A stretch of DNA of 64,000 nucleotides from Microbacteriaceae bacterium PS02070 (GTDB lineage: Bacteria; Actinomycetota; Actinomycetes; Actinomycetales; Microbacteriaceae). The DNA lies in the NCBI GenBank assembly GCA_029959865.1, contig JASCPE010000002.1, forward strand, positions 186,001 through 250,000, given 5' to 3'. Under the pieces are notes generated by a model. It ran no database searches. It was not told the origin of the DNA and worked only from the letters and a program-made list of their open reading frames with translations. Made by a program: the position numbers and the translations under genes. This document shows, piece after piece, positions 1 through 64,000 of the stretch (position 1 is the stretch's first letter; every line of letters starts with the position of its first letter).

Positions 1-438
1 GAAGAAGTCGTGCCCCTCGGCTTCGACGTTGCCGTCCAGAAGCACTTGCTCTCCCGGGACGTCGCTGTCAGCAGTCAGCTGCGGCGGTGTCCAGTCCTGG
101 GGATCGGTGATCGGAGCGCGGCAGTGGATTCCGTACTGCTTCCCTTCGACGGTGCGTCCGTAGTACCACCAGGTCCCTCGACGCACGGGGACCGAGAGAT
201 CCGTCTCCTGAGTGCGTCCCTTGATCTCGGAGAAGACCTGCTCGCGAAGGCTCGCGAGGTGTGACGTGCGGGCGGCCGTGTAGGCGTTCTCTGCCCGCAG
301 GTGCGCGAGGACCTGTTCGTCGTCCTTGCCTCGCAGCCACTCGTACGGGTCGGTGAAGGCGTCGCCGTGATGGCTTCGGACCGTGTCCTTCCGCTCGGCG
401 ACCGGGGGTGAAGAGGGCGAAGGCGTGGACTCGGGCAC
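1..438 (-). CDS. ptrB: Oligopeptidase B (S9A prolyl oligopeptidase family), 5' part only
   Basis: Cut by the window edge; only about 146 N-terminal residues are visible. The frame reads VPESTPSPSSPPVAERKDTV, then DPYEWLRGKDDEQVLAHL, then WWYYGRTVEGKQYGIHCR. The DPYxWLR block and the WYY...GKQY block are typical of the propeller start in oligopeptidase B, a cytosolic serine peptidase that cuts short peptides after basic residues. The catalytic Ser, Asp and His lie beyond the edge and cannot be checked. The start is GTG at 438; an in-frame TAG lies just upstream of it, so no longer start exists. Confidence 0.82.
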   Translation of the reverse strand, partial: MPESTPSPSSPPVAERKDTVRSHHGDAFTDPYEWLRGKDDEQVLAHLRAENAYTAARTSHLASLREQVFSEIKGRTQETDLSVPVRRGTWWYYGRTVEGKQYGIHCRAPITDPQDWTPPQLTADSDVPGEQVLLDGNVEAEGHDFF

Positions 439-542
439 GCACCAACGCTAACGGATGCTCCGTGCGCCGCAACTGGAACGAGATGAGCGTTCGCGGACCG
501 GGCCGCGGGTGTGCGAAGATTCTGTCCGTCCGGTTGCCGGAC

Positions 543-560
543 CATGAACACGCGGTGAAC
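543..560. promoter_or_regulatory. Candidate PHO box (PhoP direct repeats) upstream of pit
   Basis: Two 7-bp units, CATGAAC (543-549) and GGTGAAC (554-560), are spaced 11 bp apart. On the other strand they read GTTCACC-N4-GTTCATG, the actinobacterial PhoP direct-repeat layout. They lie 59 nt before the phosphate transporter start. Only two units are seen, so this is a candidate. Confidence 0.4.
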
Positions 561-618
561 TGTTCGTTCGCTCCCGCCGACACCGTCGGCTCACCCATCC
601 ACCAAACGAAAGCGAACA

Positions 619-1932
619 GTGGAAACCGTCGCCCTGATCGTCGTGCTGGTCATTGTTCTGGCACTCTTCTTCGACTTCACCAACGGGTTTCACGACACCG
701 CGAACGCGATGGCGACACCCATCGCCACCGGTGCCCTGAAACCCAAGACAGCCGTCTTGCTCGCTGCGATCCTCAACCTCGTCGGCGCCTTCCTGTCGAC
801 CGAGGTGGCGAAGACCATCTCCGGGGGCATGATCCGTGAGGACGAGATATCCGCGACGATCTTCCCGTCGATCATCCTCGCCGGCCTGGTCGGCGCCATC
901 ACATGGAACATGCTGACGTGGCTTCTCGGGCTCCCGTCCAGCTCGTCGCACGCACTGTTCGGGGGGCTTATCGGCGCCACCATCGTCGGTGCGAGCATGG
1001 CCGCGATCGATTTCGGGACCGTGCTGTCCAAGGTCATCCTTCCGGCGCTCATCGCGCCGGTAACGGCGGGTTTGATCGCTTTCACCGTCACCAAGATCGC
1101 CTATGGGGTCACCCGCCGATACGACGGCAAGCCCGACGGCCGCGACGGCTTCCGCTGGGGGCAGATCTTCACGTCGTCGCTCGTGGCCCTGGCCCACGGC
1201 ACGAACGACGCCCAGAAGACGATGGGCGTCATCACCCTCGCCCTCATCACGGTCGGCTGGCAGTCCTCCGCGCATCACGAACCGCAGACCTGGGTCGTCT
1301 TCGCGTGCGCCATCACGATCGCTCTGGGCACGTACATGGGCGGCTGGCGCATCATCCGAACCCTCGGCAAGGGCCTCACCGACGTCAAGCCCGCCCAGGG
1401 CTTCTCGGCTGAGGCATCCACCGCCTCGACGATCCTGGCATCCAGCGCCCTGGGTTTCGCCCTCTCGACCACGCAGGTCGCGTCCGGCTCGGTCATCGGC
1501 TCGGGCCTGGGCCGCCGTGGTTCGAAGGTGCGCTGGCGGACCGTCGGCCGCATCATGGTCGGCTGGCTGTTGACGTTGCCCGCCTCCGGCGCGGTGGGAG
1601 CCCTCGCGGCGCTCATCGTCGTCTGGCTGGGCCAGGTTGTCGGCGTCATCACCGTCGCAATCATCGCCTTCGCCGTCATCGGGGGCATCTTCCTTCGCTC
1701 GCGTCGCAACGCTGTCCACTCCGGTAATGCGATGAGCGAGGTCGCCGACTCGGGGCGTGCCGTCAAGGTCAAGAAGAACCCGCCGCCCACCTGGCGCGAG
1801 CGACGCGCCACCCGCGCGGGTACGAACACCGACCGCGAGCGGTCGGGCGCGGGTGTCGCGCCCGCCGACGAAGAGAAGCACCCGACCGCGGTCGGATCGG
1901 GTGAGTCCGAGCGGACGGAGGACACCCCGTGA
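619..1932 (+). CDS. pit: PiT-family inorganic phosphate transporter
   Basis: A 437-residue multi-span membrane protein that imports phosphate, probably as a metal-phosphate complex with a cation. The two inverted PiT signatures are clear: DFTNGFHDTANAMAT near residues 17-31 and ALAHGTNDAQKTMGV near 192-206. The last 70 or so residues form a charged cytoplasmic tail rich in Arg, Glu and Pro, longer than the transport core needs. GTG start at 619. The stop overlaps the next gene's GTG by 4 nt, so the two are translationally coupled. A PHO-box-like repeat upstream suggests phosphate control. Confidence 0.93.
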   Translation: METVALIVVLVIVLALFFDFTNGFHDTANAMATPIATGALKPKTAVLLAAILNLVGAFLSTEVAKTISGGMIREDEISATIFPSIILAGLVGAITWNMLTWLLGLPSSSSHALFGGLIGATIVGASMAAIDFGTVLSKVILPALIAPVTAGLIAFTVTKIAYGVTRRYDGKPDGRDGFRWGQIFTSSLVALAHGTNDAQKTMGVITLALITVGWQSSAHHEPQTWVVFACAITIALGTYMGGWRIIRTLGKGLTDVKPAQGFSAEASTASTILASSALGFALSTTQVASGSVIGSGLGRRGSKVRWRTVGRIMVGWLLTLPASGAVGALAALIVVWLGQVVGVITVAIIAFAVIGGIFLRSRRNAVHSGNAMSEVADSGRAVKVKKNPPPTWRERRATRAGTNTDRERSGAGVAPADEEKHPTAVGSGESERTEDTP

Positions 1933-2264
1933 CCGTCTCGATCGACTGGTTCGCGTTCATCCAGGTCTTCGTCGCGGCGATGCTGAGCGCCACTGTCGCA
2001 GTCACCCTCTACGCTGTCGGCCTGCGTCTGCTTGTCATTGCGGGCCGTGCGCCGGTCGTCACGCCCGCAGAGTTCACCGATGCGATCACGGTGATCACTC
2101 CGAAGGAAGCGAAACGAGCGGCGAAAGCTGCGGCGAAGGCCGCCAAGCGCAGCCCGTTGACGGCGGGGCAGAAGCGCGCCGCGTTCCTCGGAGCGCTCAC
2201 CGCGTTCGGGCTCTGCTCCCTCGTCGTCCTGGCCGGCATCGGCATCATCGTCTTCTTCCACTGA
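1929..2264 (+). CDS. Small membrane protein coupled to pit
   Basis: A 111-residue protein with a hydrophobic segment at each end (about residues 8-40 and 86-110). The linker is rich in Lys and Ala (KEAKRAAKAAAKAAKRS). No enzyme motif is visible. It begins inside the last codon of pit (GTGA overlap), so a role as a partner or regulator of the transporter is a reasonable inference; the function is unknown. Confidence 0.85.
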   Translation: MTVSIDWFAFIQVFVAAMLSATVAVTLYAVGLRLLVIAGRAPVVTPAEFTDAITVITPKEAKRAAKAAAKAAKRSPLTAGQKRAAFLGALTAFGLCSLVVLAGIGIIVFFH

Positions 2265-2284
2265 TCACGGTCGGACGCGCCGCA

Positions 2285-2290
2285 TATCCT
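2285..2290 (+). promoter_or_regulatory. -10 element, leaderless promoter of cpdA-like gene
   Basis: TATCCT ends 6 nt before the ATG at 2297, and there is no Shine-Dalgarno between. Transcription would begin at or next to the start codon. Confidence 0.5.
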
Positions 2291-2296
2291 GGCCAG

Positions 2297-3202
2297 ATGA
2301 CAGACTCCGACGTCCAGTTCGGCCAGTATCCGCCCGCGCGCCGGACTCTGATCCACCTCAGTGACACCCACCTGCTTGCGGGCGGGGCGCTGCTCGGCGG
2401 ACGCTACGACACCGCCGAGGGTCTGCGGCGAGGGCTCGAAGCGGTCCGGCGCACGGGAATCTCGCCCGACGCACTTGTCATCACCGGGGACCTCACCGAT
2501 CTCGGCGAGGAAGACGCCTACCGAGCCCTGCGTGAGTGCGTCGAGCCGTTCGCGGCCGAGCTGCGAGCTCCGGTGATCTGGGTCGCTGGAAACCACGATG
2601 AACGCCCGGCGCTGCGCGCCGGCCTGCTCGGGAGCGAGGCGACCGAGGAGCCGGTGACGGGGACGTGGGACCTTGATGGGCTGCGGATCATCGCGCTCGA
2701 CTCCAGTGTCCCCGGGTGGCATCACGGCGATCTGGACGAAACCCAGTTGGCCTGGCTCGCCGAAGAACTGGCGACCCCCGCTCCGCTCGGGACGATTCTG
2801 GCCCTCCATCACCCGCCGATTCCGAGTCACATCCCGTTCTTCGACATCCTCGAGCTTCAGCATCAGGGGGAACTCGCGGAGGTGATCGCCGGAACGGACG
2901 TCCGGCAGATCCTCGCGGGTCATCTGCACTATTCGACCAGCGGTACGTTTGCCGGGGTCCCCGTGAGTGTCGCCGCGGCGACGTGTTACACGATGAATCT
3001 GCAGCGCCCGGCGGACGAGGTCAACGGCATGGACGGTGGACAGTCGTTCCACCTCGTGCACGTCTACGACGACACGATCACGCATTCGGTCGTACCCGTC
3101 GGGGAGGCGGAGACCGCAGAGACATTCACACCCGAATGGGTGTCGCGGATGGCGCAGCTCACGCCGCAGGAGCGTCTCGAGGCGTTCTCTCGCAAGCGCT
3201 GA
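2297..3202 (+). CDS. Metallophosphoesterase, CpdA (cAMP phosphodiesterase) class
   Basis: 301 residues with the full calcineurin-like metal set in order: SDTH (about 22-25), GDLTD (about 59-63), GNHDE (about 98-102), HHPP (about 172-175) and GHLH (about 212-215). This arrangement is typical of class III cyclic nucleotide phosphodiesterases, so hydrolysis of cAMP or another phosphodiester is likely. The exact substrate cannot be read from sequence. The ATG at 2297 was chosen because it follows a well-placed -10 hexamer and directly precedes the conserved N-terminus. Confidence 0.87.
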   Translation: MTDSDVQFGQYPPARRTLIHLSDTHLLAGGALLGGRYDTAEGLRRGLEAVRRTGISPDALVITGDLTDLGEEDAYRALRECVEPFAAELRAPVIWVAGNHDERPALRAGLLGSEATEEPVTGTWDLDGLRIIALDSSVPGWHHGDLDETQLAWLAEELATPAPLGTILALHHPPIPSHIPFFDILELQHQGELAEVIAGTDVRQILAGHLHYSTSGTFAGVPVSVAAATCYTMNLQRPADEVNGMDGGQSFHLVHVYDDTITHSVVPVGEAETAETFTPEWVSRMAQLTPQERLEAFSRKR

Positions 3203-3265
3203 CGGCGGGCAGTAGGCTCGATGCCACACCCACCGCTGTGATCGAACCCACAAGGACAACCACAC

Positions 3266-4732
3266 ATGGCTCAGGACGCAACGAAGCGAACCCGCACCGA
3301 ATCCGACTCCCTCGGCTCGATGGAGATCCCCGAAGACGCATACTGGGGAATCCACACCGCCCGGGCGCTGGAAAACTTTCCGATCTCGCGCCGCCCGATC
3401 TCCGTCTACGCGGATCTCGTGCGCGCCCTGGCGATGGTGAAGCAGGCCTCTGCTCGCGCCAACAAGGAGATCGGCGTCTTGGACGCTGAGCGAGCTGACC
3501 TCATCGATCGCGCAGCGCAACTCGTCATTGACGGCGAGTACCACGATCAGTTCGTCGTCGGTGTCATCCAGGGCGGCGCCGGAACCTCGACCAACATGAA
3601 TGCGAACGAGGTCATCACCAACGTCGCGCTCGAACTCGCCGGCCGACCCAAGGGCGACTACGCCTATCTTTCGCCCATCGACCACACCAACCGTAGTCAG
3701 TCCACAAACGACGTGTACCCGACCGCGATCAAGGTGGGGCTGAGTCTCGACCTGTACAGCCTGCTCGATGAGCTGGACCTCCTGCGCCGCGCCTTCCTCG
3801 AGAAAGCCAACGAGTTCCACGACGTCCTCAAGATCGGTCGTACGCAGCTGCAGGACGCCGTACCGATGACGCTCGGTCAGGAGTTCCACGGCTTCGCGAC
3901 GACTCTGGGAGAAGACCACGCTCGCCTCGCGGAGAACGCGAAACTCCTCCACGAGGTCAACATGGGCGCCACGGCGATCGGCACCGGCATCACGACCCAC
4001 CCGCACTATCGCGAGGCCGTTGTGCGTCACCTCATCGACATCAGTGGTCTGGGTCTGGAGAGCGCGACCGATCTCGTCGAGTCCACGAGCGACACTGGCG
4101 GGTTCATGTCGTTCTCGTCCTCGCTCAAGCGCAATGCCATCAAGCTCTCCAAGATCTGCAACGACCTCCGACTGCTTTCCAGCGGCCCCCAGGCGGGCCT
4201 TGGGGAGATCAACCTTCCCGCGCGCCAGGCGGGGTCTTCGATCATGCCCGGCAAGGTCAACCCGGTGATCCCGGAGATGGTGAACCAAGTCGCCTACGCC
4301 GTCGCTGGCGCGGACCTCACCGTCACGATGGCCGTCGAGGCCGGCCAGCTCCAGCTCAACGCCTTCGAACCGGTGATCGCGCACTCGATCTTCCAGTCGA
4401 TCACGTGGATGCGACGTGCCATGCACTCGCTGCGGATCAACTGCATCGACGGCATCACCGCGAACCGGGACCGTCTCGGCGCGATGGTGGGATCGTCGGT
4501 CGGCGTCGTCACGGCGCTGACGCCCTTCATCGGCTACGCCGCGGCCGCGGCACTGGCCAAGACCGCGCTGCTGACCAACCGCAATGTTGGAGACCTCGTG
4601 GTCGAGGCCGGCCTCATGTCCCGCGAACAGGTCGACAAGCAGCTCTCGCCGGCTCGCCTGTCCGGCCTCGAGGCGGCGACGCAGGCGATCCCGGTTATCC
4701 GCTCCGCCGACAGCGTCGTCGAGCGGCTCTGA
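3266..4732 (+). CDS. aspA: Aspartate ammonia-lyase
   Basis: 488 residues of the fumarase/aspartase superfamily. The enzyme converts L-aspartate to fumarate and ammonia in the cytosol. Visible signatures are GGAGTSTNMNANEV near residues 105-118, the NRSQSTNDVYPTA substrate block, and the superfamily loop GSSIMPGKVNP near 322-332 that carries the catalytic Ser. The N-terminus RTESDSLGSMEIP is the aspartase rather than the FumC form. A TAGGCT hexamer lies about 50 nt upstream, so this mRNA probably has a leader. The gene converges on the next one with 1 nt between stops. Confidence 0.92.
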   Translation: MAQDATKRTRTESDSLGSMEIPEDAYWGIHTARALENFPISRRPISVYADLVRALAMVKQASARANKEIGVLDAERADLIDRAAQLVIDGEYHDQFVVGVIQGGAGTSTNMNANEVITNVALELAGRPKGDYAYLSPIDHTNRSQSTNDVYPTAIKVGLSLDLYSLLDELDLLRRAFLEKANEFHDVLKIGRTQLQDAVPMTLGQEFHGFATTLGEDHARLAENAKLLHEVNMGATAIGTGITTHPHYREAVVRHLIDISGLGLESATDLVESTSDTGGFMSFSSSLKRNAIKLSKICNDLRLLSSGPQAGLGEINLPARQAGSSIMPGKVNPVIPEMVNQVAYAVAGADLTVTMAVEAGQLQLNAFEPVIAHSIFQSITWMRRAMHSLRINCIDGITANRDRLGAMVGSSVGVVTALTPFIGYAAAAALAKTALLTNRNVGDLVVEAGLMSREQVDKQLSPARLSGLEAATQAIPVIRSADSVVERL

Positions 4733-4733
4733 T

Positions 4734-5600
4734 TCAGCCTTCGATACGGCAATGCGTCGTCAGTTCGCCGATGCCGTCCACCCCGACGGTGACCGTCGAG
4801 CGGTCGCGCAGGAAGATCTGCGGGTCGCGGGAGTAACCTGCGCCCCCGGGGCTGCCCGTCGAGATGAGCGTGCCCGGCAGCAGCGTGGCGGACTGCGACA
4901 GGTGCGAGACGAGCTTGGCGACGGAGCGGATCATCTGACCCGTCGACGCGTCCTGCACGGTCTTACCGTCCACGACCGCCCAAATGTGGAGGCTTTGCGG
5001 GTCCGGGATCTCGTCCGCCGTCACCAGGAAAGGGCCCGTCGGCGTGAATCCGTCGAAGGACTTGCAGCGGGACCATTGCGCCTCGGAGAACTGGATGTCT
5101 CGCGCCGTGATGTCGTTGACGACGGTGTACCCCCACACGTAGCGCAGCGCCTCGTGTTCGGGGACGTCTTTGGCAGGGCGACCGATGATGACACCGAGCT
5201 CGGCCTCGTAGTCGACCGACTCCGACAGCGAGCGTGGCCACGTCGTCGTCTGCTCATGCCCGCTGAGCGAGTTCGGCCAGAGGACGAACACGGTCGGTGT
5301 CGCGTCGGCCTTCAGGCCGAGCTCACCCGAATGGGCCGCATAGTTGAGTCCCACGGCGAGGACGACCGGCGGAGCGTCCGACGCCGAACCGTAAGAAACG
5401 CCGTCGAGGGATGCGCCGAGGCCACGACCGTCGACCGCCGCGCGCACGCGGGCAAGCTCGTCGTCGCCGCCCTCGATGAGGGCGTTGAGGGTCGTCGGAG
5501 CACCGGGGTAGAGGCCGTCGAGAGGGAGGTACGTGTCGTCTGCGATGACGGACAGCACCGGTTCGGGCGCCCCCGGGGGGATGACGTGGGCGAAACGCAT
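4734..5600 (-). CDS. Fumarylacetoacetate hydrolase-fold protein
   Basis: 288 residues. The C-terminal two thirds has the FAH-fold metal site: YEAELGVIIG (the E-x-E pair), then GYTVVNDITARDIQ and the GPFLVTADE and LISTGSPGGAG blocks. Members hydrolyse or decarboxylate ring-cleavage products such as acylpyruvates or 5-oxopent-3-ene-1,2,5-tricarboxylate. No catabolic neighbour points to a substrate. The first 60 residues are a variable cap region. Confidence 0.87.
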   Translation of the reverse strand: MRFAHVIPPGAPEPVLSVIADDTYLPLDGLYPGAPTTLNALIEGGDDELARVRAAVDGRGLGASLDGVSYGSASDAPPVVLAVGLNYAAHSGELGLKADATPTVFVLWPNSLSGHEQTTTWPRSLSESVDYEAELGVIIGRPAKDVPEHEALRYVWGYTVVNDITARDIQFSEAQWSRCKSFDGFTPTGPFLVTADEIPDPQSLHIWAVVDGKTVQDASTGQMIRSVAKLVSHLSQSATLLPGTLISTGSPGGAGYSRDPQIFLRDRSTVTVGVDGIGELTTHCRIEG

Positions 5601-5606
5601 CCCACC

Positions 5607-5612
5607 AGGCTA
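5607..5612 (-). promoter_or_regulatory. -10 element of the FAH-fold gene
   Basis: TAGCCT on the minus strand, 6 nt before the ATG at 5600; leaderless layout. Confidence 0.5.
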
Positions 5613-5643
5613 CCGGGAGCGAGGCTCGGGGACACGCCGCGCC

Positions 5644-5649
5644 TAGGCT
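5644..5649 (+). promoter_or_regulatory. -10 element of the PrsW-like gene
   Basis: TAGGCT ending 7 nt before the ATG at 5657, divergent from the FAH-fold promoter 32 nt away. Confidence 0.5.
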
Positions 5650-5656
5650 GATTCGC

Positions 5657-6817
5657 ATGTCCTTCCCGTCGCCGTTGGCTCAACCGCCGCACGCGCACGC
5701 CGCACTCATCCCCCCGGCGCCGGCGCAGCCGCGCCTTCCTGTTCCGCCGCGCCGAGGGCGCAGCGCCCCGATCTGGATCGTCGGTGTCCTCGTCGTCCTC
5801 CTCGTGCTGCTCGCGGCCTACCTGTTGAGCATCCTGGGGAGAGTCACACTCATCGCGGGGGCGGTCCTCGCGCTCATCCCGCTCGCGGGCGTCTTGGTCG
5901 CGGTCCACATCATCGATCGTTGGGAGCCCGAGCCTCTCTCGCTGCGTCTGTTCGCGGTCGGATGGGGCGCGATCGCAGCCGTCGTGATCGCTCTTGGCGT
6001 CGATCTGCTGGTCGTCCTGCTGGTCGGTTCGGGCAGTCTGCCGCAGTGGTTCGCGCCGGTCGTTCAGGCTCCCATCGTGGAGGAACTGGGCAAGGGCATC
6101 GGAATCCTCCTTCTCCTCCTGTTCGCCCGCCGGGCATTCGACGGTCCCGTCGACGGCATCGTGTACGGCGCCCTTATCGGCGCGGGGTTCGCGTTCACGG
6201 AGAACATCCTCTATTTCGGGTCGAGCCTTGTCGAAGGCGGCGTGGCGCAGACGACCGTGACGTTCTTCGTCCGCGGGCTTTTGTCCCCGTTCGCGCACGT
6301 GATGTTCACCGCGGCGACCGGATACCTCGTGGGACGCGCGATCCGCCGGGGCGACGGACGCGTCGGAACCCTTGGAGCGTGGGTGCGCGGGCTGCTCATC
6401 GCGATCGTGCTGCACGCCGTCTGGAACGGCTCGGCCGTGTGGGCCGACTTCTTCGCCCTCTACCTCCTGCTCCAGGTGCCTCTGTTCATCCTGTTCATCC
6501 TCGGAATCATCCTGCTCCGGCGCGAAGAGGCGCGCGTGACCCGCGCCATGCTCGGTGAGTACGCCGCGTCGGGATGGTTTTCACCCGAGGAGGTCTTCGC
6601 CCTTGCGACCAGCGCGGGGAGGCGCCGGGCCGTCGCCTGGGCGCGCACACTGCCGGGGGACCGCTCGGCGGCGATGCGCACGTACATCTCAGAGGCCACA
6701 CAGCTTGCCGCCGCGCGCCAACGCGCGCTCAGCGGGCGTGATCGACATGCCGTGGCTGACGAGCAGATCTACCTGCAGCGAACGGTCGCCGCGCGACACG
6801 TGGTTCTCGCCCCGTGA
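5657..6817 (+). CDS. PrsW-family intramembrane metalloprotease
   Basis: 386 residues: a Pro/Ala-rich cytosolic N-terminus (about 1-35), then a core of about eight membrane segments, then a soluble C-terminal tail of about 90 residues. The PrsW signature residues are visible: APIVEELGKG (EE pair, about 139-148), the FAFTENILYF helix, and His residues in FAHVMF and LHAVWN. The family includes the B. subtilis site-1 protease that cleaves anti-sigma factor RsiW. No sigma/anti-sigma pair is nearby, so the substrate is unknown. Confidence 0.85.
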   Translation: MSFPSPLAQPPHAHAALIPPAPAQPRLPVPPRRGRSAPIWIVGVLVVLLVLLAAYLLSILGRVTLIAGAVLALIPLAGVLVAVHIIDRWEPEPLSLRLFAVGWGAIAAVVIALGVDLLVVLLVGSGSLPQWFAPVVQAPIVEELGKGIGILLLLLFARRAFDGPVDGIVYGALIGAGFAFTENILYFGSSLVEGGVAQTTVTFFVRGLLSPFAHVMFTAATGYLVGRAIRRGDGRVGTLGAWVRGLLIAIVLHAVWNGSAVWADFFALYLLLQVPLFILFILGIILLRREEARVTRAMLGEYAASGWFSPEEVFALATSAGRRRAVAWARTLPGDRSAAMRTYISEATQLAAARQRALSGRDRHAVADEQIYLQRTVAARHVVLAP

Positions 6818-6845
6818 GCCTCGTGGACGGGTCAGCCCGGAAATA

Positions 6846-6896
6846 ACTCAGCGCCCGGTGCCGCGGCGATGCCTGCGTGTCTCCCGAGCGCTGAGT
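6846..6896. other. Inverted repeat between prsW-like and FKBP genes
   Basis: ACTCAGCGC (6846-6854) is matched by GCGCTGAGT (6888-6896): a perfect 9-bp stem with a 33-nt loop. There is no T-run, so it is a weak terminator candidate. Confidence 0.35.
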
Positions 6897-7002
6897 GTGT
6901 CTGCGACCATTCTGGAACCGCGTTCTGCCGCTGTCAAGACCTCCGCCTGGGCGGGTGCGGGCCCAGATTGACCCCTCTCCCACACTCGGGTTGGATGGGA
7001 CC

Positions 7003-7371
7003 ATGAGTGAAGATCGCACGAAGCCTGAAATCGATGCCCCCGAGGGCCCCGCACCCGCCGAACTGGTCGTGAAGGACCTCGTCGTCGGCGAGGGAGACGA
7101 GGCGCACGCTGGTGACGCCGTCACGGTGCATTACCTCGGCGTCGAGTACGACTCGGGGGAGGAGTTCGATTCCTCCTGGAGCCGTGGGGAGAGCATTCAG
7201 TTCCCCCTTCGCGGGCTCATCCAGGGCTGGCAGGACGGCATCCCCGGCATGCGAGTCGGCGGGCGTCGCGAACTCATCATCCCGCCGCACCTGGCCTACG
7301 GACCCGCGGGTTCGCACCCGCTGGGCGGCAAGACGCTGATCTTCGTGATCGATCTCCTGTCGGTCGGCTGA
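7003..7371 (+). CDS. FKBP-type peptidyl-prolyl cis-trans isomerase
   Basis: 122 residues, a single FKBP domain. VTVHYLGVEYDSGEEFDSSW and FPLRGLIQGWQDGIPGMRVGGRR are the classic strand-loop-helix blocks, and the active-site aromatic and Asp residues are present. There is no signal peptide, so it probably acts as a cytosolic folding helper. The ATG at 7003 fits the normal domain length; a weak TTGGAT hexamer lies 6 nt before it. Confidence 0.92.
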   Translation: MSEDRTKPEIDAPEGPAPAELVVKDLVVGEGDEAHAGDAVTVHYLGVEYDSGEEFDSSWSRGESIQFPLRGLIQGWQDGIPGMRVGGRRELIIPPHLAYGPAGSHPLGGKTLIFVIDLLSVG

Positions 7372-7397
7372 ACTCGGCGTAAATTTTAGATTCGTTG

Positions 7398-7407
7398 GAA
7401 TATATTC
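7398..7407. other. AT-rich palindrome upstream of yceI
   Basis: GAATATATTC is a perfect 10-bp palindrome in an AT-rich patch (7380-7407) within an otherwise GC-rich region. It could be a promoter core or a regulator site. Confidence 0.3.
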
Positions 7408-7462
7408 GGAGTCACTGCGTTTTCGTCCTGCAGACACCCTGATCCCGTTCGAAAGGCGGACC

Positions 7463-8014
7463 ATGACCACGACAGATATCCCCGGCTACCAGACCGGTTC
7501 TTGGGCACTCGACCCGTCGCACAGCGAAGTCACCTTCAGCGTGCGTCACATGATGATCTCGAAGGTGCGTGGCGTGTTCGGCGTCAAGAGCGCGACCATT
7601 GAGGCGCCGGAGAACCCGCTCGAAGCGAAGATCACGGCGTCGGCCGACGCCGCGTCGATCGACACGAAGGATGAGGGTCGCGACAAGCACCTGCGTTCGG
7701 CGGACTTCTTCGACGTTGAGCAGTACCCGACGATCGATTTCGCCTCGACCGGTATCCGTGCCGATGGCGACGACTACCTCGTTGACGGCGACCTGACCAT
7801 CCGCGGTGTCACGAAGCCCGTGACCTTCAAGGCGGAGCTCGGCGGCTTCGGAACCGACCCGTACGGCAACTACAAGGCCGGCGTGACCGCGCAGACGACG
7901 ATCAACCGCGAAGAGTTCGGCCTCACCTGGAACACGGCACTCGAGTCCGGTGGTGTGCTTGTCGGCAAGGACGTCACCATCACGCTCGACCTGCAGTTCG
8001 CTCGTCAGGCCTGA
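7463..8014 (+). CDS. YceI-family lipocalin-like protein
   Basis: 183 residues. The start SWALDPSHSEVTFSVRHMM and the later VDGDLTIRGVTKPVTFKAEL block define the YceI barrel, which binds polyisoprenoid or other lipophilic ligands. No signal peptide is visible, as in many actinobacterial members, so it is probably cytosolic. A Shine-Dalgarno-like AAAGGCGG precedes the ATG. A strong terminator follows, so the gene is probably a single transcription unit. Confidence 0.92.
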   Translation: MTTTDIPGYQTGSWALDPSHSEVTFSVRHMMISKVRGVFGVKSATIEAPENPLEAKITASADAASIDTKDEGRDKHLRSADFFDVEQYPTIDFASTGIRADGDDYLVDGDLTIRGVTKPVTFKAELGGFGTDPYGNYKAGVTAQTTINREEFGLTWNTALESGGVLVGKDVTITLDLQFARQA

Positions 8015-8025
8015 TCGAACGGATC

Positions 8026-8061
8026 ACACAGGGCCGGAGGCATGTGCCTCCGGCCCTGTGT
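8026..8061 (+). terminator. Strong hairpin terminator after yceI
   Basis: A 17-bp perfect stem (8026-8042 with 8045-8061) and a 2-nt loop. It is one of the strongest hairpins in the window. It lies between converging genes and probably stops both. Confidence 0.75.
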
Positions 8062-8078
8062 CGTTCGCGCCGGGAGGT

Positions 8079-9395
8079 TCAGGGCTCGGGGTTGAGGGCA
8101 TCGTAGCGACGGAAGCGCGGGCTCAGGCGCACGAGGGTCGCAGCGAGACCGATGATGACGAAACCGCCGAGCAGCGGCGGGAACCACAACGCCGTAAAGG
8201 TCGTGAGGACTCCCACGTAGAGCGCCCCCACGCGTGGTCCGCCGGCGACGACGACGATGAAGATGCCCTGGAGGCGTCCGCGGACCGCATCCGGGACCGC
8301 AGCCTGCATCATCGTGGAGCGGTAGATCGCGCTGATGTTGTCTGATGCGCCGGCGACCGCGATCGTCACGAGCGCGGCGGCCAGGAGCGCCACGTTCGTG
8401 CGCGTTTCACTCACGCCCGCGTCGGGAGCGAACCAGCCGCTCGCCGCGGCGAGGAGGACGAGACCGAACGCGACGACGGAGGCGCCATAGACGATGATCG
8501 CCCGCTCGATGCCGCGTCCATGCCATCGATAGCGGCCCACGCGTCCCGAGAACAGGCTCGAGGCGAAGGCTCCGAAGGCGTAGCCGGCGGTCAGGAGCCC
8601 CGTCGTGATCTCACCGCCGCCGAGGATCAGTACCCCGATCGCAGGAAAGAGGGCGAGGGGCTGACCGAAGGTCATCGCGATGATGTCGAGGATGTACTGG
8701 AGACGGATATTCGGCGCTCGGCGGAGGAAGGCGATGCCGTCTCGGAGGCTTTCTAAGCCGGGCTTGGCGAGGTGCTCGCCCTGGGGAGCGATGGCGGGGA
8801 GTGCCCACAGTCCGAGGAACAGGGAGATCATCAGCACGACGTCGATCGTGTAGGTCCACTGATAGCCGAAGAATGCCACCAGGAGACCGGCAAGAGCGGG
8901 TCCGCCCATGACCATGAGTCCCATGGAGATGCCCTGAAGCGCGGCCGCCGCGGGAAGGAGATCCCGGGGGAGGAGCCGTGGGGTGATCGCGGACTTCGCC
9001 GCCGACGCGATCGAGTTCGCGGAGGAGTTGACGACGCTGATCACGTACAGCCACCACACGGTTTCCAGGTGCGCCCACGCGAGGATAGCCAGCACTAACG
9101 TCGAGGCAAAGGTGACGAGGGAGGCGATGAGGGCGACCCGGCGCCGGTCGAACGCGTCAGCGAGCATGCCGCCGTAGAGGCCGGCGAGGATCATCGGCAC
9201 GAGGCCCGCGACGGCGATCATCGAGACCGCGAAGGTGGACTGGGTCAGCTCGTACATGTGCAGCATGACGGCGACGATCGTGAGTTGGCTACCGATCCCC
9301 GCGAGCGTGGATCCCGCCCACAAACGGGCAAAGGCGGGACTGGCGCGCAGCGGGCTCAGGTCTATCAACGAGTCGCGGCCGAAGCGCCGCGTCAC
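8079..9395 (-). CDS. MFS transporter
   Basis: 438 residues with about 12 membrane spans. [20 protein letters not shown] and the [19 protein letters not shown] loop (the G-x-x-x-D-x-x-x-R-R motif A between spans 2 and 3) mark the major facilitator superfamily, in the drug or siderophore exporter branch similar to EntS. The substrate is unknown. Its start overlaps the DUF167 gene by 4 nt, so the two form one unit. Confidence 0.88.
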
Positions 9396-9613
9396 AGGTC
9401 GACCTCGACGCGCTTGATACGCGCGGTATGGCCGGAGACGATCGAGACGTCGCGCGCGCGGACGCCGAAATGGTCTGCAAGCGTCCGCTCGACGCCCTCG
9501 TTTGCAGCGCCGTCCACGGCGCGCTCGCGCACATAGACGGTCAGTTCGTCACCGGATGCCTCGACGAGGGGGCCTTTTCTGCTGCCCGGTTTGACGCGCA
9601 CAGTGACTCTCAC
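9392..9613 (-). CDS. DUF167 (YggU-type) protein
   Basis: 73 residues. [17 protein letters not shown] and the [19 protein letters not shown] helix are the DUF167 core. The molecular role of the family is not known. GTG start at 9613, placed 6 nt after a -10 hexamer. First gene of a two-gene unit with the MFS transporter. Confidence 0.9.
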
Positions 9614-9619
9614 CCCAGA

Positions 9620-9625
9620 AGGTTA
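9620..9625 (-). promoter_or_regulatory. -10 element of the DUF167-MFS unit
   Basis: TAACCT on the minus strand, 6 nt before the GTG at 9613. It supports that start and a leaderless mRNA. Confidence 0.5.
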
Positions 9626-9654
9626 CTCGGGTCGTCGACGGCCGGTCGGGCTGA

Positions 9655-9660
9655 TAGACT
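9655..9660 (+). promoter_or_regulatory. -10 element of rpsO
   Basis: TAGACT about 92 nt before the rpsO ATG. The implied leader is about 85 nt and ends in a strong AGAGAGAGGGG ribosome site, unlike the leaderless neighbours. Confidence 0.45.
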
Positions 9661-9751
9661 GTTTCGGTTGCCGTTTGATCGGCCGCGGATAAAGAGAGCC
9701 CACACATCAGGTGACGGGCGCCGCGCAACGAAGAGAGAGGGGATCGGTTCT

Positions 9752-10021
9752 ATGGCACTTGAAGCAGAGGTCAAGAAGGCGATCATCGAAGAGTACGCAA
9801 CGCACCCCGGTGACACCGGTTCCCCCGAGGTGCAGGTCGCGATGCTGACGCAGCGCATCAAGGATCTGACGGAGCACCTCAAGGAGCACAAGCACGACCA
9901 CCACTCGCGTCGTGGCCTGTTCCTTCTCGTCGGTCAGCGCCGCCGTCTGCTCGGCTACCTTCAGGACATCGACATCGCGCGTTACCGCTCGCTGATCGAG
10001 CGCCTGGGTCTTCGCCGCTGA
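9752..10021 (+). CDS. rpsO: 30S ribosomal protein S15
   Basis: 89 residues, full length. [36 protein letters not shown] and the ending [12 protein letters not shown] are diagnostic. S15 binds 16S rRNA helices 20-22 early in small-subunit assembly. In most bacteria pnp follows directly; here it lies 8.9 kb downstream, behind a terminator and a repeat cluster. Confidence 0.98.
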
Positions 10022-10047
10022 GCGCACCCGCGTATATCGCTTCTTCC

Positions 10048-10077
10048 GAAGGCCGCCCCCGGTGTGGGGCGGCCTTC
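10048..10077 (+). terminator. rpsO terminator
   Basis: A 12-bp perfect GC stem (10048-10059 with 10066-10077) and a 6-nt loop, 26 nt after the rpsO stop. Confidence 0.8.
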
Positions 10078-10093
10078 GTCGTTTCCGGTGCAT

Positions 10094-10165
10094 GTCTGCC
10101 CAACTCCGAAGGTCTGCCCAACTCCGAAGGTCTGCCCAACCCCGAAGGTCTGCCCAACCCCGCCC
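10094..10165. repeat. Tandem repeat, four 18-bp units
   Basis: Units start at 10094, 10112, 10130 and 10148. The first two are identical (GTCTGCCCAACTCCGAAG); the third differs by one base and the last has a changed end. There is no open frame of interest, and nothing in the spacing resembles a CRISPR. Confidence 0.9.
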
Positions 10166-10171
10166 CGCCTT

Positions 10172-10271
10172 GTGCACAACTGCGGCGTGCACAACTGCGG
10201 CGTGCACAGCCGACACGCCGTGGGGGAGCCCCTCGTGGTCGGCGTGTCGGGTCTTGACGCCGCAGTTGTGC
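10172..10271. repeat. Hairpin repeat unit 1 (REP-like)
   Basis: Two direct copies of GTGCACAACTGCGGC (10172-10186, 10187-10201) are answered by the inverted GCCGCAGTTGTGC (10259-10271). Nested inside is CCGACACGCC (10210-10219) with GGCGTGTCGG (10241-10250). The whole can fold as a two-tier hairpin or cruciform. No coding signal is seen. Confidence 0.8.
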
Positions 10272-10350
10272 GGGCGGGGCGTAGTCGAAGTCACGGGGGC
10301 GGGGAGCCGTAGCTCAGGTTGCCGTGCGGGCCTGCGATGCGTCCGGCTCG

Positions 10351-10489
10351 TGCACAACTGCGGCGTAGACGGGCGACACACCGATGAGGAAACCCCGATC
10401 GTCGGCGTGTTGGGTCTTGACGCCGCAGTTGTGCGGCGTGCCGAGTTGGGGCTCGACGCCGCAGTTGGGGCTCGACGTCGCAGTTGTGC
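10351..10489. repeat. Hairpin repeat unit 2 (diverged copy, extended)
   Basis: TGCACAACTGCGGCG (10351-10365) is answered by CGCCGCAGTTGTGC (10421-10434). Two further partial inverted arms follow at 10455-10467 and 10474-10489. It shares GGGTCTTGACGCCGCAGTTG with unit 1, so the two are copies of one element. The stretch 10272-10350 between them shows nothing recognisable. Confidence 0.75.
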
Positions 10490-10504
10490 GGTGTGAGGGT
10501 GGGG

Positions 10505-11521
10505 TCAGGAGGAGGCGCGGGCGGCGAGGAGGTCGGCGTGCCAGCGCTCGGCAACGTCGGGGTGCGCCCGCAGGCGTGACTTGAGCGCGTTCTCGCCGTA
10601 GGCGGCATAGATCGGGTTGGTCGGATCCTGCGTGACGCCCCGAGCCTGCGCGGCAAGCTCCGCGGGAAGCTCGATGAGCGGCAGGGAACGATCGAGTGCC
10701 GGGTTGAAGAAGAACGGAACCGAGATTCGCTCGTCCGGGTACTTGGGTGAAATCACGCGGTGGTCGGTCGCGATGAGATACCCGTCGGTCGCGTACTCGA
10801 GCATCTCGCCGATGTTGACGACGAATGCCCCCGGTACCGGCGGAGCATCCACCCATTGGCCGTCGCGACGCACCTGGAGGCCACCCTTCCCCGGCTCGAC
10901 CCACAGCAGGGTGAGAACGCCGGAGTCCTTGTGCGCCCCGACTCCCTGCTGCGGCGTCGGATCCTCCTTGCCGGGGTAGCGGACGATCTTCAGCAGCGTC
11001 GCGGGGTCACCGAAGTGCGAGTCGAAGTAGTCCTCCGGGGCGCCGAGCGCCAGCGCCCAGGCGCGAAGGAGCTTACGAGCGACGCCGGTGAGGTGGTCCT
11101 GCCACTCCTGAGCGATGTCCTTGAGTTCGGGCAGCGCTTCGGGCCACAGGTTCGGTCCGATCAGCCGTGTGTAGTCGGGCGCCTCGGGATCGGTGATCGC
11201 GGCGCGCTCGGGGCCGATGTCGATCTGCTCCCGCCAATCCACCTTGCCCTGGGTGCGCTCGCCGCCGACACGGGTGTAACCGCGAAAGTGCGGACTGGAG
11301 ACGTTCTCGATCGAGAGCTTGTCCTCCTCGGGGAGCGCGAAGAACGCATGCGCGGTACGCAGGAGGCGCTCCTCGAGTTCCGGGGTGCCACCGGTGCCGG
11401 TGAGGTAGAAGAAGCCGACGTCGTGGGTCGCCGCCCGCAGCTGGTCACGGAAGGATTCGGCCGCCTCCTCGCCCTGGTCCAGCAGAGAGAGGTCGAGGAT
11501 CGGAAGGTTCAACTCAGACAT
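10505..11521 (-). CDS. Isopenicillin N synthase-family 2OG-Fe(II) oxygenase
   Basis: 338 residues. An N-terminal DIOX_N segment (LPILDLSLLD) is followed by the jelly-roll core. The iron ligands are visible as AHKDSG (H-x-D, about 210-215) and TDHRV (distal His, about 265), and the RxS that binds 2-oxoglutarate appears as ERISVPFF. Substrates in the family range from amino acids to alkaloids. No biosynthetic neighbour is present, so the substrate is unknown. Confidence 0.9.
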   Translation of the reverse strand: MSELNLPILDLSLLDQGEEAAESFRDQLRAATHDVGFFYLTGTGGTPELEERLLRTAHAFFALPEEDKLSIENVSSPHFRGYTRVGGERTQGKVDWREQIDIGPERAAITDPEAPDYTRLIGPNLWPEALPELKDIAQEWQDHLTGVARKLLRAWALALGAPEDYFDSHFGDPATLLKIVRYPGKEDPTPQQGVGAHKDSGVLTLLWVEPGKGGLQVRRDGQWVDAPPVPGAFVVNIGEMLEYATDGYLIATDHRVISPKYPDERISVPFFFNPALDRSLPLIELPAELAAQARGVTQDPTNPIYAAYGENALKSRLRAHPDVAERWHADLLAARASS

Positions 11522-11527
11522 AACGCG

Positions 11528-11533
11528 AGGCTA
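11528..11533 (-). promoter_or_regulatory. -10 element of the oxygenase gene
   Basis: TAGCCT on the minus strand, 6 nt before the ATG at 11521. Confidence 0.5.
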
Positions 11534-11591
11534 CGACGCGCGTACGAGGCCGGGGGCGGATGTTGCCGTTCGTTACCGAGACGCGCGATGC

Positions 11592-12740
11592 TCACTGGTC
11601 TGGTCGAACGCGGGTCATGCTGCCGGTCCAGGGGTTGGGATCGTCCTTGGGGCGGCGGGATCCGGTCGGGTCATTTCGTCGCGTCTCTTTCCCGAGGAGC
11701 CCCGGATCGGCGAAGAGCCAACGTGGGCGTGGCTCGATGACGGGGCGGAACAGGCGCCGCACCGGCCAGCTGGCCAGCGCGAACGCGATCGCGATCGCGA
11801 GCAGGATGACAAGCGGCAGCCAGAGCCAGGTCGGCTCGAGGCCGCGCAGCAGCCCCGATTCCCGGAGCGGGTAGAGCACGAAGGAGTGCAGCAGGTAGAC
11901 GTACATCGTGTACTGCCCGAGGTGGGTCCACCGGTGCTGTCCGCGCGGAACGAGGAAGAAGAGCGCGGCGCTCAGTGTCAGGGCGATCACCATGAGGAGC
12001 AATCGGACGCCGCCGGCCCACCACTGCGTTCCGGCCAGGTCTGCGTAGCTGCTCTCGTAGAAGAGCCACCGCTGCAGGTCGATCGCCTCCCACACATCCA
12101 CGAAGAACCAGGCCGCCCATCCCGCCACCGCGAACACAGCGATCGACGAGATGATCTGCCACGCCGCGGGCCGTCGAAGTGCGCGCATCCGATCCAAGAT
12201 GCCGTGTGTGGCGAGCCACCATCCCAGAGTGAAGAACGGGAGGAAGCCGAGTGTGCGTGAGAGGGAGAACGTTGAGTCGACGTTCGGCACGTAGCCCGCG
12301 CCGATGGAGACCAGCACCGTCCACAGCAACGGCCAGCGCAGCAGGGCGAGATAGGGGAGCACGAGCCGGAAGATCGCGAGCGCGAGGAGGAACCAGAGCG
12401 TCCATGACGGTTGCGTGAGGTTCGGGTCGGCCGTTCCCTCGACAAGCCATTTCGTGAGCGTCCACAATCCCTCGAAGATCACGTAGGGCAGCACGATGTC
12501 GGTGAGCACGCGCACCATCTGCTTGCGCGAAGGGGGTTCGGCTTTGGAGAAGTAGCCCGAGATGAGCGCGAACGCCGGCATGTGAAAGGCATAGATGAGC
12601 AGGTACAGAGCGCGGGCGATGTCGGAGTCGTAGGTGAGCCGCTGAATGGCGTGGCCGAGGACGACCAGCACGATGCAGAGGAACCGGGCGTTGTCCCACA
12701 CAGGGACGCGGCGCCGCGGACGGTGCTCGGGTGCGCCCAC
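11592..12740 (-). CDS. Acyltransferase-3 family membrane protein
   Basis: 382 residues with about ten membrane spans. WDNARFLCIVLVVLGHAIQ at the first span carries the conserved R and H of the Acyl_transf_3 (OafA/YrhL) family, and FHMPAFALISGYF is the second family block. Members move acetyl or succinyl groups onto cell-surface sugars or lipids. There is no SGNH domain on this protein. The GTG at 12740 is the longest start; no clear ribosome site precedes it, so the exact start is uncertain. Confidence 0.85.
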   Translation of the reverse strand: MGAPEHRPRRRVPVWDNARFLCIVLVVLGHAIQRLTYDSDIARALYLLIYAFHMPAFALISGYFSKAEPPSRKQMVRVLTDIVLPYVIFEGLWTLTKWLVEGTADPNLTQPSWTLWFLLALAIFRLVLPYLALLRWPLLWTVLVSIGAGYVPNVDSTFSLSRTLGFLPFFTLGWWLATHGILDRMRALRRPAAWQIISSIAVFAVAGWAAWFFVDVWEAIDLQRWLFYESSYADLAGTQWWAGGVRLLLMVIALTLSAALFFLVPRGQHRWTHLGQYTMYVYLLHSFVLYPLRESGLLRGLEPTWLWLPLVILLAIAIAFALASWPVRRLFRPVIEPRPRWLFADPGLLGKETRRNDPTGSRRPKDDPNPWTGSMTRVRPDQ

Positions 12741-12872
12741 GGGCGAGGAGAGGTGAGAATCGGACGTCGCCTGACCACCCTAGCGATCGGGAATAGTCTG
12801 ATTTCTCCTGCGTTATAGCTGATATATTCGTACGCATAGATCGGGGCACGGTCCCGGGAGTGGAATGAGACA

Positions 12873-14090
12873 GTGGCAGACCAGGCCATCGAACAGCCCG
12901 TTCAGTTCGGGATCTTCAGCGTCAGTGACATCACGGAAGACCCGACGACGGGGTACACGCCGAGTGAGGCTGAGCGCATCCAGGCGGCCCTGACGATCGC
13001 GAAACACGCCGACGAGGTCGGTCTGGATGTCTTCGCGCTCGGCGAGCATCACAATCCTCCGTTCTTCTCGTCCAGCCCCACGACGACGCTCGCCTACATC
13101 GCGGCACAGACCGAGAACCTGATCCTCTCGACGGCGACGACCCTCATCACCACCAACGATCCGGTCAAGATCGCCGAAGACTTCGCGATGCTTCAGCACG
13201 TCGCGGGCGGTCGAGTCGACCTCATGCTCGGGCGTGGCAACACGGGCCCGGTGTACCCGTGGTTCGGCAAGGACATCCGCCAGGGCCTGCCGCTCGCGGT
13301 CGAGAACTACGATCTCCTGCACAAGCTCTGGACCCAGGACGTCGTGGACTGGGAGGGCAAGTTCCGCACCTCGCTGCAAGGATTCACCTCCACGCCTCGC
13401 CCGTTGGACGGCGTCGCGCCCTTCGTCTGGCATGGGTCGATCCGCACGCCCGAGATCGCCGAGCAGGCCGCGTACTACGGTGATGGATTCTTCGCGAACA
13501 ACATCTTCTGGCCGAAGGAGCACTTCCAGCGGCTTGTGAACCTCTATCGTCAGCGCTTCGCGCACTACGGGCACGGTACTCCCGAGCAGGCGATCGTCGG
13601 CATCGGCGGTCAGGTGTTCATGCGCGAGAACTCGCAGGACGCCGTGCGCGAGTTCCGGCCCTATTTCGACAACGCTCCCGTCTACGGTCACGGTCCGTCG
13701 ATGGAGGACTTCACCGAGATGACACCCCTGACCGTGGGGTCGCCGCAGCAGGTCATCGACCGTTACGCCGCCATGCGCGACACGTTCGGCGACTACCAGC
13801 GTCAGCTCTTCCTCCTCGATCATGCGGGGCTGCCGCTGAAGACCGTGCTGGAGCAACTCGACCTGCTCGGCGGCGAGGTTGTGCCGGTACTGCGCAAGGA
13901 GTTCGCGAAGGACCGTCCCGCGGACGTCCCGAACGGACCGACGCACGCGGCTCGCGTGCGCGCTGCGTACGGTGACGGTCCGACCCGCCAGGCACGTCCC
14001 GGCGCGAACCGGGGCGACAACCTCAGCGGCCCGAGCCCCTACCAGGACGCACCGGCACCGGCTGGCGCATCGTTCGGAGTGAAGCGATGA
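12873..14090 (+). CDS. LLM-class flavin-dependent monooxygenase, CE1758 type
   Basis: 405 residues of the bacterial luciferase-like fold. FGIFSVSDITEDPTTGYTPSEAERI, FALGEHHNPPFF and GRVDLMLGRGNTGPVYPWFG match the family that pairs with a dedicated reductase. It uses reduced FMN and oxygen to oxidise an unknown organic substrate. The C-terminal 60 residues (after GEVVPVL) are a disordered Arg/Gly/Pro tail. The GTG start lies after a GGAATGAGA stretch. The 3' end overlaps the reductase gene by 4 nt. Confidence 0.9.
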   Translation: MADQAIEQPVQFGIFSVSDITEDPTTGYTPSEAERIQAALTIAKHADEVGLDVFALGEHHNPPFFSSSPTTTLAYIAAQTENLILSTATTLITTNDPVKIAEDFAMLQHVAGGRVDLMLGRGNTGPVYPWFGKDIRQGLPLAVENYDLLHKLWTQDVVDWEGKFRTSLQGFTSTPRPLDGVAPFVWHGSIRTPEIAEQAAYYGDGFFANNIFWPKEHFQRLVNLYRQRFAHYGHGTPEQAIVGIGGQVFMRENSQDAVREFRPYFDNAPVYGHGPSMEDFTEMTPLTVGSPQQVIDRYAAMRDTFGDYQRQLFLLDHAGLPLKTVLEQLDLLGGEVVPVLRKEFAKDRPADVPNGPTHAARVRAAYGDGPTRQARPGANRGDNLSGPSPYQDAPAPAGASFGVKR

Positions 14091-14731
14091 GCGCGCGCCG
14101 CATCGCTGTCGTGGCGGCCGGTCTGTCGAATCCCTCCTCCACGCGCATGCTCGCGGACCGGCTCGCCGCAGCGACGGTCACAGACCTGGAGGCTCAGGGT
14201 GTGGGCGCCACTGTCGACACGTTCGAGTTGCGTGATCGCGCCCAGGACATCACCAACAACCTCCTCACCGGGTTCGCCACGCCCGCGTTGGAGTCCATGA
14301 TCAACACCGTCGTCTCAGCCGATGCGCTGATCGTCGTCACGCCGATCTTCACGACGAGCTACTCCGGGCTCTTCAAGTCGTTCATCGATCTCCTCGACCC
14401 CGACGCGCTCACGGGCAAGCCCGTGCTCATCGGGGCGACGGCGGGCACGGCGCGGCATTCGCTCGCGATCGACTATGCGATCCGGCCGCTGTTCACCTAC
14501 CTCCACGCCGTGCCGGTGTCGACGGGCGTGTTCGCCGCGTCCAGTGACTGGGGCTCGGCGGCGGACGAGGTTGCTCCGCTCGCGACACGCATCACTCGTG
14601 GTGCGCGTGAGCTCGCCAGTGCCATCGTTGGGAAGCCCGCTGCCACGTCTGAGGATCCGTACGACCCCGACTCCTACCTCGGCGAGGGCAAGTCCTTCGG
14701 TCACCTCTTGGGTGGCCTCGCCGGCGAGTGA
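14087..14731 (+). CDS. NAD(P)H:FMN reductase, CE1759 type
   Basis: 214 residues, flavodoxin-like. RIAVVAAGLSNPSSTRMLADRL is the FMN-phosphate loop; VVTPIFTTSYSGLFKSFIDLLD and VLIGATAGTARHSL are reductase blocks. It supplies reduced flavin to the overlapping luciferase-like partner, making a two-component monooxygenase. The ATG at 14087 sits inside the partner's last codons. Confidence 0.9.
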   Translation: MSARRIAVVAAGLSNPSSTRMLADRLAAATVTDLEAQGVGATVDTFELRDRAQDITNNLLTGFATPALESMINTVVSADALIVVTPIFTTSYSGLFKSFIDLLDPDALTGKPVLIGATAGTARHSLAIDYAIRPLFTYLHAVPVSTGVFAASSDWGSAADEVAPLATRITRGARELASAIVGKPAATSEDPYDPDSYLGEGKSFGHLLGGLAGE

Positions 14732-14755
14732 CGGTCTCGGCGGAGAGACCGCGAG

Positions 14756-15562
14756 TCAGCCGAGCACGATATCGGAGAGGCTCGCCAGCTCTCGCGGCTC
14801 GGGCCGAACCGCCGTGCCAGTAAGAACATCCGCATCGGCGAGCGCACCGACATCGACGCCGGCGAGAGTCATGATCTCGCGCACCGGAACTTGGAAGGTG
14901 CGGAATGCGCCGAGCGGCGGGACGAGCAGGTCTTCGTCCAGGTCGGAGAGCAGTTCGCTCTGGTCGAGGAGAAAGCCCGCGGCGGCGAGCGCCGGCTCAC
15001 TCGAGGTGCCTGAGTTCCAGGCGGCGATCTTCCAAAACCGCCGGGGGACGGCAATGCCGCGATAGGGCGGATCGTCATCGGCGAGAACCGGCGCGGTGAA
15101 AACACTCACGCGGTGGTCGTTGTCCTCCGCGTAGGCGAGGACGTGGTCTTCGAGGCCGAGCCAGAGCTCCTTGGATTGGTTGAACCCCGCCACTTGTGGC
15201 GCGGCGTTCGTATAGAAGAACGTCGCTTCGGTGGCCTCCCGCGCGTTCTCACCCCAGCCCGGATCGCGGCGACGGACGAGGTGACCACGGTCCAGGTCAT
15301 TTCTGGCGTACACGTCGGGCCCGGCTTGATCCTCCTCGGCGACGCGTGGATCGAGCGCCCAGTCGCCGGTGCGCGACACGTCTTGGAGACTCGCGCCATC
15401 GATGTCGACCGCCGTGACCGCAGCGAAACGTCGGTCGGCGTCGAGCACCACCGTGAAGTGCGGGTAGTCCAGTTCGATGAGCCGCCCCCGCGCCGGCTGC
15501 GGGAGGGGCACCGGAATGCCGAGGAACAGAGGGTCGCGGCCGGCGGGTGTCTCAGAAGTCAT
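14756..15562 (-). CDS. DNA/RNA non-specific endonuclease (NucA fold), no signal peptide
   Basis: 268 residues. NDLDRGHLVRRRDPGWG carries the DRGH catalytic motif with the general-base His, and FFYTNAAPQVAGFNQS carries the metal-binding Asn. Homologues are usually secreted. This one has no signal peptide or membrane segment, and I see no immunity-like neighbour. The ATG at 15562 opens a natural N-terminus (MTSETPAGRDPLFLG); a longer start at 15616 would read through low-complexity sequence. Confidence 0.82.
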   Translation of the reverse strand: MTSETPAGRDPLFLGIPVPLPQPARGRLIELDYPHFTVVLDADRRFAAVTAVDIDGASLQDVSRTGDWALDPRVAEEDQAGPDVYARNDLDRGHLVRRRDPGWGENAREATEATFFYTNAAPQVAGFNQSKELWLGLEDHVLAYAEDNDHRVSVFTAPVLADDDPPYRGIAVPRRFWKIAAWNSGTSSEPALAAAGFLLDQSELLSDLDEDLLVPPLGAFRTFQVPVREIMTLAGVDVGALADADVLTGTAVRPEPRELASLSDIVLG

Positions 15563-15612
15563 ACGACCATCATGTCGACCCCACCCGACGTCGCGAGGTC
15601 GGCGGTGCCCGG

Positions 15613-16314
15613 TCACGTGTCGTGCCGGGACAGCGGCAGATAGTCGCCCCGTCCACGCCAGCTGCCGTGCTCGCTGAGCGCGCGGAAGCGCAGGGTCGTG
15701 AACTCCCGGTGGAAGTCGCGCCGCTCCCGCTCGCGCATCGCATGCTTATGATCCTGCGCGGTCGCGCCCGTGCCACGTCCGAAAGTCATGTCGCGCATCG
15801 CGCGGGCCGAGGTCCACACGGAGAACGTCGAGACGGTGCGCGGGGGACGAAGCGCCGCGCCGCTCAGTGTTGCGGCGGGATGATCGCGCACCAGGCGTTC
15901 GACGGGGCGACCCCAGCGGATGAATCTCGGGATCTCGGGGAGCTTCATCCGGGCGAGAGTGATGGCCACGACGGGCTCGTCGGCGTCGGTGGGCGATGAC
16001 TCACGGGGCAGGTGCGCGAACTCGCGCACTGATCCCCAGCGACGAACGAACCGCATCCGCACGTGCCATCCGCTCCGCAGGCGCTCGCCGAGCCCGGGTG
16101 TGCCGAGGAAGGCATCGAGCGCGGCGGGGTCCTCCCACTCGGCGAAGACCGCGAGGCGAGTGACCTGTAGTCGCTTCGGCGAGAAGGTCGGTGCTCCGAG
16201 TTCCATCCCCGCCAGCGCTTCCGCTGCGCGCAGTCCCGGCACCTCCGTGATGCCTCGCACGAGTGCCTTCGTTCCGGTGGCGACGGGCACTTCGGCGAGG
16301 TGAAACGAGTGCAT
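15613..16314 (-). CDS. Spheroidene monooxygenase (CrtA)-like protein
   Basis: 233 residues. The N-terminal MHSFHLAEVPVATGTKALVR and later SPKRLQVTRLAVFAEWEDPAALDAFL and RTVSTFSVWTSARAMRDM look like the dimeric ferredoxin-like (ABM) fold of CrtA-type heme monooxygenases. True CrtA acts on carotenoids; no carotenoid genes are in view, so the substrate is unknown. Assignment rests on general resemblance, not on catalytic residues. Confidence 0.6.
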   Translation of the reverse strand: MHSFHLAEVPVATGTKALVRGITEVPGLRAAEALAGMELGAPTFSPKRLQVTRLAVFAEWEDPAALDAFLGTPGLGERLRSGWHVRMRFVRRWGSVREFAHLPRESSPTDADEPVVAITLARMKLPEIPRFIRWGRPVERLVRDHPAATLSGAALRPPRTVSTFSVWTSARAMRDMTFGRGTGATAQDHKHAMRERERRDFHREFTTLRFRALSEHGSWRGRGDYLPLSRHDT

Positions 16315-16320
16315 AGGTCG

Positions 16321-16326
16321 AACCTA
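16321..16326 (-). promoter_or_regulatory. -10 element of the CrtA-like gene
   Basis: TAGGTT on the minus strand, 6 nt before the ATG at 16314. Confidence 0.45.
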
Positions 16327-16449
16327 ACCGGGCTCTCCACGGGTCGCGACCGCGACTGCGGGTGACCGGCTGGCGAGCGCTGGGTGAACATCGTGTGCCG
16401 GCGGCGTTTTCGACTTCCGCGTCCGGCGTGTGCGCGGCACGGTGGTCAC

Positions 16450-18429
16450 GTGAGAGTCGCGATCATCGCAGAATCTTTCCTCCCGCACATGAACGGGGTG
16501 ACCGGGTCCGTTCTTCACATCCTGCGTCACCTCGAACGCTCCGCTCACGAAGCGATCGTGATCGCGCCCGGATCGATAGGCGTTCCGGACCGCGTGCACG
16601 GGGCAGCCGTCATCACGGTCCCCTCCGTGCCGCTTCCCTCCTATCCGCAGGTGCGAGTGGCGGCAACCTCCGTCGGTCGCATCGAGCGTGACCTGGCCGC
16701 GTTCGACCCCGATGTCGTACACCTCGCGTCGCCCTTCGTGCTCGGCGCACAGGCCGTGGCCGCGGCGGAGCGATTGAGAATACCCACCGTCGCCGTCTAC
16801 CAGACCGACGTGGCCGGCTACACCGAAAGGTACGGGGTGCCAGCGGCATCCCGCATCGCGCAGCAGCGCATCACACGGCTGCACCGCCGAGCCACGCTGA
16901 CGCTCGTGCCATCCACGAGCGCGCGCGAGCAGTTGACCGCGTTCGGTGTAGATCGGCTGCGCACGTGGGGCCGTGGGGTGGACACCGCACAGTTCCATCC
17001 CGGGCAGCGTGATCACGCGTGGCGCTCGCGCGTCGCCCCCGGACGCACGATCGTCGGGTTCGTCGGCAGGCTCGCCTCGGAGAAGCAGGTGGAACACCTC
17101 GTTGCGGTCGCGGACCTCCCCGGTGTCCAACTCGTCATCATCGGAGACGGCCCTGCGCGCAAGGACCTGGAACGGGTGCTTCCTGACGCTCTGTTCCTCG
17201 GCTATCAGAGCGGCGACACGCTCGCCCGGTCGGTTGCGAGCTTCGACGTGTTCGTCCACCCCGGAGAGAGCGAGACATTCGGTCAGACCATTCAGGAAGC
17301 ACTCGCCAGTGGTGTTCCGGTCGTCGCGACCGGTCGTGGCGGACCTCGCGATCTCGTGCGCAGCTCAATTGACGGCTGGCTCTATCGCCCCGGCGACCTC
17401 GCGGAGCTGAGAGAGCGCGTCCGTGACCTAGCCGGTGATGGCGCCAAACGGCACGCGTTCGGACTCGCGGCGCACGAGGCCATGCGCGATCGCACCTGGC
17501 CGGCGTTGTGCGCGCAGCTTCTCACTCATTACGACGAGGCCGCCCGCCTCCACTCGTTCGATGAGAGGGACACACGCCGCCGCCGCCCACAGCGCAGACC
17601 CGAACGCGTTCCCCCGCCGCCGGTGGCACGAGCGTGGCGTCGGTACGTCGCTCTGGGCGACTCCATCACCGAAGGTCTGTGCGACGGCTCCCGGATGCCG
17701 ACGGGGCAGTATCGCGGGTGGGCGGACCGACTTGCGCAGCTTCTCGCACTTTCGACCCCCGGGGAGGGGGAGTTCCGCTACGCGAACCTCGCTGTGCGGA
17801 GCCGTCGCGTCGTCGACCTTGTCCGCGAGCAGGTCCCGCACGCACTTGCGCTCCGCCCGGACCTCGTATCCATCCTGATGGGGGCGAATGACCTCGTCAG
17901 CCATCGCGAACCGGTCGACGATCTCGCGAACGCCATTGAGGGAGCGGTGAGGATGCTGCGCTCTCGCGGCTGCGATGTGCTGCTGGCGACACCGTTTCTC
18001 CCTGACCGTCGTGCGCGGGTGCTCTTTCGGGCGCGCTTCGACGACTTCGCGATTGCGCTGCGCCGCATCGCCGTCGACACAGGGGCCATCCTCCTCGACC
18101 TGCATGCGATGCCCGAACTGGGCGAACTGCCCCTCTGGGCCGACGACAAGGTCCATCTGCGTTCCCGCGGACACCGACTCGTCGCATACCGCGCCGCAGA
18201 CGCTCTCGGCATCGCCCACGCGGACGCGTTGGCCGGCCTGGATGAGGCCTTCCACGCCGACGATGACGCGCTCCCGCTCGGGGGATGGGTGCGACGCGAC
18301 GTGCTGCCCTGGGCCTTGCGGCGAGTGCGCGGCCGGACCGCGGGCGACGGCCTCGCGGCCAAGCACTCCGATTACATCGTCATCCCGCGGCCGCACCGCC
18401 GGGGATCGGGAGTGGACACCGCGGTCTAG
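16450..18429 (+). CDS. Fusion protein: GT4 glycosyltransferase plus SGNH/GDSL hydrolase
   Basis: 659 residues in one unbroken frame. Residues 1-370 are a GT-B glycosyltransferase of the mannosyltransferase type: RVAIIAESFLPHMNGVTGSV, VGFVGRLASEKQVEHL and HPGESETFGQTIQEALASG (E-x7-E, about 272-290). An Arg/Pro linker (about 375-398) leads to an SGNH hydrolase: GDSIT (about 402), GANDL (about 478) and DDKVHLRSRGH (catalytic Asp and His, about 565-569). It may glycosylate and deacylate a cell-wall or lipid glycan. GTG at 16450 starts the conserved VRVAIIAESF; earlier in-frame codons are not conserved-looking. Confidence 0.85.
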   Translation: MRVAIIAESFLPHMNGVTGSVLHILRHLERSAHEAIVIAPGSIGVPDRVHGAAVITVPSVPLPSYPQVRVAATSVGRIERDLAAFDPDVVHLASPFVLGAQAVAAAERLRIPTVAVYQTDVAGYTERYGVPAASRIAQQRITRLHRRATLTLVPSTSAREQLTAFGVDRLRTWGRGVDTAQFHPGQRDHAWRSRVAPGRTIVGFVGRLASEKQVEHLVAVADLPGVQLVIIGDGPARKDLERVLPDALFLGYQSGDTLARSVASFDVFVHPGESETFGQTIQEALASGVPVVATGRGGPRDLVRSSIDGWLYRPGDLAELRERVRDLAGDGAKRHAFGLAAHEAMRDRTWPALCAQLLTHYDEAARLHSFDERDTRRRRPQRRPERVPPPPVARAWRRYVALGDSITEGLCDGSRMPTGQYRGWADRLAQLLALSTPGEGEFRYANLAVRSRRVVDLVREQVPHALALRPDLVSILMGANDLVSHREPVDDLANAIEGAVRMLRSRGCDVLLATPFLPDRRARVLFRARFDDFAIALRRIAVDTGAILLDLHAMPELGELPLWADDKVHLRSRGHRLVAYRAADALGIAHADALAGLDEAFHADDDALPLGGWVRRDVLPWALRRVRGRTAGDGLAAKHSDYIVIPRPHRRGSGVDTAV

Positions 18430-18434
18430 AAGGT

Positions 18435-18614
18435 TCAGCCGCTCTTGCGGCGGAACTCCCGCTTCTGCGTGATGGGAGCGTGCGACTCGTGCACGGCGGA
18501 GTCGCCGTCGAGGTGTGCTTCGCCTTGGCGATGCCGCTCGTTCTTCTTGTCGAGCGCCTCACGGAACTTGCGCTTCATTTCCTCCGAGGCGGAGACGTCT
18601 TCGTTCTCGGTCAT
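18435..18614 (-). CDS. DUF5302 small protein
   Basis: 59 residues, highly charged: ASEEMKRKFREALDKKNERH, then the C-terminal KREFRRKSG. This is the DUF5302 pattern seen in actinobacteria. No function is known. The ATG at 18614 follows a -10 hexamer by 6 nt. Confidence 0.85.
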   Translation of the reverse strand: MTENEDVSASEEMKRKFREALDKKNERHRQGEAHLDGDSAVHESHAPITQKREFRRKSG

Positions 18615-18620
18615 GGTCCT

Positions 18621-18626
18621 ACGATA
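18621..18626 (-). promoter_or_regulatory. -10 element of the DUF5302 gene
   Basis: TATCGT on the minus strand, 6 nt before the ATG at 18614; it fixes the start. Confidence 0.45.
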
Positions 18627-18707
18627 CGCACAGTCACGATCCACAGGGCCGACTGGTAGGCTGGATCGGGTTGCCTACATGGGCAATCGCTCAATTGAAA
18701 ACGAGCT

Positions 18708-18802
18708 CTGGGAGCAGGCGCGGCGGAAGCTGGTCTCCTGTGGTGGGTTCCCGACGAGGACAGGCCTCTTCGGTGATCTTCTACTGGTGGCCAGCTGCGC
18801 GA
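18708..18802 (+). ncRNA. Actino-pnp-like structured RNA leader
   Basis: A non-coding block 5' of pnp, in the place where the Actino-pnp RNA motif is known. AGCTGG (18728-18733) pairs with CCAGCT (18791-18796) to close the domain, and CCTGT (18737-18741) pairs with ACAGG (18760-18764) inside it. A further small stem, CACGG/CCGTG, lies at 18807-18822. The likely role is control of PNPase expression at the RNA level. Assignment is by position and visible pairing, not by a covariance search. Confidence 0.7.
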
Positions 18803-18858
18803 ATCACACGGATGTCTCCGTGCGCTGAGAACTGCTGCATTCCTGCTCCTTCGCACAC

Positions 18859-18885
18859 GCTCGTGCGCGAAACGCGCGCGCGAGC
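18859..18885 (+). promoter_or_regulatory. Hairpin directly before the pnp ribosome site
   Basis: GCTCG-T-GCGCG pairs with CGCGC-G-CGAGC around an AAA loop. It lies 10 nt before the AAGGAG ribosome site. In other bacteria a leader hairpin cut by RNase III mediates PNPase autoregulation; this could serve the same purpose. Confidence 0.5.
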
Positions 18886-18908
18886 CTAAACAAAGAAGGA
18901 GAGACCTC

Positions 18909-21167
18909 TTGGAAGGTCCTGAAATCACCGCCGCCGAGGCCGTTATCGATAACGGCCGATTCGGCACCCGTACTGTCCGGTTCGAGACCGGACGCCTCGC
19001 TCAGCAGGCACAGGGGGCCGTCGCCGCCTACCTCGACGACGAGACGATGCTCCTGTCGGCCACGAGCGCCGGTAAGCACCCGCGTGAAGGGTTCGACTTC
19101 TTCCCGCTGACCGTCGACGTCGAGGAGCGCTCCTACGCCGCCGGCAAGATCCCGGGGTCGTTCTTCCGCCGTGAAGGACGCCCCTCTACCGAGGCGATCC
19201 TCGTCTGCCGACTCATCGACCGTCCGTTGCGCCCGTCGTTCGTCGACGGCCTGCGCAACGAAGTCCAGATCGTCATCACCGTTCTCTCGATCGCGCCGGG
19301 CGAGTTCTACGACGCCCTCGCGATCAACGCCGCGTCCGCATCGACCCAGATCTCGGGTCTCCCGTTCTCCGGCCCCATCGCCGGTGTCCGCCTCGCCCTG
19401 ATCCCGGGTCGTGGCGAGCACGAGGACCAGTGGGTCGCCTTCCCGACCGCGCAGCAGCTCGAGGAGGCCGTCTTCGACCTCATCGTCGCCGGTCGCGTTC
19501 TGGAGGACGGCGAAGTCGCCATCATGATGGTCGAGGCCGAAGCCACCGAAGTGAGCTGGGACCTCATCAAGACCGGTGCGGTCAAGCCCAATGAGGAGAT
19601 CGTCGCTCAGGGCCTGGAGGCGTCGAAGCCCTTCATCAAGGAGCTCGTCGCCGCGCAGAACGTCATCGCGAACACCGCCGGTAAGGAGATCCAGGAGTAC
19701 CCGGTCTTCCCGGCATACTCGCCCGAGGTATACGACTTCGTCGCTGAGCGTGCCTACGACGACCTTGTCGGCGTGTACCAGATCGCCGACAAGCAGGAGC
19801 GTCAGGGCGCTGACGACGCGGTGAAGGACCGCGTCAAGGCAGAGCTGATCGCGGCCACCGAAGCCAACCAGCTTCCGGCCGCCGCGCCGCTGGAATTCTC
19901 GGCTGCGTACAAGTCGGTGACGAAGAAGATCGTCCGTGGTCGCATCCTCGAAGAGGGCGTGCGCATCGATGGTCGTGGCCTGGCGGACATCCGTCCGCTC
20001 GACGCCGAGGTGCAGGTCATCCCGCGCGTGCACGGTTCCGCGATCTTCCAGCGCGGTGAGACCCAGATCCTGGGTGTCACGACGCTGAACATGCTCAAGA
20101 TGGAGCAGCAGATCGACTCGCTGTCGCCCGTCACGCACAAGCGCTACATGCACCACTACAACTTCCCGCCCTACTCGACCGGTGAGACCGGTCGTGTGGG
20201 CAGCCCGAAGCGTCGCGAGATCGGGCACGGCTTCCTTGCCGAACGCGCTCTCGTGCCAGTGCTGCCCAGCCGCGAGGAGTTCCCGTACGCGATCCGTCAG
20301 GTCTCCGAGGCCCTCGGCTCCAACGGGTCGACCTCGATGGGCTCGGTCTGCGCCTCGACCCTCTCGCTGCTGAACGCGGGTGTGCCGTTGCGTGCTCCCG
20401 TCGCCGGCATCGCGATGGGCCTCGTCTCCGACGAGGTTGACGGCGAGACCCGCTATGCCGCGCTGACCGACATCCTGGGAGCCGAGGACGCCCTCGGTGA
20501 CATGGACTTCAAGGTCGCCGGTACGAGCGAGTTCGTCACGGCGATCCAGCTCGACACGAAGCTCGACGGCATCCCGTCGTCGGTGCTCGCCGCCGCCCTG
20601 ACACAGGCCAAGGAAGCGCGTCAGACCATCCTGGGTGTGCTCACCGAGGCGATCGATGCGCCCGACGAGATGGCCGCGACCGCTCCGCGCGTGATCAGCG
20701 TCCAGATCCCGGTCGACAAGATCGGCGAGCTGATCGGCCCCAAGGGCAAGACGATCAACGCGATCCAGGACGAGACCGGCGCCGACATCTCCATCGAGGA
20801 GAACGGCACTGTCTACATCGGCGCCGTCGACGGCCCGTCCGCGGAGGCCGCGCGTGCGCAGGTCAACGCGATCGCCAACCCCACCAACCCGGAGGTCGGC
20901 GAGCAGTTCCTGGGGACCGTCGTCAAGATCGCGAGCTTCGGTGCGTTCGTCTCGCTCCTTCCGGGCAAGGACGGACTGCTGCACATCAGTGAGGTCCGCA
21001 AGCTCACCGGTGGCAAGCGGGTCGAGAATGTCGAAGACGTTCTTTCGGTCGGACAGAAGCTGCTCGTGCGCATCACGAAGATCGACGACCGCGGCAAGCT
21101 GTCGCTGGAGCCGGTCCTCGATGAAGCCGAAGGTGGCGACGACACTCCCGCCGAGCCGGCGGAGTAA
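18909..21167 (+). CDS. pnp: Polyribonucleotide nucleotidyltransferase (PNPase)
   Basis: 752 residues, full length: two RNase PH domains (about 10-240 and 330-560) joined by a helical domain, then KH ([20 protein letters not shown], about 617-636) and S1 ([21 protein letters not shown], about 677-697). It degrades RNA 3' to 5' using phosphate and also makes tails. The start is TTG at 18909, just after [27 protein letters not shown] is the usual family opening. The leader carries two structured elements, which suggests autoregulation. Confidence 0.97.
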
Positions 21168-21192
21168 TCTCCACCGAGGAGCGCATACCGGT

Positions 21193-21230
21193 ACGACTGC
21201 CCCGTGGCCATCAGGCCGCGGGGCAGTCGT
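21193..21230 (+). terminator. pnp terminator
   Basis: A long GC hairpin, arms 21193-21208 and 21213-21230, with the core ACGACTGCCCCG/CGGGGCAGTCGT. It is followed by CGTTTCG. Confidence 0.75.
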
Positions 21231-21372
21231 CGTTTCGCGAAAATCGTGATCGGAGCGTTATCAAATATTCACTCGTCGGTCGCGCCGATCACACTCGTTG
21301 TCCCCCTGCGGCCCTACCCTCGAAGTACACACCGGCGGCTCCGGTCCCGGTCGATGTACTCGGGGGAATGAC

Positions 21373-22398
21373 GTGGAAGCGACAGGGCCAGCGCCGCAGG
21401 CGATGGTGACCCGTGTCGCGTTGCGCGGCCGCCACCCTTCGGCTCCGATCCCCGTGCAGGGCCCGCCGCTCGGTGACGGTGTGCGAGTACCCCTCGGCGA
21501 AACGGGCGCATCGGTGTTTCCCGTGGTCCTGGGCGCGGCCGAGTTCGGCTGGCGATTGGACATCGGCAAAGCCCATCGCGTCATGGATGCCTACCGAGCC
21601 GCAGGGGGCAACGCGATTCACACCGCGGATGGCTACTCCGCGGGTCAGAGTGAGCACGTCGTCGGTCAGTGGGCGCACACCCGCGGCATCCGCGACGAAC
21701 TCGTGGTGACGGTTCGCGTCGGCGATCATCCCGACCATCCGGGCCTGGACTCCGTCAATCTGGTGCGCGCCGTCGAGGCGTCGCTGGCGCGCTTGCGGAC
21801 CGACCGCATCGATGTCCTGTCACTGGACGCGGGCGCGGACAAGGACACGCCGCTGGAACACGTCTTGGCGACCGTCGGGTGGCTGATCGAGACCGGCAAG
21901 GTGCGCGCCGTGGGCGGGTTCGGCTTCTCGGCCGCTCAACTCGTGGAGGCACGAATTCTCGCCGCTGCCGGCTATCCCCGGCTTCAGGTGGCAGACATCC
22001 CCTACAACATCCTCCGTCGACGAGAGCTGGACGCTGACCTTCCGCTCGTTCTGGCCGCACAAGGCATCGCGGTGACCGCGTCGCGCGCGCTGGAGCACGG
22101 CTTCCTCGCCGGTGCGCACCGATCCCGTTCCGGTCTGGGGCGCACGGTTCGCGGGCGCCAGCTTGCCGCGCACATGAACCGTCGGGGCAAGCGCACGCTC
22201 GCGGTGCTCGATGCGATCGGCTCCGAGTTGTCCATTCCCATCGCCTCGGTCGCTCTCGCCTGGCTCCTCGCCCAGCGCCTCATCACAGCGGCGGTCGTCA
22301 ATGCCTCCGACGAAGCGCAGATCGGCGATCTGACTCGCGCGATCGGTGTGCAGCTGAGCCGCGCACATATGACGGAAATCGCACGGGTCGCAGGCTGA
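21373..22398 (+). CDS. Aldo/keto reductase-like protein with a degraded active site
   Basis: 341 residues with the AKR barrel layout: HTADGYSAGQSEHVVGQW, SLARLRTDRIDVLSLDAGAD, ETGKVRAVGGFGFSA and a C-terminal cofactor block. The catalytic Tyr is kept (about residue 86). The usual Lys of the T-K-V-G motif is Arg (VTVRVGD, about 115), and the usual His of the L-x-H motif is absent (LSLDAGAD, about 151). It may bind NADPH without reducing carbonyls. GTG at 21373 follows CGGGGGA; ATG at 21403 is an alternative start. Confidence 0.75.
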   Translation: MEATGPAPQAMVTRVALRGRHPSAPIPVQGPPLGDGVRVPLGETGASVFPVVLGAAEFGWRLDIGKAHRVMDAYRAAGGNAIHTADGYSAGQSEHVVGQWAHTRGIRDELVVTVRVGDHPDHPGLDSVNLVRAVEASLARLRTDRIDVLSLDAGADKDTPLEHVLATVGWLIETGKVRAVGGFGFSAAQLVEARILAAAGYPRLQVADIPYNILRRRELDADLPLVLAAQGIAVTASRALEHGFLAGAHRSRSGLGRTVRGRQLAAHMNRRGKRTLAVLDAIGSELSIPIASVALAWLLAQRLITAAVVNASDEAQIGDLTRAIGVQLSRAHMTEIARVAG

Positions 22399-22460
22399 TC
22401 CCGCTCCCTGTCAGAAGACTGTCCTAGGCTGGAGCGGACGGCGGCCACAGACGAAGCGAG

Positions 22461-23066
22461 GTGCGTGTGACGCACTACCTTTACCTGGTTCGCCATGCCG
22501 AGTATCTCGATGCGGAGCATGGACTCGACGACGGTCCGCTCTCGCCCCGCGGCGGGCGACAGGCGGCACTGCTGGCAGACCGGCTCTCGCCGATCGACTT
22601 CACGGCGGTGTGGCACTCGCCGCTGACACGAGCGGCGCAGACCGCGGAAGTCATTGCGGAGCGGCTCCGGTCGGTCGATCCTCAGCCGTCGGCGTTGCTG
22701 TTCGACTGCGTTCCGACCGGGCCCACGCCCGATATGCCTTCGGTGTACGAAGGATTCTTCGGAGGGTTCACCGACGCGGAGTTCGAGGCGGGGCGTGCCC
22801 AGATGGAGGACGCCACGGCCGAGTTCCTGGTCCGAAAGCCCGACTGTCACGAGCTCCTCATCACTCACAACTTCGTGATCGCATGGTTCGTGCGTGAGGT
22901 GCTCGATGGCGCTGACTGGCGCTGGATGACGATCAATCAGGCCAACTGTGGCTTGACGATCCTGGCGCAGCGCCCGGGGCGCCCGTGGTCCCTCGTGACG
23001 CACAACGACCTCGGGCATCTCCCGGTCGAGCTGCGAACGGGGTTGCCGGAGACGCTCTACGTGTGA
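22461..23066 (+). CDS. Histidine phosphatase (phosphoglycerate mutase-like) family protein
   Basis: 201 residues. YLVRHAEYLD is the LxRHxE active site with the phospho-accepting His near residue 11, and the second His is in LLITHNFVIAWFV. LSPRGGRQAALLADRL is the phosphate pocket block. The substrate is unknown. Two in-frame GTG codons (22461 and 22467) could start it; a TAGGCT promoter hexamer lies about 35 nt upstream. Confidence 0.87.
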   Translation: MRVTHYLYLVRHAEYLDAEHGLDDGPLSPRGGRQAALLADRLSPIDFTAVWHSPLTRAAQTAEVIAERLRSVDPQPSALLFDCVPTGPTPDMPSVYEGFFGGFTDAEFEAGRAQMEDATAEFLVRKPDCHELLITHNFVIAWFVREVLDGADWRWMTINQANCGLTILAQRPGRPWSLVTHNDLGHLPVELRTGLPETLYV

Positions 23067-23248
23067 GGTCTCGGTTGTGTAACAGTGCGCGCCTGCGGTG
23101 AGCGAATCCGCGCGTTCGGGACACTCTCGGTGTGGACGTTGCACTGCCGTCGAGATCATCCTTTCGAATGATGTCGGTGGCGAGTGACGACAGCTAGCCT
23201 GAGGGCGGCATCGCCGGCACGTCGTGTGCCCCATCGGAAGGAACACCC

Positions 23249-24283
23249 ATGAAGCGCACCGGAATCGTCACGTTCGTCGGAGCGGTCACGCTCGCGCTCA
23301 CCCTCGCGGGATGCTCGAACGACCCGGGATCGACGGGCTCGGACGATGACGACTACTACTCGCCGATCGGCGAGTACACCGATGTGCTCTACGGTGGCGA
23401 CTTCGATGAAGAGGAATGGAACGCGCAGTACGTCGAGCGTGAGCGCGTTGTCGAGCAGATGGTCGCCGAATGCATGACGGATGAGGGCTTCGAGTACATT
23501 CCGCAGGAAGTCGACGAATCGATGTTCTCGTCGGGTGATGGTGACTCCGAGGAGAACGTCTACGAGCCGGACGACCGCGAGTGGGTGGAGCGTTACGGGT
23601 ACGGCATCGTGAACTGGCCCGGGCAGGAGGAGGCGGAAGAGATTCCCGTCGAGGAGGAGGAGATCCCGGTCGACCCGAACGCCGAGTACCTCGAGAGCCT
23701 CTCCGAGAACGAGCGGTTGGCCTACGAGGAAGCGCTCTGGGGTCCGCAGCCGACGGAGGAGGAGATGAACGACCCCGACTACGAGTGGCCCATGGACGAG
23801 GGCTGCTACAACGTCGCGCAGAACGAGGTCGGGTACCCCGGCGAAGACACTTACGCGGGCCTCGAGGAGGAGTTCGCTCCGCTCATGGAGTCCATGGAAG
23901 AGTTCTGGACCACGTCTTCGGAAGACCCCCGCTTCGCAGAGCTGGACGCGGCCTGGGCTGGGTGCATGAGCGAAGCCGGTCACTCGGGTTACACGACTCA
24001 GATGGATCCTCAGGACGAGATCAGCAACGAAGTGAACGCTTTCTGGGAGTCGCTCTCCGAGGAGGAGATGACGGAGGGCGTGGATCCGTACGACTCCCCG
24101 GAGATGGCGGAGATCGGGAAGCGTGAGGTCGAGACCGCGCTGGCTGACCTGGACTGCCGTGAAGAGGTCAAGTACACCGAGCGCACCGACGAGATCCGGA
24201 TCGAACTGGAAGAAGAGTTCGTCGCCGCGAACAAGGCGGAGCTCGAGGCATTCAAGGCAGCGGCAGAACAGGCCGCCGGCTAG
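23249..24283 (+). CDS. Acidic lipoprotein, first gene of an export operon
   Basis: 344 residues. A lipoprotein signal peptide (KRT...LALTLAGCS) has its lipobox Cys near residue 22. The mature part is extremely acidic, with many E/D runs, and has four spaced Cys in recurring settings: AECMTDEGFEY, EGCYNVAQ, AGCMSEAGHSGY and DLDCREEV. The first and third look like copies of one C-x5-G motif. The C-terminus is a Glu/Ala helix. No enzyme motif is seen. The stop overlaps the adaptor start by 1 nt, which ties it to the transporter as a possible substrate-binding or sensing partner. Confidence 0.85.
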   Translation: MKRTGIVTFVGAVTLALTLAGCSNDPGSTGSDDDDYYSPIGEYTDVLYGGDFDEEEWNAQYVERERVVEQMVAECMTDEGFEYIPQEVDESMFSSGDGDSEENVYEPDDREWVERYGYGIVNWPGQEEAEEIPVEEEEIPVDPNAEYLESLSENERLAYEEALWGPQPTEEEMNDPDYEWPMDEGCYNVAQNEVGYPGEDTYAGLEEEFAPLMESMEEFWTTSSEDPRFAELDAAWAGCMSEAGHSGYTTQMDPQDEISNEVNAFWESLSEEEMTEGVDPYDSPEMAEIGKREVETALADLDCREEVKYTERTDEIRIELEEEFVAANKAELEAFKAAAEQAAG

Positions 24284-25974
24284 TGGCGAAGGGGGAGCGG
24301 AGCGAGTTCGACGACCTTCTCGGCCCGGATCGTTCCGAGAAGCCTGCGCACGAGAGTTCGGATCCGCCGGCCGTCGAGGATGAATCTGACACCGCCGTCC
24401 TCGACACGGACGCTGACAGCCGCACGGGCGCTGAGCCTGAGACGGATACGAAGACGGAGGACAGTGGCACGGGGGAGTCCACCTCGCGCGTGCAGGGATG
24501 GCGTCGTGTGTTCCGCGGCAACCGTGTCCTCTGGCTGACCGCCCTCATCGGCGTGGTCGCCCTTGTCGGAGGGCTCCTCCTCGGAAGATTCGTGCTGTCA
24601 CCCGCGGACGCGGCCTCGCTTGCGGAGGCTCCGGAGCCCGGGCTGATCACCGTCGAAGTCGAGCGTGGCGTTCTCAGCAACGACGTGACGATCCGCGGCG
24701 AGATCGCCTACGCGGACTCGGTCGAGGTCACTTTGGAGGGCGGCGGCGAAGGCGCCTCGATCGTCACCGGCGCGGTGCCCGAAGCGGGGAGCAATCTGGA
24801 GGAGTTGAGCGTCGCCCTGGAAGTCACGGGACGCCCGATCATCGTGTTGCCGGGCGAGTTGCCGGCCTACCGCACCCTCACCTTCGGAATGACCGGCCCC
24901 GACGTCGTGCAGTTCAAGCAGGCCATGCGAGAGGTGGGTCTGGACGCGGGTGATCCCGAGTCAGATGTGTTCGATGCCACCGCCGCGAACGCCGTCACGG
25001 CGCTCTACGCGGAAGTGGGCTATCCGGCGCCGGCATCCGAGGAGGGAGCCGCCGAGGCTGTGCAGCTTGCGCGCGACAGCGTGCGCGCCGCCGAGCAGGA
25101 GGTGGAGACGGCGCGCGCCGCGTTGGACAACGTTTCGTCCGGGGTGTCGGCAGTGGATGTCCTGCGCGCCGACAATGCGGTCAACGCTGCGTCTCGCGCT
25201 CTGGAGGCGGCGCGTGCGGAGACGCCTGACGACACTCTTCAGATCGCCGCCCTGGAAGATGAACTCGCGGTCGCCAAGCTGGAACGTGAGGAACTGAACC
25301 GAGCACCGGACAGTTCCGGGGAGAAGGCGGCGCTCGAGGCGGCGCAGGGGTCTTTGACCTCGGCCCAAGAAGACCTCACGCGTGCGCAGCAGGACGCGCT
25401 GCCGAGCCTTCCGTCGGGCGAGGTGCTCTACCTCGCCGAGCTTCCCCGCCGCATCGATGCCGTCAACGTCGCGCGCGGCGACGCACTCGAGGGCCCCGCG
25501 CTGGTCGTCTCCGGCGCGACCTTGAGCATGTCCGGATCGGCGGCACCCGCTGATGCCGCACTGCTGGAGGTGGGGGCGGAGGCGAGCTTCGCGCTCCCCG
25601 AGGGCGGGGACGGCGTTGCCGTCGTCACGGCGCTCGAAGCGGGAGCAAGTACGGAGGACCGCTGGACCGTGACGTTGGAGCCGAAAGACCTGACCCCCGA
25701 GCAGATCACGAATCTGCAGGGGACCAATGTTCGCGTCCAGATTCCCGTCGGGGCGACGGAGGGGGAGGTGCTGTACGTGCCGGTGGCGGCGCTGACCGCC
25801 GGCCCGGGCGGAGAGGAACGGGTCGAGGTCGTCGATGGGGATCCGCGCGACGGGGACGAGGCCGAGACACGACTCGTGGTTGTCGAGACGGGGCTCGCGG
25901 CACAAGGATCGGTGGAGGTTCGTCCGATTGAGGATCCGCTCGACGAGGGCGACCTCGTGGTGGTGGGTCGGTGA
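24283..25974 (+). CDS. HlyD/MacA-like membrane adaptor with peptidoglycan-binding domain
   Basis: 563 residues: an acidic cytosolic N-terminus (1-75), one membrane span (VLWLTALIGVVALVGGLLLG, about 78-97), a barrel-like start (ITVEVERGVLSNDVTIRGEI), a PG_binding_1-like segment (LTFGMTGPDVVQFKQAMREV, about 203-222), an Ala/Glu coiled coil (about 255-370) and a C-terminal beta region. In Gram-positives such proteins couple MacB-type ABC pumps to the wall. GTG start overlaps the lipoprotein stop; the end overlaps the ATPase gene by 4 nt. Confidence 0.85.
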   Translation: MAKGERSEFDDLLGPDRSEKPAHESSDPPAVEDESDTAVLDTDADSRTGAEPETDTKTEDSGTGESTSRVQGWRRVFRGNRVLWLTALIGVVALVGGLLLGRFVLSPADAASLAEAPEPGLITVEVERGVLSNDVTIRGEIAYADSVEVTLEGGGEGASIVTGAVPEAGSNLEELSVALEVTGRPIIVLPGELPAYRTLTFGMTGPDVVQFKQAMREVGLDAGDPESDVFDATAANAVTALYAEVGYPAPASEEGAAEAVQLARDSVRAAEQEVETARAALDNVSSGVSAVDVLRADNAVNAASRALEAARAETPDDTLQIAALEDELAVAKLEREELNRAPDSSGEKAALEAAQGSLTSAQEDLTRAQQDALPSLPSGEVLYLAELPRRIDAVNVARGDALEGPALVVSGATLSMSGSAAPADAALLEVGAEASFALPEGGDGVAVVTALEAGASTEDRWTVTLEPKDLTPEQITNLQGTNVRVQIPVGATEGEVLYVPVAALTAGPGGEERVEVVDGDPRDGDEAETRLVVVETGLAAQGSVEVRPIEDPLDEGDLVVVGR

Positions 25975-26651
25975 GTGTCCCCCTCCTGGAGCTGCGGGAC
26001 GTCACTCGATCGTTTCCCGGTCCTCCCGAAGTCCAGGCACTCAAGGGAGTGAACCTCGTGGTCGAGACCGGGGACTACGTCTCCATCGTCGGACCGAGCG
26101 GGTCGGGAAAGTCGACGATGCTCAACATCCTCGGGCTCCTGGACCGTCCGAGCGTCGGCGAGTATCGCATCGATGGAGTGCGCACGGGTGACCTCGACGA
26201 GGACGACCGAGCGGCTGTACGCGCTCGCAGAATCGGTTTCGTGTTCCAATCCTTCCACTTGATGGCGCGACGCACGGTCCTGGACAACGTGCTCATGCCG
26301 ATGCTCTACAGCGGTGTACCTCGCGCTGAACGGGAGGACCGAGCGCGAGAGACGCTGCGCCGGGTGGGCCTCTCGCATCGCGTCGACTTCCTCCCCACGC
26401 GCCTGTCCGGCGGCGAGCGGCAACGCGTCGCCGTCGCGCGCGCCGTTGTCAGCGCCCCCAGCGTTCTGCTGGCCGATGAGCCGACGGGAAACCTCGATGG
26501 GGCCACCTCGCAGGAGGTGCTGGCGCTGTTCGATGAGCTCCGAGGGGACGGCCTCACCCTCATCGTCATCACGCACGACAGCGTGGTGGCAGAACGCGCC
26601 GATCGTCGCGTGAGGATCGCGGACGGACGACTCACGGAGGTCCGCGCGTGA
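25971..26651 (+). CDS. ABC transporter ATP-binding protein (MacB/LolD type)
   Basis: 226 residues, complete. Walker A GPSGSGKST (about 44-52), Q-loop VFQSFHLM, signature LSGGERQR (about 146-153), Walker B VLLADEPT and H-loop ITHDS are all present. It is the motor for the downstream permease. GTG start at 25971 overlaps the adaptor by 4 nt and the permease GTG overlaps its own end by 4 nt, so all four genes are coupled. Confidence 0.94.
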   Translation: MSVPLLELRDVTRSFPGPPEVQALKGVNLVVETGDYVSIVGPSGSGKSTMLNILGLLDRPSVGEYRIDGVRTGDLDEDDRAAVRARRIGFVFQSFHLMARRTVLDNVLMPMLYSGVPRAEREDRARETLRRVGLSHRVDFLPTRLSGGERQRVAVARAVVSAPSVLLADEPTGNLDGATSQEVLALFDELRGDGLTLIVITHDSVVAERADRRVRIADGRLTEVRA

Positions 26652-28051
26652 CATCGCACCCTGAAGATCGGCCCTCAGACACGCAGGGGGATGCGAATGC
26701 GGAGCTCCTCGCCCCTGCCGACGGTGCCCGGCGGCCGCGTCGATCACGTCGCCGCGGCTCCCGTCGTGCCGACCGAAAGGCGGCGCGTACAGCGACACGA
26801 TCGGAGGGTTCCGCGGCACTGGTGACGCCCGCGGCACGCGCGGACAGGTTCTCCGCACAGGATCTGCTGGTCGAGGCGACCGCCGACATCGGGTCGCGTC
26901 CCGGACGGCTCGCCATGACCCTCGTGGGCACCGTGCTGGGAATCGGGGCACTCGTCGCGACCATCGGGTTCGCCCAGACCGCGGGACATCAGATCGCGCG
27001 TCAGTTCGACGCGGCGCGCTCGACGCAGGTCGTCGCCGTCGCCGCCGAGTCGGAGACGGCGAGCGGGACGGTGACCACGGGTCGACTGCCATGGGACGCG
27101 CCGGAACGCCTCAACCGGTTGGTCGGCGTGGACGCGGCCGCGATCATCACCGACGTTCCGATCGGGGAGGATCGAGTAGCCGCCGTCTCCGTCAACGATC
27201 CGTCTGCGCCCGCGGTTGCTCCACCACCGATCGTGGCATCGTCGGCGCACCTGCTGGACGTCACCGGAGCAAGCCTCGTCACCGGCCGTATGTTCGACGA
27301 GGGTCACGACGCGCGGGGAGACCGGGTGGTGGTCCTCGGAGCCGGCGCCGCGGAGCGCTTGGGGATCAACCGCGTCGACACGCAACCGTCGATCTTCATC
27401 GGTGATGCACCGTATGCAGTTCTCGGCATATTCGATGGGCTCACGGCGCGGGGAGACCTCCGCAACGCGGTCGTCATGCCGACCCAGACCGCGCGTGCGG
27501 ATCGCGGGATCACGGCACCGGGGGAAGTCCAGGCGCGAATCGAGGTGGGTACCGGCCCTCAAGTGGGCGAGCAGGCGGCGATTGCCCTCGCGCCCGATGA
27601 GCCAGACTCCATCGACGTCACGGCGCCGTCCGCTCGTTCGAACCTCAGCCAGAATGTGCAGTCCGACGTCAACGTCATCTTCCTGATCCTCGGCGGAATC
27701 GTGCTGCTGGCCGGAGCTTTGGGGATCGCGAACGTGACGATGCTCAACGTCATGGAGCGGATTCCTGAGATCGGTCTGCGCCGTGCGCTCGGCGCCACGC
27801 GCCGACAGATCGCAGCGCAGTTCGTCGTCGAATCCCTCATCGTGGGGCTGCTCGGTGGTCTGCTCGGCGCGGCGATCGCAGTGCTCGCCGTGGTCGGTTT
27901 CGCCCTCAGCCAGCAGTGGACCCCCATCGTCAACGGCTGGGTTGCGCTCGCGGGGGTCGCGCTCGGCGCGCTGGTCGGCCTCATCGCGGGTGGCTTCCCC
28001 GCCCGACGGGCGTCGCGCATCGAGCCGGTCGCGGCTCTCAGCGGCCGCTGA
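26648..28051 (+). CDS. ABC transporter permease, MacB/FtsX type
   Basis: 467 residues. An Arg-rich cytosolic N-terminus of about 85 residues precedes a first span (MTLVGTVLGIGALVATIGF), then a MacB-type extracytoplasmic domain (about 125-335), then three C-terminal spans of the FtsX domain containing NVMERIPEIGLRRALGATRRQI (coupling helix). These pumps act by mechanotransmission rather than classical channel transport and commonly export peptides, antibiotics or lipoproteins. Last gene of the operon. Confidence 0.92.
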   Translation: MTSHPEDRPSDTQGDANAELLAPADGARRPRRSRRRGSRRADRKAARTATRSEGSAALVTPAARADRFSAQDLLVEATADIGSRPGRLAMTLVGTVLGIGALVATIGFAQTAGHQIARQFDAARSTQVVAVAAESETASGTVTTGRLPWDAPERLNRLVGVDAAAIITDVPIGEDRVAAVSVNDPSAPAVAPPPIVASSAHLLDVTGASLVTGRMFDEGHDARGDRVVVLGAGAAERLGINRVDTQPSIFIGDAPYAVLGIFDGLTARGDLRNAVVMPTQTARADRGITAPGEVQARIEVGTGPQVGEQAAIALAPDEPDSIDVTAPSARSNLSQNVQSDVNVIFLILGGIVLLAGALGIANVTMLNVMERIPEIGLRRALGATRRQIAAQFVVESLIVGLLGGLLGAAIAVLAVVGFALSQQWTPIVNGWVALAGVALGALVGLIAGGFPARRASRIEPVAALSGR

Positions 28052-28060
28052 CCGGGGCGC

Positions 28061-28528
28061 CTACAACACCTTGCGGTACCAGCGCGTCGCGTTCGGATTG
28101 TCGTTGTAGCGTTCCGTCTCCGCGAACCCCTGCGAGGCGTAGAGAGCGCCCGCCGCGGTGAGAGTGTGGTGCGTGTCAAGCACGAGGTCGTACGCGTCCC
28201 ACTCCCGAGCCTGCTCTACCAGTGCGGCAACGAGGTGCCGCCCCCATCCGCGTCCTCGAGTCTCCGGCCGCAGATACAGGTGCTTGAGTTCGTACCTGCC
28301 GCCTTCGCTGGTATCGGGCAGGCGCCTGATGCCCGCGCAACCGACGTCGAGCCCTTCGTTGACCGCGACGAGGAAAATCCCGGCGGGCGGCTCGAAGGCC
28401 TCGCGGACAGGGAAGGTGGGCTGATAGGTCTGCCCTACCGGAAAGGTCTGGGCGCGCATCTGGAAGTACTCCTCCAGGAGGGCATGTGCGCGGGGATCAT
28501 CGACATCGAGGGGCACGAGGCTGACCAT
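28061..28528 (-). CDS. GNAT-family N-acetyltransferase
   Basis: 155 residues. The acetyl-CoA loop is LYLRPETRGRGWGRHLVAAL (R-x-x-G-x-G form), followed by LDTHHTLTAAGALYASQGF. Cytosolic acetylation of an unknown amine. ATG at 28528, 7 nt after a -10 hexamer; longer in-frame starts would overlap dapB and look unlike protein. Confidence 0.85.
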   Translation of the reverse strand: MVSLVPLDVDDPRAHALLEEYFQMRAQTFPVGQTYQPTFPVREAFEPPAGIFLVAVNEGLDVGCAGIRRLPDTSEGGRYELKHLYLRPETRGRGWGRHLVAALVEQAREWDAYDLVLDTHHTLTAAGALYASQGFAETERYNDNPNATRWYRKVL

Positions 28529-28535
28529 AGGTTCG

Positions 28536-28541
28536 AGCGTA
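28536..28541 (-). promoter_or_regulatory. -10 element of the GNAT gene at 28061
   Basis: TACGCT on the minus strand, 7 nt before the ATG at 28528; divergent from and only 6 nt from the dapB -10. Confidence 0.45.
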
Positions 28542-28547
28542 TCCCCG

Positions 28548-28553
28548 TAGGCT
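28548..28553 (+). promoter_or_regulatory. -10 element of dapB
   Basis: TAGGCT ends 6 nt before the ATG at 28560. GGAGG fills the gap, but transcription from this hexamer would start at the ATG. Confidence 0.5.
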
Positions 28554-28559
28554 GGAGGT

Positions 28560-29372
28560 ATGACGACGCGCGTGGCTCTCGTGGGCGGAACCGGCAAACT
28601 CGGCCGGATCATCGCCGACGTGATCGAGCAGACGGACGGGTACGAGACCGTCGCGGTCCTCACCTCGGCCAGTGACCTCAGCGAGATCGACGGAGCCGAC
28701 CTCGTCGTGGATGCCTCGACCCCGGCCGTCTCCATCGATGTCGTCCGTGCGGCGATCGAGCGCGGCCTGAATGTCCTGGTCGGTACGTCCGGATGGTCGG
28801 CGGAGCGGATCGCGCTGGTGCGCCCTCTCGTGGAGGCTGCCCAGACCGGAGCGATCTTCATCCCGAACTTCTCGCTGGGCTCGGTTCTGGGGAGCGCCCT
28901 GGCCGCTGCTGCTGCCCCGTTCTTCCCTTCGGCGGAGATCGTCGAAGCCCACCGTGAAACCAAGGTCGACTCGCCCAGCGGCACAGCCGTGCGAACGGCG
29001 GAGCTCCTGGCTGCCGCGCGGACGGAAGCCGGGCCGGTCGACTCTCCGCATGTCGACCAACGCGCACGCGGGCAGCAGGTGGCATCGGTCCCGGTTCATT
29101 CGCTGCGTCGACCGGGCGTGATCGCCAAGCAGGAGACGATCCTCTCCGGGCCGGGCGAGACGCTCACGATCGTGCACGACACCGTCGATCCCGCGCGTGC
29201 GTATGCGCCCGGTATCCGCGTGGCGCTGGATGCTGCGCGCGCTGCACAGGGCGTGACGATCGGTTTGGACAGCCTCATCGACATCGGCCTGCGTGCACCG
29301 TCGACGGGCCGGGAGAAGCACGTCGTGGACGACGCCGCGTCGGGTCAAGTCGCTCGCACGACCGGGGCATGA
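28560..29372 (+). CDS. dapB: 4-hydroxy-tetrahydrodipicolinate reductase
   Basis: 270 residues. VGGTGKLGRIIADV is the dinucleotide loop, VDASTP and VGTSGW are substrate-pocket blocks, and EAHRETKVDSPSGTAVRTAEL contains the catalytic His and the Lys. It reduces hydroxy-tetrahydrodipicolinate in lysine/DAP synthesis. The C-terminus runs about 20 residues past the usual end (REKHVVDDAASGQVARTTGA). The stop overlaps the next ATG by 4 nt. dapA and dapF are elsewhere in this window. Confidence 0.95.
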   Translation: MTTRVALVGGTGKLGRIIADVIEQTDGYETVAVLTSASDLSEIDGADLVVDASTPAVSIDVVRAAIERGLNVLVGTSGWSAERIALVRPLVEAAQTGAIFIPNFSLGSVLGSALAAAAAPFFPSAEIVEAHRETKVDSPSGTAVRTAELLAAARTEAGPVDSPHVDQRARGQQVASVPVHSLRRPGVIAKQETILSGPGETLTIVHDTVDPARAYAPGIRVALDAARAAQGVTIGLDSLIDIGLRAPSTGREKHVVDDAASGQVARTTGA

Positions 29373-29815
29373 AGACACGTATCGGGGTCGCGATCATGGC
29401 GGCCGTCCTGGCCCTGTACGTGGTGTTGGTCGCGCAACGCGCATGGGTGCTGGTGACCTCATCCGACCCGGTCGCCATCACGATGGGCGCCGCGCTCGTG
29501 CTGCTGCCGATTCTCGCGGTGTGGGCCGTGTGGCGCGAGGTCTCTTTCGGACTGGGCGCCTCGCGCCTGGGGCGACGACTCACCGACGAGGGTGCCCTCC
29601 CCGCCGAGGAGGTCAGCGTTCGTCCGAGTGGGCGGCCCGTGCGCGCTGAAGCCGACGCATTGTTCCCGCGCTACCGCGACGCCGTGCAGGCGTCTCCCGA
29701 GGACTGGCGCGCGTGGTACCGGCTCGGTCTCGCATACGACGGCGCCGGTGACCGCCGCCGGGCTCGGCAGGCGATCCGGACCGCCATTCGTCTGGCACGT
29801 GGCTCCGACGACTGA
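29369..29815 (+). CDS. Membrane protein with TPR-like tail
   Basis: 148 residues. Two N-terminal spans (about 5-25 and 38-58) are followed by a soluble part with one TPR-like helix pair, RYRDAVQASPEDWRAWYRLGLAYDGAGDRRRARQAIRTAI read as a unit (about 103-142). It overlaps dapB by 4 nt. No specific function can be assigned. Confidence 0.82.
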   Translation: MKTRIGVAIMAAVLALYVVLVAQRAWVLVTSSDPVAITMGAALVLLPILAVWAVWREVSFGLGASRLGRRLTDEGALPAEEVSVRPSGRPVRAEADALFPRYRDAVQASPEDWRAWYRLGLAYDGAGDRRRARQAIRTAIRLARGSDD

Positions 29816-29824
29816 CGGTCCAGG

Positions 29825-30724
29825 TCAGGCCGCGGCGAGGGCGGCCGCGATGGCGTCGTCCACCGTGTCCTGTTCGCGAACGAATCCGGATTCGTCGAGC
29901 TTTCGTGGCTGCACGTCGGCGTCTGCCAGGAGCAAGTCGTCCGCCATATGGCCCCCGAGTGCCAGCCGTAACGCCCAGGATGGGGCGCGCAACAGGTAGG
30001 GGCGATTCAGCTGGACGGCGAGGGAGAAGCCGATGTCATTGGCCGCCACTGCGGGGCCGGTGAGGTTCACCGGACCGTCCAGATCGGAGTCGATGAGGTG
30101 TCTCAGAGCGCGGACGGCGTCGTTCGTCGAGATCCAGCCCCACTTCTGCGTCCCCGGGCCGAGCGGTCCGGATAGTCCCGCTTTGGTGAGCGCCACGAGC
30201 GGCTTCAGCACCCCTTCGACATCGATCACGGGGGCGGTGCGAGAGAGGACCACGCGCGCCTTGCCGCCCGCACGTCGGGCCACTGCCTCCCACTCACCGC
30301 AGAGATCCGCGAGGAACGTGTCCCCCTGAGCAGACGACTCGTCGAGCACCGTGCCCGGCGCATCGCCGTAGAAGCCCACAGCGGATCCGGACACGAACGC
30401 TGGTGCGTCATCGCCCAGCGCCGCAACTGCCGTCGCGAGCGTCGCGGTCGGAGTCAGGCGTGACCACAGGAGTTCTTTCCGGTACGACGACGTCCACTGC
30501 GGGCGGGCGATGCTCACACCGTTGAGTCCGACGACCGCGAGCGCTCCGGCGAGCACGTCAGGATTCAGCGGGTCACCGGTGAGCCACTGCACCTCGTTCG
30601 CCGCGCGGGGAGCGTGGCGAACGAGGGTCGTGACGTCGATTCCGTCACCCTCCAAAGAGGACACGAGCGCCGAGCCGATCAGCCCCGAGGCGCCCGCGAC
30701 AACGACGCGCTGCGCGTCAGGCAA
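29825..30724 (-). CDS. TIGR01777-family NAD(P)-dependent epimerase/oxidoreductase
   Basis: 299 residues, extended SDR fold. RVVVAGASGLIGSALVSSLE is the cofactor loop, YRKELLWSRLTPTATLA and SGSAVGFYGDAPG match the YfcH/TIGR01777 family, and NLTGPAVAAND is near the end. The function in bacteria is poorly known. The best start is TTG at 30724, giving MPDAQRVVVAGASG; it overlaps the OsmC stop by 8 nt, and no ATG or GTG lies closer to the conserved region. Confidence 0.85.
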   Translation of the reverse strand: MPDAQRVVVAGASGLIGSALVSSLEGDGIDVTTLVRHAPRAANEVQWLTGDPLNPDVLAGALAVVGLNGVSIARPQWTSSYRKELLWSRLTPTATLATAVAALGDDAPAFVSGSAVGFYGDAPGTVLDESSAQGDTFLADLCGEWEAVARRAGGKARVVLSRTAPVIDVEGVLKPLVALTKAGLSGPLGPGTQKWGWISTNDAVRALRHLIDSDLDGPVNLTGPAVAANDIGFSLAVQLNRPYLLRAPSWALRLALGGHMADDLLLADADVQPRKLDESGFVREQDTVDDAIAAALAAA

Positions 30725-31142
30725 GCGTCGCTTCCAGCGTGATGTCGATCCCGGCAAGTGCGGCCGACACGGGGCAGCCGGCCTTGGCCTCTTCCGCGAT
30801 CCGGGCAAAGTCGTCGGCGGAGATGTCCGGTACCGAAGCGCGCACGTTCAGGTGCGAACCGGAGATGCCGGTTCCCGGAAGGAACGTCACCGACGCGGTG
30901 GTTTCGATGGACTCCGGGGGAGTGCCGTTCTCGCCCAGGGCGTGTGCGAGGGCCATCGAGAAGCACGATGCGTGCGCCGCGCCGAGGAGTTCTTCGGGCG
31001 TCGTGACCGACGTCGAGCCTTCGCTGCGTGCCTTCCAATTGACCGCAAAGGGTCCCTGATTCGAAGACTCCAGTGCGATCTCACCAGATCCTTCGGCCAG
31101 GCTTCCGTTCCAGGTCGTCGTCGCTTCGCTTGTTACGCTCAT
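30717..31142 (-). CDS. OsmC-family peroxidase
   Basis: 141 residues. TPEELLGAAHASCFSMALAHAL carries the first reactive Cys and the conserved Glu, and AEEAKAGCPVSAAL carries the second Cys. Members reduce organic hydroperoxides in the cytosol. The form is the OsmC rather than the Ohr subgroup. AAGGAGGGCG precedes the ATG, and a TAGGCT hexamer lies farther up, so it has a leader. An OhrR-type regulator is 4.3 kb away. Confidence 0.92.
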   Translation of the reverse strand: MSVTSEATTTWNGSLAEGSGEIALESSNQGPFAVNWKARSEGSTSVTTPEELLGAAHASCFSMALAHALGENGTPPESIETTASVTFLPGTGISGSHLNVRASVPDISADDFARIAEEAKAGCPVSAALAGIDITLEATLA

Positions 31143-31176
31143 CGCGCCCTCCTTCGGGTCGGTGTTCTCTTTGAGC

Positions 31177-31620
31177 CTAGACGCCACCTCGACCCAACGG
31201 AACGGCCGCCGCCTCGATCCGGGCGAGTTCGAGTTCGACGACGCCACGCGCGGGCGCGCCGCCGAACCGGGCCTGCACGGCACCGTCCGGGCCGACGAGG
31301 ATCGTCGTCGGCGTCGCATGGATCCGAAGACGGCGGGCAAGGTCGGCATGTGCATCGGCGTCGAGCTCGACGAGCGTCATGCCGGCCGTCTCCGCGCAGA
31401 TCGTGGTGAGGACTCGCTGGGAATCGCGGCGTTGCAGCGTGTCTGCGCCGGAGAACTGCACAGCGGTTGCGCGCTCCCCGAGCCGAGTGATCCCCAGATC
31501 GGCGGGTCGCAGCCGGTCGTCGTTTCGCATCGAGAGCCGCGTGCGCACGGCGAGCGCTACCAGCAGGCCGACCGTGGCGACGGCCAGCAGCATCATCGGG
31601 ATGTGTTCGAGATCAAGCAC
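31177..31620 (-). CDS. Membrane-anchored thioredoxin-fold protein without the CxxC
   Basis: 147 residues. One N-terminal span (PMMLLAVATVGLLVALAV) is followed by a thioredoxin-like domain facing outward or inward. The fold shows in ATAVQFS, VELDADAHADLARRLRIHATPTTILVGPDG (with the cis-Pro ATPT) and FGGAPARG. The place of the CxxC motif reads SGADTLQRRDS and has no cysteine, so it cannot be a thiol oxidoreductase. GTG at 31620 is the best start; upstream in-frame codons are low-complexity. Confidence 0.75.
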   Translation of the reverse strand: MLDLEHIPMMLLAVATVGLLVALAVRTRLSMRNDDRLRPADLGITRLGERATAVQFSGADTLQRRDSQRVLTTICAETAGMTLVELDADAHADLARRLRIHATPTTILVGPDGAVQARFGGAPARGVVELELARIEAAAVPLGRGGV

Positions 31621-31666
31621 GACGCAACACCCTAGCGTCCCGACATCGACCCGGGGCCGCCGTGCG

Positions 31667-31672
31667 TAGGGT
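31667..31672 (+). promoter_or_regulatory. -10 element of the SDR gene at 31679
   Basis: TAGGGT ending 6 nt before the ATG. Confidence 0.45.
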
Positions 31673-31678
31673 GAGGAC

Positions 31679-32443
31679 ATGGCAACGACCGCCCTCATCA
31701 CCGGCGCCAGCTCCGGGCTTGGCTCCGACTACGCTCGTCAGCTCGCCGAACGCGGTGCGGATCTGGTCTTGGTCGCGCGCGACCGGGACGCGCTTCAGAC
31801 TCTTGCGGAGGAGATCCGCATCGATCATGGGGTCACGGTCACCCTCCTGGTCGCAGACCTGCTCAACCCGAAACAGCGTGACAAGGTCTGCGCACGACTC
31901 TCCGATCCGCTCAGCCCCGTCGGTGTGCTGGTCAATGCCGCCGGTTTCGGACTGCCCCTCACGTTCGAGCACAACGCCCTGGCCGACGAGGTGAATCATC
32001 TCGAACTGCTCGTCCAAGTGCCGATGATGCTCATGCATGCGGTGCTCCCGGGGATGCTGGCTCGTGGGCGGGGGCGCATCCTCAACATCGCGTCCGTGGC
32101 GGCCTTCACGCCGCGATCCACGTACGGCGCAGCCAAGCGGTGGCTCGTCTCCTTCAGCGAGTGGGCCAATGCGACCTATGGGCCGCAGGGCGTCACCGTC
32201 ACCGCGGTGTGCCCCGGGTTCACGCACACGAACTTCCATGAGCGGATGGGGCTGGCGCCGGGCAACGAAGGCGTTCCGACCGGGATGTGGCTGGATTCGC
32301 CCGATGTCGTGGCGCAGTCACTGCGCGATGCCGCACGTGGCAAGGCTGTGTCGATCCCGTCGTTCCGGTACAAAGCCCTGGTCCTTCTCGTGCGGCTGCT
32401 GCCCTCCGCGTGGGCCGCCCGTGTGGCCGGCGCCGGCCGGTGA
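31679..32443 (+). CDS. Short-chain dehydrogenase/reductase (DltE/YqjQ-like)
   Basis: 254 residues. TGASSGLG is the NAD(P) loop, NAAGFGLPL the structural block, and YGAAK the catalytic Tyr and Lys near residues 145-149, with the Ser in NIASVAAF. A C-terminal hydrophobic stretch (YKALVLLVRLLPSAWAARV) resembles the membrane-associated tail of this SDR branch. Substrate unknown. Confidence 0.88.
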   Translation: MATTALITGASSGLGSDYARQLAERGADLVLVARDRDALQTLAEEIRIDHGVTVTLLVADLLNPKQRDKVCARLSDPLSPVGVLVNAAGFGLPLTFEHNALADEVNHLELLVQVPMMLMHAVLPGMLARGRGRILNIASVAAFTPRSTYGAAKRWLVSFSEWANATYGPQGVTVTAVCPGFTHTNFHERMGLAPGNEGVPTGMWLDSPDVVAQSLRDAARGKAVSIPSFRYKALVLLVRLLPSAWAARVAGAGR

Positions 32444-32469
32444 CGGCACCGTCGATCGGCCGGAGGCGA

Positions 32470-32475
32470 TAGCCT
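32470..32475 (+). promoter_or_regulatory. -10 element of dapA
   Basis: TAGCCT ending 6 nt before the ATG at 32482. Confidence 0.5.
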
Positions 32476-32481
32476 GAGGGC

Positions 32482-33459
32482 ATGACGAACACGGCGAACC
32501 CCTTCGGTCAAGTGCTCGTCGCACTGGTCACCCCCATGACCGCCGACGGTGAGGTCGATTGGCCCGCGACCGAGAAGCACATGGACAACCTCATCTCCGC
32601 CGGCGCGGACGGGATCGTGGTGACAGGGACGACGGGCGAGACAAGCACTCTCACCGACCCCGAGAAGATCAAGCTCGTCGAGGTCGGCAAGGACGTCGCC
32701 GCGGGTCGCGCGAAGATCATCACTGGCGGTGGTTCGAACGAGACCGCGCACGCCATCGAGCTGTACAAGGCCAGCGAGAAGGCCGGCGCGGACGCCATCA
32801 TGATCGTCACGCCCTACTACAACAAGCCCACCCAGGCGGGCATCCTGACGCACTTTCGTCTGGTCGCCGACGCGACCGACCTCCCGGTGATCCTGTACGA
32901 CATCCCGGGGCGTACGGGTGTGCCGATCAAGTACGAGACGATCCTGCGCTTGGCCAAGCACCCCAACATCCTGGCCATCAAGGACGCCAAGGGAGACTTC
33001 AGCGAGGTCAGCCGCGTGCTGAACCAGACCGATCTGATGTACTTCAGCGGCGACGACGCCAATGTTCTTCCCCACCTTGCGATCGGCGCAACGGGGCTCA
33101 TCGGAGTCACAGCCAACATCGTCTCGGCGCCGTACCGGACGATCGTCGACGCGGTCAACCGTGGCGACCTCGCCACGGCGACCGAGCAGCACAAGAAGCT
33201 GGAACCGCTGGTACGCGCGATCATGACCCACGTTCCCGGCACCGTCAGCGCGAAGTACGTGCTCCACGGTCTCGGCCGCATCTCCAGCCCCCGCGTGCGT
33301 TTGCCGCTGGTCGGACCGGAGGAGTGGGAAGCTGCGAAGATCGAGGATGAGCTCGCGCTCGTGACCGATCTTCCCGGTGCTGACTTCTCCAACTTCCGCC
33401 CGGACCGCAACGCCGCTGCCGGCGGTGCGCTGCCCAAGGTTCACGGCACGACTCGCTGA
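32482..33459 (+). CDS. dapA: 4-hydroxy-tetrahydrodipicolinate synthase
   Basis: 325 residues. TGTTGETSTL (pyruvate-binding loop), VTPYYNKPTQAG (catalytic Tyr) and ILAIKDAKGDF (Schiff-base Lys near residue 170) are intact. It condenses pyruvate with aspartate semialdehyde, the committed step to DAP and lysine. RNase J follows 45 nt later on the same strand, an arrangement common in actinobacteria. Confidence 0.96.
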   Translation: MTNTANPFGQVLVALVTPMTADGEVDWPATEKHMDNLISAGADGIVVTGTTGETSTLTDPEKIKLVEVGKDVAAGRAKIITGGGSNETAHAIELYKASEKAGADAIMIVTPYYNKPTQAGILTHFRLVADATDLPVILYDIPGRTGVPIKYETILRLAKHPNILAIKDAKGDFSEVSRVLNQTDLMYFSGDDANVLPHLAIGATGLIGVTANIVSAPYRTIVDAVNRGDLATATEQHKKLEPLVRAIMTHVPGTVSAKYVLHGLGRISSPRVRLPLVGPEEWEAAKIEDELALVTDLPGADFSNFRPDRNAAAGGALPKVHGTTR

Positions 33460-33504
33460 TCCACCGCCGAGCACGGGTGCGGGAGCATCCGAGAGAGGCA
33501 TGCA

Positions 33505-35181
33505 ATGCAAACGACTCTGGTGACCCCACCCCCGCTGACGCCGGGAACGCTTCGCGTCATCCCGCTCGGCGGGCTCGGCGAGGTCGGTCGCAACATGACG
33601 ACTTTCGAGTACGACGGCAAGATCCTCATCGTGGACTGCGGCGTCCTCTTCCCCGAGGAGCACCAGCCAGGTGTCGACCTCATCCTGCCCGACCTCGAGC
33701 CCATCAAGGAGCGTCTGAACGACGTCGTCGGCATCGTGCTCACGCACGGTCACGAGGACCACATCGGCGCTGTGCCCTACCTCCTCAAGCTGAGGAACGA
33801 CATTCCCCTGATCGGTTCCGAGCTCACGCTTGCCCTCGTGCAGGCCAAGCTCAAGGAGCATCGCGTCCGTGCGCAGACGATCACGGTGCGCGAGGGTCAG
33901 AAGCACACGGTGGGCGGATTCCACCTCGAGTTCATCGCGGTCAACCACTCGATTCCTGATGCGCTCGCCGTCGCCATCAAGACCCCCGCGGGACTGGTGC
34001 TCGCCACCGGCGACTTCAAGATGGATCAGCTTCCCCTGGACGGTCGGCTGACGGATCTGCGTACCTTCGCGCGGCTCGGTGAGGAGGGGGTGGATCTCTT
34101 CCTCGTCGATTCGACAAACGCCGACGTGCCCGGATTCACGCCGCTGGAGCGGGAGATCGGGCCGGTGCTGGACCAGGTGATCGCGAAGGCGCCGCGACGG
34201 GTGATCGTCGCGAGCTTCTCCAGTCATGTCCACCGTGTGCAGCAGGTCCTCGACGCCGCGGCCGCGCACGGGCGACGAGTTGCGCTGCTGGGGCGATCGA
34301 TGCTGCGGAACATGACCATCGCAGAGGACCTGGGCTACTTGCGGGTGCCGTCTGGCGTTCTCATCGATTACAAGAAGGCGCGCGACCTCCCCGACGACAA
34401 GATCGTCTACATGTCCACCGGTTCGCAGGGCGAGCCGATGGCCGTGCTCTCACGGATGGCGAACCTGGATCACGCCATCGAGCCGGGCCCCGGCGACACC
34501 GTCATTCTCGCGTCGAGTCTCATTCCCGGCAACGAGAACGCGGTCTACCGTGTGATCGACGGGCTGACCCGCCTCGGCGCCAACGTCGTACACAAGGGCA
34601 ACGCCAAGGTGCATGTCTCCGGTCATGCCGCTGCGGGGGAGCTGCTCTACTGCTACAACATCCTCAAACCGCGCAACGTCCTCCCCGTCCACGGCGAGTA
34701 CCGGCACTTGATCGCGAATGCCAAGCTCGCGCAGGACACCGGCATCCCCGAGCAGAACACGATCATCGCGGCCAACGGCACCGTCATCGACCTGCGCGAC
34801 CATGTCGCCGAGGTCGTCGGCCAGCTCGATCTCGGTTTCGTCTACGTCGATGGCTCGACGGTGGGCGAAATCACCGACGCCGACCTCAAGGACCGCCGCA
34901 TCCTCGGCGAGGAGGGCTTCATCTCCGTCATCGTCGTCATCGATTCCAAGACCGGTGAGATCATCAGCGGTCCCGAAGTCCACGCGCGTGGGTTCGCGGA
35001 GGATGACCGCGTGTTCGATTCGGTCAAGCCGAAGATCGCGTCCGCGCTCAGTGACGCGGTGACCTCCGGCGTCAGCGACACGCATGCCCTCTCCCAGGTC
35101 GTGCGTCGCACGATCGGCCGCTGGGTGAACCAGTCGCTTCGCCGCCGTCCGATGATCGTTCCCCTCGTCATCGAGGCCTGA
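33505..35181 (+). CDS. rnj: Ribonuclease J
   Basis: 558 residues, beta-CASP metallo-beta-lactamase fold. LTHGHEDHIGAVPYL (about 79-93) is the zinc motif, ATGDFKMD the next metal block, and SGHAAAGELLYCYNILKPRNVLPVHGEYRH the beta-CASP closing motif. The C-terminal 100 residues are the usual RNase J domain. It is a 5'-3' exo- and endoribonuclease in mRNA decay and rRNA maturation. A GAGAGAGG site precedes the ATG. Confidence 0.96.
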   Translation: MQTTLVTPPPLTPGTLRVIPLGGLGEVGRNMTTFEYDGKILIVDCGVLFPEEHQPGVDLILPDLEPIKERLNDVVGIVLTHGHEDHIGAVPYLLKLRNDIPLIGSELTLALVQAKLKEHRVRAQTITVREGQKHTVGGFHLEFIAVNHSIPDALAVAIKTPAGLVLATGDFKMDQLPLDGRLTDLRTFARLGEEGVDLFLVDSTNADVPGFTPLEREIGPVLDQVIAKAPRRVIVASFSSHVHRVQQVLDAAAAHGRRVALLGRSMLRNMTIAEDLGYLRVPSGVLIDYKKARDLPDDKIVYMSTGSQGEPMAVLSRMANLDHAIEPGPGDTVILASSLIPGNENAVYRVIDGLTRLGANVVHKGNAKVHVSGHAAAGELLYCYNILKPRNVLPVHGEYRHLIANAKLAQDTGIPEQNTIIAANGTVIDLRDHVAEVVGQLDLGFVYVDGSTVGEITDADLKDRRILGEEGFISVIVVIDSKTGEIISGPEVHARGFAEDDRVFDSVKPKIASALSDAVTSGVSDTHALSQVVRRTIGRWVNQSLRRRPMIVPLVIEA

Positions 35182-35192
35182 CCCGCGCCGCG

Positions 35193-35426
35193 TCAGGGGC
35201 AGTGCAGACGCGTCGCGACGCTCTGGCCGGCGGTGCGCTCGATGACGTGCTCACTCATCGCTCGGCTGCAGAGCGGGCAGGGTCGCGTCGACGGGTCCGT
35301 GAGGGTGGGCTCGACGCGACGGGTCACCTGCGCGGGTCCGAGCACGGGGAACAAGCGGCGATTGACCGCTCCCCAAAACCCCCGCGCCCGCCGGTACGGA
35401 TTGTCGTCGTCAATTACTTTGTGCAC
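35193..35426 (-). CDS. Small Cys-containing protein, function unknown
   Basis: 77 residues from GTG at 35426 (or 79 from TTG at 35432). KVIDDDNPYRRARGFWGAVNRRLFPVLGPAQV is followed by a C-terminal zinc-ribbon-like part, RPCPLCSRAMSEH ... RLHCP. The sequence reads as real protein, and the charged conserved-looking start lies inside a palindrome shared with the OhrR-type promoter. Divergent from that regulator, so both may be under its control. Confidence 0.65.
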   Translation of the reverse strand: MHKVIDDDNPYRRARGFWGAVNRRLFPVLGPAQVTRRVEPTLTDPSTRPCPLCSRAMSEHVIERTAGQSVATRLHCP

Positions 35427-35429
35427 AAA
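35418..35429. promoter_or_regulatory. Palindromic operator candidate between OhrR-type gene and small protein gene
   Basis: TTTGTGCACAAA is a perfect 12-bp palindrome. It is centred about 43 nt upstream of the expected OhrR-type transcript start, and it overlaps the start codon of the divergent gene. A MarR-family dimer site is the obvious reading. Confidence 0.5.
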
Positions 35430-35454
35430 CAATGAGCATAGTCGACGTGCGCGA

Positions 35455-35460
35455 TACCAT
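35455..35460 (+). promoter_or_regulatory. -10 element of the OhrR-type gene
   Basis: TACCAT ending 6 nt before the ATG at 35467. Confidence 0.45.
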
Positions 35461-35466
35461 GACGCG

Positions 35467-35907
35467 ATGGACCTCCTCGCGCTGGATCGGCAGCTCTGCT
35501 TTGCGCTTTCCGCAGCGAGCCGGAGCGTCGTCTCGGTCTATAAGCCGGTGCTCGACGAGCTGGGTCTGACCCACCCTCAATACCTCGTCATGCTCGCGAT
35601 CTGGGAGCAGGAGCCCCGCTCCGCAGGGGAACTCGCGCACGCACTGCGGCTTGACCCCGCGACACTCACGCCGATCCTGCGCCGACTGGAGGAGATCGGC
35701 TACCTCACCCGCAGACGCAGCGCCGATGACGAGCGTCGGATGGAGGTTACGGCGACCGATGCGGGCCGTGCACTGCGCGACCAGGCCGAGGCGGTTCCCC
35801 CGGCGGTCCTGTCGCGACTCGGCGTCCCCGTCGAGCGCTTGGAGGCGATCCGCGACGATCTGATCGCTCTGCTCGACGCCGCCGACCGCGCCACAGCCAA
35901 CGACTGA
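35467..35907 (+). CDS. MarR-family regulator, OhrR type
   Basis: 146 residues. LDRQLCFALSAASR near the N-terminus has the redox-sensing Cys in the OhrR position, followed by YKPVLDELGLTHPQYLVMLAIWE. The winged-helix recognition part is LRLDPATLTPILRRLEEIGYLTRRRS. OhrR proteins repress peroxide-detoxifying genes until the Cys is oxidised. No ohr gene is adjacent; the nearest candidate is the OsmC gene 4.3 kb upstream. Confidence 0.9.
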   Translation: MDLLALDRQLCFALSAASRSVVSVYKPVLDELGLTHPQYLVMLAIWEQEPRSAGELAHALRLDPATLTPILRRLEEIGYLTRRRSADDERRMEVTATDAGRALRDQAEAVPPAVLSRLGVPVERLEAIRDDLIALLDAADRATAND

Positions 35908-35920
35908 CCCGCCGCAGGCA

Positions 35921-35926
35921 TAAAAT
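35921..35926 (+). promoter_or_regulatory. -10 element of the GNAT gene at 35933
   Basis: TAAAAT ending 6 nt before the ATG. Confidence 0.5.
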
Positions 35927-35932
35927 CACACC

Positions 35933-36427
35933 ATGCCGCCCTCCTTCCTCATCCGGCCCGCCGAGCAGGGAGACGGCGCGTTTCTCGGCGACATGGTGGT
36001 CGAGGCGGCGAACTGGCACAACGGACGGCCGCGCCCCAAGTTTGAGATCCTCGAGGACTCCGAGCACGCCCGCTACGTCTGGGGGTGGCGCCGGCCCGGG
36101 GACGAGGGCTTCCTCGCGGTCAGCCCCGAGGGCGATCCGGTCGGCGCCGCGTGGTACCGCATGTTCCCGCGGGAAGAGCCGGGCTTCGGCTACATCGGGA
36201 CCGGCGTGCCCGAGCTCATCATCGGCGTCCGACCGATCTGGCGTGCACACGGGGTCGGACGGACACTCCTGCAACGGCTCTGCGAGCATGCGGCGGGACG
36301 AGGCCATGGGCGACTGAGCCTTTCGGTCGGCCGAGGAAACTTCGCTCAGACGCTGTATCGGTCGGAGGGGTTCGCGACCGTGCGACGCGGCATCGGGCGC
36401 GACACGATGGTCAAGGTGCTGCACTGA
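35933..36427 (+). CDS. GNAT-family N-acetyltransferase
   Basis: 164 residues. The N-terminal [24 protein letters not shown] and the acetyl-CoA segment [18 protein letters not shown] (R/A-x-G-x-G/R form) are followed by [20 protein letters not shown]. Substrate unknown. Confidence 0.87.
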
Positions 36428-36479
36428 CCGACGCGGTCCGGAGGCCGCGTCAATCCGGGGAAATGTCGCCCGGTGCGCC

Positions 36480-36485
36480 TACCGT
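36480..36485 (+). promoter_or_regulatory. -10 element of ftsK
   Basis: TACCGT ending 6 nt before the ATG at 36492. Confidence 0.45.
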
Positions 36486-36491
36486 GGAGTA

Positions 36492-39164
36492 ATGGCCAGG
36501 AGCAGCAGTCCGACCACGAAGAAGAACACGCCCGCGAAGGGCTCCTCTTCGCGTGCCCGCAAGCCCGAGCCCGCCCCCAAGCGGTACGTCGACGACGTCG
36601 ACAAGCCTCCCGTGGCCACGCGTGCGTGGTTGGGGCTGGCCCACGCCGCCGGCGGTGGCTTCCGCGCCTTCGGTCCCGAGACCCTGGAGAAAGACCAGCG
36701 TCGCGACGGGTTCCCGTTCCTCCTAGTCATCCTCGCCGTCCTCGGCGCGATCACGGAGTGGTTCCTCATCGGAACCGACGTGGGAGCGACCATCAGTGCA
36801 TACAGCGTCGGAGCACTCGTGGGACGCTGCGCCTTCATCCTTCCCGTTCTTCTCCTCCTTCTCGCGGGCTGGATGTTCCGCCACCCCTCTTCCGTGCACG
36901 ACAACGGGCGCGTCGGAATCGGCTTCGGCCTGCTCATTCTCACGATCGCAGGGTTCTGCCATGTCCTCGCCGGACGTCCCGAGCCGCGAGGCGGCCTGCC
37001 TGAGCTCAGCGTGGCGGGCGGCTTGTTCGGGTGGATGGTGGGGGAGCCCCTGGCGCTCGGTCTGACGCAGATCGGTGCCTGCATCGTCCTCGGCCTCCTG
37101 ATGCTCCTCTCCGTGCTCATCCTCACCAAGACGCCGCCCAATCGCATCGGACAGCGTCTCGGCGACCTCTACCGCTGGATGTTCGACGCCGAACGCCCCG
37201 AACCGGCCACCGACGATGCGACGGGCAAGACCGTGGCGTTCGAGGCGGATGACAAGGACAAAACCGACGACGAGAACGCACTGCCGTGGTGGCGCCGCAA
37301 CAAGAGCGGGCGCGAAGAGGATGGCGATGACATCGCCGACACCGCGGACGTGACGAAGCTCCTGTCTCCCGCGGCCGAATCGTTCGACGACATCGTGGAC
37401 TCTCCGATCGTCACGCCGGACGCGCCCACCGAGATCATCGACCCGGCCCTCGTCGCAGGGGCGGTGGCGGGCACGCATGCTCCCCAGACCGAGATCCGGG
37501 ACGACTCGGATACGGGGGAGAACGAAGAGCTTCCGGGCCTGAGTGGCTTCGGCGGCGACAACGATGGTCGACCGCCGTCGGCGCCCTACACGCTGCCTTC
37601 TGTGTCCTCGCTCTCACAGGGCACGCCTGCGAAGGAGCGCTCCGAAGCCAACGACGCCGTTGTCGAGGCGATCAGCGGAGTGTTCGAGCAGTTCAAGGTC
37701 GACGCACACGTCACGGGGTTCTCCCGCGGCCCGACCGTCACCCAGTACGAGATCGCCCTCGGCCCCGGAGTGAAGGTCGAGCGGATCACCGCTCTGACGA
37801 ACAACATCGCGTACGCCGTCGCCTCGAACGAGGTGCGCATTCTTGCGCCGATCCCCGGCAAGAGCGCCATCGGCGTCGAGATCCCCAACACCGACCGCGA
37901 GATCGTGACCCTGGGTGACGTCTTGCGCTCGCCCGCGGCGACCAACTCGACCCACCCCATGACGATCGGGGTCGGCAAAGACGTCGGTGGCGGATTCGTC
38001 GTTGCGAATCTCGCGAAGATGCCGCACTTGCTGGTGGCAGGTTCGACCGGTTCGGGTAAGTCGAGTTTCGTGAACTCGATGATCACGAGCCTGCTGATGC
38101 GCGCCAAGCCCGCCGACGTCCGCATGGTGCTGGTTGACCCCAAGCGCGTCGAGCTCACCGCGTACGCCGGGGTGCCGCATCTGATCACGCCCATCATCAC
38201 GAACCCGAAGAAGGCAGCCGAAGCGCTGCAGTGGGTCGTGAAGGAGATGGACATGCGGTACGACGACCTTGCGTCGTTCGGCTTCCGCCACATCGACGAC
38301 TTCAACAAGGCAGTCGTGGCTGGAGACATCCAGCTCCCGGCCGGCAGTGAGCGTGTGCTCAAGCCCTATCCGTACCTCCTCGTCGTCGTGGATGAGCTCG
38401 CGGACCTCATGATGGTCGCGCCTCGCGATGTAGAGGACTCGATCGTTCGCATCACCCAGCTCGCCCGAGCATCGGGCATCCACCTCGTCCTCGCGACCCA
38501 GCGTCCGAGCGTCGATGTCGTCACCGGTCTCATCAAGGCGAACGTCCCTTCGCGGCTGGCGTTCGCGGTCACGAGCGTGACCGACTCCCGCGTCATCCTC
38601 GACCAGCCGGGCGCTGACCGTCTCATCGGTCAGGGCGATGGGCTCTTCCTGCCCATGGGCGCCTCCAAGGCGCTTCGCGTGCAGGGGGCGTGGGTGGCCG
38701 AGAGCGAGATCGAACGCGTCGTCGCGCACGTGAAGGGTCAAGCGATCCCGGAGTATCGCTCCGACGTCGCTGCGGTCGTGGAGAAGAAGGAGATCGACGC
38801 CGACATCGGTGACGACCTCGAGCTGCTCCTTGCCGCAGCCGAACAGATCGTCTCGACTCAATTCGGCTCGACGTCGATGCTGCAACGAAAGCTCCGGGTG
38901 GGCTTCGCCAAGGCGGGCCGTCTCATGGATCTCTTGGAGTCCCGCGAGATTGTCGGCCCGTCGGAAGGCTCGAAGGCGCGCGATGTCCTGGTGACGCCCG
39001 ACCAACTGCCGACGGTCCTTGCCCGTCTGCGCGGAGAGGAGCCGCCCGCCCCGGCCGCCTCCACCGCCCAGACGGACGCCGTCGATGCTCAGTTCGACGG
39101 CTACGAGGTCGTCGACGGGTCGGACGGCGATGAGGACGCGTGGGGCTTGACCGGCCGCGACTGA
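36492..39164 (+). CDS. ftsK: DNA translocase FtsK/SpoIIIE
   Basis: 890 residues. A basic N-terminus leads to four membrane spans (about 75-210), an acidic linker (about 230-370), then the motor: alpha domain ([22 protein letters not shown]), Walker [10 protein letters not shown] (about 517-525), Walker [14 protein letters not shown], and a C-terminal gamma winged helix ([23 protein letters not shown]) that reads KOPS-like polarity sites. It pumps chromosomal DNA at the septum and activates dimer resolution. Confidence 0.96.
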
Positions 39165-39175
39165 GACCAGGCGGC

Positions 39176-39181
39176 TAGGCT
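39176..39181 (+). promoter_or_regulatory. -10 element of pgsA
   Basis: TAGGCT ending 6 nt before the GTG at 39188; it supports the GTG as start. Confidence 0.5.
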
Positions 39182-39187
39182 CGAACC

Positions 39188-39763
39188 GTGGCGATCCCTC
39201 GGCAACTTCCCAACGCGATCACGATCGTCCGGATCCTCTGTGCGCCGGTATTCGTCTGGCTGCTGCTCGCAGACGGCGGTGCCGACACGGGTCTGCGGTG
39301 GGCCGCCGCGATCCTGTTCATCGTGGCGATCGCGACAGATGGCATCGACGGATACCTCGCCAGGCGCCACGAACTCGTCTCCGACCTCGGCAAGCTCCTG
39401 GATCCGATCGCCGACAAGGTGCTCACCGGCGCCGCATTCGTGAGCCTGTCGATCCTCGGGGAACTGCCCTGGTGGATCACGATCGTGGTGCTCGTCCGTG
39501 AACTCGGCATTACGGTGCACCGGCTCATCGTCGCCGGAGACCACGTCGTCGCGGCCGCGTGGATGGGAAAGCTGAAGACCGTGGCCCAGGCGGTCGCGCT
39601 CTCGCTCGCTCTCCTGCCGTTGTGGACGGTCGTAGGGGACTGGATCCACGTCGTCAACGTCGTCGCGATGACCGTCGCGGTCGTCCTCACCGTCGCGAGC
39701 GGACTCGACTATGTCCTCACGGCGATCCGTGCGCGCAAGAGGGCGGGAACCGGTCATGAGTGA
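39188..39763 (+). CDS. pgsA: CDP-diacylglycerol-glycerol-3-phosphate 3-phosphatidyltransferase
   Basis: 191 residues with about four to five spans. The CDP-alcohol phosphotransferase motif reads DGIDGYLARRHELVSDLGKLLDPIADK, that is D-G-x2-A/Y-R-x8-G-x3-D-x3-D. It makes phosphatidylglycerol phosphate. The 3' end overlaps pncC by 8 nt. Confidence 0.94.
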   Translation: MAIPRQLPNAITIVRILCAPVFVWLLLADGGADTGLRWAAAILFIVAIATDGIDGYLARRHELVSDLGKLLDPIADKVLTGAAFVSLSILGELPWWITIVVLVRELGITVHRLIVAGDHVVAAAWMGKLKTVAQAVALSLALLPLWTVVGDWIHVVNVVAMTVAVVLTVASGLDYVLTAIRARKRAGTGHE

Positions 39764-40298
39764 CCAGGAGTACGACGGCGTACCCGACGAGCTCGAGTCG
39801 ACTCTCGTGTCCTCCGCGCGCCGCGCGGACCCCGAGGCGTTCGTCGCGCGCCTCGGTGAGCTCGGCTGGACCGTCGCGACCGCGGAGTCTCTGACCGGCG
39901 GTCTGGTCGCCGCAGAGATCGTTTCAGTCTCGGGAGCATCCCGCGTGTTCCGCGGGGGAATCGTCGCCTATGCGACGGATCTCAAGCACTCACTCCTCGG
40001 CGTGGAGGAAGCGCTTCTCGCGGCGCACGGACCCGTGCATCCGCGCGTTGCGCGCCAGATGGCGGAGGGGGTCCGTCGAGCCACCGCAGAGGGAGATGTG
40101 CCCGCGGACGTCGGGATCGCCACGACCGGAGTCGCAGGTCCACTCGCCTCCGACGGGCACCCCGTGGGCACCGTCGTCATCGCGGTGTCGACCCCGCTGG
40201 GCTCCCGCGTGGAGACCCTCGCGCTCAGCGGCGACCGCAGTCGCATCCGGCGGCAGACGACCGAACGAGCGCTGCGCCTTGCGATGGACGCTCTGTGA
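39756..40298 (+). CDS. pncC: CinA-family nicotinamide-nucleotide amidohydrolase
   Basis: 180 residues, only the C-terminal CinA domain. VATAESLTGGLVAAEIVSVSGASRVF and YATDLKHSLLGV are the deamidase blocks. It converts NMN to NaMN in pyridine salvage. The ATG at 39756 lies inside the end of pgsA. The pgsA-cinA-clgR-recA order is usual in actinobacteria. Confidence 0.9.
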   Translation: MSDQEYDGVPDELESTLVSSARRADPEAFVARLGELGWTVATAESLTGGLVAAEIVSVSGASRVFRGGIVAYATDLKHSLLGVEEALLAAHGPVHPRVARQMAEGVRRATAEGDVPADVGIATTGVAGPLASDGHPVGTVVIAVSTPLGSRVETLALSGDRSRIRRQTTERALRLAMDAL

Positions 40299-40442
40299 CG
40301 GCCGGGAATGCGCTCTGTGACAGTCGCGTTACACACTGTGATTCCCAACACTTCCACAGGGCGATCGGCCTAGGCTGATGAGCACCTGTTGTACTGTGGT
40401 CCACCCGGACAGGGAAATCCGAACCAGAGGAGGGAGCCCGAC

Positions 40443-40763
40443 ATGATCCTCGTACGTCAAGAAATCGGCGACGTCCTGCGTGATCTGCGTCTGCAGAAGG
40501 GGCACACCCTCCGTCAGGTCGCGGGCCGGGCAAGCGTCGCACTCGGATACCTCAGTGAGGTCGAGCGCGGCCAGAAGGAAGCCTCGAGCGAGATTCTCGC
40601 CTCGGTGGCCGAAGCCCTGGACGTTCCTATCTCCACGATCATGCGTGAGGTCGGTGACCGTATCTCGGTCCTGGAGGGTCTGCACTCGTTCTCCGATGTT
40701 GTCCCCGACGACCTCACGGGCCTGGACGACGGAATCGTCGAACCCGAACTCAGCCTGCGCTGA
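40443..40763 (+). CDS. clgR: XRE-family regulator ClgR
   Basis: 106 residues. The helix-turn-helix is RLQKGHTLRQVAGRASVALGYLSEVERGQKEASSEILASV, read here as one unit (about 17-56). The size, the tail (ISVLEGLHSFSDVVPDDLTGLDDG) and the position before DUF3046 and recA match ClgR, the activator of clp protease and other stress genes. A TACTGT hexamer lies at 40392-40397, and AGAGGAGGGAG precedes the ATG. Confidence 0.88.
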   Translation: MILVRQEIGDVLRDLRLQKGHTLRQVAGRASVALGYLSEVERGQKEASSEILASVAEALDVPISTIMREVGDRISVLEGLHSFSDVVPDDLTGLDDGIVEPELSLR

Positions 40764-40771
40764 CCGCCTCG

Positions 40772-40996
40772 ATGCGTCGAAGCGAGTTCGAGCGCGCCGT
40801 GCGCGCGGAATTCGGCGTCCGCGGTGCGGCATTGGTGAGCGATCTCGCTCTCTCGCGCCTCGGCTTTCGCACCGCGGTGGACGCTCTCGCCGATGGTGAA
40901 CCCGCGCGCACCGTCTGGCTCGCACTCTGCGTGGAGACCGACGTGCCGGAGGACCGTCGCTACGGTGTTGGCCATCTGCCACCGCGTGAAGAGTAG
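40772..40996 (+). CDS. DUF3046 protein
   Basis: 74 residues. MRRSEFERAVRAEFG and VDALADGEPARTVWLALC are the DUF3046 pattern; the family is found between clgR and recA in actinobacteria. Function unknown. It starts 8 nt after the clgR stop. Confidence 0.9.
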   Translation: MRRSEFERAVRAEFGVRGAALVSDLALSRLGFRTAVDALADGEPARTVWLALCVETDVPEDRRYGVGHLPPREE

Positions 40997-41039
40997 GCCC
41001 GCGCGTCGCTCGTCGCCGGTTCTGATCCCCGGCGTGTCG

Positions 41040-41055
41040 TCGAAGATCTGTTCGA
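41040..41055. promoter_or_regulatory. SOS box of recA
   Basis: TCGAAGATCTGTTCGA fits the actinobacterial LexA site TCGAAC-N4-GTTCGA with one mismatch. It lies on the -35 zone of a promoter whose -10 is TAGGCT at 41064-41069. Confidence 0.7.
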
Positions 41056-41125
41056 ATCAGCCGTAGGCTCCTGCACAGATGGACTCGCACGGACGTTGTC
41101 CGCGAACGGGTGGTCCCTCCGGCCG

Positions 41126-41148
41126 ATGTCGGAGGTCCCGCCTAACGT
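41126..41148 (+). promoter_or_regulatory. Second recA promoter, RecA-independent damage type
   Basis: ATGTCGGAG (41126-41134), 8 nt, then TAACGT (41143-41148). This fits the RecA-NDp/PafBC promoter pattern TTGTCRGTG-N8-TANNNT known from mycobacteria, with two mismatches in the upstream part and an exact spacer and -10. Confidence 0.55.
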
Positions 41149-41251
41149 GAGCAGCGATACAGAATCCATTTACGTCTTGTCGTAGCGGAGCTCACGTGGC
41201 ACACGCGCGACAGCCTACAGACGGCAGAATCTCGAGCAGAAGGAGCACGTC

Positions 41252-42304
41252 ATGCCCTCACCCGCAGACCGCGAGAAGGCCCTTGAATCGGCACTCGCAC
41301 AGATCGACCGACAGTTCGGAAAGGGCTCGGTCATGCGGCTGGGCAGCGACGAGCGAGCCCCGGTCGAGATCATCCCCACCGGGTCCATCGCACTCGACGT
41401 CGCCCTGGGTGTCGGCGGCCTTCCCCGCGGCCGCATCATCGAGATCTACGGTCCGGAGTCGTCGGGTAAGACGACTCTGACCCTGCATGCCATCGCCAAT
41501 GTCCAGCGCGCCGGCGGGATCGCCGCCTTCGTCGACGCCGAGCACGCGCTCGACCCGGAGTATGCCCAGAAGCTCGGTGTCGACATCGACCAGCTGCTCG
41601 TCTCCCAGCCCGACACGGGCGAGCAGGCACTGGAGATCGCCGACATGCTGATCCGCTCCGGGGCGATCGACCTCGTCGTCATCGACTCGGTCGCAGCCCT
41701 CGTGCCGAAGGCGGAGATCGAAGGAGAGATGGGTGATTCGCACGTTGGTCTGCAGGCACGCCTCATGTCGCAGGCGCTGCGCAAGCTCACCGGTGGCCTC
41801 AATCAGACCAGGACCACGGCGATCTTCATCAATCAGCTCCGTGAGAAGATCGGTGTCTTCTTCGGGTCTCCCGAGACGACTGCCGGTGGTAAGGCACTGA
41901 AGTTCTACGCATCGGTCCGTCTGGACATCCGACGGATTGAGACGCTCAAGGACGGGACCGAGGCGGTCGGTAACCGCACGCGCGTCAAAGTCGTCAAGAA
42001 CAAGATGGCGCCGCCCTTCAAGCAGGCCGAGTTCGACATCCTCTACGGCACGGGCATCTCTCGCGAGGGAAGCCTCATCGACTTCGGTGTCGAGCACGGC
42101 ATCGTCAAGAAGTCTGGCGCCTGGTACACGTACGACGGCGAGCAGCTGGGGCAGGGTAAAGAGAACGCGCGCAACTTCCTGCTAAAGAACCCCGACATCG
42201 CCGCGGACATCGAGAACAAGATCAAGGTCAAGCTCGGCATCGGTGGCGCGCGCGCCGAGGAAGGCGACGTAGCCGACGAGCTGGCGGCTCGCCGCCCGGC
42301 GTGA
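41252..42304 (+). CDS. recA: Recombinase A
   Basis: 350 residues, no intein. Walker [11 protein letters not shown] (about 67-76), Walker [11 protein letters not shown], the L2 loop region [30 protein letters not shown] and the C-terminal domain are all present. It drives strand exchange and LexA self-cleavage. AGAAGGAGC precedes the ATG. Two promoters are visible upstream. Overlaps recX by 4 nt. Confidence 0.98.
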
Positions 42305-43095
42305 TCAGCGACCGAGGACCCCGCGGAGGCGAATCCGGCCTCGCACCCGTTATCCCGCTGTTCGGGGGTCACGCCTCCGAACAGCGGGATGAGTCCCCGG
42401 CTCCGCATCGCGCGTCATCACCGGATGACAAGAACACGGCGGCGGAGGGCGCGGGTCGCAGTGGACTACCCGATCCGCTCCCGGGGCAGCGCGATACGAC
42501 GCGGGCCGGCGCCAGTGAGAGGTGGGACACCACCTGGACGAGCGACGTCCCCGCGACGCCACGGCGGAGCGACCGCGGAGACGCAGCGGAGAGCGCACCT
42601 CAGGTCGCAACCGACGCCGTGGAAAGCGACGACGAGATGGTCCGTGCGGCGGAGAAGGCGCTCGTGCGTCGCCTGTCCGGCAGATCGCTCTCCGAACGGG
42701 AGGCGACGGCTTTCCTCCGCGAACGCGGGTGCCCTCCGCACGAGGTGGACTCCGTTGTCACGCGCTTCGTCGAGCGTGGCTACCTCGACGACGCTCGGCT
42801 TGCCGACCAGTTGATCCACACAGCCCGCGACCGCAAGCACCAGGGACGGGGAGCAATCGCCCGCACTCTCGCGCAGCGCGGAATCGCGCGTGAGGTCACC
42901 GACGACGCTCTCGCGGATCTGCCCGATGACGAATCCGAACGGGCGATGGAGTTCGCCCGCGTCAAGGCTCGGTCCATGCGGTCCCTTGACCGAGATGCCG
43001 CGATCCGTCGCCTGAGTGGTCAACTCGCCCGTCGGGGGTTCGGCGCGTCGGCACTATCGGTGGCGCGTGCCGCTCTGGACGAACTTGCCGACTAA
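42301..43095 (+). CDS. recX: RecA regulator RecX
   Basis: 264 residues as read from GTG at 42301; RecX proper is the C-terminal 150 residues ([65 protein letters not shown]). The first 110 are Ser/Asp/Arg-rich and look disordered. The protein binds RecA filaments and limits their activity. A strong hairpin lies inside the early codons, so a later start is possible. Coupled to recA by a GTGA overlap. Confidence 0.9.
42352..42390 (+). promoter_or_regulatory. recA-recX intragenic hairpin
   Basis: ATCCCGCTGTTCGG (42352-42365) pairs perfectly with CCGAACAGCGGGAT (42377-42390), and the stem extends inward by three more pairs, one of them G-U. Loop about 5 nt. No T-run follows. It could attenuate read-through from recA into recX. 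Confidence 0.65.
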
Positions 43096-43175
43096 CAGGC
43101 CGGACCGCGTGGGCCCCGCGGGTGGGGCCGCGTCGGCCGCGCGGGTTCGGGTGTGCTCGGTACGACGGGCGACTC

Positions 43176-44534
43176 TCAGAGACGCGCTGCCAGTTCTTGT
43201 GACGCGTGGGCCACCTCGACGGCGAGCTCATCGTCGTCGGAGAGGGTGAGCCTGCCTTCTCCGACGACCGTGTTGCCTCCCACGAACAGCCTCGCGAGCG
43301 GCGGAAGCGCGCCGAGGCCGAGCGCGGCCACCGGATCGATGATTCCCGCGTGTTCGACCCCATCCACACGCCAGACGGCCACGTCAGCGAGCTTGCCGGG
43401 CTCGAGCGACCCGATCTCCTCTGCGCGTCCGAGCACGCGCGCTCCGCCCATCGTGGCAACCCGCAGGGCGGCGCGCACACTCATGGAGTCCGCGCCGGTG
43501 CGCAGACGGTTCATGAGGACGGATTCGCGGATCTCGATTCCCAGCTGCCCGGATTCGTTCGAGGCCGCCCCGTCCACGCCGAGTCCGACCGGCACGCCAG
43601 CGGCCAGCAGATCGCGCACGGGCGCGATACCACTCGCCAGTCGCGCGTTCGACGAGGGACAGTGCGCGACGCCGGTGCCGGTGCGCGCGTACTGCTCGAT
43701 CGCAGCATCGTCCAGGTGCACGCAGTGGGCCATCCAGACGTCGTCGCCCAGCCAGCCGACGCTCTCCAGATAGTCCGTCGGGCTCATCCCGAATCGCTCG
43801 GCGCAGTACGCATCCTCCTCGACCGTTTCGGAGGCGTGCGTGTGCAGTCGAACGTCGAGGGATCGGGCGAGGTGAGCGGCTTCGCGAAGGAGAGTCTCGG
43901 TGACTGAGAAGGGCGAGCACGGGGCGATCGCGACCCGCACCATGGAGTCGAACGACGGATCGTGATACGTCTCCACGGCCTCCTGGGAGGCGGCCAGGAT
44001 GGCATCTGTCGACTCCACGGCGAAGTCCGGCGGAAGCCCGCCTTGGGATTGCCCGAGGTCCATTGAGCCGCGCGTCGCGTGCAGGCGCACACCGATCCGC
44101 GAGGCGGCTTCTACGATCGCCCCCACGATGTCCCCACTGCCGCGCGGGAACACGTAATGGTGGTCAGCGACGGTGGTGCACCCCGATCGAGCGAGGACGG
44201 CCATCGCTCCCGCCGCGCCGACACCGGTCAGGCGAGCATCGATGCGCGCCCACAGCGGGTACAGCGACGTCAGCCAGTCGAACAGAATCGCATCCTGCGC
44301 ATACCCTCGGGTCAGCCACTGATACAGGTGGTGGTGGGTGTTCACGAGGCCAGGCGTCACCAGGCATCCGCGTGCGTCCACGGTCTCGGCGCCTCGCCGC
44401 AGCTCTTCGGGGGCGGGACCATCTCCGACTGCCTGGATACGCCCGTCTGCGAGGACGACGTGGCCCTCGCGGAACTCGGTTCCGTCGGCGTCGACCGTCG
44501 CGATGTAACCGCCTGTGATCACCGTCGTGACCAT
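43176..44534 (-). CDS. Amidohydrolase, probable 8-oxoguanine deaminase
   Basis: 452 residues, amidohydrolase fold. VTPGLVNTHHHLYQWLTRGY is the first metal block (H-x-H), THASETVEEDAYC and WMAHCVHLDD are the next, and GLGVDGAASNES has the late metal Asp. The pattern SLYPLWARIDARLT and the HATRGSMDLGQSQGGLPPD segment are typical of the 8-oxoguanine/isoxanthopterin deaminase branch. It would deaminate oxidised guanine to urate. GGAGGGTGCGAG precedes the ATG at 44534. It converges on recX; a weak GC hairpin lies in the 80-nt gap. Confidence 0.82.
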   Translation of the reverse strand: MVTTVITGGYIATVDADGTEFREGHVVLADGRIQAVGDGPAPEELRRGAETVDARGCLVTPGLVNTHHHLYQWLTRGYAQDAILFDWLTSLYPLWARIDARLTGVGAAGAMAVLARSGCTTVADHHYVFPRGSGDIVGAIVEAASRIGVRLHATRGSMDLGQSQGGLPPDFAVESTDAILAASQEAVETYHDPSFDSMVRVAIAPCSPFSVTETLLREAAHLARSLDVRLHTHASETVEEDAYCAERFGMSPTDYLESVGWLGDDVWMAHCVHLDDAAIEQYARTGTGVAHCPSSNARLASGIAPVRDLLAAGVPVGLGVDGAASNESGQLGIEIRESVLMNRLRTGADSMSVRAALRVATMGGARVLGRAEEIGSLEPGKLADVAVWRVDGVEHAGIIDPVAALGLGALPPLARLFVGGNTVVGEGRLTLSDDDELAVEVAHASQELAARL

Positions 44535-44623
44535 CTCGCACCCTCCCGTCGGGGCACAGCCTTCTGCGGCCCACTCCGCCATCGTGACGGACGCGTGTTT
44601 CTCATCCGTTTCGTGTCGTGTCG

Positions 44624-45988
44624 TCAGGACTCGAGCCGGAAGACGTCTTCGGTGAGGCCGAAGAGCTCCGTCATCGCCTCCTGCGCCGCGGCGGCATCGT
44701 CGGTCGCGATCTGGATCACAACCGTGAGCGCCGACCCGTCGACACTCACCCCTCGCCAGCTGCCGGCCACGACGCCGGGCGAGTTGCCGCCCTTGAACGC
44801 AACCTCCGACCAGGCGTCACCGTCGACCTGGATACCCGGGCTCTCGGTGAGTACCTCCGTGATCACAGGATCGCTCTGGGCTGCGTCGGCCAGCCAGGCG
44901 TGCGCGTCGGATACGTCATCGGCTGACGCGAACCACTCCACGCCCCGTGTCCACCCCGTTTCGGTCATGACGGCGTCCTCGACGGTGAGAGTGAAGGGAC
45001 GTGCGTTCAGCTCGCTCACGATCTGCTCGCGCGTCTCGACATCGGCGCCGTCCCAGCGGGCTGCCGCATCCTCATCGCCCCAGAGCAGTTCGAACATGTT
45101 CTGGGTGGTCAGGAACGGCCGCAGAAGTTCCGGCTCGTCGTTGCCCATCGCCACCACGGCGGCGCCGAGGGCGTCTTGGCCCACGGCATCGATCAGCATG
45201 TCGGTCGCTGTGTTGTCGCTCTGTGAGATCATCTTCAGCGCGGCGTTCTCCACCGTCACCTCAGTGCCGTCGGGCTCTTCTTGCAGCACCCCCGAGGGGA
45301 GGCTCTTGACCTCGTCGGTCACGATGAGGGTGTCATCCCACGCCAGCTCACCCCGCGCGACGCCTTCCGCGACCGCGCCCAGGACGTACAGCTTGAAGAC
45401 GGACCCGAGAGGAGCCGGTACAGCCGCGTCCCTCTCGGCCAGCACCTCGTCGTCGCGGGAGATGAGGTAGTGCACCTCCCCGGGGAGTCCATCGAGACGC
45501 TCGGTCACCTCGCCGAGCGACGTCGCCGGGTCGCGCTCCTCCTCCTCGACCGGGGCAAGGAGCATTCCGATGATGAGCCCATCGTCGTCAATGGCGACCT
45601 TGAGATCAAACGGCTCACCGAGGGCTCCGGCGAGGGTGGCGACCGCTTCGAGCTCTCCCTCCTCGTAGTCCGTCACCGTGAACGGCGCCGCGGGGCGGAT
45701 CGAGGTGTTGATCTGGCTGACGAGGGCCGACGCGGGCACTTGCTCGAGGAAGTCCGGGTGCAGGCGCTCCTCCCACTCCTCGGCGGTGACGTCGGTCTCA
45801 GACTCGAACTGCCCGATGATCCAGGTCACGGTGTTGCCCATCGGCGTATCCGGCACCTGCACGGAGGCAGGGGCCGACGAAGATGAGGTCTCCAATGGAG
45901 GCGCCGAGCCCGCAGTTCCGCTGCATCCCGCGAGGGCAAGCGCGGCAGCCGTGAGGAGGACAGCGACGGAACGGGGGGAGCGGGGCAC
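44624..45988 (-). CDS. Serine-hydrolase lipoprotein (beta-lactamase/LpqF-like)
   Basis: 454 residues. A lipoprotein signal (VAVLLTAAALALAGCSG) is followed by an NTF2-like ORF-specific domain (about 50-150) and then a class A beta-lactamase/PBP-like fold: SVFK (S-x-x-K, about 220), SQSDN (S-x-N, about 278) and FKGGNSPG (K-T/G-G). Family members in actinobacteria (Cpe/LpqF) act on cell-wall or beta-lactam-like esters; resistance is not implied. GTG at 45988 follows AAGGAGTCCT at ideal spacing. Confidence 0.85.
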   Translation of the reverse strand: MPRSPRSVAVLLTAAALALAGCSGTAGSAPPLETSSSSAPASVQVPDTPMGNTVTWIIGQFESETDVTAEEWEERLHPDFLEQVPASALVSQINTSIRPAAPFTVTDYEEGELEAVATLAGALGEPFDLKVAIDDDGLIIGMLLAPVEEEERDPATSLGEVTERLDGLPGEVHYLISRDDEVLAERDAAVPAPLGSVFKLYVLGAVAEGVARGELAWDDTLIVTDEVKSLPSGVLQEEPDGTEVTVENAALKMISQSDNTATDMLIDAVGQDALGAAVVAMGNDEPELLRPFLTTQNMFELLWGDEDAAARWDGADVETREQIVSELNARPFTLTVEDAVMTETGWTRGVEWFASADDVSDAHAWLADAAQSDPVITEVLTESPGIQVDGDAWSEVAFKGGNSPGVVAGSWRGVSVDGSALTVVIQIATDDAAAAQEAMTELFGLTEDVFRLES

Positions 45989-46079
45989 AGGACTCCTTAG
46001 ATCAGGGGCGTCTTCGACCCTAGCAATCGGGCAGTGGCTCACCCGGGTGTGCGGCGCCGGCTCGTAGAATGGACCGATC

Positions 46080-47630
46080 ATGTCTACGCCTTCCGCCGCG
46101 CCGACCCTTATCGCCCCGTCGCCCGCCGCACTCACCGCCGACGGCGCCGCCCGTACCTATGAGGTGCGCACGTTCGGATGCCAGATGAATGTGCATGACT
46201 CCGAGCGGCTTTCCGGGTCGCTCGAGAGCGCCGGATATGTCCCCGCCGAGGTCGGAACCGAGGCGGACGTCGTGGTGATCAACACCTGCGCTGTTCGCGA
46301 GAACGCGTCCGGCAAGCTCTACGGCACCCTGGGTCACCTCAAGTCGCGTAAGGACCGACATGAGGGCATGCAGATCGCCGTCGGCGGGTGCCTCGCGCAG
46401 ATGGACCAAGAGTCCGTCGTCGATAAGGCGCCCTGGGTCGACGTCGTGTTCGGAACCCACAACATGGGGTCGCTGCCGGCTCTCCTCGAACGCGCGCGCC
46501 ACAACGAGGATGCACAGTTGGAGATCCTCGAGTCTCTCGAAGTGTTCCCCTCGACCCTCCCGACCAAGCGTGACTCGGTCTACAGCGGCTGGGTGTCGAT
46601 CTCTGTCGGGTGCAACAACACCTGCACGTTCTGCATCGTGCCGAGCCTGCGCGGCAAGGAGAAAGACCGACGCCCGGGAGACGTCCTCAACGAGATCCGG
46701 CTGTTGGCAGACGATGGCGCGATCGAGGTCACCTTGCTCGGCCAGAACGTCAACAGCTACGGCGTCGAGTTCGGCGACCGTCATGCGTTCGGAAAGCTCC
46801 TGCGGGCAGCGGGGGAGATCGAGGGGCTGGAACGCATCCGCTTCACGAGTCCGCACCCGGCTGCCTTCACCGACGACGTCATCGATGCGATGGCCGAGAC
46901 GCCCGCGGTCATGCCGCAGCTCCATATGCCGCTGCAATCAGGGTCCGATTCCATCCTCAAGGCGATGCGTCGTTCGTACCGCAGCGCACGGTTCCTCGGC
47001 ATCCTGGAGCGTGTGCGCGCAAAGATCCCGCACGCGGCGATCTCCACCGACATCATCGTCGGGTTCCCCGGCGAGACCGACGAAGATTTCGAAGACACGA
47101 TGCGCGTCGTGGAGCAGGCGCGCTTCGCGAGTGCGTTCACCTTCCAGTACTCGATCCGTGAGGGCACGCCTGCCGCCACGATGCCGAATCAGGTGCCCAA
47201 GGCGATTGTGCAAGAGCGGTACGAGCGACTCATCGCTCTCCAAGAGCGCATCTCGCTGGAGGAGAACCAGAAGCAGGTCGGGCGCGAGGTGCAGCTGCTC
47301 GTCTCCACGGGGGAGGGGAAGAAGGACGCGCAGACGCACCGGCTCACCGGACGTGCCGAAGACAATCGCCTTGTCCACTTCGAGGTGCCGGCCGGTTCCG
47401 ATCTTCCGAGGCCGGGCGATGTCGTCAGCGTCACTGTCACCCACGCCGCTCCGTTCCACCTGCTCGCCGACAGCCCCGACGGTGCGCCGCTGCGCATCCG
47501 CCGGACGCGCGCGGGTGACGCGTGGGACCGCACACAGGCCGAATCGTGCGGTGTTCCGGCACCGAGCGTCCCCGGTGCCGGGCCGCGTCCTGTTGCGCTC
47601 GGGCTGCCCTCGATCCGCATCGGGTCGTGA
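46080..47630 (+). CDS. miaB: tRNA-2-methylthio-N6-dimethylallyladenosine synthase
   Basis: 516 residues. The UPF0004 domain has three Cys ([24 protein letters not shown]), the radical SAM core has CNNTCTFC (about 178-185), and a TRAM domain ends the conserved part. It methylthiolates i6A37 made by MiaA. A variable tail of about 60 residues follows TRAM. A TAGAAT hexamer ends 9 nt before the ATG. Confidence 0.96.
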
Positions 47631-47649
47631 TCGACGCTCGGAGTCCGCG

Positions 47650-48567
47650 ATGAGCGATCCGCGGCTCTGGGTCGTCGCCGGGGCGACCGGAACGGGGAAG
47701 ACGGCCCTCTCGCTCGCGCTCGCCGAGGCGTTGGGGTCGCGCGGTCGCGGCGCCGAGATCGTCAATGCGGACGCGATGCAACTCTACCGTGGGATGGACA
47801 TCGGGACGGCCAAGATTCCCGCCTCCGAGCGGCGCGGTATCCCGCATCACCTGTTCGACGTGCTCGAGGTCACCGAGGAAGCTGCTGTCGCGTGGTACCA
47901 GCCGCGCGCACGAGAAACGATCACCAGCATCCTTTCGCGGGGACATGACGCGGTGCTCGTGGGCGGCTCCGGACTCTATGTGTCCAGCGTCATCTTCGAC
48001 TTTCGGTTCCCGCCACACGATGACGCTCTTCGCGCGGCCCTCGAGGCTGAGCTGGATGCGCTCGGTCCGGGCGTGCTCTATCAGCGGCTGCGCGACCGAG
48101 ATCCTCTGACCGCCGCGCGGATCGACCCTCACAACGGACGTCGGATCGTGCGTGCCCTCGAGGTCCTCGCTCAGGGGGAGCAGACGCACGGTGCCGCGCT
48201 CCCCGAAGCGCCGGCGCTCTGGCACACACCGACGACCCTGATCGGTGTCCACGTCGACCGTTCGGAACTCGTGACGCGCCTCGATCGCCGCGTGGAGCAG
48301 ATGTGGCGAGACGGCATCGTCGCCGAAGCCCGCGACCTTCGTCTGCGCGGCCTGGAGCAAGGCATCACGGCACGTCGCGCGATCGGTTATGTGCAGGCGC
48401 TGGCCCAGCAGGATGGCGACCTGACTGAAGCGGAGGCGATCGCGCAGGCGCAGGCGCTGACCCGCAAGTACGCGCGCAGGCAGGTGTCCTGGTTCAAGCG
48501 CTACGCGGACCTCATGTGGGTCTCCCCGGACGTTGATCCGCTGACCCTTATCGAGGAACGCTCGTGA
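47650..48567 (+). CDS. miaA: tRNA dimethylallyltransferase
   Basis: 305 residues. The P-loop GATGTGKTALSL is at residues 9-20; NADAMQLYRGMDIGTAK and GGSGLYVSSVIFDF are substrate blocks. It adds the dimethylallyl group to A37 of tRNAs reading UNN codons. It starts 20 nt after miaB and its stop overlaps the next GTG by 4 nt. Confidence 0.96.
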   Translation: MSDPRLWVVAGATGTGKTALSLALAEALGSRGRGAEIVNADAMQLYRGMDIGTAKIPASERRGIPHHLFDVLEVTEEAAVAWYQPRARETITSILSRGHDAVLVGGSGLYVSSVIFDFRFPPHDDALRAALEAELDALGPGVLYQRLRDRDPLTAARIDPHNGRRIVRALEVLAQGEQTHGAALPEAPALWHTPTTLIGVHVDRSELVTRLDRRVEQMWRDGIVAEARDLRLRGLEQGITARRAIGYVQALAQQDGDLTEAEAIAQAQALTRKYARRQVSWFKRYADLMWVSPDVDPLTLIEERS

Positions 48568-48989
48568 GCGCGATCCGTTCCCTTCGCGCGGGCGACGACG
48601 CTCACATCGTGGCGCTGTGGGAGGAAGCGGGCCTCACCCGGCCGTGGAACGACCCCCGCGCGGATATCGCGCGGGCGCGTGCCGTCGACCCAGAGCTGTT
48701 CCTCGTCGCGGTGGACGGCGACAAGATCATCGGCACAGTGATGGCCGGGTACGACGGGCACCGGGGATGGCTGTACTACCTGGCGGTCGACCGGGCGCAT
48801 CGTCGTCGTGGGGTGGGCGCGGCACTCGTGCGCGAGGCAGAAGCACGACTCCTGGAGCGCGGGTGCCCCAAGGTGCAACTGATGGTCCGTCCGGAGAACA
48901 CCGGCGTACACGGGTTCTACGCTGCGCTCGGGTACGAGCCCTTCGAGACCTGGGCCACCGGCAAGCGCCTCATCGACGACGCGCGGTGA
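48564..48989 (+). CDS. GNAT-family acetyltransferase (YpeA-like)
   Basis: 141 residues. YLAVDRAHRRRGVGAALVREAE is the acetyl-CoA loop (R-R-x-G-V-G), then VQLMVRPENTGVHGFYAALGYEPFE. GTG start coupled to miaA. An 8-bp-class stem (GACAGG/CCTGTC) near 48988-49012 may end the miaB-miaA unit. Confidence 0.88.
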   Translation: MSAIRSLRAGDDAHIVALWEEAGLTRPWNDPRADIARARAVDPELFLVAVDGDKIIGTVMAGYDGHRGWLYYLAVDRAHRRRGVGAALVREAEARLLERGCPKVQLMVRPENTGVHGFYAALGYEPFETWATGKRLIDDAR

Positions 48990-49059
48990 CAGGCAGGACA
49001 CTGCTCCTGTCCGGTCGCCCTCGCGGTGATGTGGAACAGATCCCCGGCACTCCCGTAGG

Positions 49060-49584
49060 TCAGGACTCGCCCAGCGCCGCCGCGACCGCGGCGTCGAGAC
49101 CGGCGGTCCCTTGGTCGACGCGCACGCCGTTGACGAAGAAGGTGGGAGTGCCGTTGACGCCGCTGCGCAGACCGCCCTCTTCGTCCGCCTCGATCCGTGC
49201 GTCGTAGCGGTTCGAGGAGAACGCCTGCGAGAGGCCATCGACCGAGAGCCCGAGTTTCGTGGCGATCTGCTCGTAGAGCTCGTCTCCCAACTCGTCCTGG
49301 TGCGCGTAGAGCAGGTCGTGGGCGGGCCAGAACTGCCCATGCTCGGCCGCGTACTCAGCGACATAAGCCGCGTCGACAGCGTGAGGATGGGCGTCTTGGA
49401 GGGGGAAGTTGCGGAAGACGAAGCGCACCCGGTCACCGACGACATCCAGAAGCCGCTGCACATACGGAACGGCTTCCCGGCAGTACGGACACTCGTAGTC
49501 GCCGTACTCCACAACCGTGACGGGGGCATCCGCGGGGCCGACCCCGTGGTCTTGCGCCGTGATCGGCACGCGAAGAGTTGCCAT
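49060..49584 (-). CDS. DsbA-family thiol oxidoreductase (cytosolic)
   Basis: 174 residues. YGDYECPYCREAVPYV carries the CPYC motif, and GVNGTPTFFVNG the cis-Pro loop, with the DsbA helical insert between. There is no signal peptide, so it probably works in the cytosol like FrnE/DsbA-like proteins. It starts 8 nt after the peroxiredoxin gene and may recycle it. Confidence 0.87.
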   Translation of the reverse strand: MATLRVPITAQDHGVGPADAPVTVVEYGDYECPYCREAVPYVQRLLDVVGDRVRFVFRNFPLQDAHPHAVDAAYVAEYAAEHGQFWPAHDLLYAHQDELGDELYEQIATKLGLSVDGLSQAFSSNRYDARIEADEEGGLRSGVNGTPTFFVNGVRVDQGTAGLDAAVAAALGES

Positions 49585-49592
49585 GACCTGTC

Positions 49593-50093
49593 CTAACTCG
49601 CTGGCGCGTCCAGCGCATCCAGTGCATCGAGCACACCGTCGACCCCGGGGTTCAACGCCACGGGTGACAGGTAGCTCCACACGATCGTCTGAGATTCATC
49701 GATCAGGAACAGCGCCCGCTTGCTGACGCCTCCCGCGTAGTCGTAGGCGCCGTAGCGCTTGCTGACCTCACTCTTGGGCTCGAAATCGCTCAGGAGGTCA
49801 AAGTGGAAGCCGCGCGCGGCGATGAACGCCTGGTGCGACCACGCACTGTCCACGGAGATGCCGAGGACCGTGGCGTGCTTCTTCCGGAACAACGGCAGCG
49901 CGGCGTTGAAGACACTCAGCTCGTCGCTGCATACGCCGCTCCAGTCGGCGGGATAGAACACCAGCACGACGCGGCTCCCGGCCCGTTCGTCAAGGTTCAA
50001 CGACTGGTCGGGAGTCGCGTGGAGCGTGAATCCGGGTGCCGCCGCGCCCGCAGAGAGAATCTCATCGGGGTAGTGGCGTGCGTACTCGGTCAT
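49593..50093 (-). CDS. Peroxiredoxin (AhpC/TSA family)
   Basis: 166 residues. YPADWSGVCSDELSVF carries the peroxidatic Cys; GISVDSAWSHQAF and YGAYDYAGGVSKRALFLID match the AhpE/Bcp-like group. No second Cys is apparent, so it looks like a 1-Cys type that needs an external thiol, perhaps the adjacent DsbA-like protein. Confidence 0.87.
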   Translation of the reverse strand: MTEYARHYPDEILSAGAAAPGFTLHATPDQSLNLDERAGSRVVLVFYPADWSGVCSDELSVFNAALPLFRKKHATVLGISVDSAWSHQAFIAARGFHFDLLSDFEPKSEVSKRYGAYDYAGGVSKRALFLIDESQTIVWSYLSPVALNPGVDGVLDALDALDAPAS

Positions 50094-50107
50094 GGGTGCG
50101 ACCTCAC

Positions 50108-50890
50108 TCAGTTGTAGAGCATCCCGCCATCGACCAGGAGCACCTGACCGGTGACGTAGTCTGCCTTCTCGCTTGCGAAGAACGATACAACCCCCGCCAC
50201 GTCTTCCGGGGTCTCGATGCGACCGAGCGAGATCGAATCGACGTTCTCCTTGAGGTTCTGACCCCGCGGCTTGCCGTTGATCTCGGAGAGGCGTTCGTCG
50301 ATGAGGTCCCACATGCCGGTACCGACGATTCCGGGCGCGTAGGCGTTCACCGTGATGCCCTGGGGAGCGAGCTCCTGAGCAGCCACCTGCGTGATGCCAC
50401 GCACGGCGAACTTCGTTGCCGAGTAGGCGCCGAGGATCGGGAATCCTTGGATGGCGGCGATCGAGGCAGCTGAGATGATCTTGCCCTTGACGCCGAGCTC
50501 TGCGAACTTGGCGGCGGCGGCCTGAATGCCGAAGACGACACTGTTGACGTTGATCTGGAAGATCTTGTTGAGCTCTTCCTCCGTGATCTCGGAGATCGGC
50601 TTGACCTGCGCGATGCCGGCGTTGTTGACGATGACGTCGAAACTCCCGAGCGTGTCCGCTGCGGCGCTGACGGCAGCGACGACGTCCTCACGCTTGGATA
50701 CGTCGGCGGAGACGAAGATCGCCTTGCGGCCGAGCGCCTCGATCTCGGCGACGACGCCGAGAGCCTTCTCCTCCTGGAACGACAGGTCGGCAACGGCGAC
50801 ATCGAAACCGTCATTCGCGAGCTGCAGCGCAATCGCGCGTCCGATACCTTGACCGGCGCCCGTCACGAGGGCGACCTTTGTCGATGACAT
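50108..50890 (-). CDS. butA: Diacetyl/acetoin reductase (meso-2,3-butanediol dehydrogenase type SDR)
   Basis: 260 residues. TGAGQGIGRAIALQL, NNAGIAQVKPISEI, SAASIAAIQGFPILGAYSATKFAV (catalytic Ser, Tyr, Lys) and NAYAPGIVGTGMWDLIDE are the acetoin reductase pattern. It interconverts diacetyl, acetoin and butanediol with NADH. AAGGAAGTGTGAGAA precedes the ATG. It is divergent from a broken lactate oxidase-type gene. Confidence 0.88.
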   Translation of the reverse strand: MSSTKVALVTGAGQGIGRAIALQLANDGFDVAVADLSFQEEKALGVVAEIEALGRKAIFVSADVSKREDVVAAVSAAADTLGSFDVIVNNAGIAQVKPISEITEEELNKIFQINVNSVVFGIQAAAAKFAELGVKGKIISAASIAAIQGFPILGAYSATKFAVRGITQVAAQELAPQGITVNAYAPGIVGTGMWDLIDERLSEINGKPRGQNLKENVDSISLGRIETPEDVAGVVSFFASEKADYVTGQVLLVDGGMLYN

Positions 50891-51126
50891 TTCTCACACT
50901 TCCTTTTCATCGTTCGTGCCACCGGTCGGCCGCAGGATCACCGCGCGGTGATCGTGGAGGAAGCCTTCATCCCCCGCGTCGCGCCTGGGCGTCACCAGTG
51001 GGTGGCGCCGAAACGAGAGCGTGCCCCGACTCTGTGAACACGGTGGTACTTCGATCATGCCCCTGTTTTGAGGCATCAGGGGCGTCTGGCTTGATCCAGG
51101 GGTCTGCGCGGAGGAAAGTGAGGAGC

Positions 51127-52145
51127 GTGACGATCACGAATGGATACGAGCAGAGCGACCGAGAGCAGCCCCTCGACATTGTCGACCTGGAGGCGTTGGA
51201 GGAACTGGCGCGCCAGATCATTCCCACAGGCGGCTTCGGGTACATTTCCGGCGGTTCCGAGGACGAGTGGACCAAGGCCCGCAACCGGGAGGCATTCAAT
51301 ACCGCGCAGATCCCGCCGCGCATGTTGGCCGATATCGACCACCCGTCCACGGAGACGAGCATCTTCGGCATTCCGCTGAAGACGCCCGTCATCATGGCAC
51401 CGGCCGCCGCGCAGGGCCTTGCCCACAGCCGCGGCGAGGCCGCGACCGCCGAAGGCATGGCGGCGGCGGGAACCATCATGTCGCAGAGCACCTACGGCAC
51501 GACCACCATCGAGCAGACGGCCGCCGCGGCGCCCGGGGCGCCGTGGTTCTTCCAGCTGTATATGAGCACCGATTGGGACTTCAACCACGCCCTCATCGAC
51601 CAGGCCAAGAAGTTCGGTGCGTCCGCGGTCGTGCTCACCGTCGACTCGACTCAGGGCGGCTACCGCGAGGCCGACGTCCTCAACAAGTTTCAGTTCCCGC
51701 TCCCGATGGCCAACCTAGAGCAGTTCAGTAGTCGCGGGAGTGAGGGCAAGGGCATCGCCGAGATCTACGCGGCCGCAGCGCAAGCGATCAGCGTCGACGA
51801 TGTGCGGCAGGAATATGGGTGTCGAACCACGGTGGCCGCCAGCTCAATGGTGGACCCGGTTCATTCGACGTGCTGCCGAGCATCACGCGTTCGGTCAACG
51901 GTCGGGTGCCGGTGATCTTCGACTCGGGGATCAGGCGCGGTTCGCACGTGTTCAAGGCACTCGCTTCGGGTGCCGATCTGGTGGCGCTGGCCCGACCCGT
52001 CATCTATGGGCTTGCGCTGGGTGGAGCCCAGGGCGTCACGTCGGTCATCAACCACCTCACCCATGAGTTGCGCATCGTCATGCAACTGGCGGGCACGGCG
52101 ACGATCGAGGATGCGAAGCACGCCAAACTGCTGCACTTCCGTTAG
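51127..52145 (+). pseudogene. FMN-dependent lactate oxidase/2-monooxygenase, broken by internal deletion and frameshift
   Basis: The N-terminal frame (51127 to about 51807) encodes GGFGYISGGSEDEW, APAAAQGLAHSRGEA, QLYMSTDWDFNHALIDQAKKF and DSTQGGYREADVLNKF, ending in AISVDDV. The C-terminal frame (from about 51804) reads [49 protein letters not shown] to the stop at 52145. Between them about 40 residues are missing, including the VKG(I/V) strand with the FMN-contacting Lys, and the frames differ. GTG at 51127 follows GTGAGGAGC. The protein cannot be functional as encoded. Confidence 0.85.
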
Positions 52146-52191
52146 GAAGAGGGTGTGCGTCGTCGGCGGAGAGGGAGACCCTCCGCCGACC

Positions 52192-52197
52192 TAGACT
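52192..52197 (+). promoter_or_regulatory. -10 element of dapF
   Basis: TAGACT ending 6 nt before the ATG at 52204. Confidence 0.5.
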
Positions 52198-52203
52198 GGG
52201 CGC

Positions 52204-53070
52204 ATGTCTTCCACGATCGCCTTTTCGAAGGGGCACGGGACCGGCAACGATTTCGTGATCGTCGCCGATCCTGACGGCGCCGACCCGCTGTCCGCGGGCC
52301 AGGTCGCGGCCCTGTGCGACCGTCACTTCGGTATCGGCGGAGATGGGCTCCTCCGGGTCGTGCGCTCGTCGGCGCTCGCGGAAGGTGCAGCCACGGCGGA
52401 CGCGGAGTGGTTCATGGACTATCGCAACGCGGATGGGTCGATCGCCGAGATGTGCGGCAATGGAATCCGTGTCTTCGCGCGGTACCTGGAGCAGACCGGC
52501 CGCGCCGAGGTGCCCGACGATGGCCTGCGCATCGGGACTCGTAACGGCACGCTGGTGGTCACCGCACATGAGCGCGGCTATGAGGTCGACCTGGGGGCGT
52601 TCACGATCGACACGGACGCCGCGACCGTCCGCGCACGCGGACTCCCCATCTCGCTCCCGGGCATCGGCATCGATGTCGGCAACCCGCATGTGGTTGTCGC
52701 GTTGCCGTCGCAGGATGAGCTTGAGGCGCTTGATCTCACGGTTCAGCCGCAGCTGACTCCCGTGCCGGATGCCGGCGCCAACATCGAATTCGTGGTCCCC
52801 ACCGACCCCCTCGTCGTCGATGGTGTCGGATCAATCCACATGCGTGTGTTCGAACGTGGCGTGGGGGAGACCTTGAGCTGCGGCACGGGCGTTGCCGCCG
52901 CGGCGCTCGCCGTGCGCGAGTGGGCGGGCGAGGGGGCGCCGGACCGGTGGCGCGTCGACGTTCCCGGTGGCACGCTCGGTGTCCGCGTTGCGCCGGTCGG
53001 CGACGTACCGCACGTGTTCCTCTCCGGCCCTGCGCGCATCGTGTTCTCCGGCGAAGTCACCCTCGCGTAG
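52204..53070 (+). CDS. dapF: Diaminopimelate epimerase
   Basis: 288 residues. The two catalytic Cys are in [17 protein letters not shown] (about 86) and [13 protein letters not shown] (about 226), and [10 protein letters not shown] opens the protein. It converts LL- to meso-DAP. Converges on the methyltransferase gene with 7 nt between stops. Confidence 0.96.
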
Positions 53071-53077
53071 CCGTCGC

Positions 53078-53719
53078 CTACGGGACGGTGATGGCCTCCG
53101 TCGGGGGAGTGCCATGGCGCCGCACTTTCAGCACGCGGAAGCCGCGGCCCGTCGCTGCCCGGGTGACCGAGTACCCGGGGGTGAAGGTGGACGCGAGCCA
53201 CCGTTGCAGCGAGTCCGAGCCGAGGTTGCGCTGGACGACGAGCCAGGCATCGCTGCGCTGGTCCAGTCGCGGAATCCACCGCTGGAGAAGGCCGTGCAGT
53301 TCACTCTTACCCACCCGAATGGGCGGGTTGGAGCGGATCGTGCGGAACGTCACGTCGTCGGGCACGTTATCCGGAAGCACCGCGTGTACGTTCTCGAGAC
53401 CGAGTGCGTCGGCGTTGCGACGAACGAGGTCGAGTGCGCGCTCATTCACATCGACGGCCCAGATCCGCGCGTGCGGGGAGAGCATCGCGAGGCTCAGTGA
53501 GATCGGACCCCATCCGCACCCGATGTCGAGGAAATCACCTCCGGGCGGCGGAGCGGGCGTGTTCGCCAGCAATACTCCCGTGCCAGAGTCCACACGATCG
53601 GGGCTGAAAACCCCGCCGGCCGTCGTCACTTCGACGTCGCGACCGGCAAGGGTCACCCGGATGCGACGGAAGTTTTCGGGGCTGGCTGGCGACGAGGAGA
53701 AATAGTGGTCGCTTGCCAT
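53078..53719 (-). CDS. RsmC/RlmG-like methyltransferase
   Basis: 213 residues. FLDIGCGWGPISLSLA is the SAM loop, WAVDVNERALDLVRRN the next motif and SNPPIRVGK the NPP(F/Y/I) catalytic motif of N-methyltransferases acting on guanine in rRNA. It has only the C-terminal catalytic half of E. coli RsmC, as is usual in actinobacteria. Confidence 0.87.
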   Translation of the reverse strand: MASDHYFSSSPASPENFRRIRVTLAGRDVEVTTAGGVFSPDRVDSGTGVLLANTPAPPPGGDFLDIGCGWGPISLSLAMLSPHARIWAVDVNERALDLVRRNADALGLENVHAVLPDNVPDDVTFRTIRSNPPIRVGKSELHGLLQRWIPRLDQRSDAWLVVQRNLGSDSLQRWLASTFTPGYSVTRAATGRGFRVLKVRRHGTPPTEAITVP

Positions 53720-53726
53720 GCATGCG

Positions 53727-53732
53727 AGCGTA
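53727..53732 (-). promoter_or_regulatory. -10 element of the RsmC-like gene
   Basis: TACGCT on the minus strand, 7 nt before the ATG at 53719. Confidence 0.45.
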
Positions 53733-53791
53733 CCGGAGCCGGGCGCGTCCCTGGGAGGTAGACTGGTGGGCTCACCTGCGAAAGGCGGCCT

Positions 53792-55315
53792 GTGACCGAC
53801 ACGACGATTCCCGACGATCAGCTTCCGACGTCCGTGGACCCCGTCGATCGAGTTCTTGCCCGCGCTGACTCACGCTCCGGCGTTCGCGTCTTCGGTTCTG
53901 CTCAAGCACTTCAGGACGTGTCGACAGTCGGCTCTGGCGACGCCGATGGTGACCAGTGGGACCGTGAGGAACGCGCCGCACTGCGCCGCGTCCAGGGGCT
54001 CTCCACCGAACTCGAAGACGTCACCGAGGTCGAGTACCGGCAGCTTCGACTGGAGAACGTCGTTCTCGTGGGCGTCTACCCGCAGGGATCCCAGGAGGAC
54101 GCAGAGAACTCGTTGCGTGAGTTGGCTGCGCTCGCCGAGACCGCGGGTGCAGTCGTCCGTGACGGAGTGTTGCAGCGCCGCCCGCATCCGGACCCCGCTA
54201 CGTACATCGGCTCCGGTAAGGCCGCCGAGCTGCGCGATCTCGTTGCCGCGGTCGGTGCGGACACGGTGATCGCCGACACCGAGCTCGCGGCGAGCCAACG
54301 TCGTGCGCTCGAGGATGTCGTCAAGGTCAAAGTCATCGACCGCACGACCGTCATCCTCGATATCTTCAGCCAGCACGCCAAGAGCCGTGAGGGCAAGGCC
54401 CAGGTCGAACTCGCCCAGCTCGAGTACCTGCTCCCGCGTCTGCGTGGGTGGGGTGAGTCGATGAGCCGCCAGGCCGGTGGGCAGGTCGGCGCAGCCGGCG
54501 CCGGAATGGGCTCACGCGGACCCGGTGAGACCAAGATCGAGCTCGACCGTCGTCGCATCCGCACCCGCATGGCACAGCTGCGTCGGCAGATCCGCGACTT
54601 CGCGCCGGCACGCGACGCAAAGCGCGCTGAGCGCAAGCGCAACACCGTGCCGTCGGTTGCGATCGCCGGATACACCAACGCGGGCAAGTCGAGTCTTCTC
54701 AACCGCCTCACGAGTGCCGGGGTGCTCGTGGAGAATGCACTCTTCGCGACGCTGGACGCCACCGTTCGTCGCGCTGAAGCGGAGGACGGCCGGGTCTACA
54801 CCCTCACAGATACGGTCGGTTTCGTCCGCAATCTGCCGCACCAGCTCGTCGAGGCGTTCCGCTCCACCCTGGAGGAGGTCGCCGACGCCGACGTGCTCGT
54901 TCATGTCGTGGATGCGTCGCACCCCGATCCCGCGGCACAGCTCGCGACCGTGCGCGACGTCATGGGCGACGTCGGAGCACGGTCGACGCCGGAACTCGTC
55001 GTCTTCAATAAGGCTGACCTCGTGCAGGAGGAATCGCGCCTCGTGCTGCGCGGCCTCGCCCCTGACGCCGTGTTCGCTTCCTCCCGCACAGGGGAGGGCA
55101 TCGCCGAGTTGCGCGCTCGTATCGAGGAGATGCTGCCGCTTCCCGCGGTGGAAATCCGGGCATTGGTCCCGTACGACCGGGGTGACCTCATCTCCGCCAT
55201 CCACTCCACCGGTCACCTGCTCGAGTCCTCGCATGAGCCCGAAGGCACCGCTGTGCACGCTCACGTTTCTGAGCGGCTCGCTGCCGAACTCGCGCCCTTC
55301 ACCGTCTCGGCCTGA
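53792..55315 (+). CDS. hflX: Ribosome-associated GTPase HflX
   Basis: 507 residues. The N-terminal HflX domain (VGVYPQGSQEDAENSLREL, TYIGSGKAAEL, DTELAASQRRALED), a coiled linker with GPGETKIELDRRRIR, then the G domain: GYTNAGKSSLLNRL (about 292-305), DTVGFVRNLPHQLVEAFRST, NKAD. It splits stalled or heat-damaged ribosomes. GTG at 53792; a TAGACT hexamer about 28 nt upstream gives a short leader. Confidence 0.95.
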   Translation: MTDTTIPDDQLPTSVDPVDRVLARADSRSGVRVFGSAQALQDVSTVGSGDADGDQWDREERAALRRVQGLSTELEDVTEVEYRQLRLENVVLVGVYPQGSQEDAENSLRELAALAETAGAVVRDGVLQRRPHPDPATYIGSGKAAELRDLVAAVGADTVIADTELAASQRRALEDVVKVKVIDRTTVILDIFSQHAKSREGKAQVELAQLEYLLPRLRGWGESMSRQAGGQVGAAGAGMGSRGPGETKIELDRRRIRTRMAQLRRQIRDFAPARDAKRAERKRNTVPSVAIAGYTNAGKSSLLNRLTSAGVLVENALFATLDATVRRAEAEDGRVYTLTDTVGFVRNLPHQLVEAFRSTLEEVADADVLVHVVDASHPDPAAQLATVRDVMGDVGARSTPELVVFNKADLVQEESRLVLRGLAPDAVFASSRTGEGIAELRARIEEMLPLPAVEIRALVPYDRGDLISAIHSTGHLLESSHEPEGTAVHAHVSERLAAELAPFTVSA

Positions 55316-55318
55316 CGC

Positions 55319-55345
55319 TCGCGCCCTCACCCAGCGAGGGCGCGA
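55319..55345. terminator. Bidirectional terminator between hflX and S9 peptidase
   Basis: TCGCGCCCTC (55319-55328) pairs with GAGGGCGCGA (55336-55345), loop 7 nt, 4 nt after the hflX stop and before the converging gene. Confidence 0.7.
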
Positions 55346-55372
55346 CAGCGGCGCCTCCCGCGTGCGTCGGTG

Positions 55373-57247
55373 TCAGTCGAGCGTGAGCGGATCGACGCCG
55401 GGAGTATCGAAGCCGAGGACCTGGCCGAGGAATGCGAGCTTGGACTCCAAGACGTCGACGACGGTGTCGGGGGAACGGAAGCCGTGGCCTTCCCCTTCAT
55501 AGAGTCGGTAGAGATGGGGGATGCCGCGCGCCGCGAGGGCGTCCCGGATCGCCTCGGACTGCGCGGGGGGCACCACCGGATCCTCGGACCCGTGGAGGAG
55601 CAGCACCGGCGCAGTGAAGCGGTCGGCGTGCGTGAGCGGCGACCGCTCGATGTAGACGGCTTCATCTTCAGGGAGAGGGCCGATAAGACCGTCGAGGTAA
55701 CGAGACTCGAAGTCGGGCGCGGCATCGACGAGTGCCCGAGCGTCTCCCACGCCATACCGTGAGATCCCTGCCGCGAAGACATCTGTCCTCGTCAACGCCG
55801 AGAGAACCGTCCATCCCCCAGCGGACCCGCCTTCGATCGCGAGGCGACCCGGGTCGGCGAGGTGGCGGTCGACGAGGCCCCGTGCCGCCGCGACCACATC
55901 ATCGACGTCGACGACACCCCACTGGCCGAGGAGCCGTTCGCGGTACGCGCGCCCGTAGCCCGTCGATCCGCCGTAGTCGACGTCGAGTACGCCGATGCCG
56001 CGGCTGGTGAGATAGGCCACCTTGGTGTCGGCAACACTCGGTGCGTTGTCGGTCGGCCCGCCGTGCACGGTGACGAGGAAGGGTGGTGTCTCGCCCTCCG
56101 GACCGTGCCAGTGCGGGTTCGTGGGCGCGTACACATACGCGTGGACCGGTCCGTGGGGGCCGTCGACCGTGATGCGCTCCGCGCGGGGGATGAGGGCGTC
56201 GTCGATGTCCCACGCGCCCCCTGCGACCCGTTCTGCGGTCCCCGCATCCAGATCGACCCGCCACAGTCCGCTCACGCCGTCGCCGCTCCCGAAGACGAGC
56301 GCCTCCGCGCCGGAGACATCCGCGATATGCATCCGAGCCGAGAAAGGAACGTCGAGAGTGCGCGCGATGTGGTCCTCACCGATGATCACCAACTCGTCGC
56401 TGCCGTTGGTGCGCACAGCAAGGATGCGACCACCTTCCAGCGGGGCGTACCACCGCATGTCGAGGACCCACAGGCCACCTCCGGTGTCGGCGTCTGCGAG
56501 GGCGATGTTCAGTGCTGTCTGCTCCGCGACCGACCTCCGCCAGATGTTCCATCGGCCGTCAGGGTCATCGAGGTACAGCAGGGTCTCGTTATCCAGCCAC
56601 TCCGGTTGCAGGGCGGACGTGGAGCCGCTCGTGAGGGCGATGCGTTCGCCGAGTCCGTCACCCTCTAGCGTCGCGAGGTAGAGAGTGGTGCGGTCCCACG
56701 GCATCGCCGGGTGAGCCCATTCGATCCACGCGAGTCGGTCGCCGTTAGGGGAGAGCGCGGGATGCGCGAAGAAGCCTGGACCGGAGACGAGGTCATGCAC
56801 TCCCGTGGCGTCGATCATGACGAGCGCGCGTTCAGACGCACGCTCGCGGATGGCGAGCAGGCGATCGCCGCACTGACGCAGGCCCCCGTACGCTCCGTCG
56901 CCTTCCGGAGTCAGCGCGCGTGGTGTCCCTCCGGGAGTGAGCGACCAAATCCGACCGTCCGTCTTCTCAACGAAGAAGAGGGTCTCGTCTTCTGCGACCG
57001 TCCAGGCACCACCGCCGTAACCGTGGACTCCCGACCGTGCACTCCACGGCTCCGGGAGGGCAACGTCGGACGAACCGTCTCCGGCACGGCGAAGGACGGC
57101 GGAGCGGCCCTTCTCCTCGGCGAGGGACTCGCCCCACCACACGTCACCTGCGGCGAACGCGGCCCCGTCCAGGCGGGGCGATGCGGCGGTTGCCCAACGA
57201 GCGGTCAGCGGCGACGGCCAGGATCCGAACGGACGTTCCTCAGACAT
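55373..57247 (-). CDS. S9 family prolyl oligopeptidase/acylaminoacyl peptidase
   Basis: 624 residues. A beta-propeller (about 1-370) precedes an alpha/beta hydrolase: GYGRAYRERLLGQWGVVD, then the nucleophile elbow EGGSAGGWTVL (about 460-470), Asp in HGSEDPVVP and His in GEGHGF. It cleaves short or acylated peptides in the cytosol. The ATG at 57247 (MSEERPFGSWPSPL) follows a -10 by 7 nt and is preferred over one three codons earlier. Confidence 0.91.
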   Translation of the reverse strand: MSEERPFGSWPSPLTARWATAASPRLDGAAFAAGDVWWGESLAEEKGRSAVLRRAGDGSSDVALPEPWSARSGVHGYGGGAWTVAEDETLFFVEKTDGRIWSLTPGGTPRALTPEGDGAYGGLRQCGDRLLAIRERASERALVMIDATGVHDLVSGPGFFAHPALSPNGDRLAWIEWAHPAMPWDRTTLYLATLEGDGLGERIALTSGSTSALQPEWLDNETLLYLDDPDGRWNIWRRSVAEQTALNIALADADTGGGLWVLDMRWYAPLEGGRILAVRTNGSDELVIIGEDHIARTLDVPFSARMHIADVSGAEALVFGSGDGVSGLWRVDLDAGTAERVAGGAWDIDDALIPRAERITVDGPHGPVHAYVYAPTNPHWHGPEGETPPFLVTVHGGPTDNAPSVADTKVAYLTSRGIGVLDVDYGGSTGYGRAYRERLLGQWGVVDVDDVVAAARGLVDRHLADPGRLAIEGGSAGGWTVLSALTRTDVFAAGISRYGVGDARALVDAAPDFESRYLDGLIGPLPEDEAVYIERSPLTHADRFTAPVLLLHGSEDPVVPPAQSEAIRDALAARGIPHLYRLYEGEGHGFRSPDTVVDVLESKLAFLGQVLGFDTPGVDPLTLD

Positions 57248-57254
57248 GTTTCCC

Positions 57255-57260
57255 ACCCTA
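57255..57260 (-). promoter_or_regulatory. -10 element of the S9 peptidase gene
   Basis: TAGGGT on the minus strand, 7 nt before the ATG at 57247. Confidence 0.5.
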
Positions 57261-57291
57261 GGCGCGGGTCGCCGGGGAGAACGGCTCGTGA

Positions 57292-57957
57292 CTAGACGGC
57301 GCGCAGCACCGCAACGACCTTGCCGAGGACAACCGCCTCGTCGCCGAGGATCGGTTCGAACGCGGAGTTACGGGGCAGGAGCCACGTGTGACCATCGCGC
57401 TGCCGGAAGGTCTTGACGGTCGCTTCGCCGTCCAACATCGCCGCGACGATCTCACCGTTCTCGGCGGAGGCCTGCGAGCGGATCACGACCCAATCGCCGT
57501 CGCAGATTGCGGCATCGATCATCGAATCGCCGTTGACTTTGAGCATGAAGAGGTCGCCCTTGCCGACGAGCTGGCGGGGGAGCGGGAAGATCTCCTCCAC
57601 CTGCTGCTCGGCGGTGATCGGTACTCCCGCGGCGATCTGACCGACAAGCGGAACGAGCGCCGCGTCACCGACGGACGGAGCAGAGTCCGCAGGGTTCTCG
57701 GCTGCCGAGCCGGGGAGGTCGATGAGGACCTCCATTGCACGCGTCTTGCCGGGGTCTCGGCGGAGGTACCCGCTGAGTTCCAGCTGCCCGAGCTGGTGAG
57801 TGACGCTGGAGAGCGACTTGAGGCCGACGGCGTCACCGATCTCACGCATGCTCGGCGGGTATCCGTGCAGCGCGATCGAACGCTGGATGACCTCGAGAAT
57901 GGCGAGCTGCTTGTCGCTGAGGCTCCGTCGCCGTCGCGTGTTCGCCTTCTCATTCAT
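57292..57957 (-). CDS. lexA: SOS repressor LexA
   Basis: 221 residues. The N-terminal winged helix ([45 protein letters not shown]) binds SOS boxes; the cleavage site is Ala-Gly in GQIAAGVPI, with Ser in VNGDSMIDA and Lys in GEATVKTF forming the self-cleavage dyad. AAGGAGCACACG precedes the ATG. The nearest SOS box is 168 nt upstream and closer to the divergent LysM gene. Confidence 0.97.
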
Positions 57958-57995
57958 CGTGTGCTCCTTGCTCCACTTTCCGGCTCTCCGTTCGA

Positions 57996-58018
57996 ATGTC
58001 GGAGGTCGGTGATGGGGT
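57996..58018 (+). promoter_or_regulatory. Upstream element copy 1 (ATGTCGGAG) in the lexA-LysM region
   Basis: ATGTCGGAG at 57996-58004, identical to the recA second promoter and to another copy exactly 100 bp downstream. The expected -10 position reads TGGGGT, a weak match. Confidence 0.35.
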
Positions 58019-58095
58019 ATCCGTATCGAAACCGTATCCGGTGTCGGTCGCTCCGAACAGCAACGGCGCGCGTGTCGCGTTCGTTCGAGGGTCCG

Positions 58096-58140
58096 ATGTC
58101 GGAGGTGGTTGACAGAATGAAGAATCGAAGATACGTTCGG
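58096..58140 (+). promoter_or_regulatory. LysM-gene promoter with SOS box and damage-type element
   Basis: ATGTCGGAG at 58096-58104; -35 TTGACA at 58109-58114; 17 nt; -10 TACGTT at 58132-58137. The sequence TCGAAGATACGTTCGG (58125-58140) matches the SOS box with two mismatches and covers the -10, so LexA would block RNA polymerase. Confidence 0.65.
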
Positions 58141-58145
58141 AAACT

Positions 58146-58189
58146 AGATTCGCATCGGGATCTCCCGGCCGAGATCCAGATGCGAATCT
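58146..58189 (+). promoter_or_regulatory. Long hairpin at the 5' end of the LysM mRNA
   Basis: AGATTCGCATC (58146-58156) pairs with GATGCGAATCT (58179-58189), and GGATCTC (58158-58164) with GAGATCC (58171-58177), loop CCGGCC. That is 18 pairs with a single G-A mismatch. It begins 8-9 nt after the -10, so it would cap the transcript. The AGGAGGAG ribosome site follows outside it. Confidence 0.75.
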
Positions 58190-58210
58190 CCCCACACTCC
58201 AGGAGGAGCC

Positions 58211-58597
58211 ATGACGACGATCGACATGACCGGCACCCCGCGGTTCGAGGTCCCGCAGGTTCCCGCAGCGCGCACGCGGCTGCGTCTGACCGTGCGTGGC
58301 CGCCGTGTGGTTGCTGGCCTCGCAGCCGCTCCGCTCGCTGTCGCTCTCAGCGCCATCATCCTGACCACCGGCGGCGGCGCTGTCGCGTCGTCCGAGCAGG
58401 GTGTGCCGGCGGGCACGTTCGAGACGGTGACGGTGATGCCCGGCGAGTCGCTGTGGAGCATCGCAGAGCGGGTGGCACCGACCGCGGACCCTCGTGACGT
58501 GGTCTATGAGATCTCCCAGCTGAACGCGCTCGGCTCGGCCACGCTTGATGTCGGCCAGTCGCTCGCGATTCCCGCCGCGTACGCAGAGGGCAAGTAG
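58211..58597 (+). CDS. LysM-domain membrane protein, SOS-linked (DivS/ChiZ position)
   Basis: 128 residues. A basic N-terminus, one membrane span (VVAGLAAAPLAVALSAIILTT, about 34-54) and a LysM domain (VMPGESLWSIAERVAPTADPRDVVYEISQLNAL, read as a unit, about 76-108) that binds peptidoglycan. Divergent from lexA, like mycobacterial Rv2719c (ChiZ) and corynebacterial DivS, which delay cell division during the SOS response. A similar role is likely by position and architecture; sequence outside LysM is not conserved. Confidence 0.85.
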   Translation: MTTIDMTGTPRFEVPQVPAARTRLRLTVRGRRVVAGLAAAPLAVALSAIILTTGGGAVASSEQGVPAGTFETVTVMPGESLWSIAERVAPTADPRDVVYEISQLNALGSATLDVGQSLAIPAAYAEGK

Positions 58598-58631
58598 GCC
58601 TCAACGCCACGGCGGCGCGCGCCGGTCCCGG

Positions 58632-58637
58632 TACGAT
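58632..58637 (+). promoter_or_regulatory. -10 element of hisC
   Basis: TACGAT overlaps an upstream ATG (58636) and ends 7 nt before GTG at 58645, which argues for the GTG as the real start. Confidence 0.5.
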
Positions 58638-58644
58638 GGGTGGG

Positions 58645-59730
58645 GTGAGTGTCCGCCTCGAAGACCTGCCCATCCGCGACGATCTCCGCGGCCGCACCCC
58701 CTATGGTGCGCCGCAGGCAGCGCTGCCGATCACGTTGAACGTCAACGAGAACACGCACCCGGTTCCGGAGGCAGTCGCCGGTGACATCATCGATTCGATC
58801 GCGCAGGCTCTCCACGAGGTGAACCGATACCCGGATCGTGAGTTCACGGAATTGCGCGAGGCATTCGCGTCTTATCTCGGTCACGGTCTCACCGCGGAGC
58901 AGATCTGGGCGGCCAACGGTTCGAACGAGGTGCTTCAGCACCTGCTGATGGCCTTCGGCGGTCCGGGGCGGCGCGCGTTCGGGTTTGCGCCTACCTACTC
59001 CATGTACCCCTTACTGACCGCCGCGACCGGGGCCGAGTACGTCACGGGAACGCGCGAGGCTGACTACAGCATCTCGGTCGAATCTGCCGTCGAGCAGATC
59101 CGCGAGGCCGATCCCGACGTCATCTTCCTCTGCAGCCCGAACAATCCCACGGGCACGCCATTGCCCTTCGAGGTGATCGAGGCGGTGTACGCCCACGCGC
59201 GGGGCATCGTGATCGTCGATGAGGCGTACTGGGAGTTCGCGCCCGAGAATGCGCAGTCGGCACTCACGCTCTTGCCCGGGCGCGAACGCCTCGTCGTTTC
59301 GCGCACGATGAGCAAGGCCTTCGCGTTTGCGGGGGCACGCGTCGGCTATCTCGCCGCCGATCCTGCGGTGATCGACGCGCTTCGCCTCGTGCGGCTGCCC
59401 TATCACCTGAGCGCGCTGACGCAGGCGGCGGCGCTTGCCGCCCTGAGGCACGCGCCGACGATGCTCGCCACCGTGTCGGAGATCATCGCGCAGCGGGATC
59501 GCATGTCCGCAACGCTGTCTGCGCTCGGCTACGAGCCATACGAGAGCTGGACCAACTTCGTGCTCTTCTCCGGAGTGGACGACCCGGCTGCCATCTGGCA
59601 GGCGCTGTACGACCGCGGCGTCCTTATCCGCGACGTCGGAATCCCGCGGAGTCTGCGTGTGACGGCGGGCACGGAGTCCGAGACCACCGCATTCCTGGAA
59701 GCGCTCGCATCGATAGGATCGGCGTCATGA
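58645..59730 (+). CDS. hisC: Histidinol-phosphate aminotransferase
   Basis: 361 residues, fold-type I PLP enzyme. [13 protein letters not shown] opens the conserved part, [14 protein letters not shown] and IVDEAYWEF are cofactor blocks, and [17 protein letters not shown] contains the PLP Lys. It makes histidinol phosphate from imidazole-acetol phosphate. GTG at 58645 fits the promoter; ATG at 58636 would add three residues. The stop overlaps hisB by 4 nt. Confidence 0.95.
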
Positions 59731-60338
59731 CGTCCTCCGCGCCCCGTACGGCGAGGATTCGCCGCGCCACGAGCGAGTCCTCCGTCGAGCTGGAACTGAA
59801 CCTCGACGGCACGGGAACGAGTTCGATCGGCACCACCGTGCCGTTTTTCGACCACCTCCTGACGGCGTTTGCGAAGCACTCGCTCACAGACCTCACTGTC
59901 CGCGCCTCCGGCGATACCGATATCGACGCGCACCACACCGTGGAAGACGTCGCAATCGTGCTCGGTCAGGCGATCCGGGAGGCGCTCGGTGACAAGGCGG
60001 GCATCTCTCGCTACGGCGACGCACTCGTGCCCCTCGACGAGGCTCTTGCTCAGGCCGTCGTGGATATCAGCGGACGTCCCTACCTCGTGCACAGTGGCGA
60101 GCCCGACGGCTTTGCGCTCCACCTCATCGGCGGGCACTTCACCGGGTCGCTCGTGCGCCACACCTTCGAGGCCATCTCCTTCCATGCGGGCCTGACCGTG
60201 CACGTCACCGTGCTCGCCGGACGCGACCCGCACCACATTGCCGAAGCGGAATACAAGGCGTTCGCCCGAGCATTCCGTCGGGCCAAGGCGCATGATCCGC
60301 TCGTGCACGGCATTCCCAGTACCAAGGGAGCACTGTGA
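59727..60338 (+). CDS. hisB: Imidazoleglycerol-phosphate dehydratase
   Basis: 203 residues, the monofunctional form. [33 protein letters not shown] and [16 protein letters not shown] hold the manganese-binding His and Glu residues. Coupled on both sides by 4-nt overlaps. Confidence 0.96.
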
Positions 60339-60979
60339 CGCGACGTCCCCGCGTCGCCGTCCTCGACTACGGGTCCGGCAACGTGCACTCGGCGGTCAAA
60401 GCGCTCGAAGCGGCCGGTGCCGACGTCAGCCTGACGGCGGATCGCGCCCGAATCCACGAGGCCGACGGTCTCGTGGTGCCCGGGGTGGGAGCCTTCAGCG
60501 CTGTCATGGACGCGCTGCGCGCATCGGGCGGCGACGAACTGATCGACCGGCGCTTGGCCGGGGGTCGACCTGTTCTCGGCATCTGTGTGGGAATGCAGGT
60601 GCTCTTCGGGCGTGGCGTCGAACGGGGCATCGACACCGAGGGGCTCGGGCAGTGGCCCGGCGTCGTCACGGAGCTCAACGCGTCCGTGCTGCCGCACATG
60701 GGATGGAACACGGTCCGCCCGGACGCCGGTACGCGCCTCTTTACCGGAATCGAGGACCGTCGGTTCTACTTCGTGCACTCGTATGGCGCTCAGCATTGGG
60801 AGCTGCCGGCCCAGCCACCGCTGCCGGTGGCCGCGTTGACCTGGTGCGATTACGGCGATCCGTTCCTGGCCGCCGTGGAGAACGGCCCGCTGTCGGCGAC
60901 GCAGTTCCACCCCGAGAAGTCCGGGGAGGCCGGCATCCGGCTCCTTGCCAACTGGATCGTCACACTTTCGGACGCGTAG
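60335..60979 (+). CDS. hisH: Imidazole glycerol phosphate synthase, glutaminase subunit
   Basis: 214 residues. [35 protein letters not shown] (nucleophile Cys, about 86) and [12 protein letters not shown] (His and Glu) form the class I glutaminase triad. It feeds ammonia to HisF, whose gene is not in this window. Confidence 0.96.
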
Positions 60980-61031
60980 GCTGTCACCTTGTGCGCATCC
61001 GCGCGCCCCTTCTCAGACCCCATCTGGAGCC

Positions 61032-61778
61032 ATGAACGACTTCGCCGCTACGCCCGAACTCATCCTTCTCCCCGCCGTCGATGTGGCCGGAGGCAAGGCG
61101 GTTCGACTCACCCAGGGGGAGGCCGGAACGGAAACGTCGTACGGCGACCCCATCGATGCGGCCCAGGAATGGGTGAAGCAGGGTGCGCAGTGGATCCATC
61201 TTGTCGATCTCGATGCGGCATTCGGGCGCGGCAACAACGCGGCGGTCATCCGGAAGGTGATCAAGCAGGTGCGCGGCGTGCAGGTCGAGCTGTCCGGCGG
61301 TATTCGTGACGACGAGAGCCTCGAAGCAGCGCTCGAGAGCGGTGCGACCCGCATCAACCTCGGCACCGCAGCATTGGAGAACCCGCAGTGGACGTCCGAT
61401 GTCATCAGCCGCTACGGCGAGGCGATCGCCGTCGGCCTGGACGTGCGCGGCACCACTCTGGCGGCCCGCGGCTGGACTCGAGAGGGTGGCGACCTGTGGG
61501 ACGTTCTTAACCGCCTTGAAGAGGCGGGATGCAGTCGCTATGTGCTCACCGACGTGACCAAGGACGGCACCCTTCAGGGCCCGAACATTGAACTGTTGCG
61601 TGAGGTTGCCGAACGCACGGAGAAGCCCGTGATTGCTTCCGGCGGCATCTCATCGCTGGACGACATCGTGGCGCTGCGCGAGCTCGTTCCCCTGGGCGTA
61701 GAGGGCGCGATCGTCGGCAAGGCGCTCTACAGCGGAGCGTTCACACTTGCCGAGGCGATCGATGTCGCAACCGACTGA
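61032..61778 (+). CDS. priA: Phosphoribosyl isomerase A (HisA/PriA)
   Basis: 248 residues, (beta/alpha)8 barrel. [48 protein letters not shown] and [15 protein letters not shown] are the isomerase blocks, with catalytic Asp in AVDVA and DVTKDG. In many actinobacteria lacking trpF this enzyme also serves tryptophan synthesis; the window cannot show whether trpF is absent here. Confidence 0.94.
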
Positions 61779-62553
61779 CGATTCCTGCCACGCGCCCGCC
61801 GACTCGGCGGGCGTTCCTTGGGAGGGTCGCTCCTTCCGCGACAATCCGAACGCGGGGGACGACGGGTCCGCGGACCCTGCTCTCCTGGCTGCCCTGCGCT
61901 CGTTTCACGTCGGCACCGGCCGCGCCGCGGAGGTCGTCGACGCGTACCGCGGGGCTCGCGTCTTGATCCCCCTCGTCGCCCACGCAGGTGACGAGGGGAT
62001 CGCACCCAATGGGCTCCGCGTCGACAAGACGCAGGAGCTGTCGATCGTCACCGTCTCGGCGCGCGACGGTCGCAACGTCCTGCCCGTCTTCACCTCCGTC
62101 GAGACCCTCGCTGCCTGGGATCAGAAGGCGCGCCCCGTGCCTGCCGACGGTGTGCGCACAGCACTCGCCGCAGCCGCCGACGGCACCGAACTGATTGTCA
62201 TCGACCCCGGCAGCGAGACCGAGTTTGTCCTTCGCCGTCCTGCGGTCTGGGCCATCGGCCAGGGAGAGGCGTGGGAGGCGGCAGAAGCTTCTCCCGAGGT
62301 CTTTGCGGGGCTTCAAGAGAGCATCGGATCCGAGCTTGCGGTGCTCGACCTCGCCGTCGAGTCCGGCGACCCGTCCGCGCGGATGTCAGGCCCCGAGCTC
62401 GTCGTCATCCTGCACCTGATGCCGGGGCTCGATCAGGCGCACCTTGACGCTGTCCTGCAGCGCCTTGCCTCCCGCTGGGCCGCCGATGATCGGGTCGCCA
62501 CTCTGGTGGATTCCCTCACCGTCAAGTTCGTCCGCGCGCGCCTCGCTCCTTAG
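61762..62553 (+). CDS. SseB-family protein
   Basis: 263 residues. [33 protein letters not shown] and [15 protein letters not shown] are the SseB N-terminal domain; a second, related half follows to about residue 250. The function is unknown. The ATG at 61762 lies in the end of priA (17-nt overlap), so it is translated with the his genes. The position after priA, in place of hisF, is common in this group. Confidence 0.87.
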
Positions 62554-62602
62554 CACCTTCGCCCGCGCTCGGCCCGGGGATCGCGAAACTGCACGCCCAC
62601 GT

Positions 62603-62650
62603 CGAGACTGCAGGATAAACACGCCGTCTCACCACGGGCCTGCAGTCTCG
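62603..62650. repeat. Hairpin repeat between sseB-like and DUF1844 genes
   Basis: CGAGACTGCAGG (62603-62614) is matched by CCTGCAGTCTCG (62639-62650), 12 perfect pairs and a 24-nt loop. It lies between converging genes and could end both; its design recalls the repeats at 10.2-10.5 kb, though the sequence differs. Confidence 0.65.
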
Positions 62651-62672
62651 CGGTGTCGCGGGGCAGGGCGGG

Positions 62673-63083
62673 TCAGGTGACGGGGCCGGTGTACTTCTCG
62701 CCGGGGCCCTTGCCGATCGGGTCGGGAACAGTGGATGCCTCGCGGAAGGCGAGCTGCACCGAACGGAGTCCGTCGCGGAGAGAACGCGCGTGCATGTCGC
62801 TGATCTCGGGAGCGGCTGCGGTGACAAGACCCGCGAGCGCGTTGATGAGTTTGCGCGCTTCGTCGAGATCCTTCTGCGTGTCAGGATCGTCGGCGAGGCC
62901 CACCTTCACCGCGGCTGCGCTGAGCAGATGCACGGCAGTCGTCGTGATGACCTCGACCGCCGGCACGTCGGCGAGATCGCGGGACGCGGAGGCGGCAGCA
63001 GCGCGCTCGTTCTCCTGTTCCCACCGTTCGAGCCGTTCGGGCTGAGGTGCGGCGGGGGATTCGGAGAAGGGGTTCGTCGTCAC
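62673..63083 (-). CDS. DUF1844 protein
   Basis: 136 residues. VPAVEVITTTAVHLLSAAAVKVGL and TQKDLDEARKLINALAGLVTA are the DUF1844 helices. The family sits beside infC in many actinobacteria; no function is established. The N-terminus (TTNPFSESPAAPQPERLERWEQENE) is variable and charged. Confidence 0.9.
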   Translation of the reverse strand: MTTNPFSESPAAPQPERLERWEQENERAAAASASRDLADVPAVEVITTTAVHLLSAAAVKVGLADDPDTQKDLDEARKLINALAGLVTAAAPEISDMHARSLRDGLRSVQLAFREASTVPDPIGKGPGEKYTGPVT

Positions 63084-63098
63084 GGCGTGCTTTCTGGT

Positions 63099-63335
63099 AG
63101 ACTAGCGGGCGCACCGGGGCGTTCTGCTCCGGATCGAAAGAGGATTTCATCCCACCCGCGCTTGCCGCTCTAGGCTACCGGGTCTTGCACTCCACTCGTC
63201 GAACCCCGTTCAACGAGTAGTCAGGGTGTGAAACACGACGCGTGATGTGCATCGTGCGGGGTGGGGGGAGTCTCTCTTCCGCCCGAGAACTCCACGATTT
63301 CTCGGTGGCATTCACCGCATGAAGAGGAGTTCCGC
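63099..63335 (+). promoter_or_regulatory. infC promoter and long structured leader
   Basis: TAGACT (63099-63104) is the likely -10, giving a leader of about 225 nt. Inside it ACTCGT-C-GAAC pairs with GTTC-A-ACGAGT around CCC (63194-63218). Long leaders before infC-rpmI-rplT often respond to L20 or IF3; which applies here cannot be told. Confidence 0.5.
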
Positions 63336-63947
<612 letters not shown>

Positions 63948-63994
63948 GACTCCCAGACTCCCGCGCGAGCGGGCAGCACAACGAAGGAAGAGAT

Positions 63995-64000
63995 ATGCCT
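63995..64000 (+). CDS. rpmI: 50S ribosomal protein L35, first two codons
   Basis: ATG CCT at the window edge, preceded by GAAGGAAGAG. infC is followed by rpmI and rplT in nearly all bacteria, and L35 begins Met-Pro. Identified by position only. Confidence 0.6.

What the first reader, a model, noticed from the sequence alone, without database searches (positions are those of the whole stretch)
23249..28051. Four-gene envelope operon: acidic Cys-bearing lipoprotein, PG-binding adaptor, ABC motor, MacB/FtsX permease
All junctions overlap by 1 or 4 nt. The adaptor combines a membrane span, a peptidoglycan-binding segment and a long coiled coil. The lipoprotein is extremely acidic with four ordered Cys and a repeated C-x5-G setting. 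A lipoprotein built into the operon suggests a trans-wall system with its own surface receptor, cargo or sensor. MacB-type pumps in Gram-positives mostly lack described lipoprotein partners, so this is the best candidate here for an undescribed system.
Basis: partly seen in the sequence, partly recalled or inferred. Interest (0 to 1): 0.65.

Follow-up and report, generated by a model that had tools for sequence, protein, structure and literature searches.

The report
Four-part wall pump with cysteine lipoprotein
The four genes encode a MacB-type export pump in an actinobacterium whose wall-binding adaptor is accompanied by a dedicated four-cysteine lipoprotein, a partnership that recurs widely in the phylum and that I could not find described.

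Summary
The operon is real: LP (23249-24283), adaptor (24283-25974), ATPase (25971-26651), MacB/FtsX permease (26648-28051), overlapping by 1, 4 and 4 nt. In 149 genus genomes, LP and close adaptor occur in the same 39. All 79 named loci have LP then adaptor. In a phylum sample chosen by adaptor similarity, 33 of 37 uncut loci have a four-Cys lipoprotein directly upstream, 2 more divergently, 2 none. FtsX-permease loci without such an adaptor: 0 of 31. The 172 pattern-found lipoproteins share the order C-x4-G/N, C, C-x4-G/N, C, with no fifth Cys once the lipid Cys is set. No curated family covers them. Most likely this is a four-subunit MacAB-like exporter; the lipoprotein captures toxic amphiphilic, perhaps cationic, molecules at the membrane and passes them to the pump. 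Linkage and architecture are shown; substrate and mechanism are inferred. Against exclusivity: 13 of 40 family/class LP homologues stand alone. New variant of a known kind.

The parts
23249..24283 (+). Lipoprotein LP (344 aa, lipobox LAGC), acidic, all-helical model, four invariant Cys in two C-M-x3-G...C units; no curated family
23312..23314 (+). lipid-attachment Cys (C22), invariant
   Evidence: lipobox read from the sequence
23471..23473 (+). C75 of first C-M-x3-G motif (CMTDEGF)
23804..23806 (+). C186, proposed partner of C75 (pairing inferred)
   Evidence: pairing is inference
23963..23965 (+). C239 of second C-M-x3-G motif (CMSEAGH)
24155..24157 (+). C303, proposed partner of C239 (pairing inferred)
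   Evidence: pairing is inference
24283..25974 (+). MacA/HlyD-fold adaptor (563 aa) with peptidoglycan-binding-like insert and coiled coil
24523..24591 (+). adaptor membrane helix (residues 81-103)
   Evidence: (model helix), sequence
24868..25032 (+). adaptor PG_binding_1-like segment (residues about 196-250)
   Evidence: PF01471 in 27 of 53 alignment members, not in the window protein itself; helices; alignment
25048..25395 (+). adaptor coiled coil, four helices (residues 256-371), not seen in the shorter paralogous adaptors aligned
25971..26651 (+). ABC ATPase, MacB/LolD/FtsE group
26648..28051 (+). permease with MacB_PCD and FtsX domains

Best explanation
The operon encodes a four-subunit MacAB-like exporter for a wall-facing (monoderm) envelope. 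ATPase and permease form the MacB-type motor. The adaptor, with a MacA/AcrA-like fold, extends from the membrane and carries a peptidoglycan-binding-like segment that should fix its outer part in the wall. The lipoprotein is a dedicated fourth subunit anchored in the outer leaflet beside the adaptor. It is built from two units, each with a C-M/L-x3-G motif and a second Cys, probably two disulfide-braced helical modules. Most likely it catches harmful amphiphilic, perhaps cationic, peptides or lipids at the membrane surface and hands them to the permease/adaptor channel, which pushes them into or through the wall. Shown: gene order, linkage, domain make-up, the conserved four-Cys plan, the predicted adaptor fold. 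Inferred: disulfides, docking to the adaptor, capture role, substrate. I give about 0.8 to 'dedicated subunit or partner of the pump' and about 0.4 to the capture role.
For: Same 39 of 149 genus genomes; order kept in 20 of 20; 79 of 79 named loci, from Microbacterium, Klenkia, Blastococcus, Geodermatophilus, Arthrobacter, Cryobacterium, Rathayibacter, Cellulosimicrobium, Actinomyces and others (in one, L242, the adaptor is cut by the contig end). All 20 paralogous adaptor loci fetched in the genus also have a four-Cys lipoprotein beside them (15 by automatic pattern, 5 by eye, one of these divergent). Phylum sample: 35 of 37 uncut loci (33 upstream, 2 divergent). 0 of 31 FtsX-permease loci without an adaptor have the pattern. 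LP evolves fastest of the four (mean identity 0.45; adaptor 0.57, permease 0.63, ATPase 0.72) and its distances follow the adaptor's (r 0.91; partial 0.62 given permease; permease given adaptor 0.15; 65 loci). Seven of 79 named loci carry extra LP copies for one adaptor, as receptors with several specificities would. Net charge -83. Precedents in passages seen: NisI lipoprotein with NisFEG (PMC4828448, 78) and MlbQ lipoprotein with MlbJYZ pump (PMC6283892, 79).
Against: No substrate, phenotype or complex is known. No convincing fold match for LP in the PDB and no sequence match to solved chains, so no receptor fold is recognised. LP homologues also stand alone: 13 of 40 family/class loci. Two phylum loci (L308, L316) have a PG_binding_1 adaptor and no LP found. 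Extreme acidity is a subfamily trait (D+E 24% in 99 long-type LPs, 18% in 33 of the phylum sample), so cationic-peptide binding cannot be the general rule. A part that is nearly always present could as well be structural. Homology of the long LP to the short phylum-wide lipoproteins is only weakly supported by profile comparison (36% over 34 columns); they share the Cys plan and the position.
Confidence: 0.45

Rival explanations
1. The lipoprotein is a structural or assembly subunit: it braces the peptidoglycan-anchored adaptor ring at the membrane, much as YbjP binds TolC in MacAB-TolC, and does not touch substrate.
For: Near-obligate presence with peptidoglycan-type adaptors in very different subfamilies; absent at one conventional HlyD-type adaptor without a PG_binding_1 match (L340) and at all 31 adaptor-less FtsX loci examined; LP distances follow the adaptor rather than the permease; YbjP precedent (PMC13082787, passages seen).
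Against: Extra diverged LP copies for one adaptor in 7 of 79 named loci; fast divergence; LPs without adaptor in 13 of 40 loci.
Confidence: 0.3
2. The lipoprotein is the cargo: a Lol-like system in which the MacB/LolCDE-type motor lifts its own dedicated lipoprotein from the membrane and the wall-anchored adaptor passes it outward.
For: The ATPase scores second best against LolD and the permease matches LolCE weakly; the review lists LolCDE as sharing the MacB architecture and releasing lipoproteins (PMC5985334, passages); one LP per transporter is the commonest layout.
Against: Scores lie below the LolD and LolCE curated cut-offs; nothing shows release of LP; solitary LPs exist.
Confidence: 0.12
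3. The lipoprotein is an envelope-stress sensor that regulates the pump or a two-component system.
For: A histidine-kinase-like motif lies within some loci of other subfamilies (9 of 20 genus paralogues, 10 of 27 family/class, 19 of 40 phylum loci, by a loose regex).
Against: 0 of 20 loci of this subfamily in the genus have such motifs, and 1 of 79 named loci has a response-regulator-like one (81); LP is co-encoded with pump subunits, not with regulators.
Confidence: 0.08

Closest known systems
MacAB-like pumps of Gram-positives (Spr0693-0694-0695; YknWXYZ)
   Same: MacB-type ATPase and permease with a MacA-like adaptor and no outer membrane; Spr0693 is among the fold matches of the adaptor; YknX reported to bind peptidoglycan (review passage)
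   Different: Here the adaptor family carries a PG_binding_1-type segment and a four-Cys lipoprotein is encoded with the pump; no lipoprotein partner is named in the passages seen
Lantibiotic immunity: LanI lipoprotein plus LanFEG; Microbispora MlbQ plus MlbJYZ
   Same: A lipoprotein and an ABC pump act together; MlbJYZ with MlbQ is the nearest functional parallel in an actinobacterium that I found
   Different: No biosynthetic genes recognised among the window genes next to the operon (phosphatase, reductase, DapB and the like); neither LP profile matches any PDB sequence although MlbQ's structure is said to be solved by NMR, so relatedness to MlbQ is unsupported, not excluded
YbjP on MacAB-TolC of E. 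coli
   Same: A lipoprotein bound to a MacAB pump
   Different: YbjP binds TolC at the outer membrane; here there is no TolC in the operon and LP should sit in the cytoplasmic membrane (inference)
LolCDE
   Same: Same motor architecture; ATPase similar to LolD
   Different: Below curated cut-offs; adaptor present; no chaperone gene in the operon

Membership tests
MacB-type ABC transporter | ABC ATPase plus permease with MacB_PCD and FtsX domains | tested here: met
   PF00005 105.5 bits, PF12704 63.8, PF02687 68.7, all above cut-off
E. coli MacB equivalog | NCBIfam NF007826 above cut-off 966 | tested here: not met
   241.9 (ATPase) and 59.7 (permease) on separate chains
MacA/HlyD adaptor | membrane fusion protein fold | tested here: met
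   Foldseek E 1.2e-16 to an AcrA model, 6.6e-14 to MacA of MacAB-TolC, 2e-12 to a MacA crystal, 2.9e-8 to Spr0693; no Pfam sequence match
Peptidoglycan-binding adaptor | PG_binding_1 domain | tested here: inconclusive
   none in the window protein up to E 1; 27 of 53 alignment members match at E up to 0.1; aligned segment conserved
Peptidoglycan-binding adaptor | physical binding to peptidoglycan | not testable with these tools
   needs a pull-down
Tripartite TolC-dependent efflux pump | outer-membrane exit duct | not tested
   none in the operon; genome not searched for it
LolCDE | LolD / LolCE equivalog scores | tested here: not met
   LolD 224.2 below 307.75; LolCE 38.9 below 362.45
FtsEX | FtsE / FtsX model scores | tested here: not met
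   FtsE 211.4 below 264.85; FtsX_actino 30.9 below 250
Four-Cys two-unit lipoprotein partner (proposed here) | lipobox, then C-x4-G/N, C, C-x4-G/N, C, beside a peptidoglycan-type adaptor | tested here: met
Four-Cys two-unit lipoprotein partner (proposed here) | sequence homology of the long (window) type with the other types | tested here: inconclusive
   long vs intermediate type: 99.3% over 213 columns; long vs short type: 36% over 34 columns; reversed controls 0.3% and 0.1%
LanI / MlbQ immunity lipoproteins | sequence or fold match | tested here: inconclusive
   no match among solved chains by sequence; a fold search cannot exclude it

The most novel reading that the evidence does not exclude
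Across Actinomycetota the MacB-type pump with a wall-binding adaptor is a four-part machine, and the fourth part is a lipoprotein that the motor itself lifts from the membrane and shuttles, alone or loaded with a toxic ligand, through the adaptor into the wall: a monoderm counterpart of Lol release and efflux in one device.
Probability: 0.12. Interest if true: 0.85.

Novelty: new variant of a known kind. Interest (0 to 1): 0.56.

Why it matters
MacB-type pumps are a main class of drug and peptide exporters, and the review I saw in passages asks what adaptors do in Gram-positives, which lack an outer membrane (PMC5985334). A lipoprotein that accompanies nearly every peptidoglycan-type adaptor sampled in one large phylum, yet matches no curated family, points to a missing subunit. 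It gives an immediate genetic test: delete the lipoprotein and ask whether the pump still works.

Tried and rejected
Known lipoprotein families: no Pfam or NCBIfam match for the window LP up to E 1. Among the 60 rows of A2, no Pfam or NCBIfam family matches more than 4 rows at E up to 0.1; the best single values (Birna_VP3 9.4e-5 in 2 rows, EexN 1.2e-4 in 3, SCO4651 lipoprotein 5.4e-4 in 3) look like composition or signal-peptide matches. For the short type I scanned 12 of the 29 lipoproteins collected: NCBIfam one hit at 0.025, Pfam best 0.0045, with CX9C/COX17/CHCH hits that I read as Cys spacing. No PADLOC match for LP or adaptor; mad3 at E 5e-31 for the ATPase I read as general ABC similarity. 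LP in plasmids: one weak Streptomyces record among 72,556. LP fold: Foldseek best E 3.1; second look 31 chains with Z 2 or more, best 5.8, which for helical models may be only a common arrangement. Internal duplication of the window LP: unit 1 vs unit 2 gave only 25% over 22 columns, so duplication is shown for the short type alone (98.7%). A first long-vs-short comparison (90%) included L280, which looks like a long-type member; after removing L280, L315, L317 and L318 it fell to 36%, and I use the latter. A home-made PG-binding regex was useless and dropped. ATPase distances correlate poorly with the rest (r about 0.3) and may be noisy, so I lean on LP, adaptor and permease only. The automatic pattern missed 20 of 192 adaptor frames. 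By eye or HMM these include real LPs (L145, L148, L155, L156, L158, L172, L176, L241, L281, L299), second adaptors of one operon (L298, L300, L302), second pieces of a broken adaptor frame (L228, L318), contig edges (L303, L310, L312) and misses (L308, L316). One search read minus-strand loci in the wrong orientation and is not used. Papers: 10 searches found no description of this lipoprotein-adaptor pairing; most subscription papers are not held. Seven papers were opened, all in passages only. The Pozzi NAI-107 paper was not read, only cited in those. Names recalled, not from a call: that Klenkia, Blastococcus, Geodermatophilus and Modestobacter are one family.

Full report
Observation. LP has a lipobox and a mature part of 323 residues, net charge -83. 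The repeated Cys setting is C-x4-G, not C-x5-G. The ATPase and permease are MacB-type. The adaptor has no sequence-family match of its own, but its predicted structure (pLDDT 85.0) matches AcrA, MacA and Spr0693, and 27 of 53 members of its alignment carry PG_binding_1. A coiled coil of four helices follows that segment and is not seen in the shorter paralogous adaptors aligned. The window lies in G000, a 2.7 Mb assembly; many of the named records with the closest LPs are Microbacterium.

Linkage within the genus. The adaptor search scored only the best nine candidates per genome. In 20 of 20 loci the order is LP-adaptor-ATPase-permease. One genome has a second close adaptor on a 5.4 kb contig whose upstream side is cut off. 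Only 7 of 20 loci share window neighbours (PNPase, aldo/keto reductase, phosphatase, DapB and others); in one of the 7 (L073) the operon lies a few genes further along; the other 13 show none of the eight genes tested in the stretch fetched. So the unit stays together while its address changes.

Linkage beyond. Profile searches at E up to 0.001 found LP in 33 of 199 family genomes and 41 of 296 class genomes, weak matches included. Of 40 such loci fetched, 27 have the adaptor and 13 do not. A scan of named genomes gave 79 loci; 78 have LP and adaptor, and in L242 the adaptor begins after LP and is cut by the contig end. These are the best 80 of 148 relatives, so they lean to close ones.

The wider pattern. 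Twenty more distant adaptors, chosen by adaptor similarity alone, were fetched. All 20 have beside them a lipoprotein with two C-plus-G/N motifs and further Cys: 15 by automatic pattern, 5 by eye (L145, L148, L156; L155, L158; L158 divergent). L158 is the window genome's own second adaptor locus. A broad adaptor profile (A4; of its 18 rows six came from loci found through LP) was run on 246 phylum genomes. I fetched 40 regions covering most of its best-scoring rows, down to E about 1e-15; lower rows are largely short stretches and were not examined. Three of the 40 are cut at the upstream side (L303, L310, L312). Of the other 37, 33 have the lipoprotein directly upstream, 2 have it divergently (L281, L299), and 2 lack it (L308, L316) although their adaptors carry PG_binding_1. 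The window genome's third adaptor is among the 33 (L317), so all three adaptors found in that genome have one. Over all 192 adaptor frames examined, 172 are pattern-positive; among 8634 other frames 43 are, 26 of which by my count are extra, solitary or divergent LPs. All 172 have four Cys after the lipid Cys: 167 directly, 5 once a mis-picked lipobox is allowed for. The pattern demands at least four, so the finding is that there are no more; and many of the 172 are close relatives, not independent cases.

Specificity control. In six genomes with such adaptors I took the FtsX-permease loci not already fetched: 34 loci. In the 31 without an adaptor hit the lipoprotein pattern is never present. 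In the three with one it is present in two (L334, and L339 whose FtsX match is below the family cut-off); the third (L340) has a conventional HlyD-type adaptor with no PG_binding_1 match. That last contrast is one locus, and absence of a Pfam match is weak evidence, since two LP-bearing adaptors (L317, L334) also lack one.

What the lipoproteins are. No Pfam or NCBIfam family matches the window LP, more than 4 of 60 long-type rows, or, save single weak hits, the 12 short-type LPs scanned. The long type is all-helical with good confidence (pLDDT 87.4, pTM 0.77) and has no convincing PDB match. It is related to an intermediate type at other adaptor loci of the family (99.3% over 213 columns). 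Its homology to the short phylum-wide type is unproven (36% over 34 columns), although Cys plan, motif and gene position agree. In the short type the two halves are clearly duplicates (98.7%); in the window LP this is not shown (25% over 22 columns). I therefore propose two helical units each braced by one disulfide; the pairing is inference.

Mechanism. Linkage to the adaptor, not to FtsX-type transporters in general, says that LP works with the wall-anchored adaptor. Distances agree: LP follows the adaptor (r 0.91, partial 0.62 given the permease) more than the permease given the adaptor (0.15) in 65 loci; genes of one operon correlate anyway, so this is mild support. Fast divergence and extra copies for one pump (7 of 79 loci) favour a ligand-facing role; near-obligate presence favours a structural role. 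Precedents for lipoprotein plus ABC pump are NisI-NisFEG and MlbQ-MlbJYZ (PMC4828448, PMC6283892, PMC4973701, passages; 78-80), and for a lipoprotein on a MacAB pump YbjP (PMC13082787, passages). I put capture first (0.45 for the statement as a whole), structural second (0.3), cargo third (0.12), sensor last (0.08).

Novelty. The motor and adaptor are of known kinds; the lipoprotein subunit and its phylum-wide pairing are not in the papers I could search (10 searches, listed under Tried and rejected). Hence a new variant of a known kind. Interest 0.56: a specialist should be surprised that a recurrent subunit went unnamed, but function is untested.

Noticed in passing
L168, L246 (three LPs); L205, L207, L221, L263, L267, L274, L072, L073 (two): Extra, diverged lipoprotein copies sit beside a single adaptor; L205 holds two whole operons in tandem, the first with two LPs.
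   Followed up: partly
L139, L140, L141, L145, L148, L149, L177, L178: In these paralogous units ATPase and permease lie in one open frame, as in E. coli MacB, yet the lipoprotein and adaptor stay separate.
   Followed up: no
L298, L300, L302: Operons with a second peptidoglycan-type adaptor after the permease, without a second lipoprotein.
   Followed up: no
L164, L166, L173, L174, L188, L190-L196, L198: Solitary LP homologues with no adaptor nearby and varied neighbours.
   Followed up: partly
G014, G088, G127, G122, G075, G143, G125 loci: The operon's upstream side lies about 10 kb from a contig end in seven draft assemblies of the genus, as if an assembly-breaking repeat (rRNA?) lay at a fixed distance.
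   Followed up: no
L229 (WNZI01000005.1): Record titled Vibrio cholerae strain 35D encodes this actinobacterial operon; probably a mislabelled or contaminated assembly.
   Followed up: no
L228: The adaptor is split into two overlapping frames, probably a frameshift.
   Followed up: no
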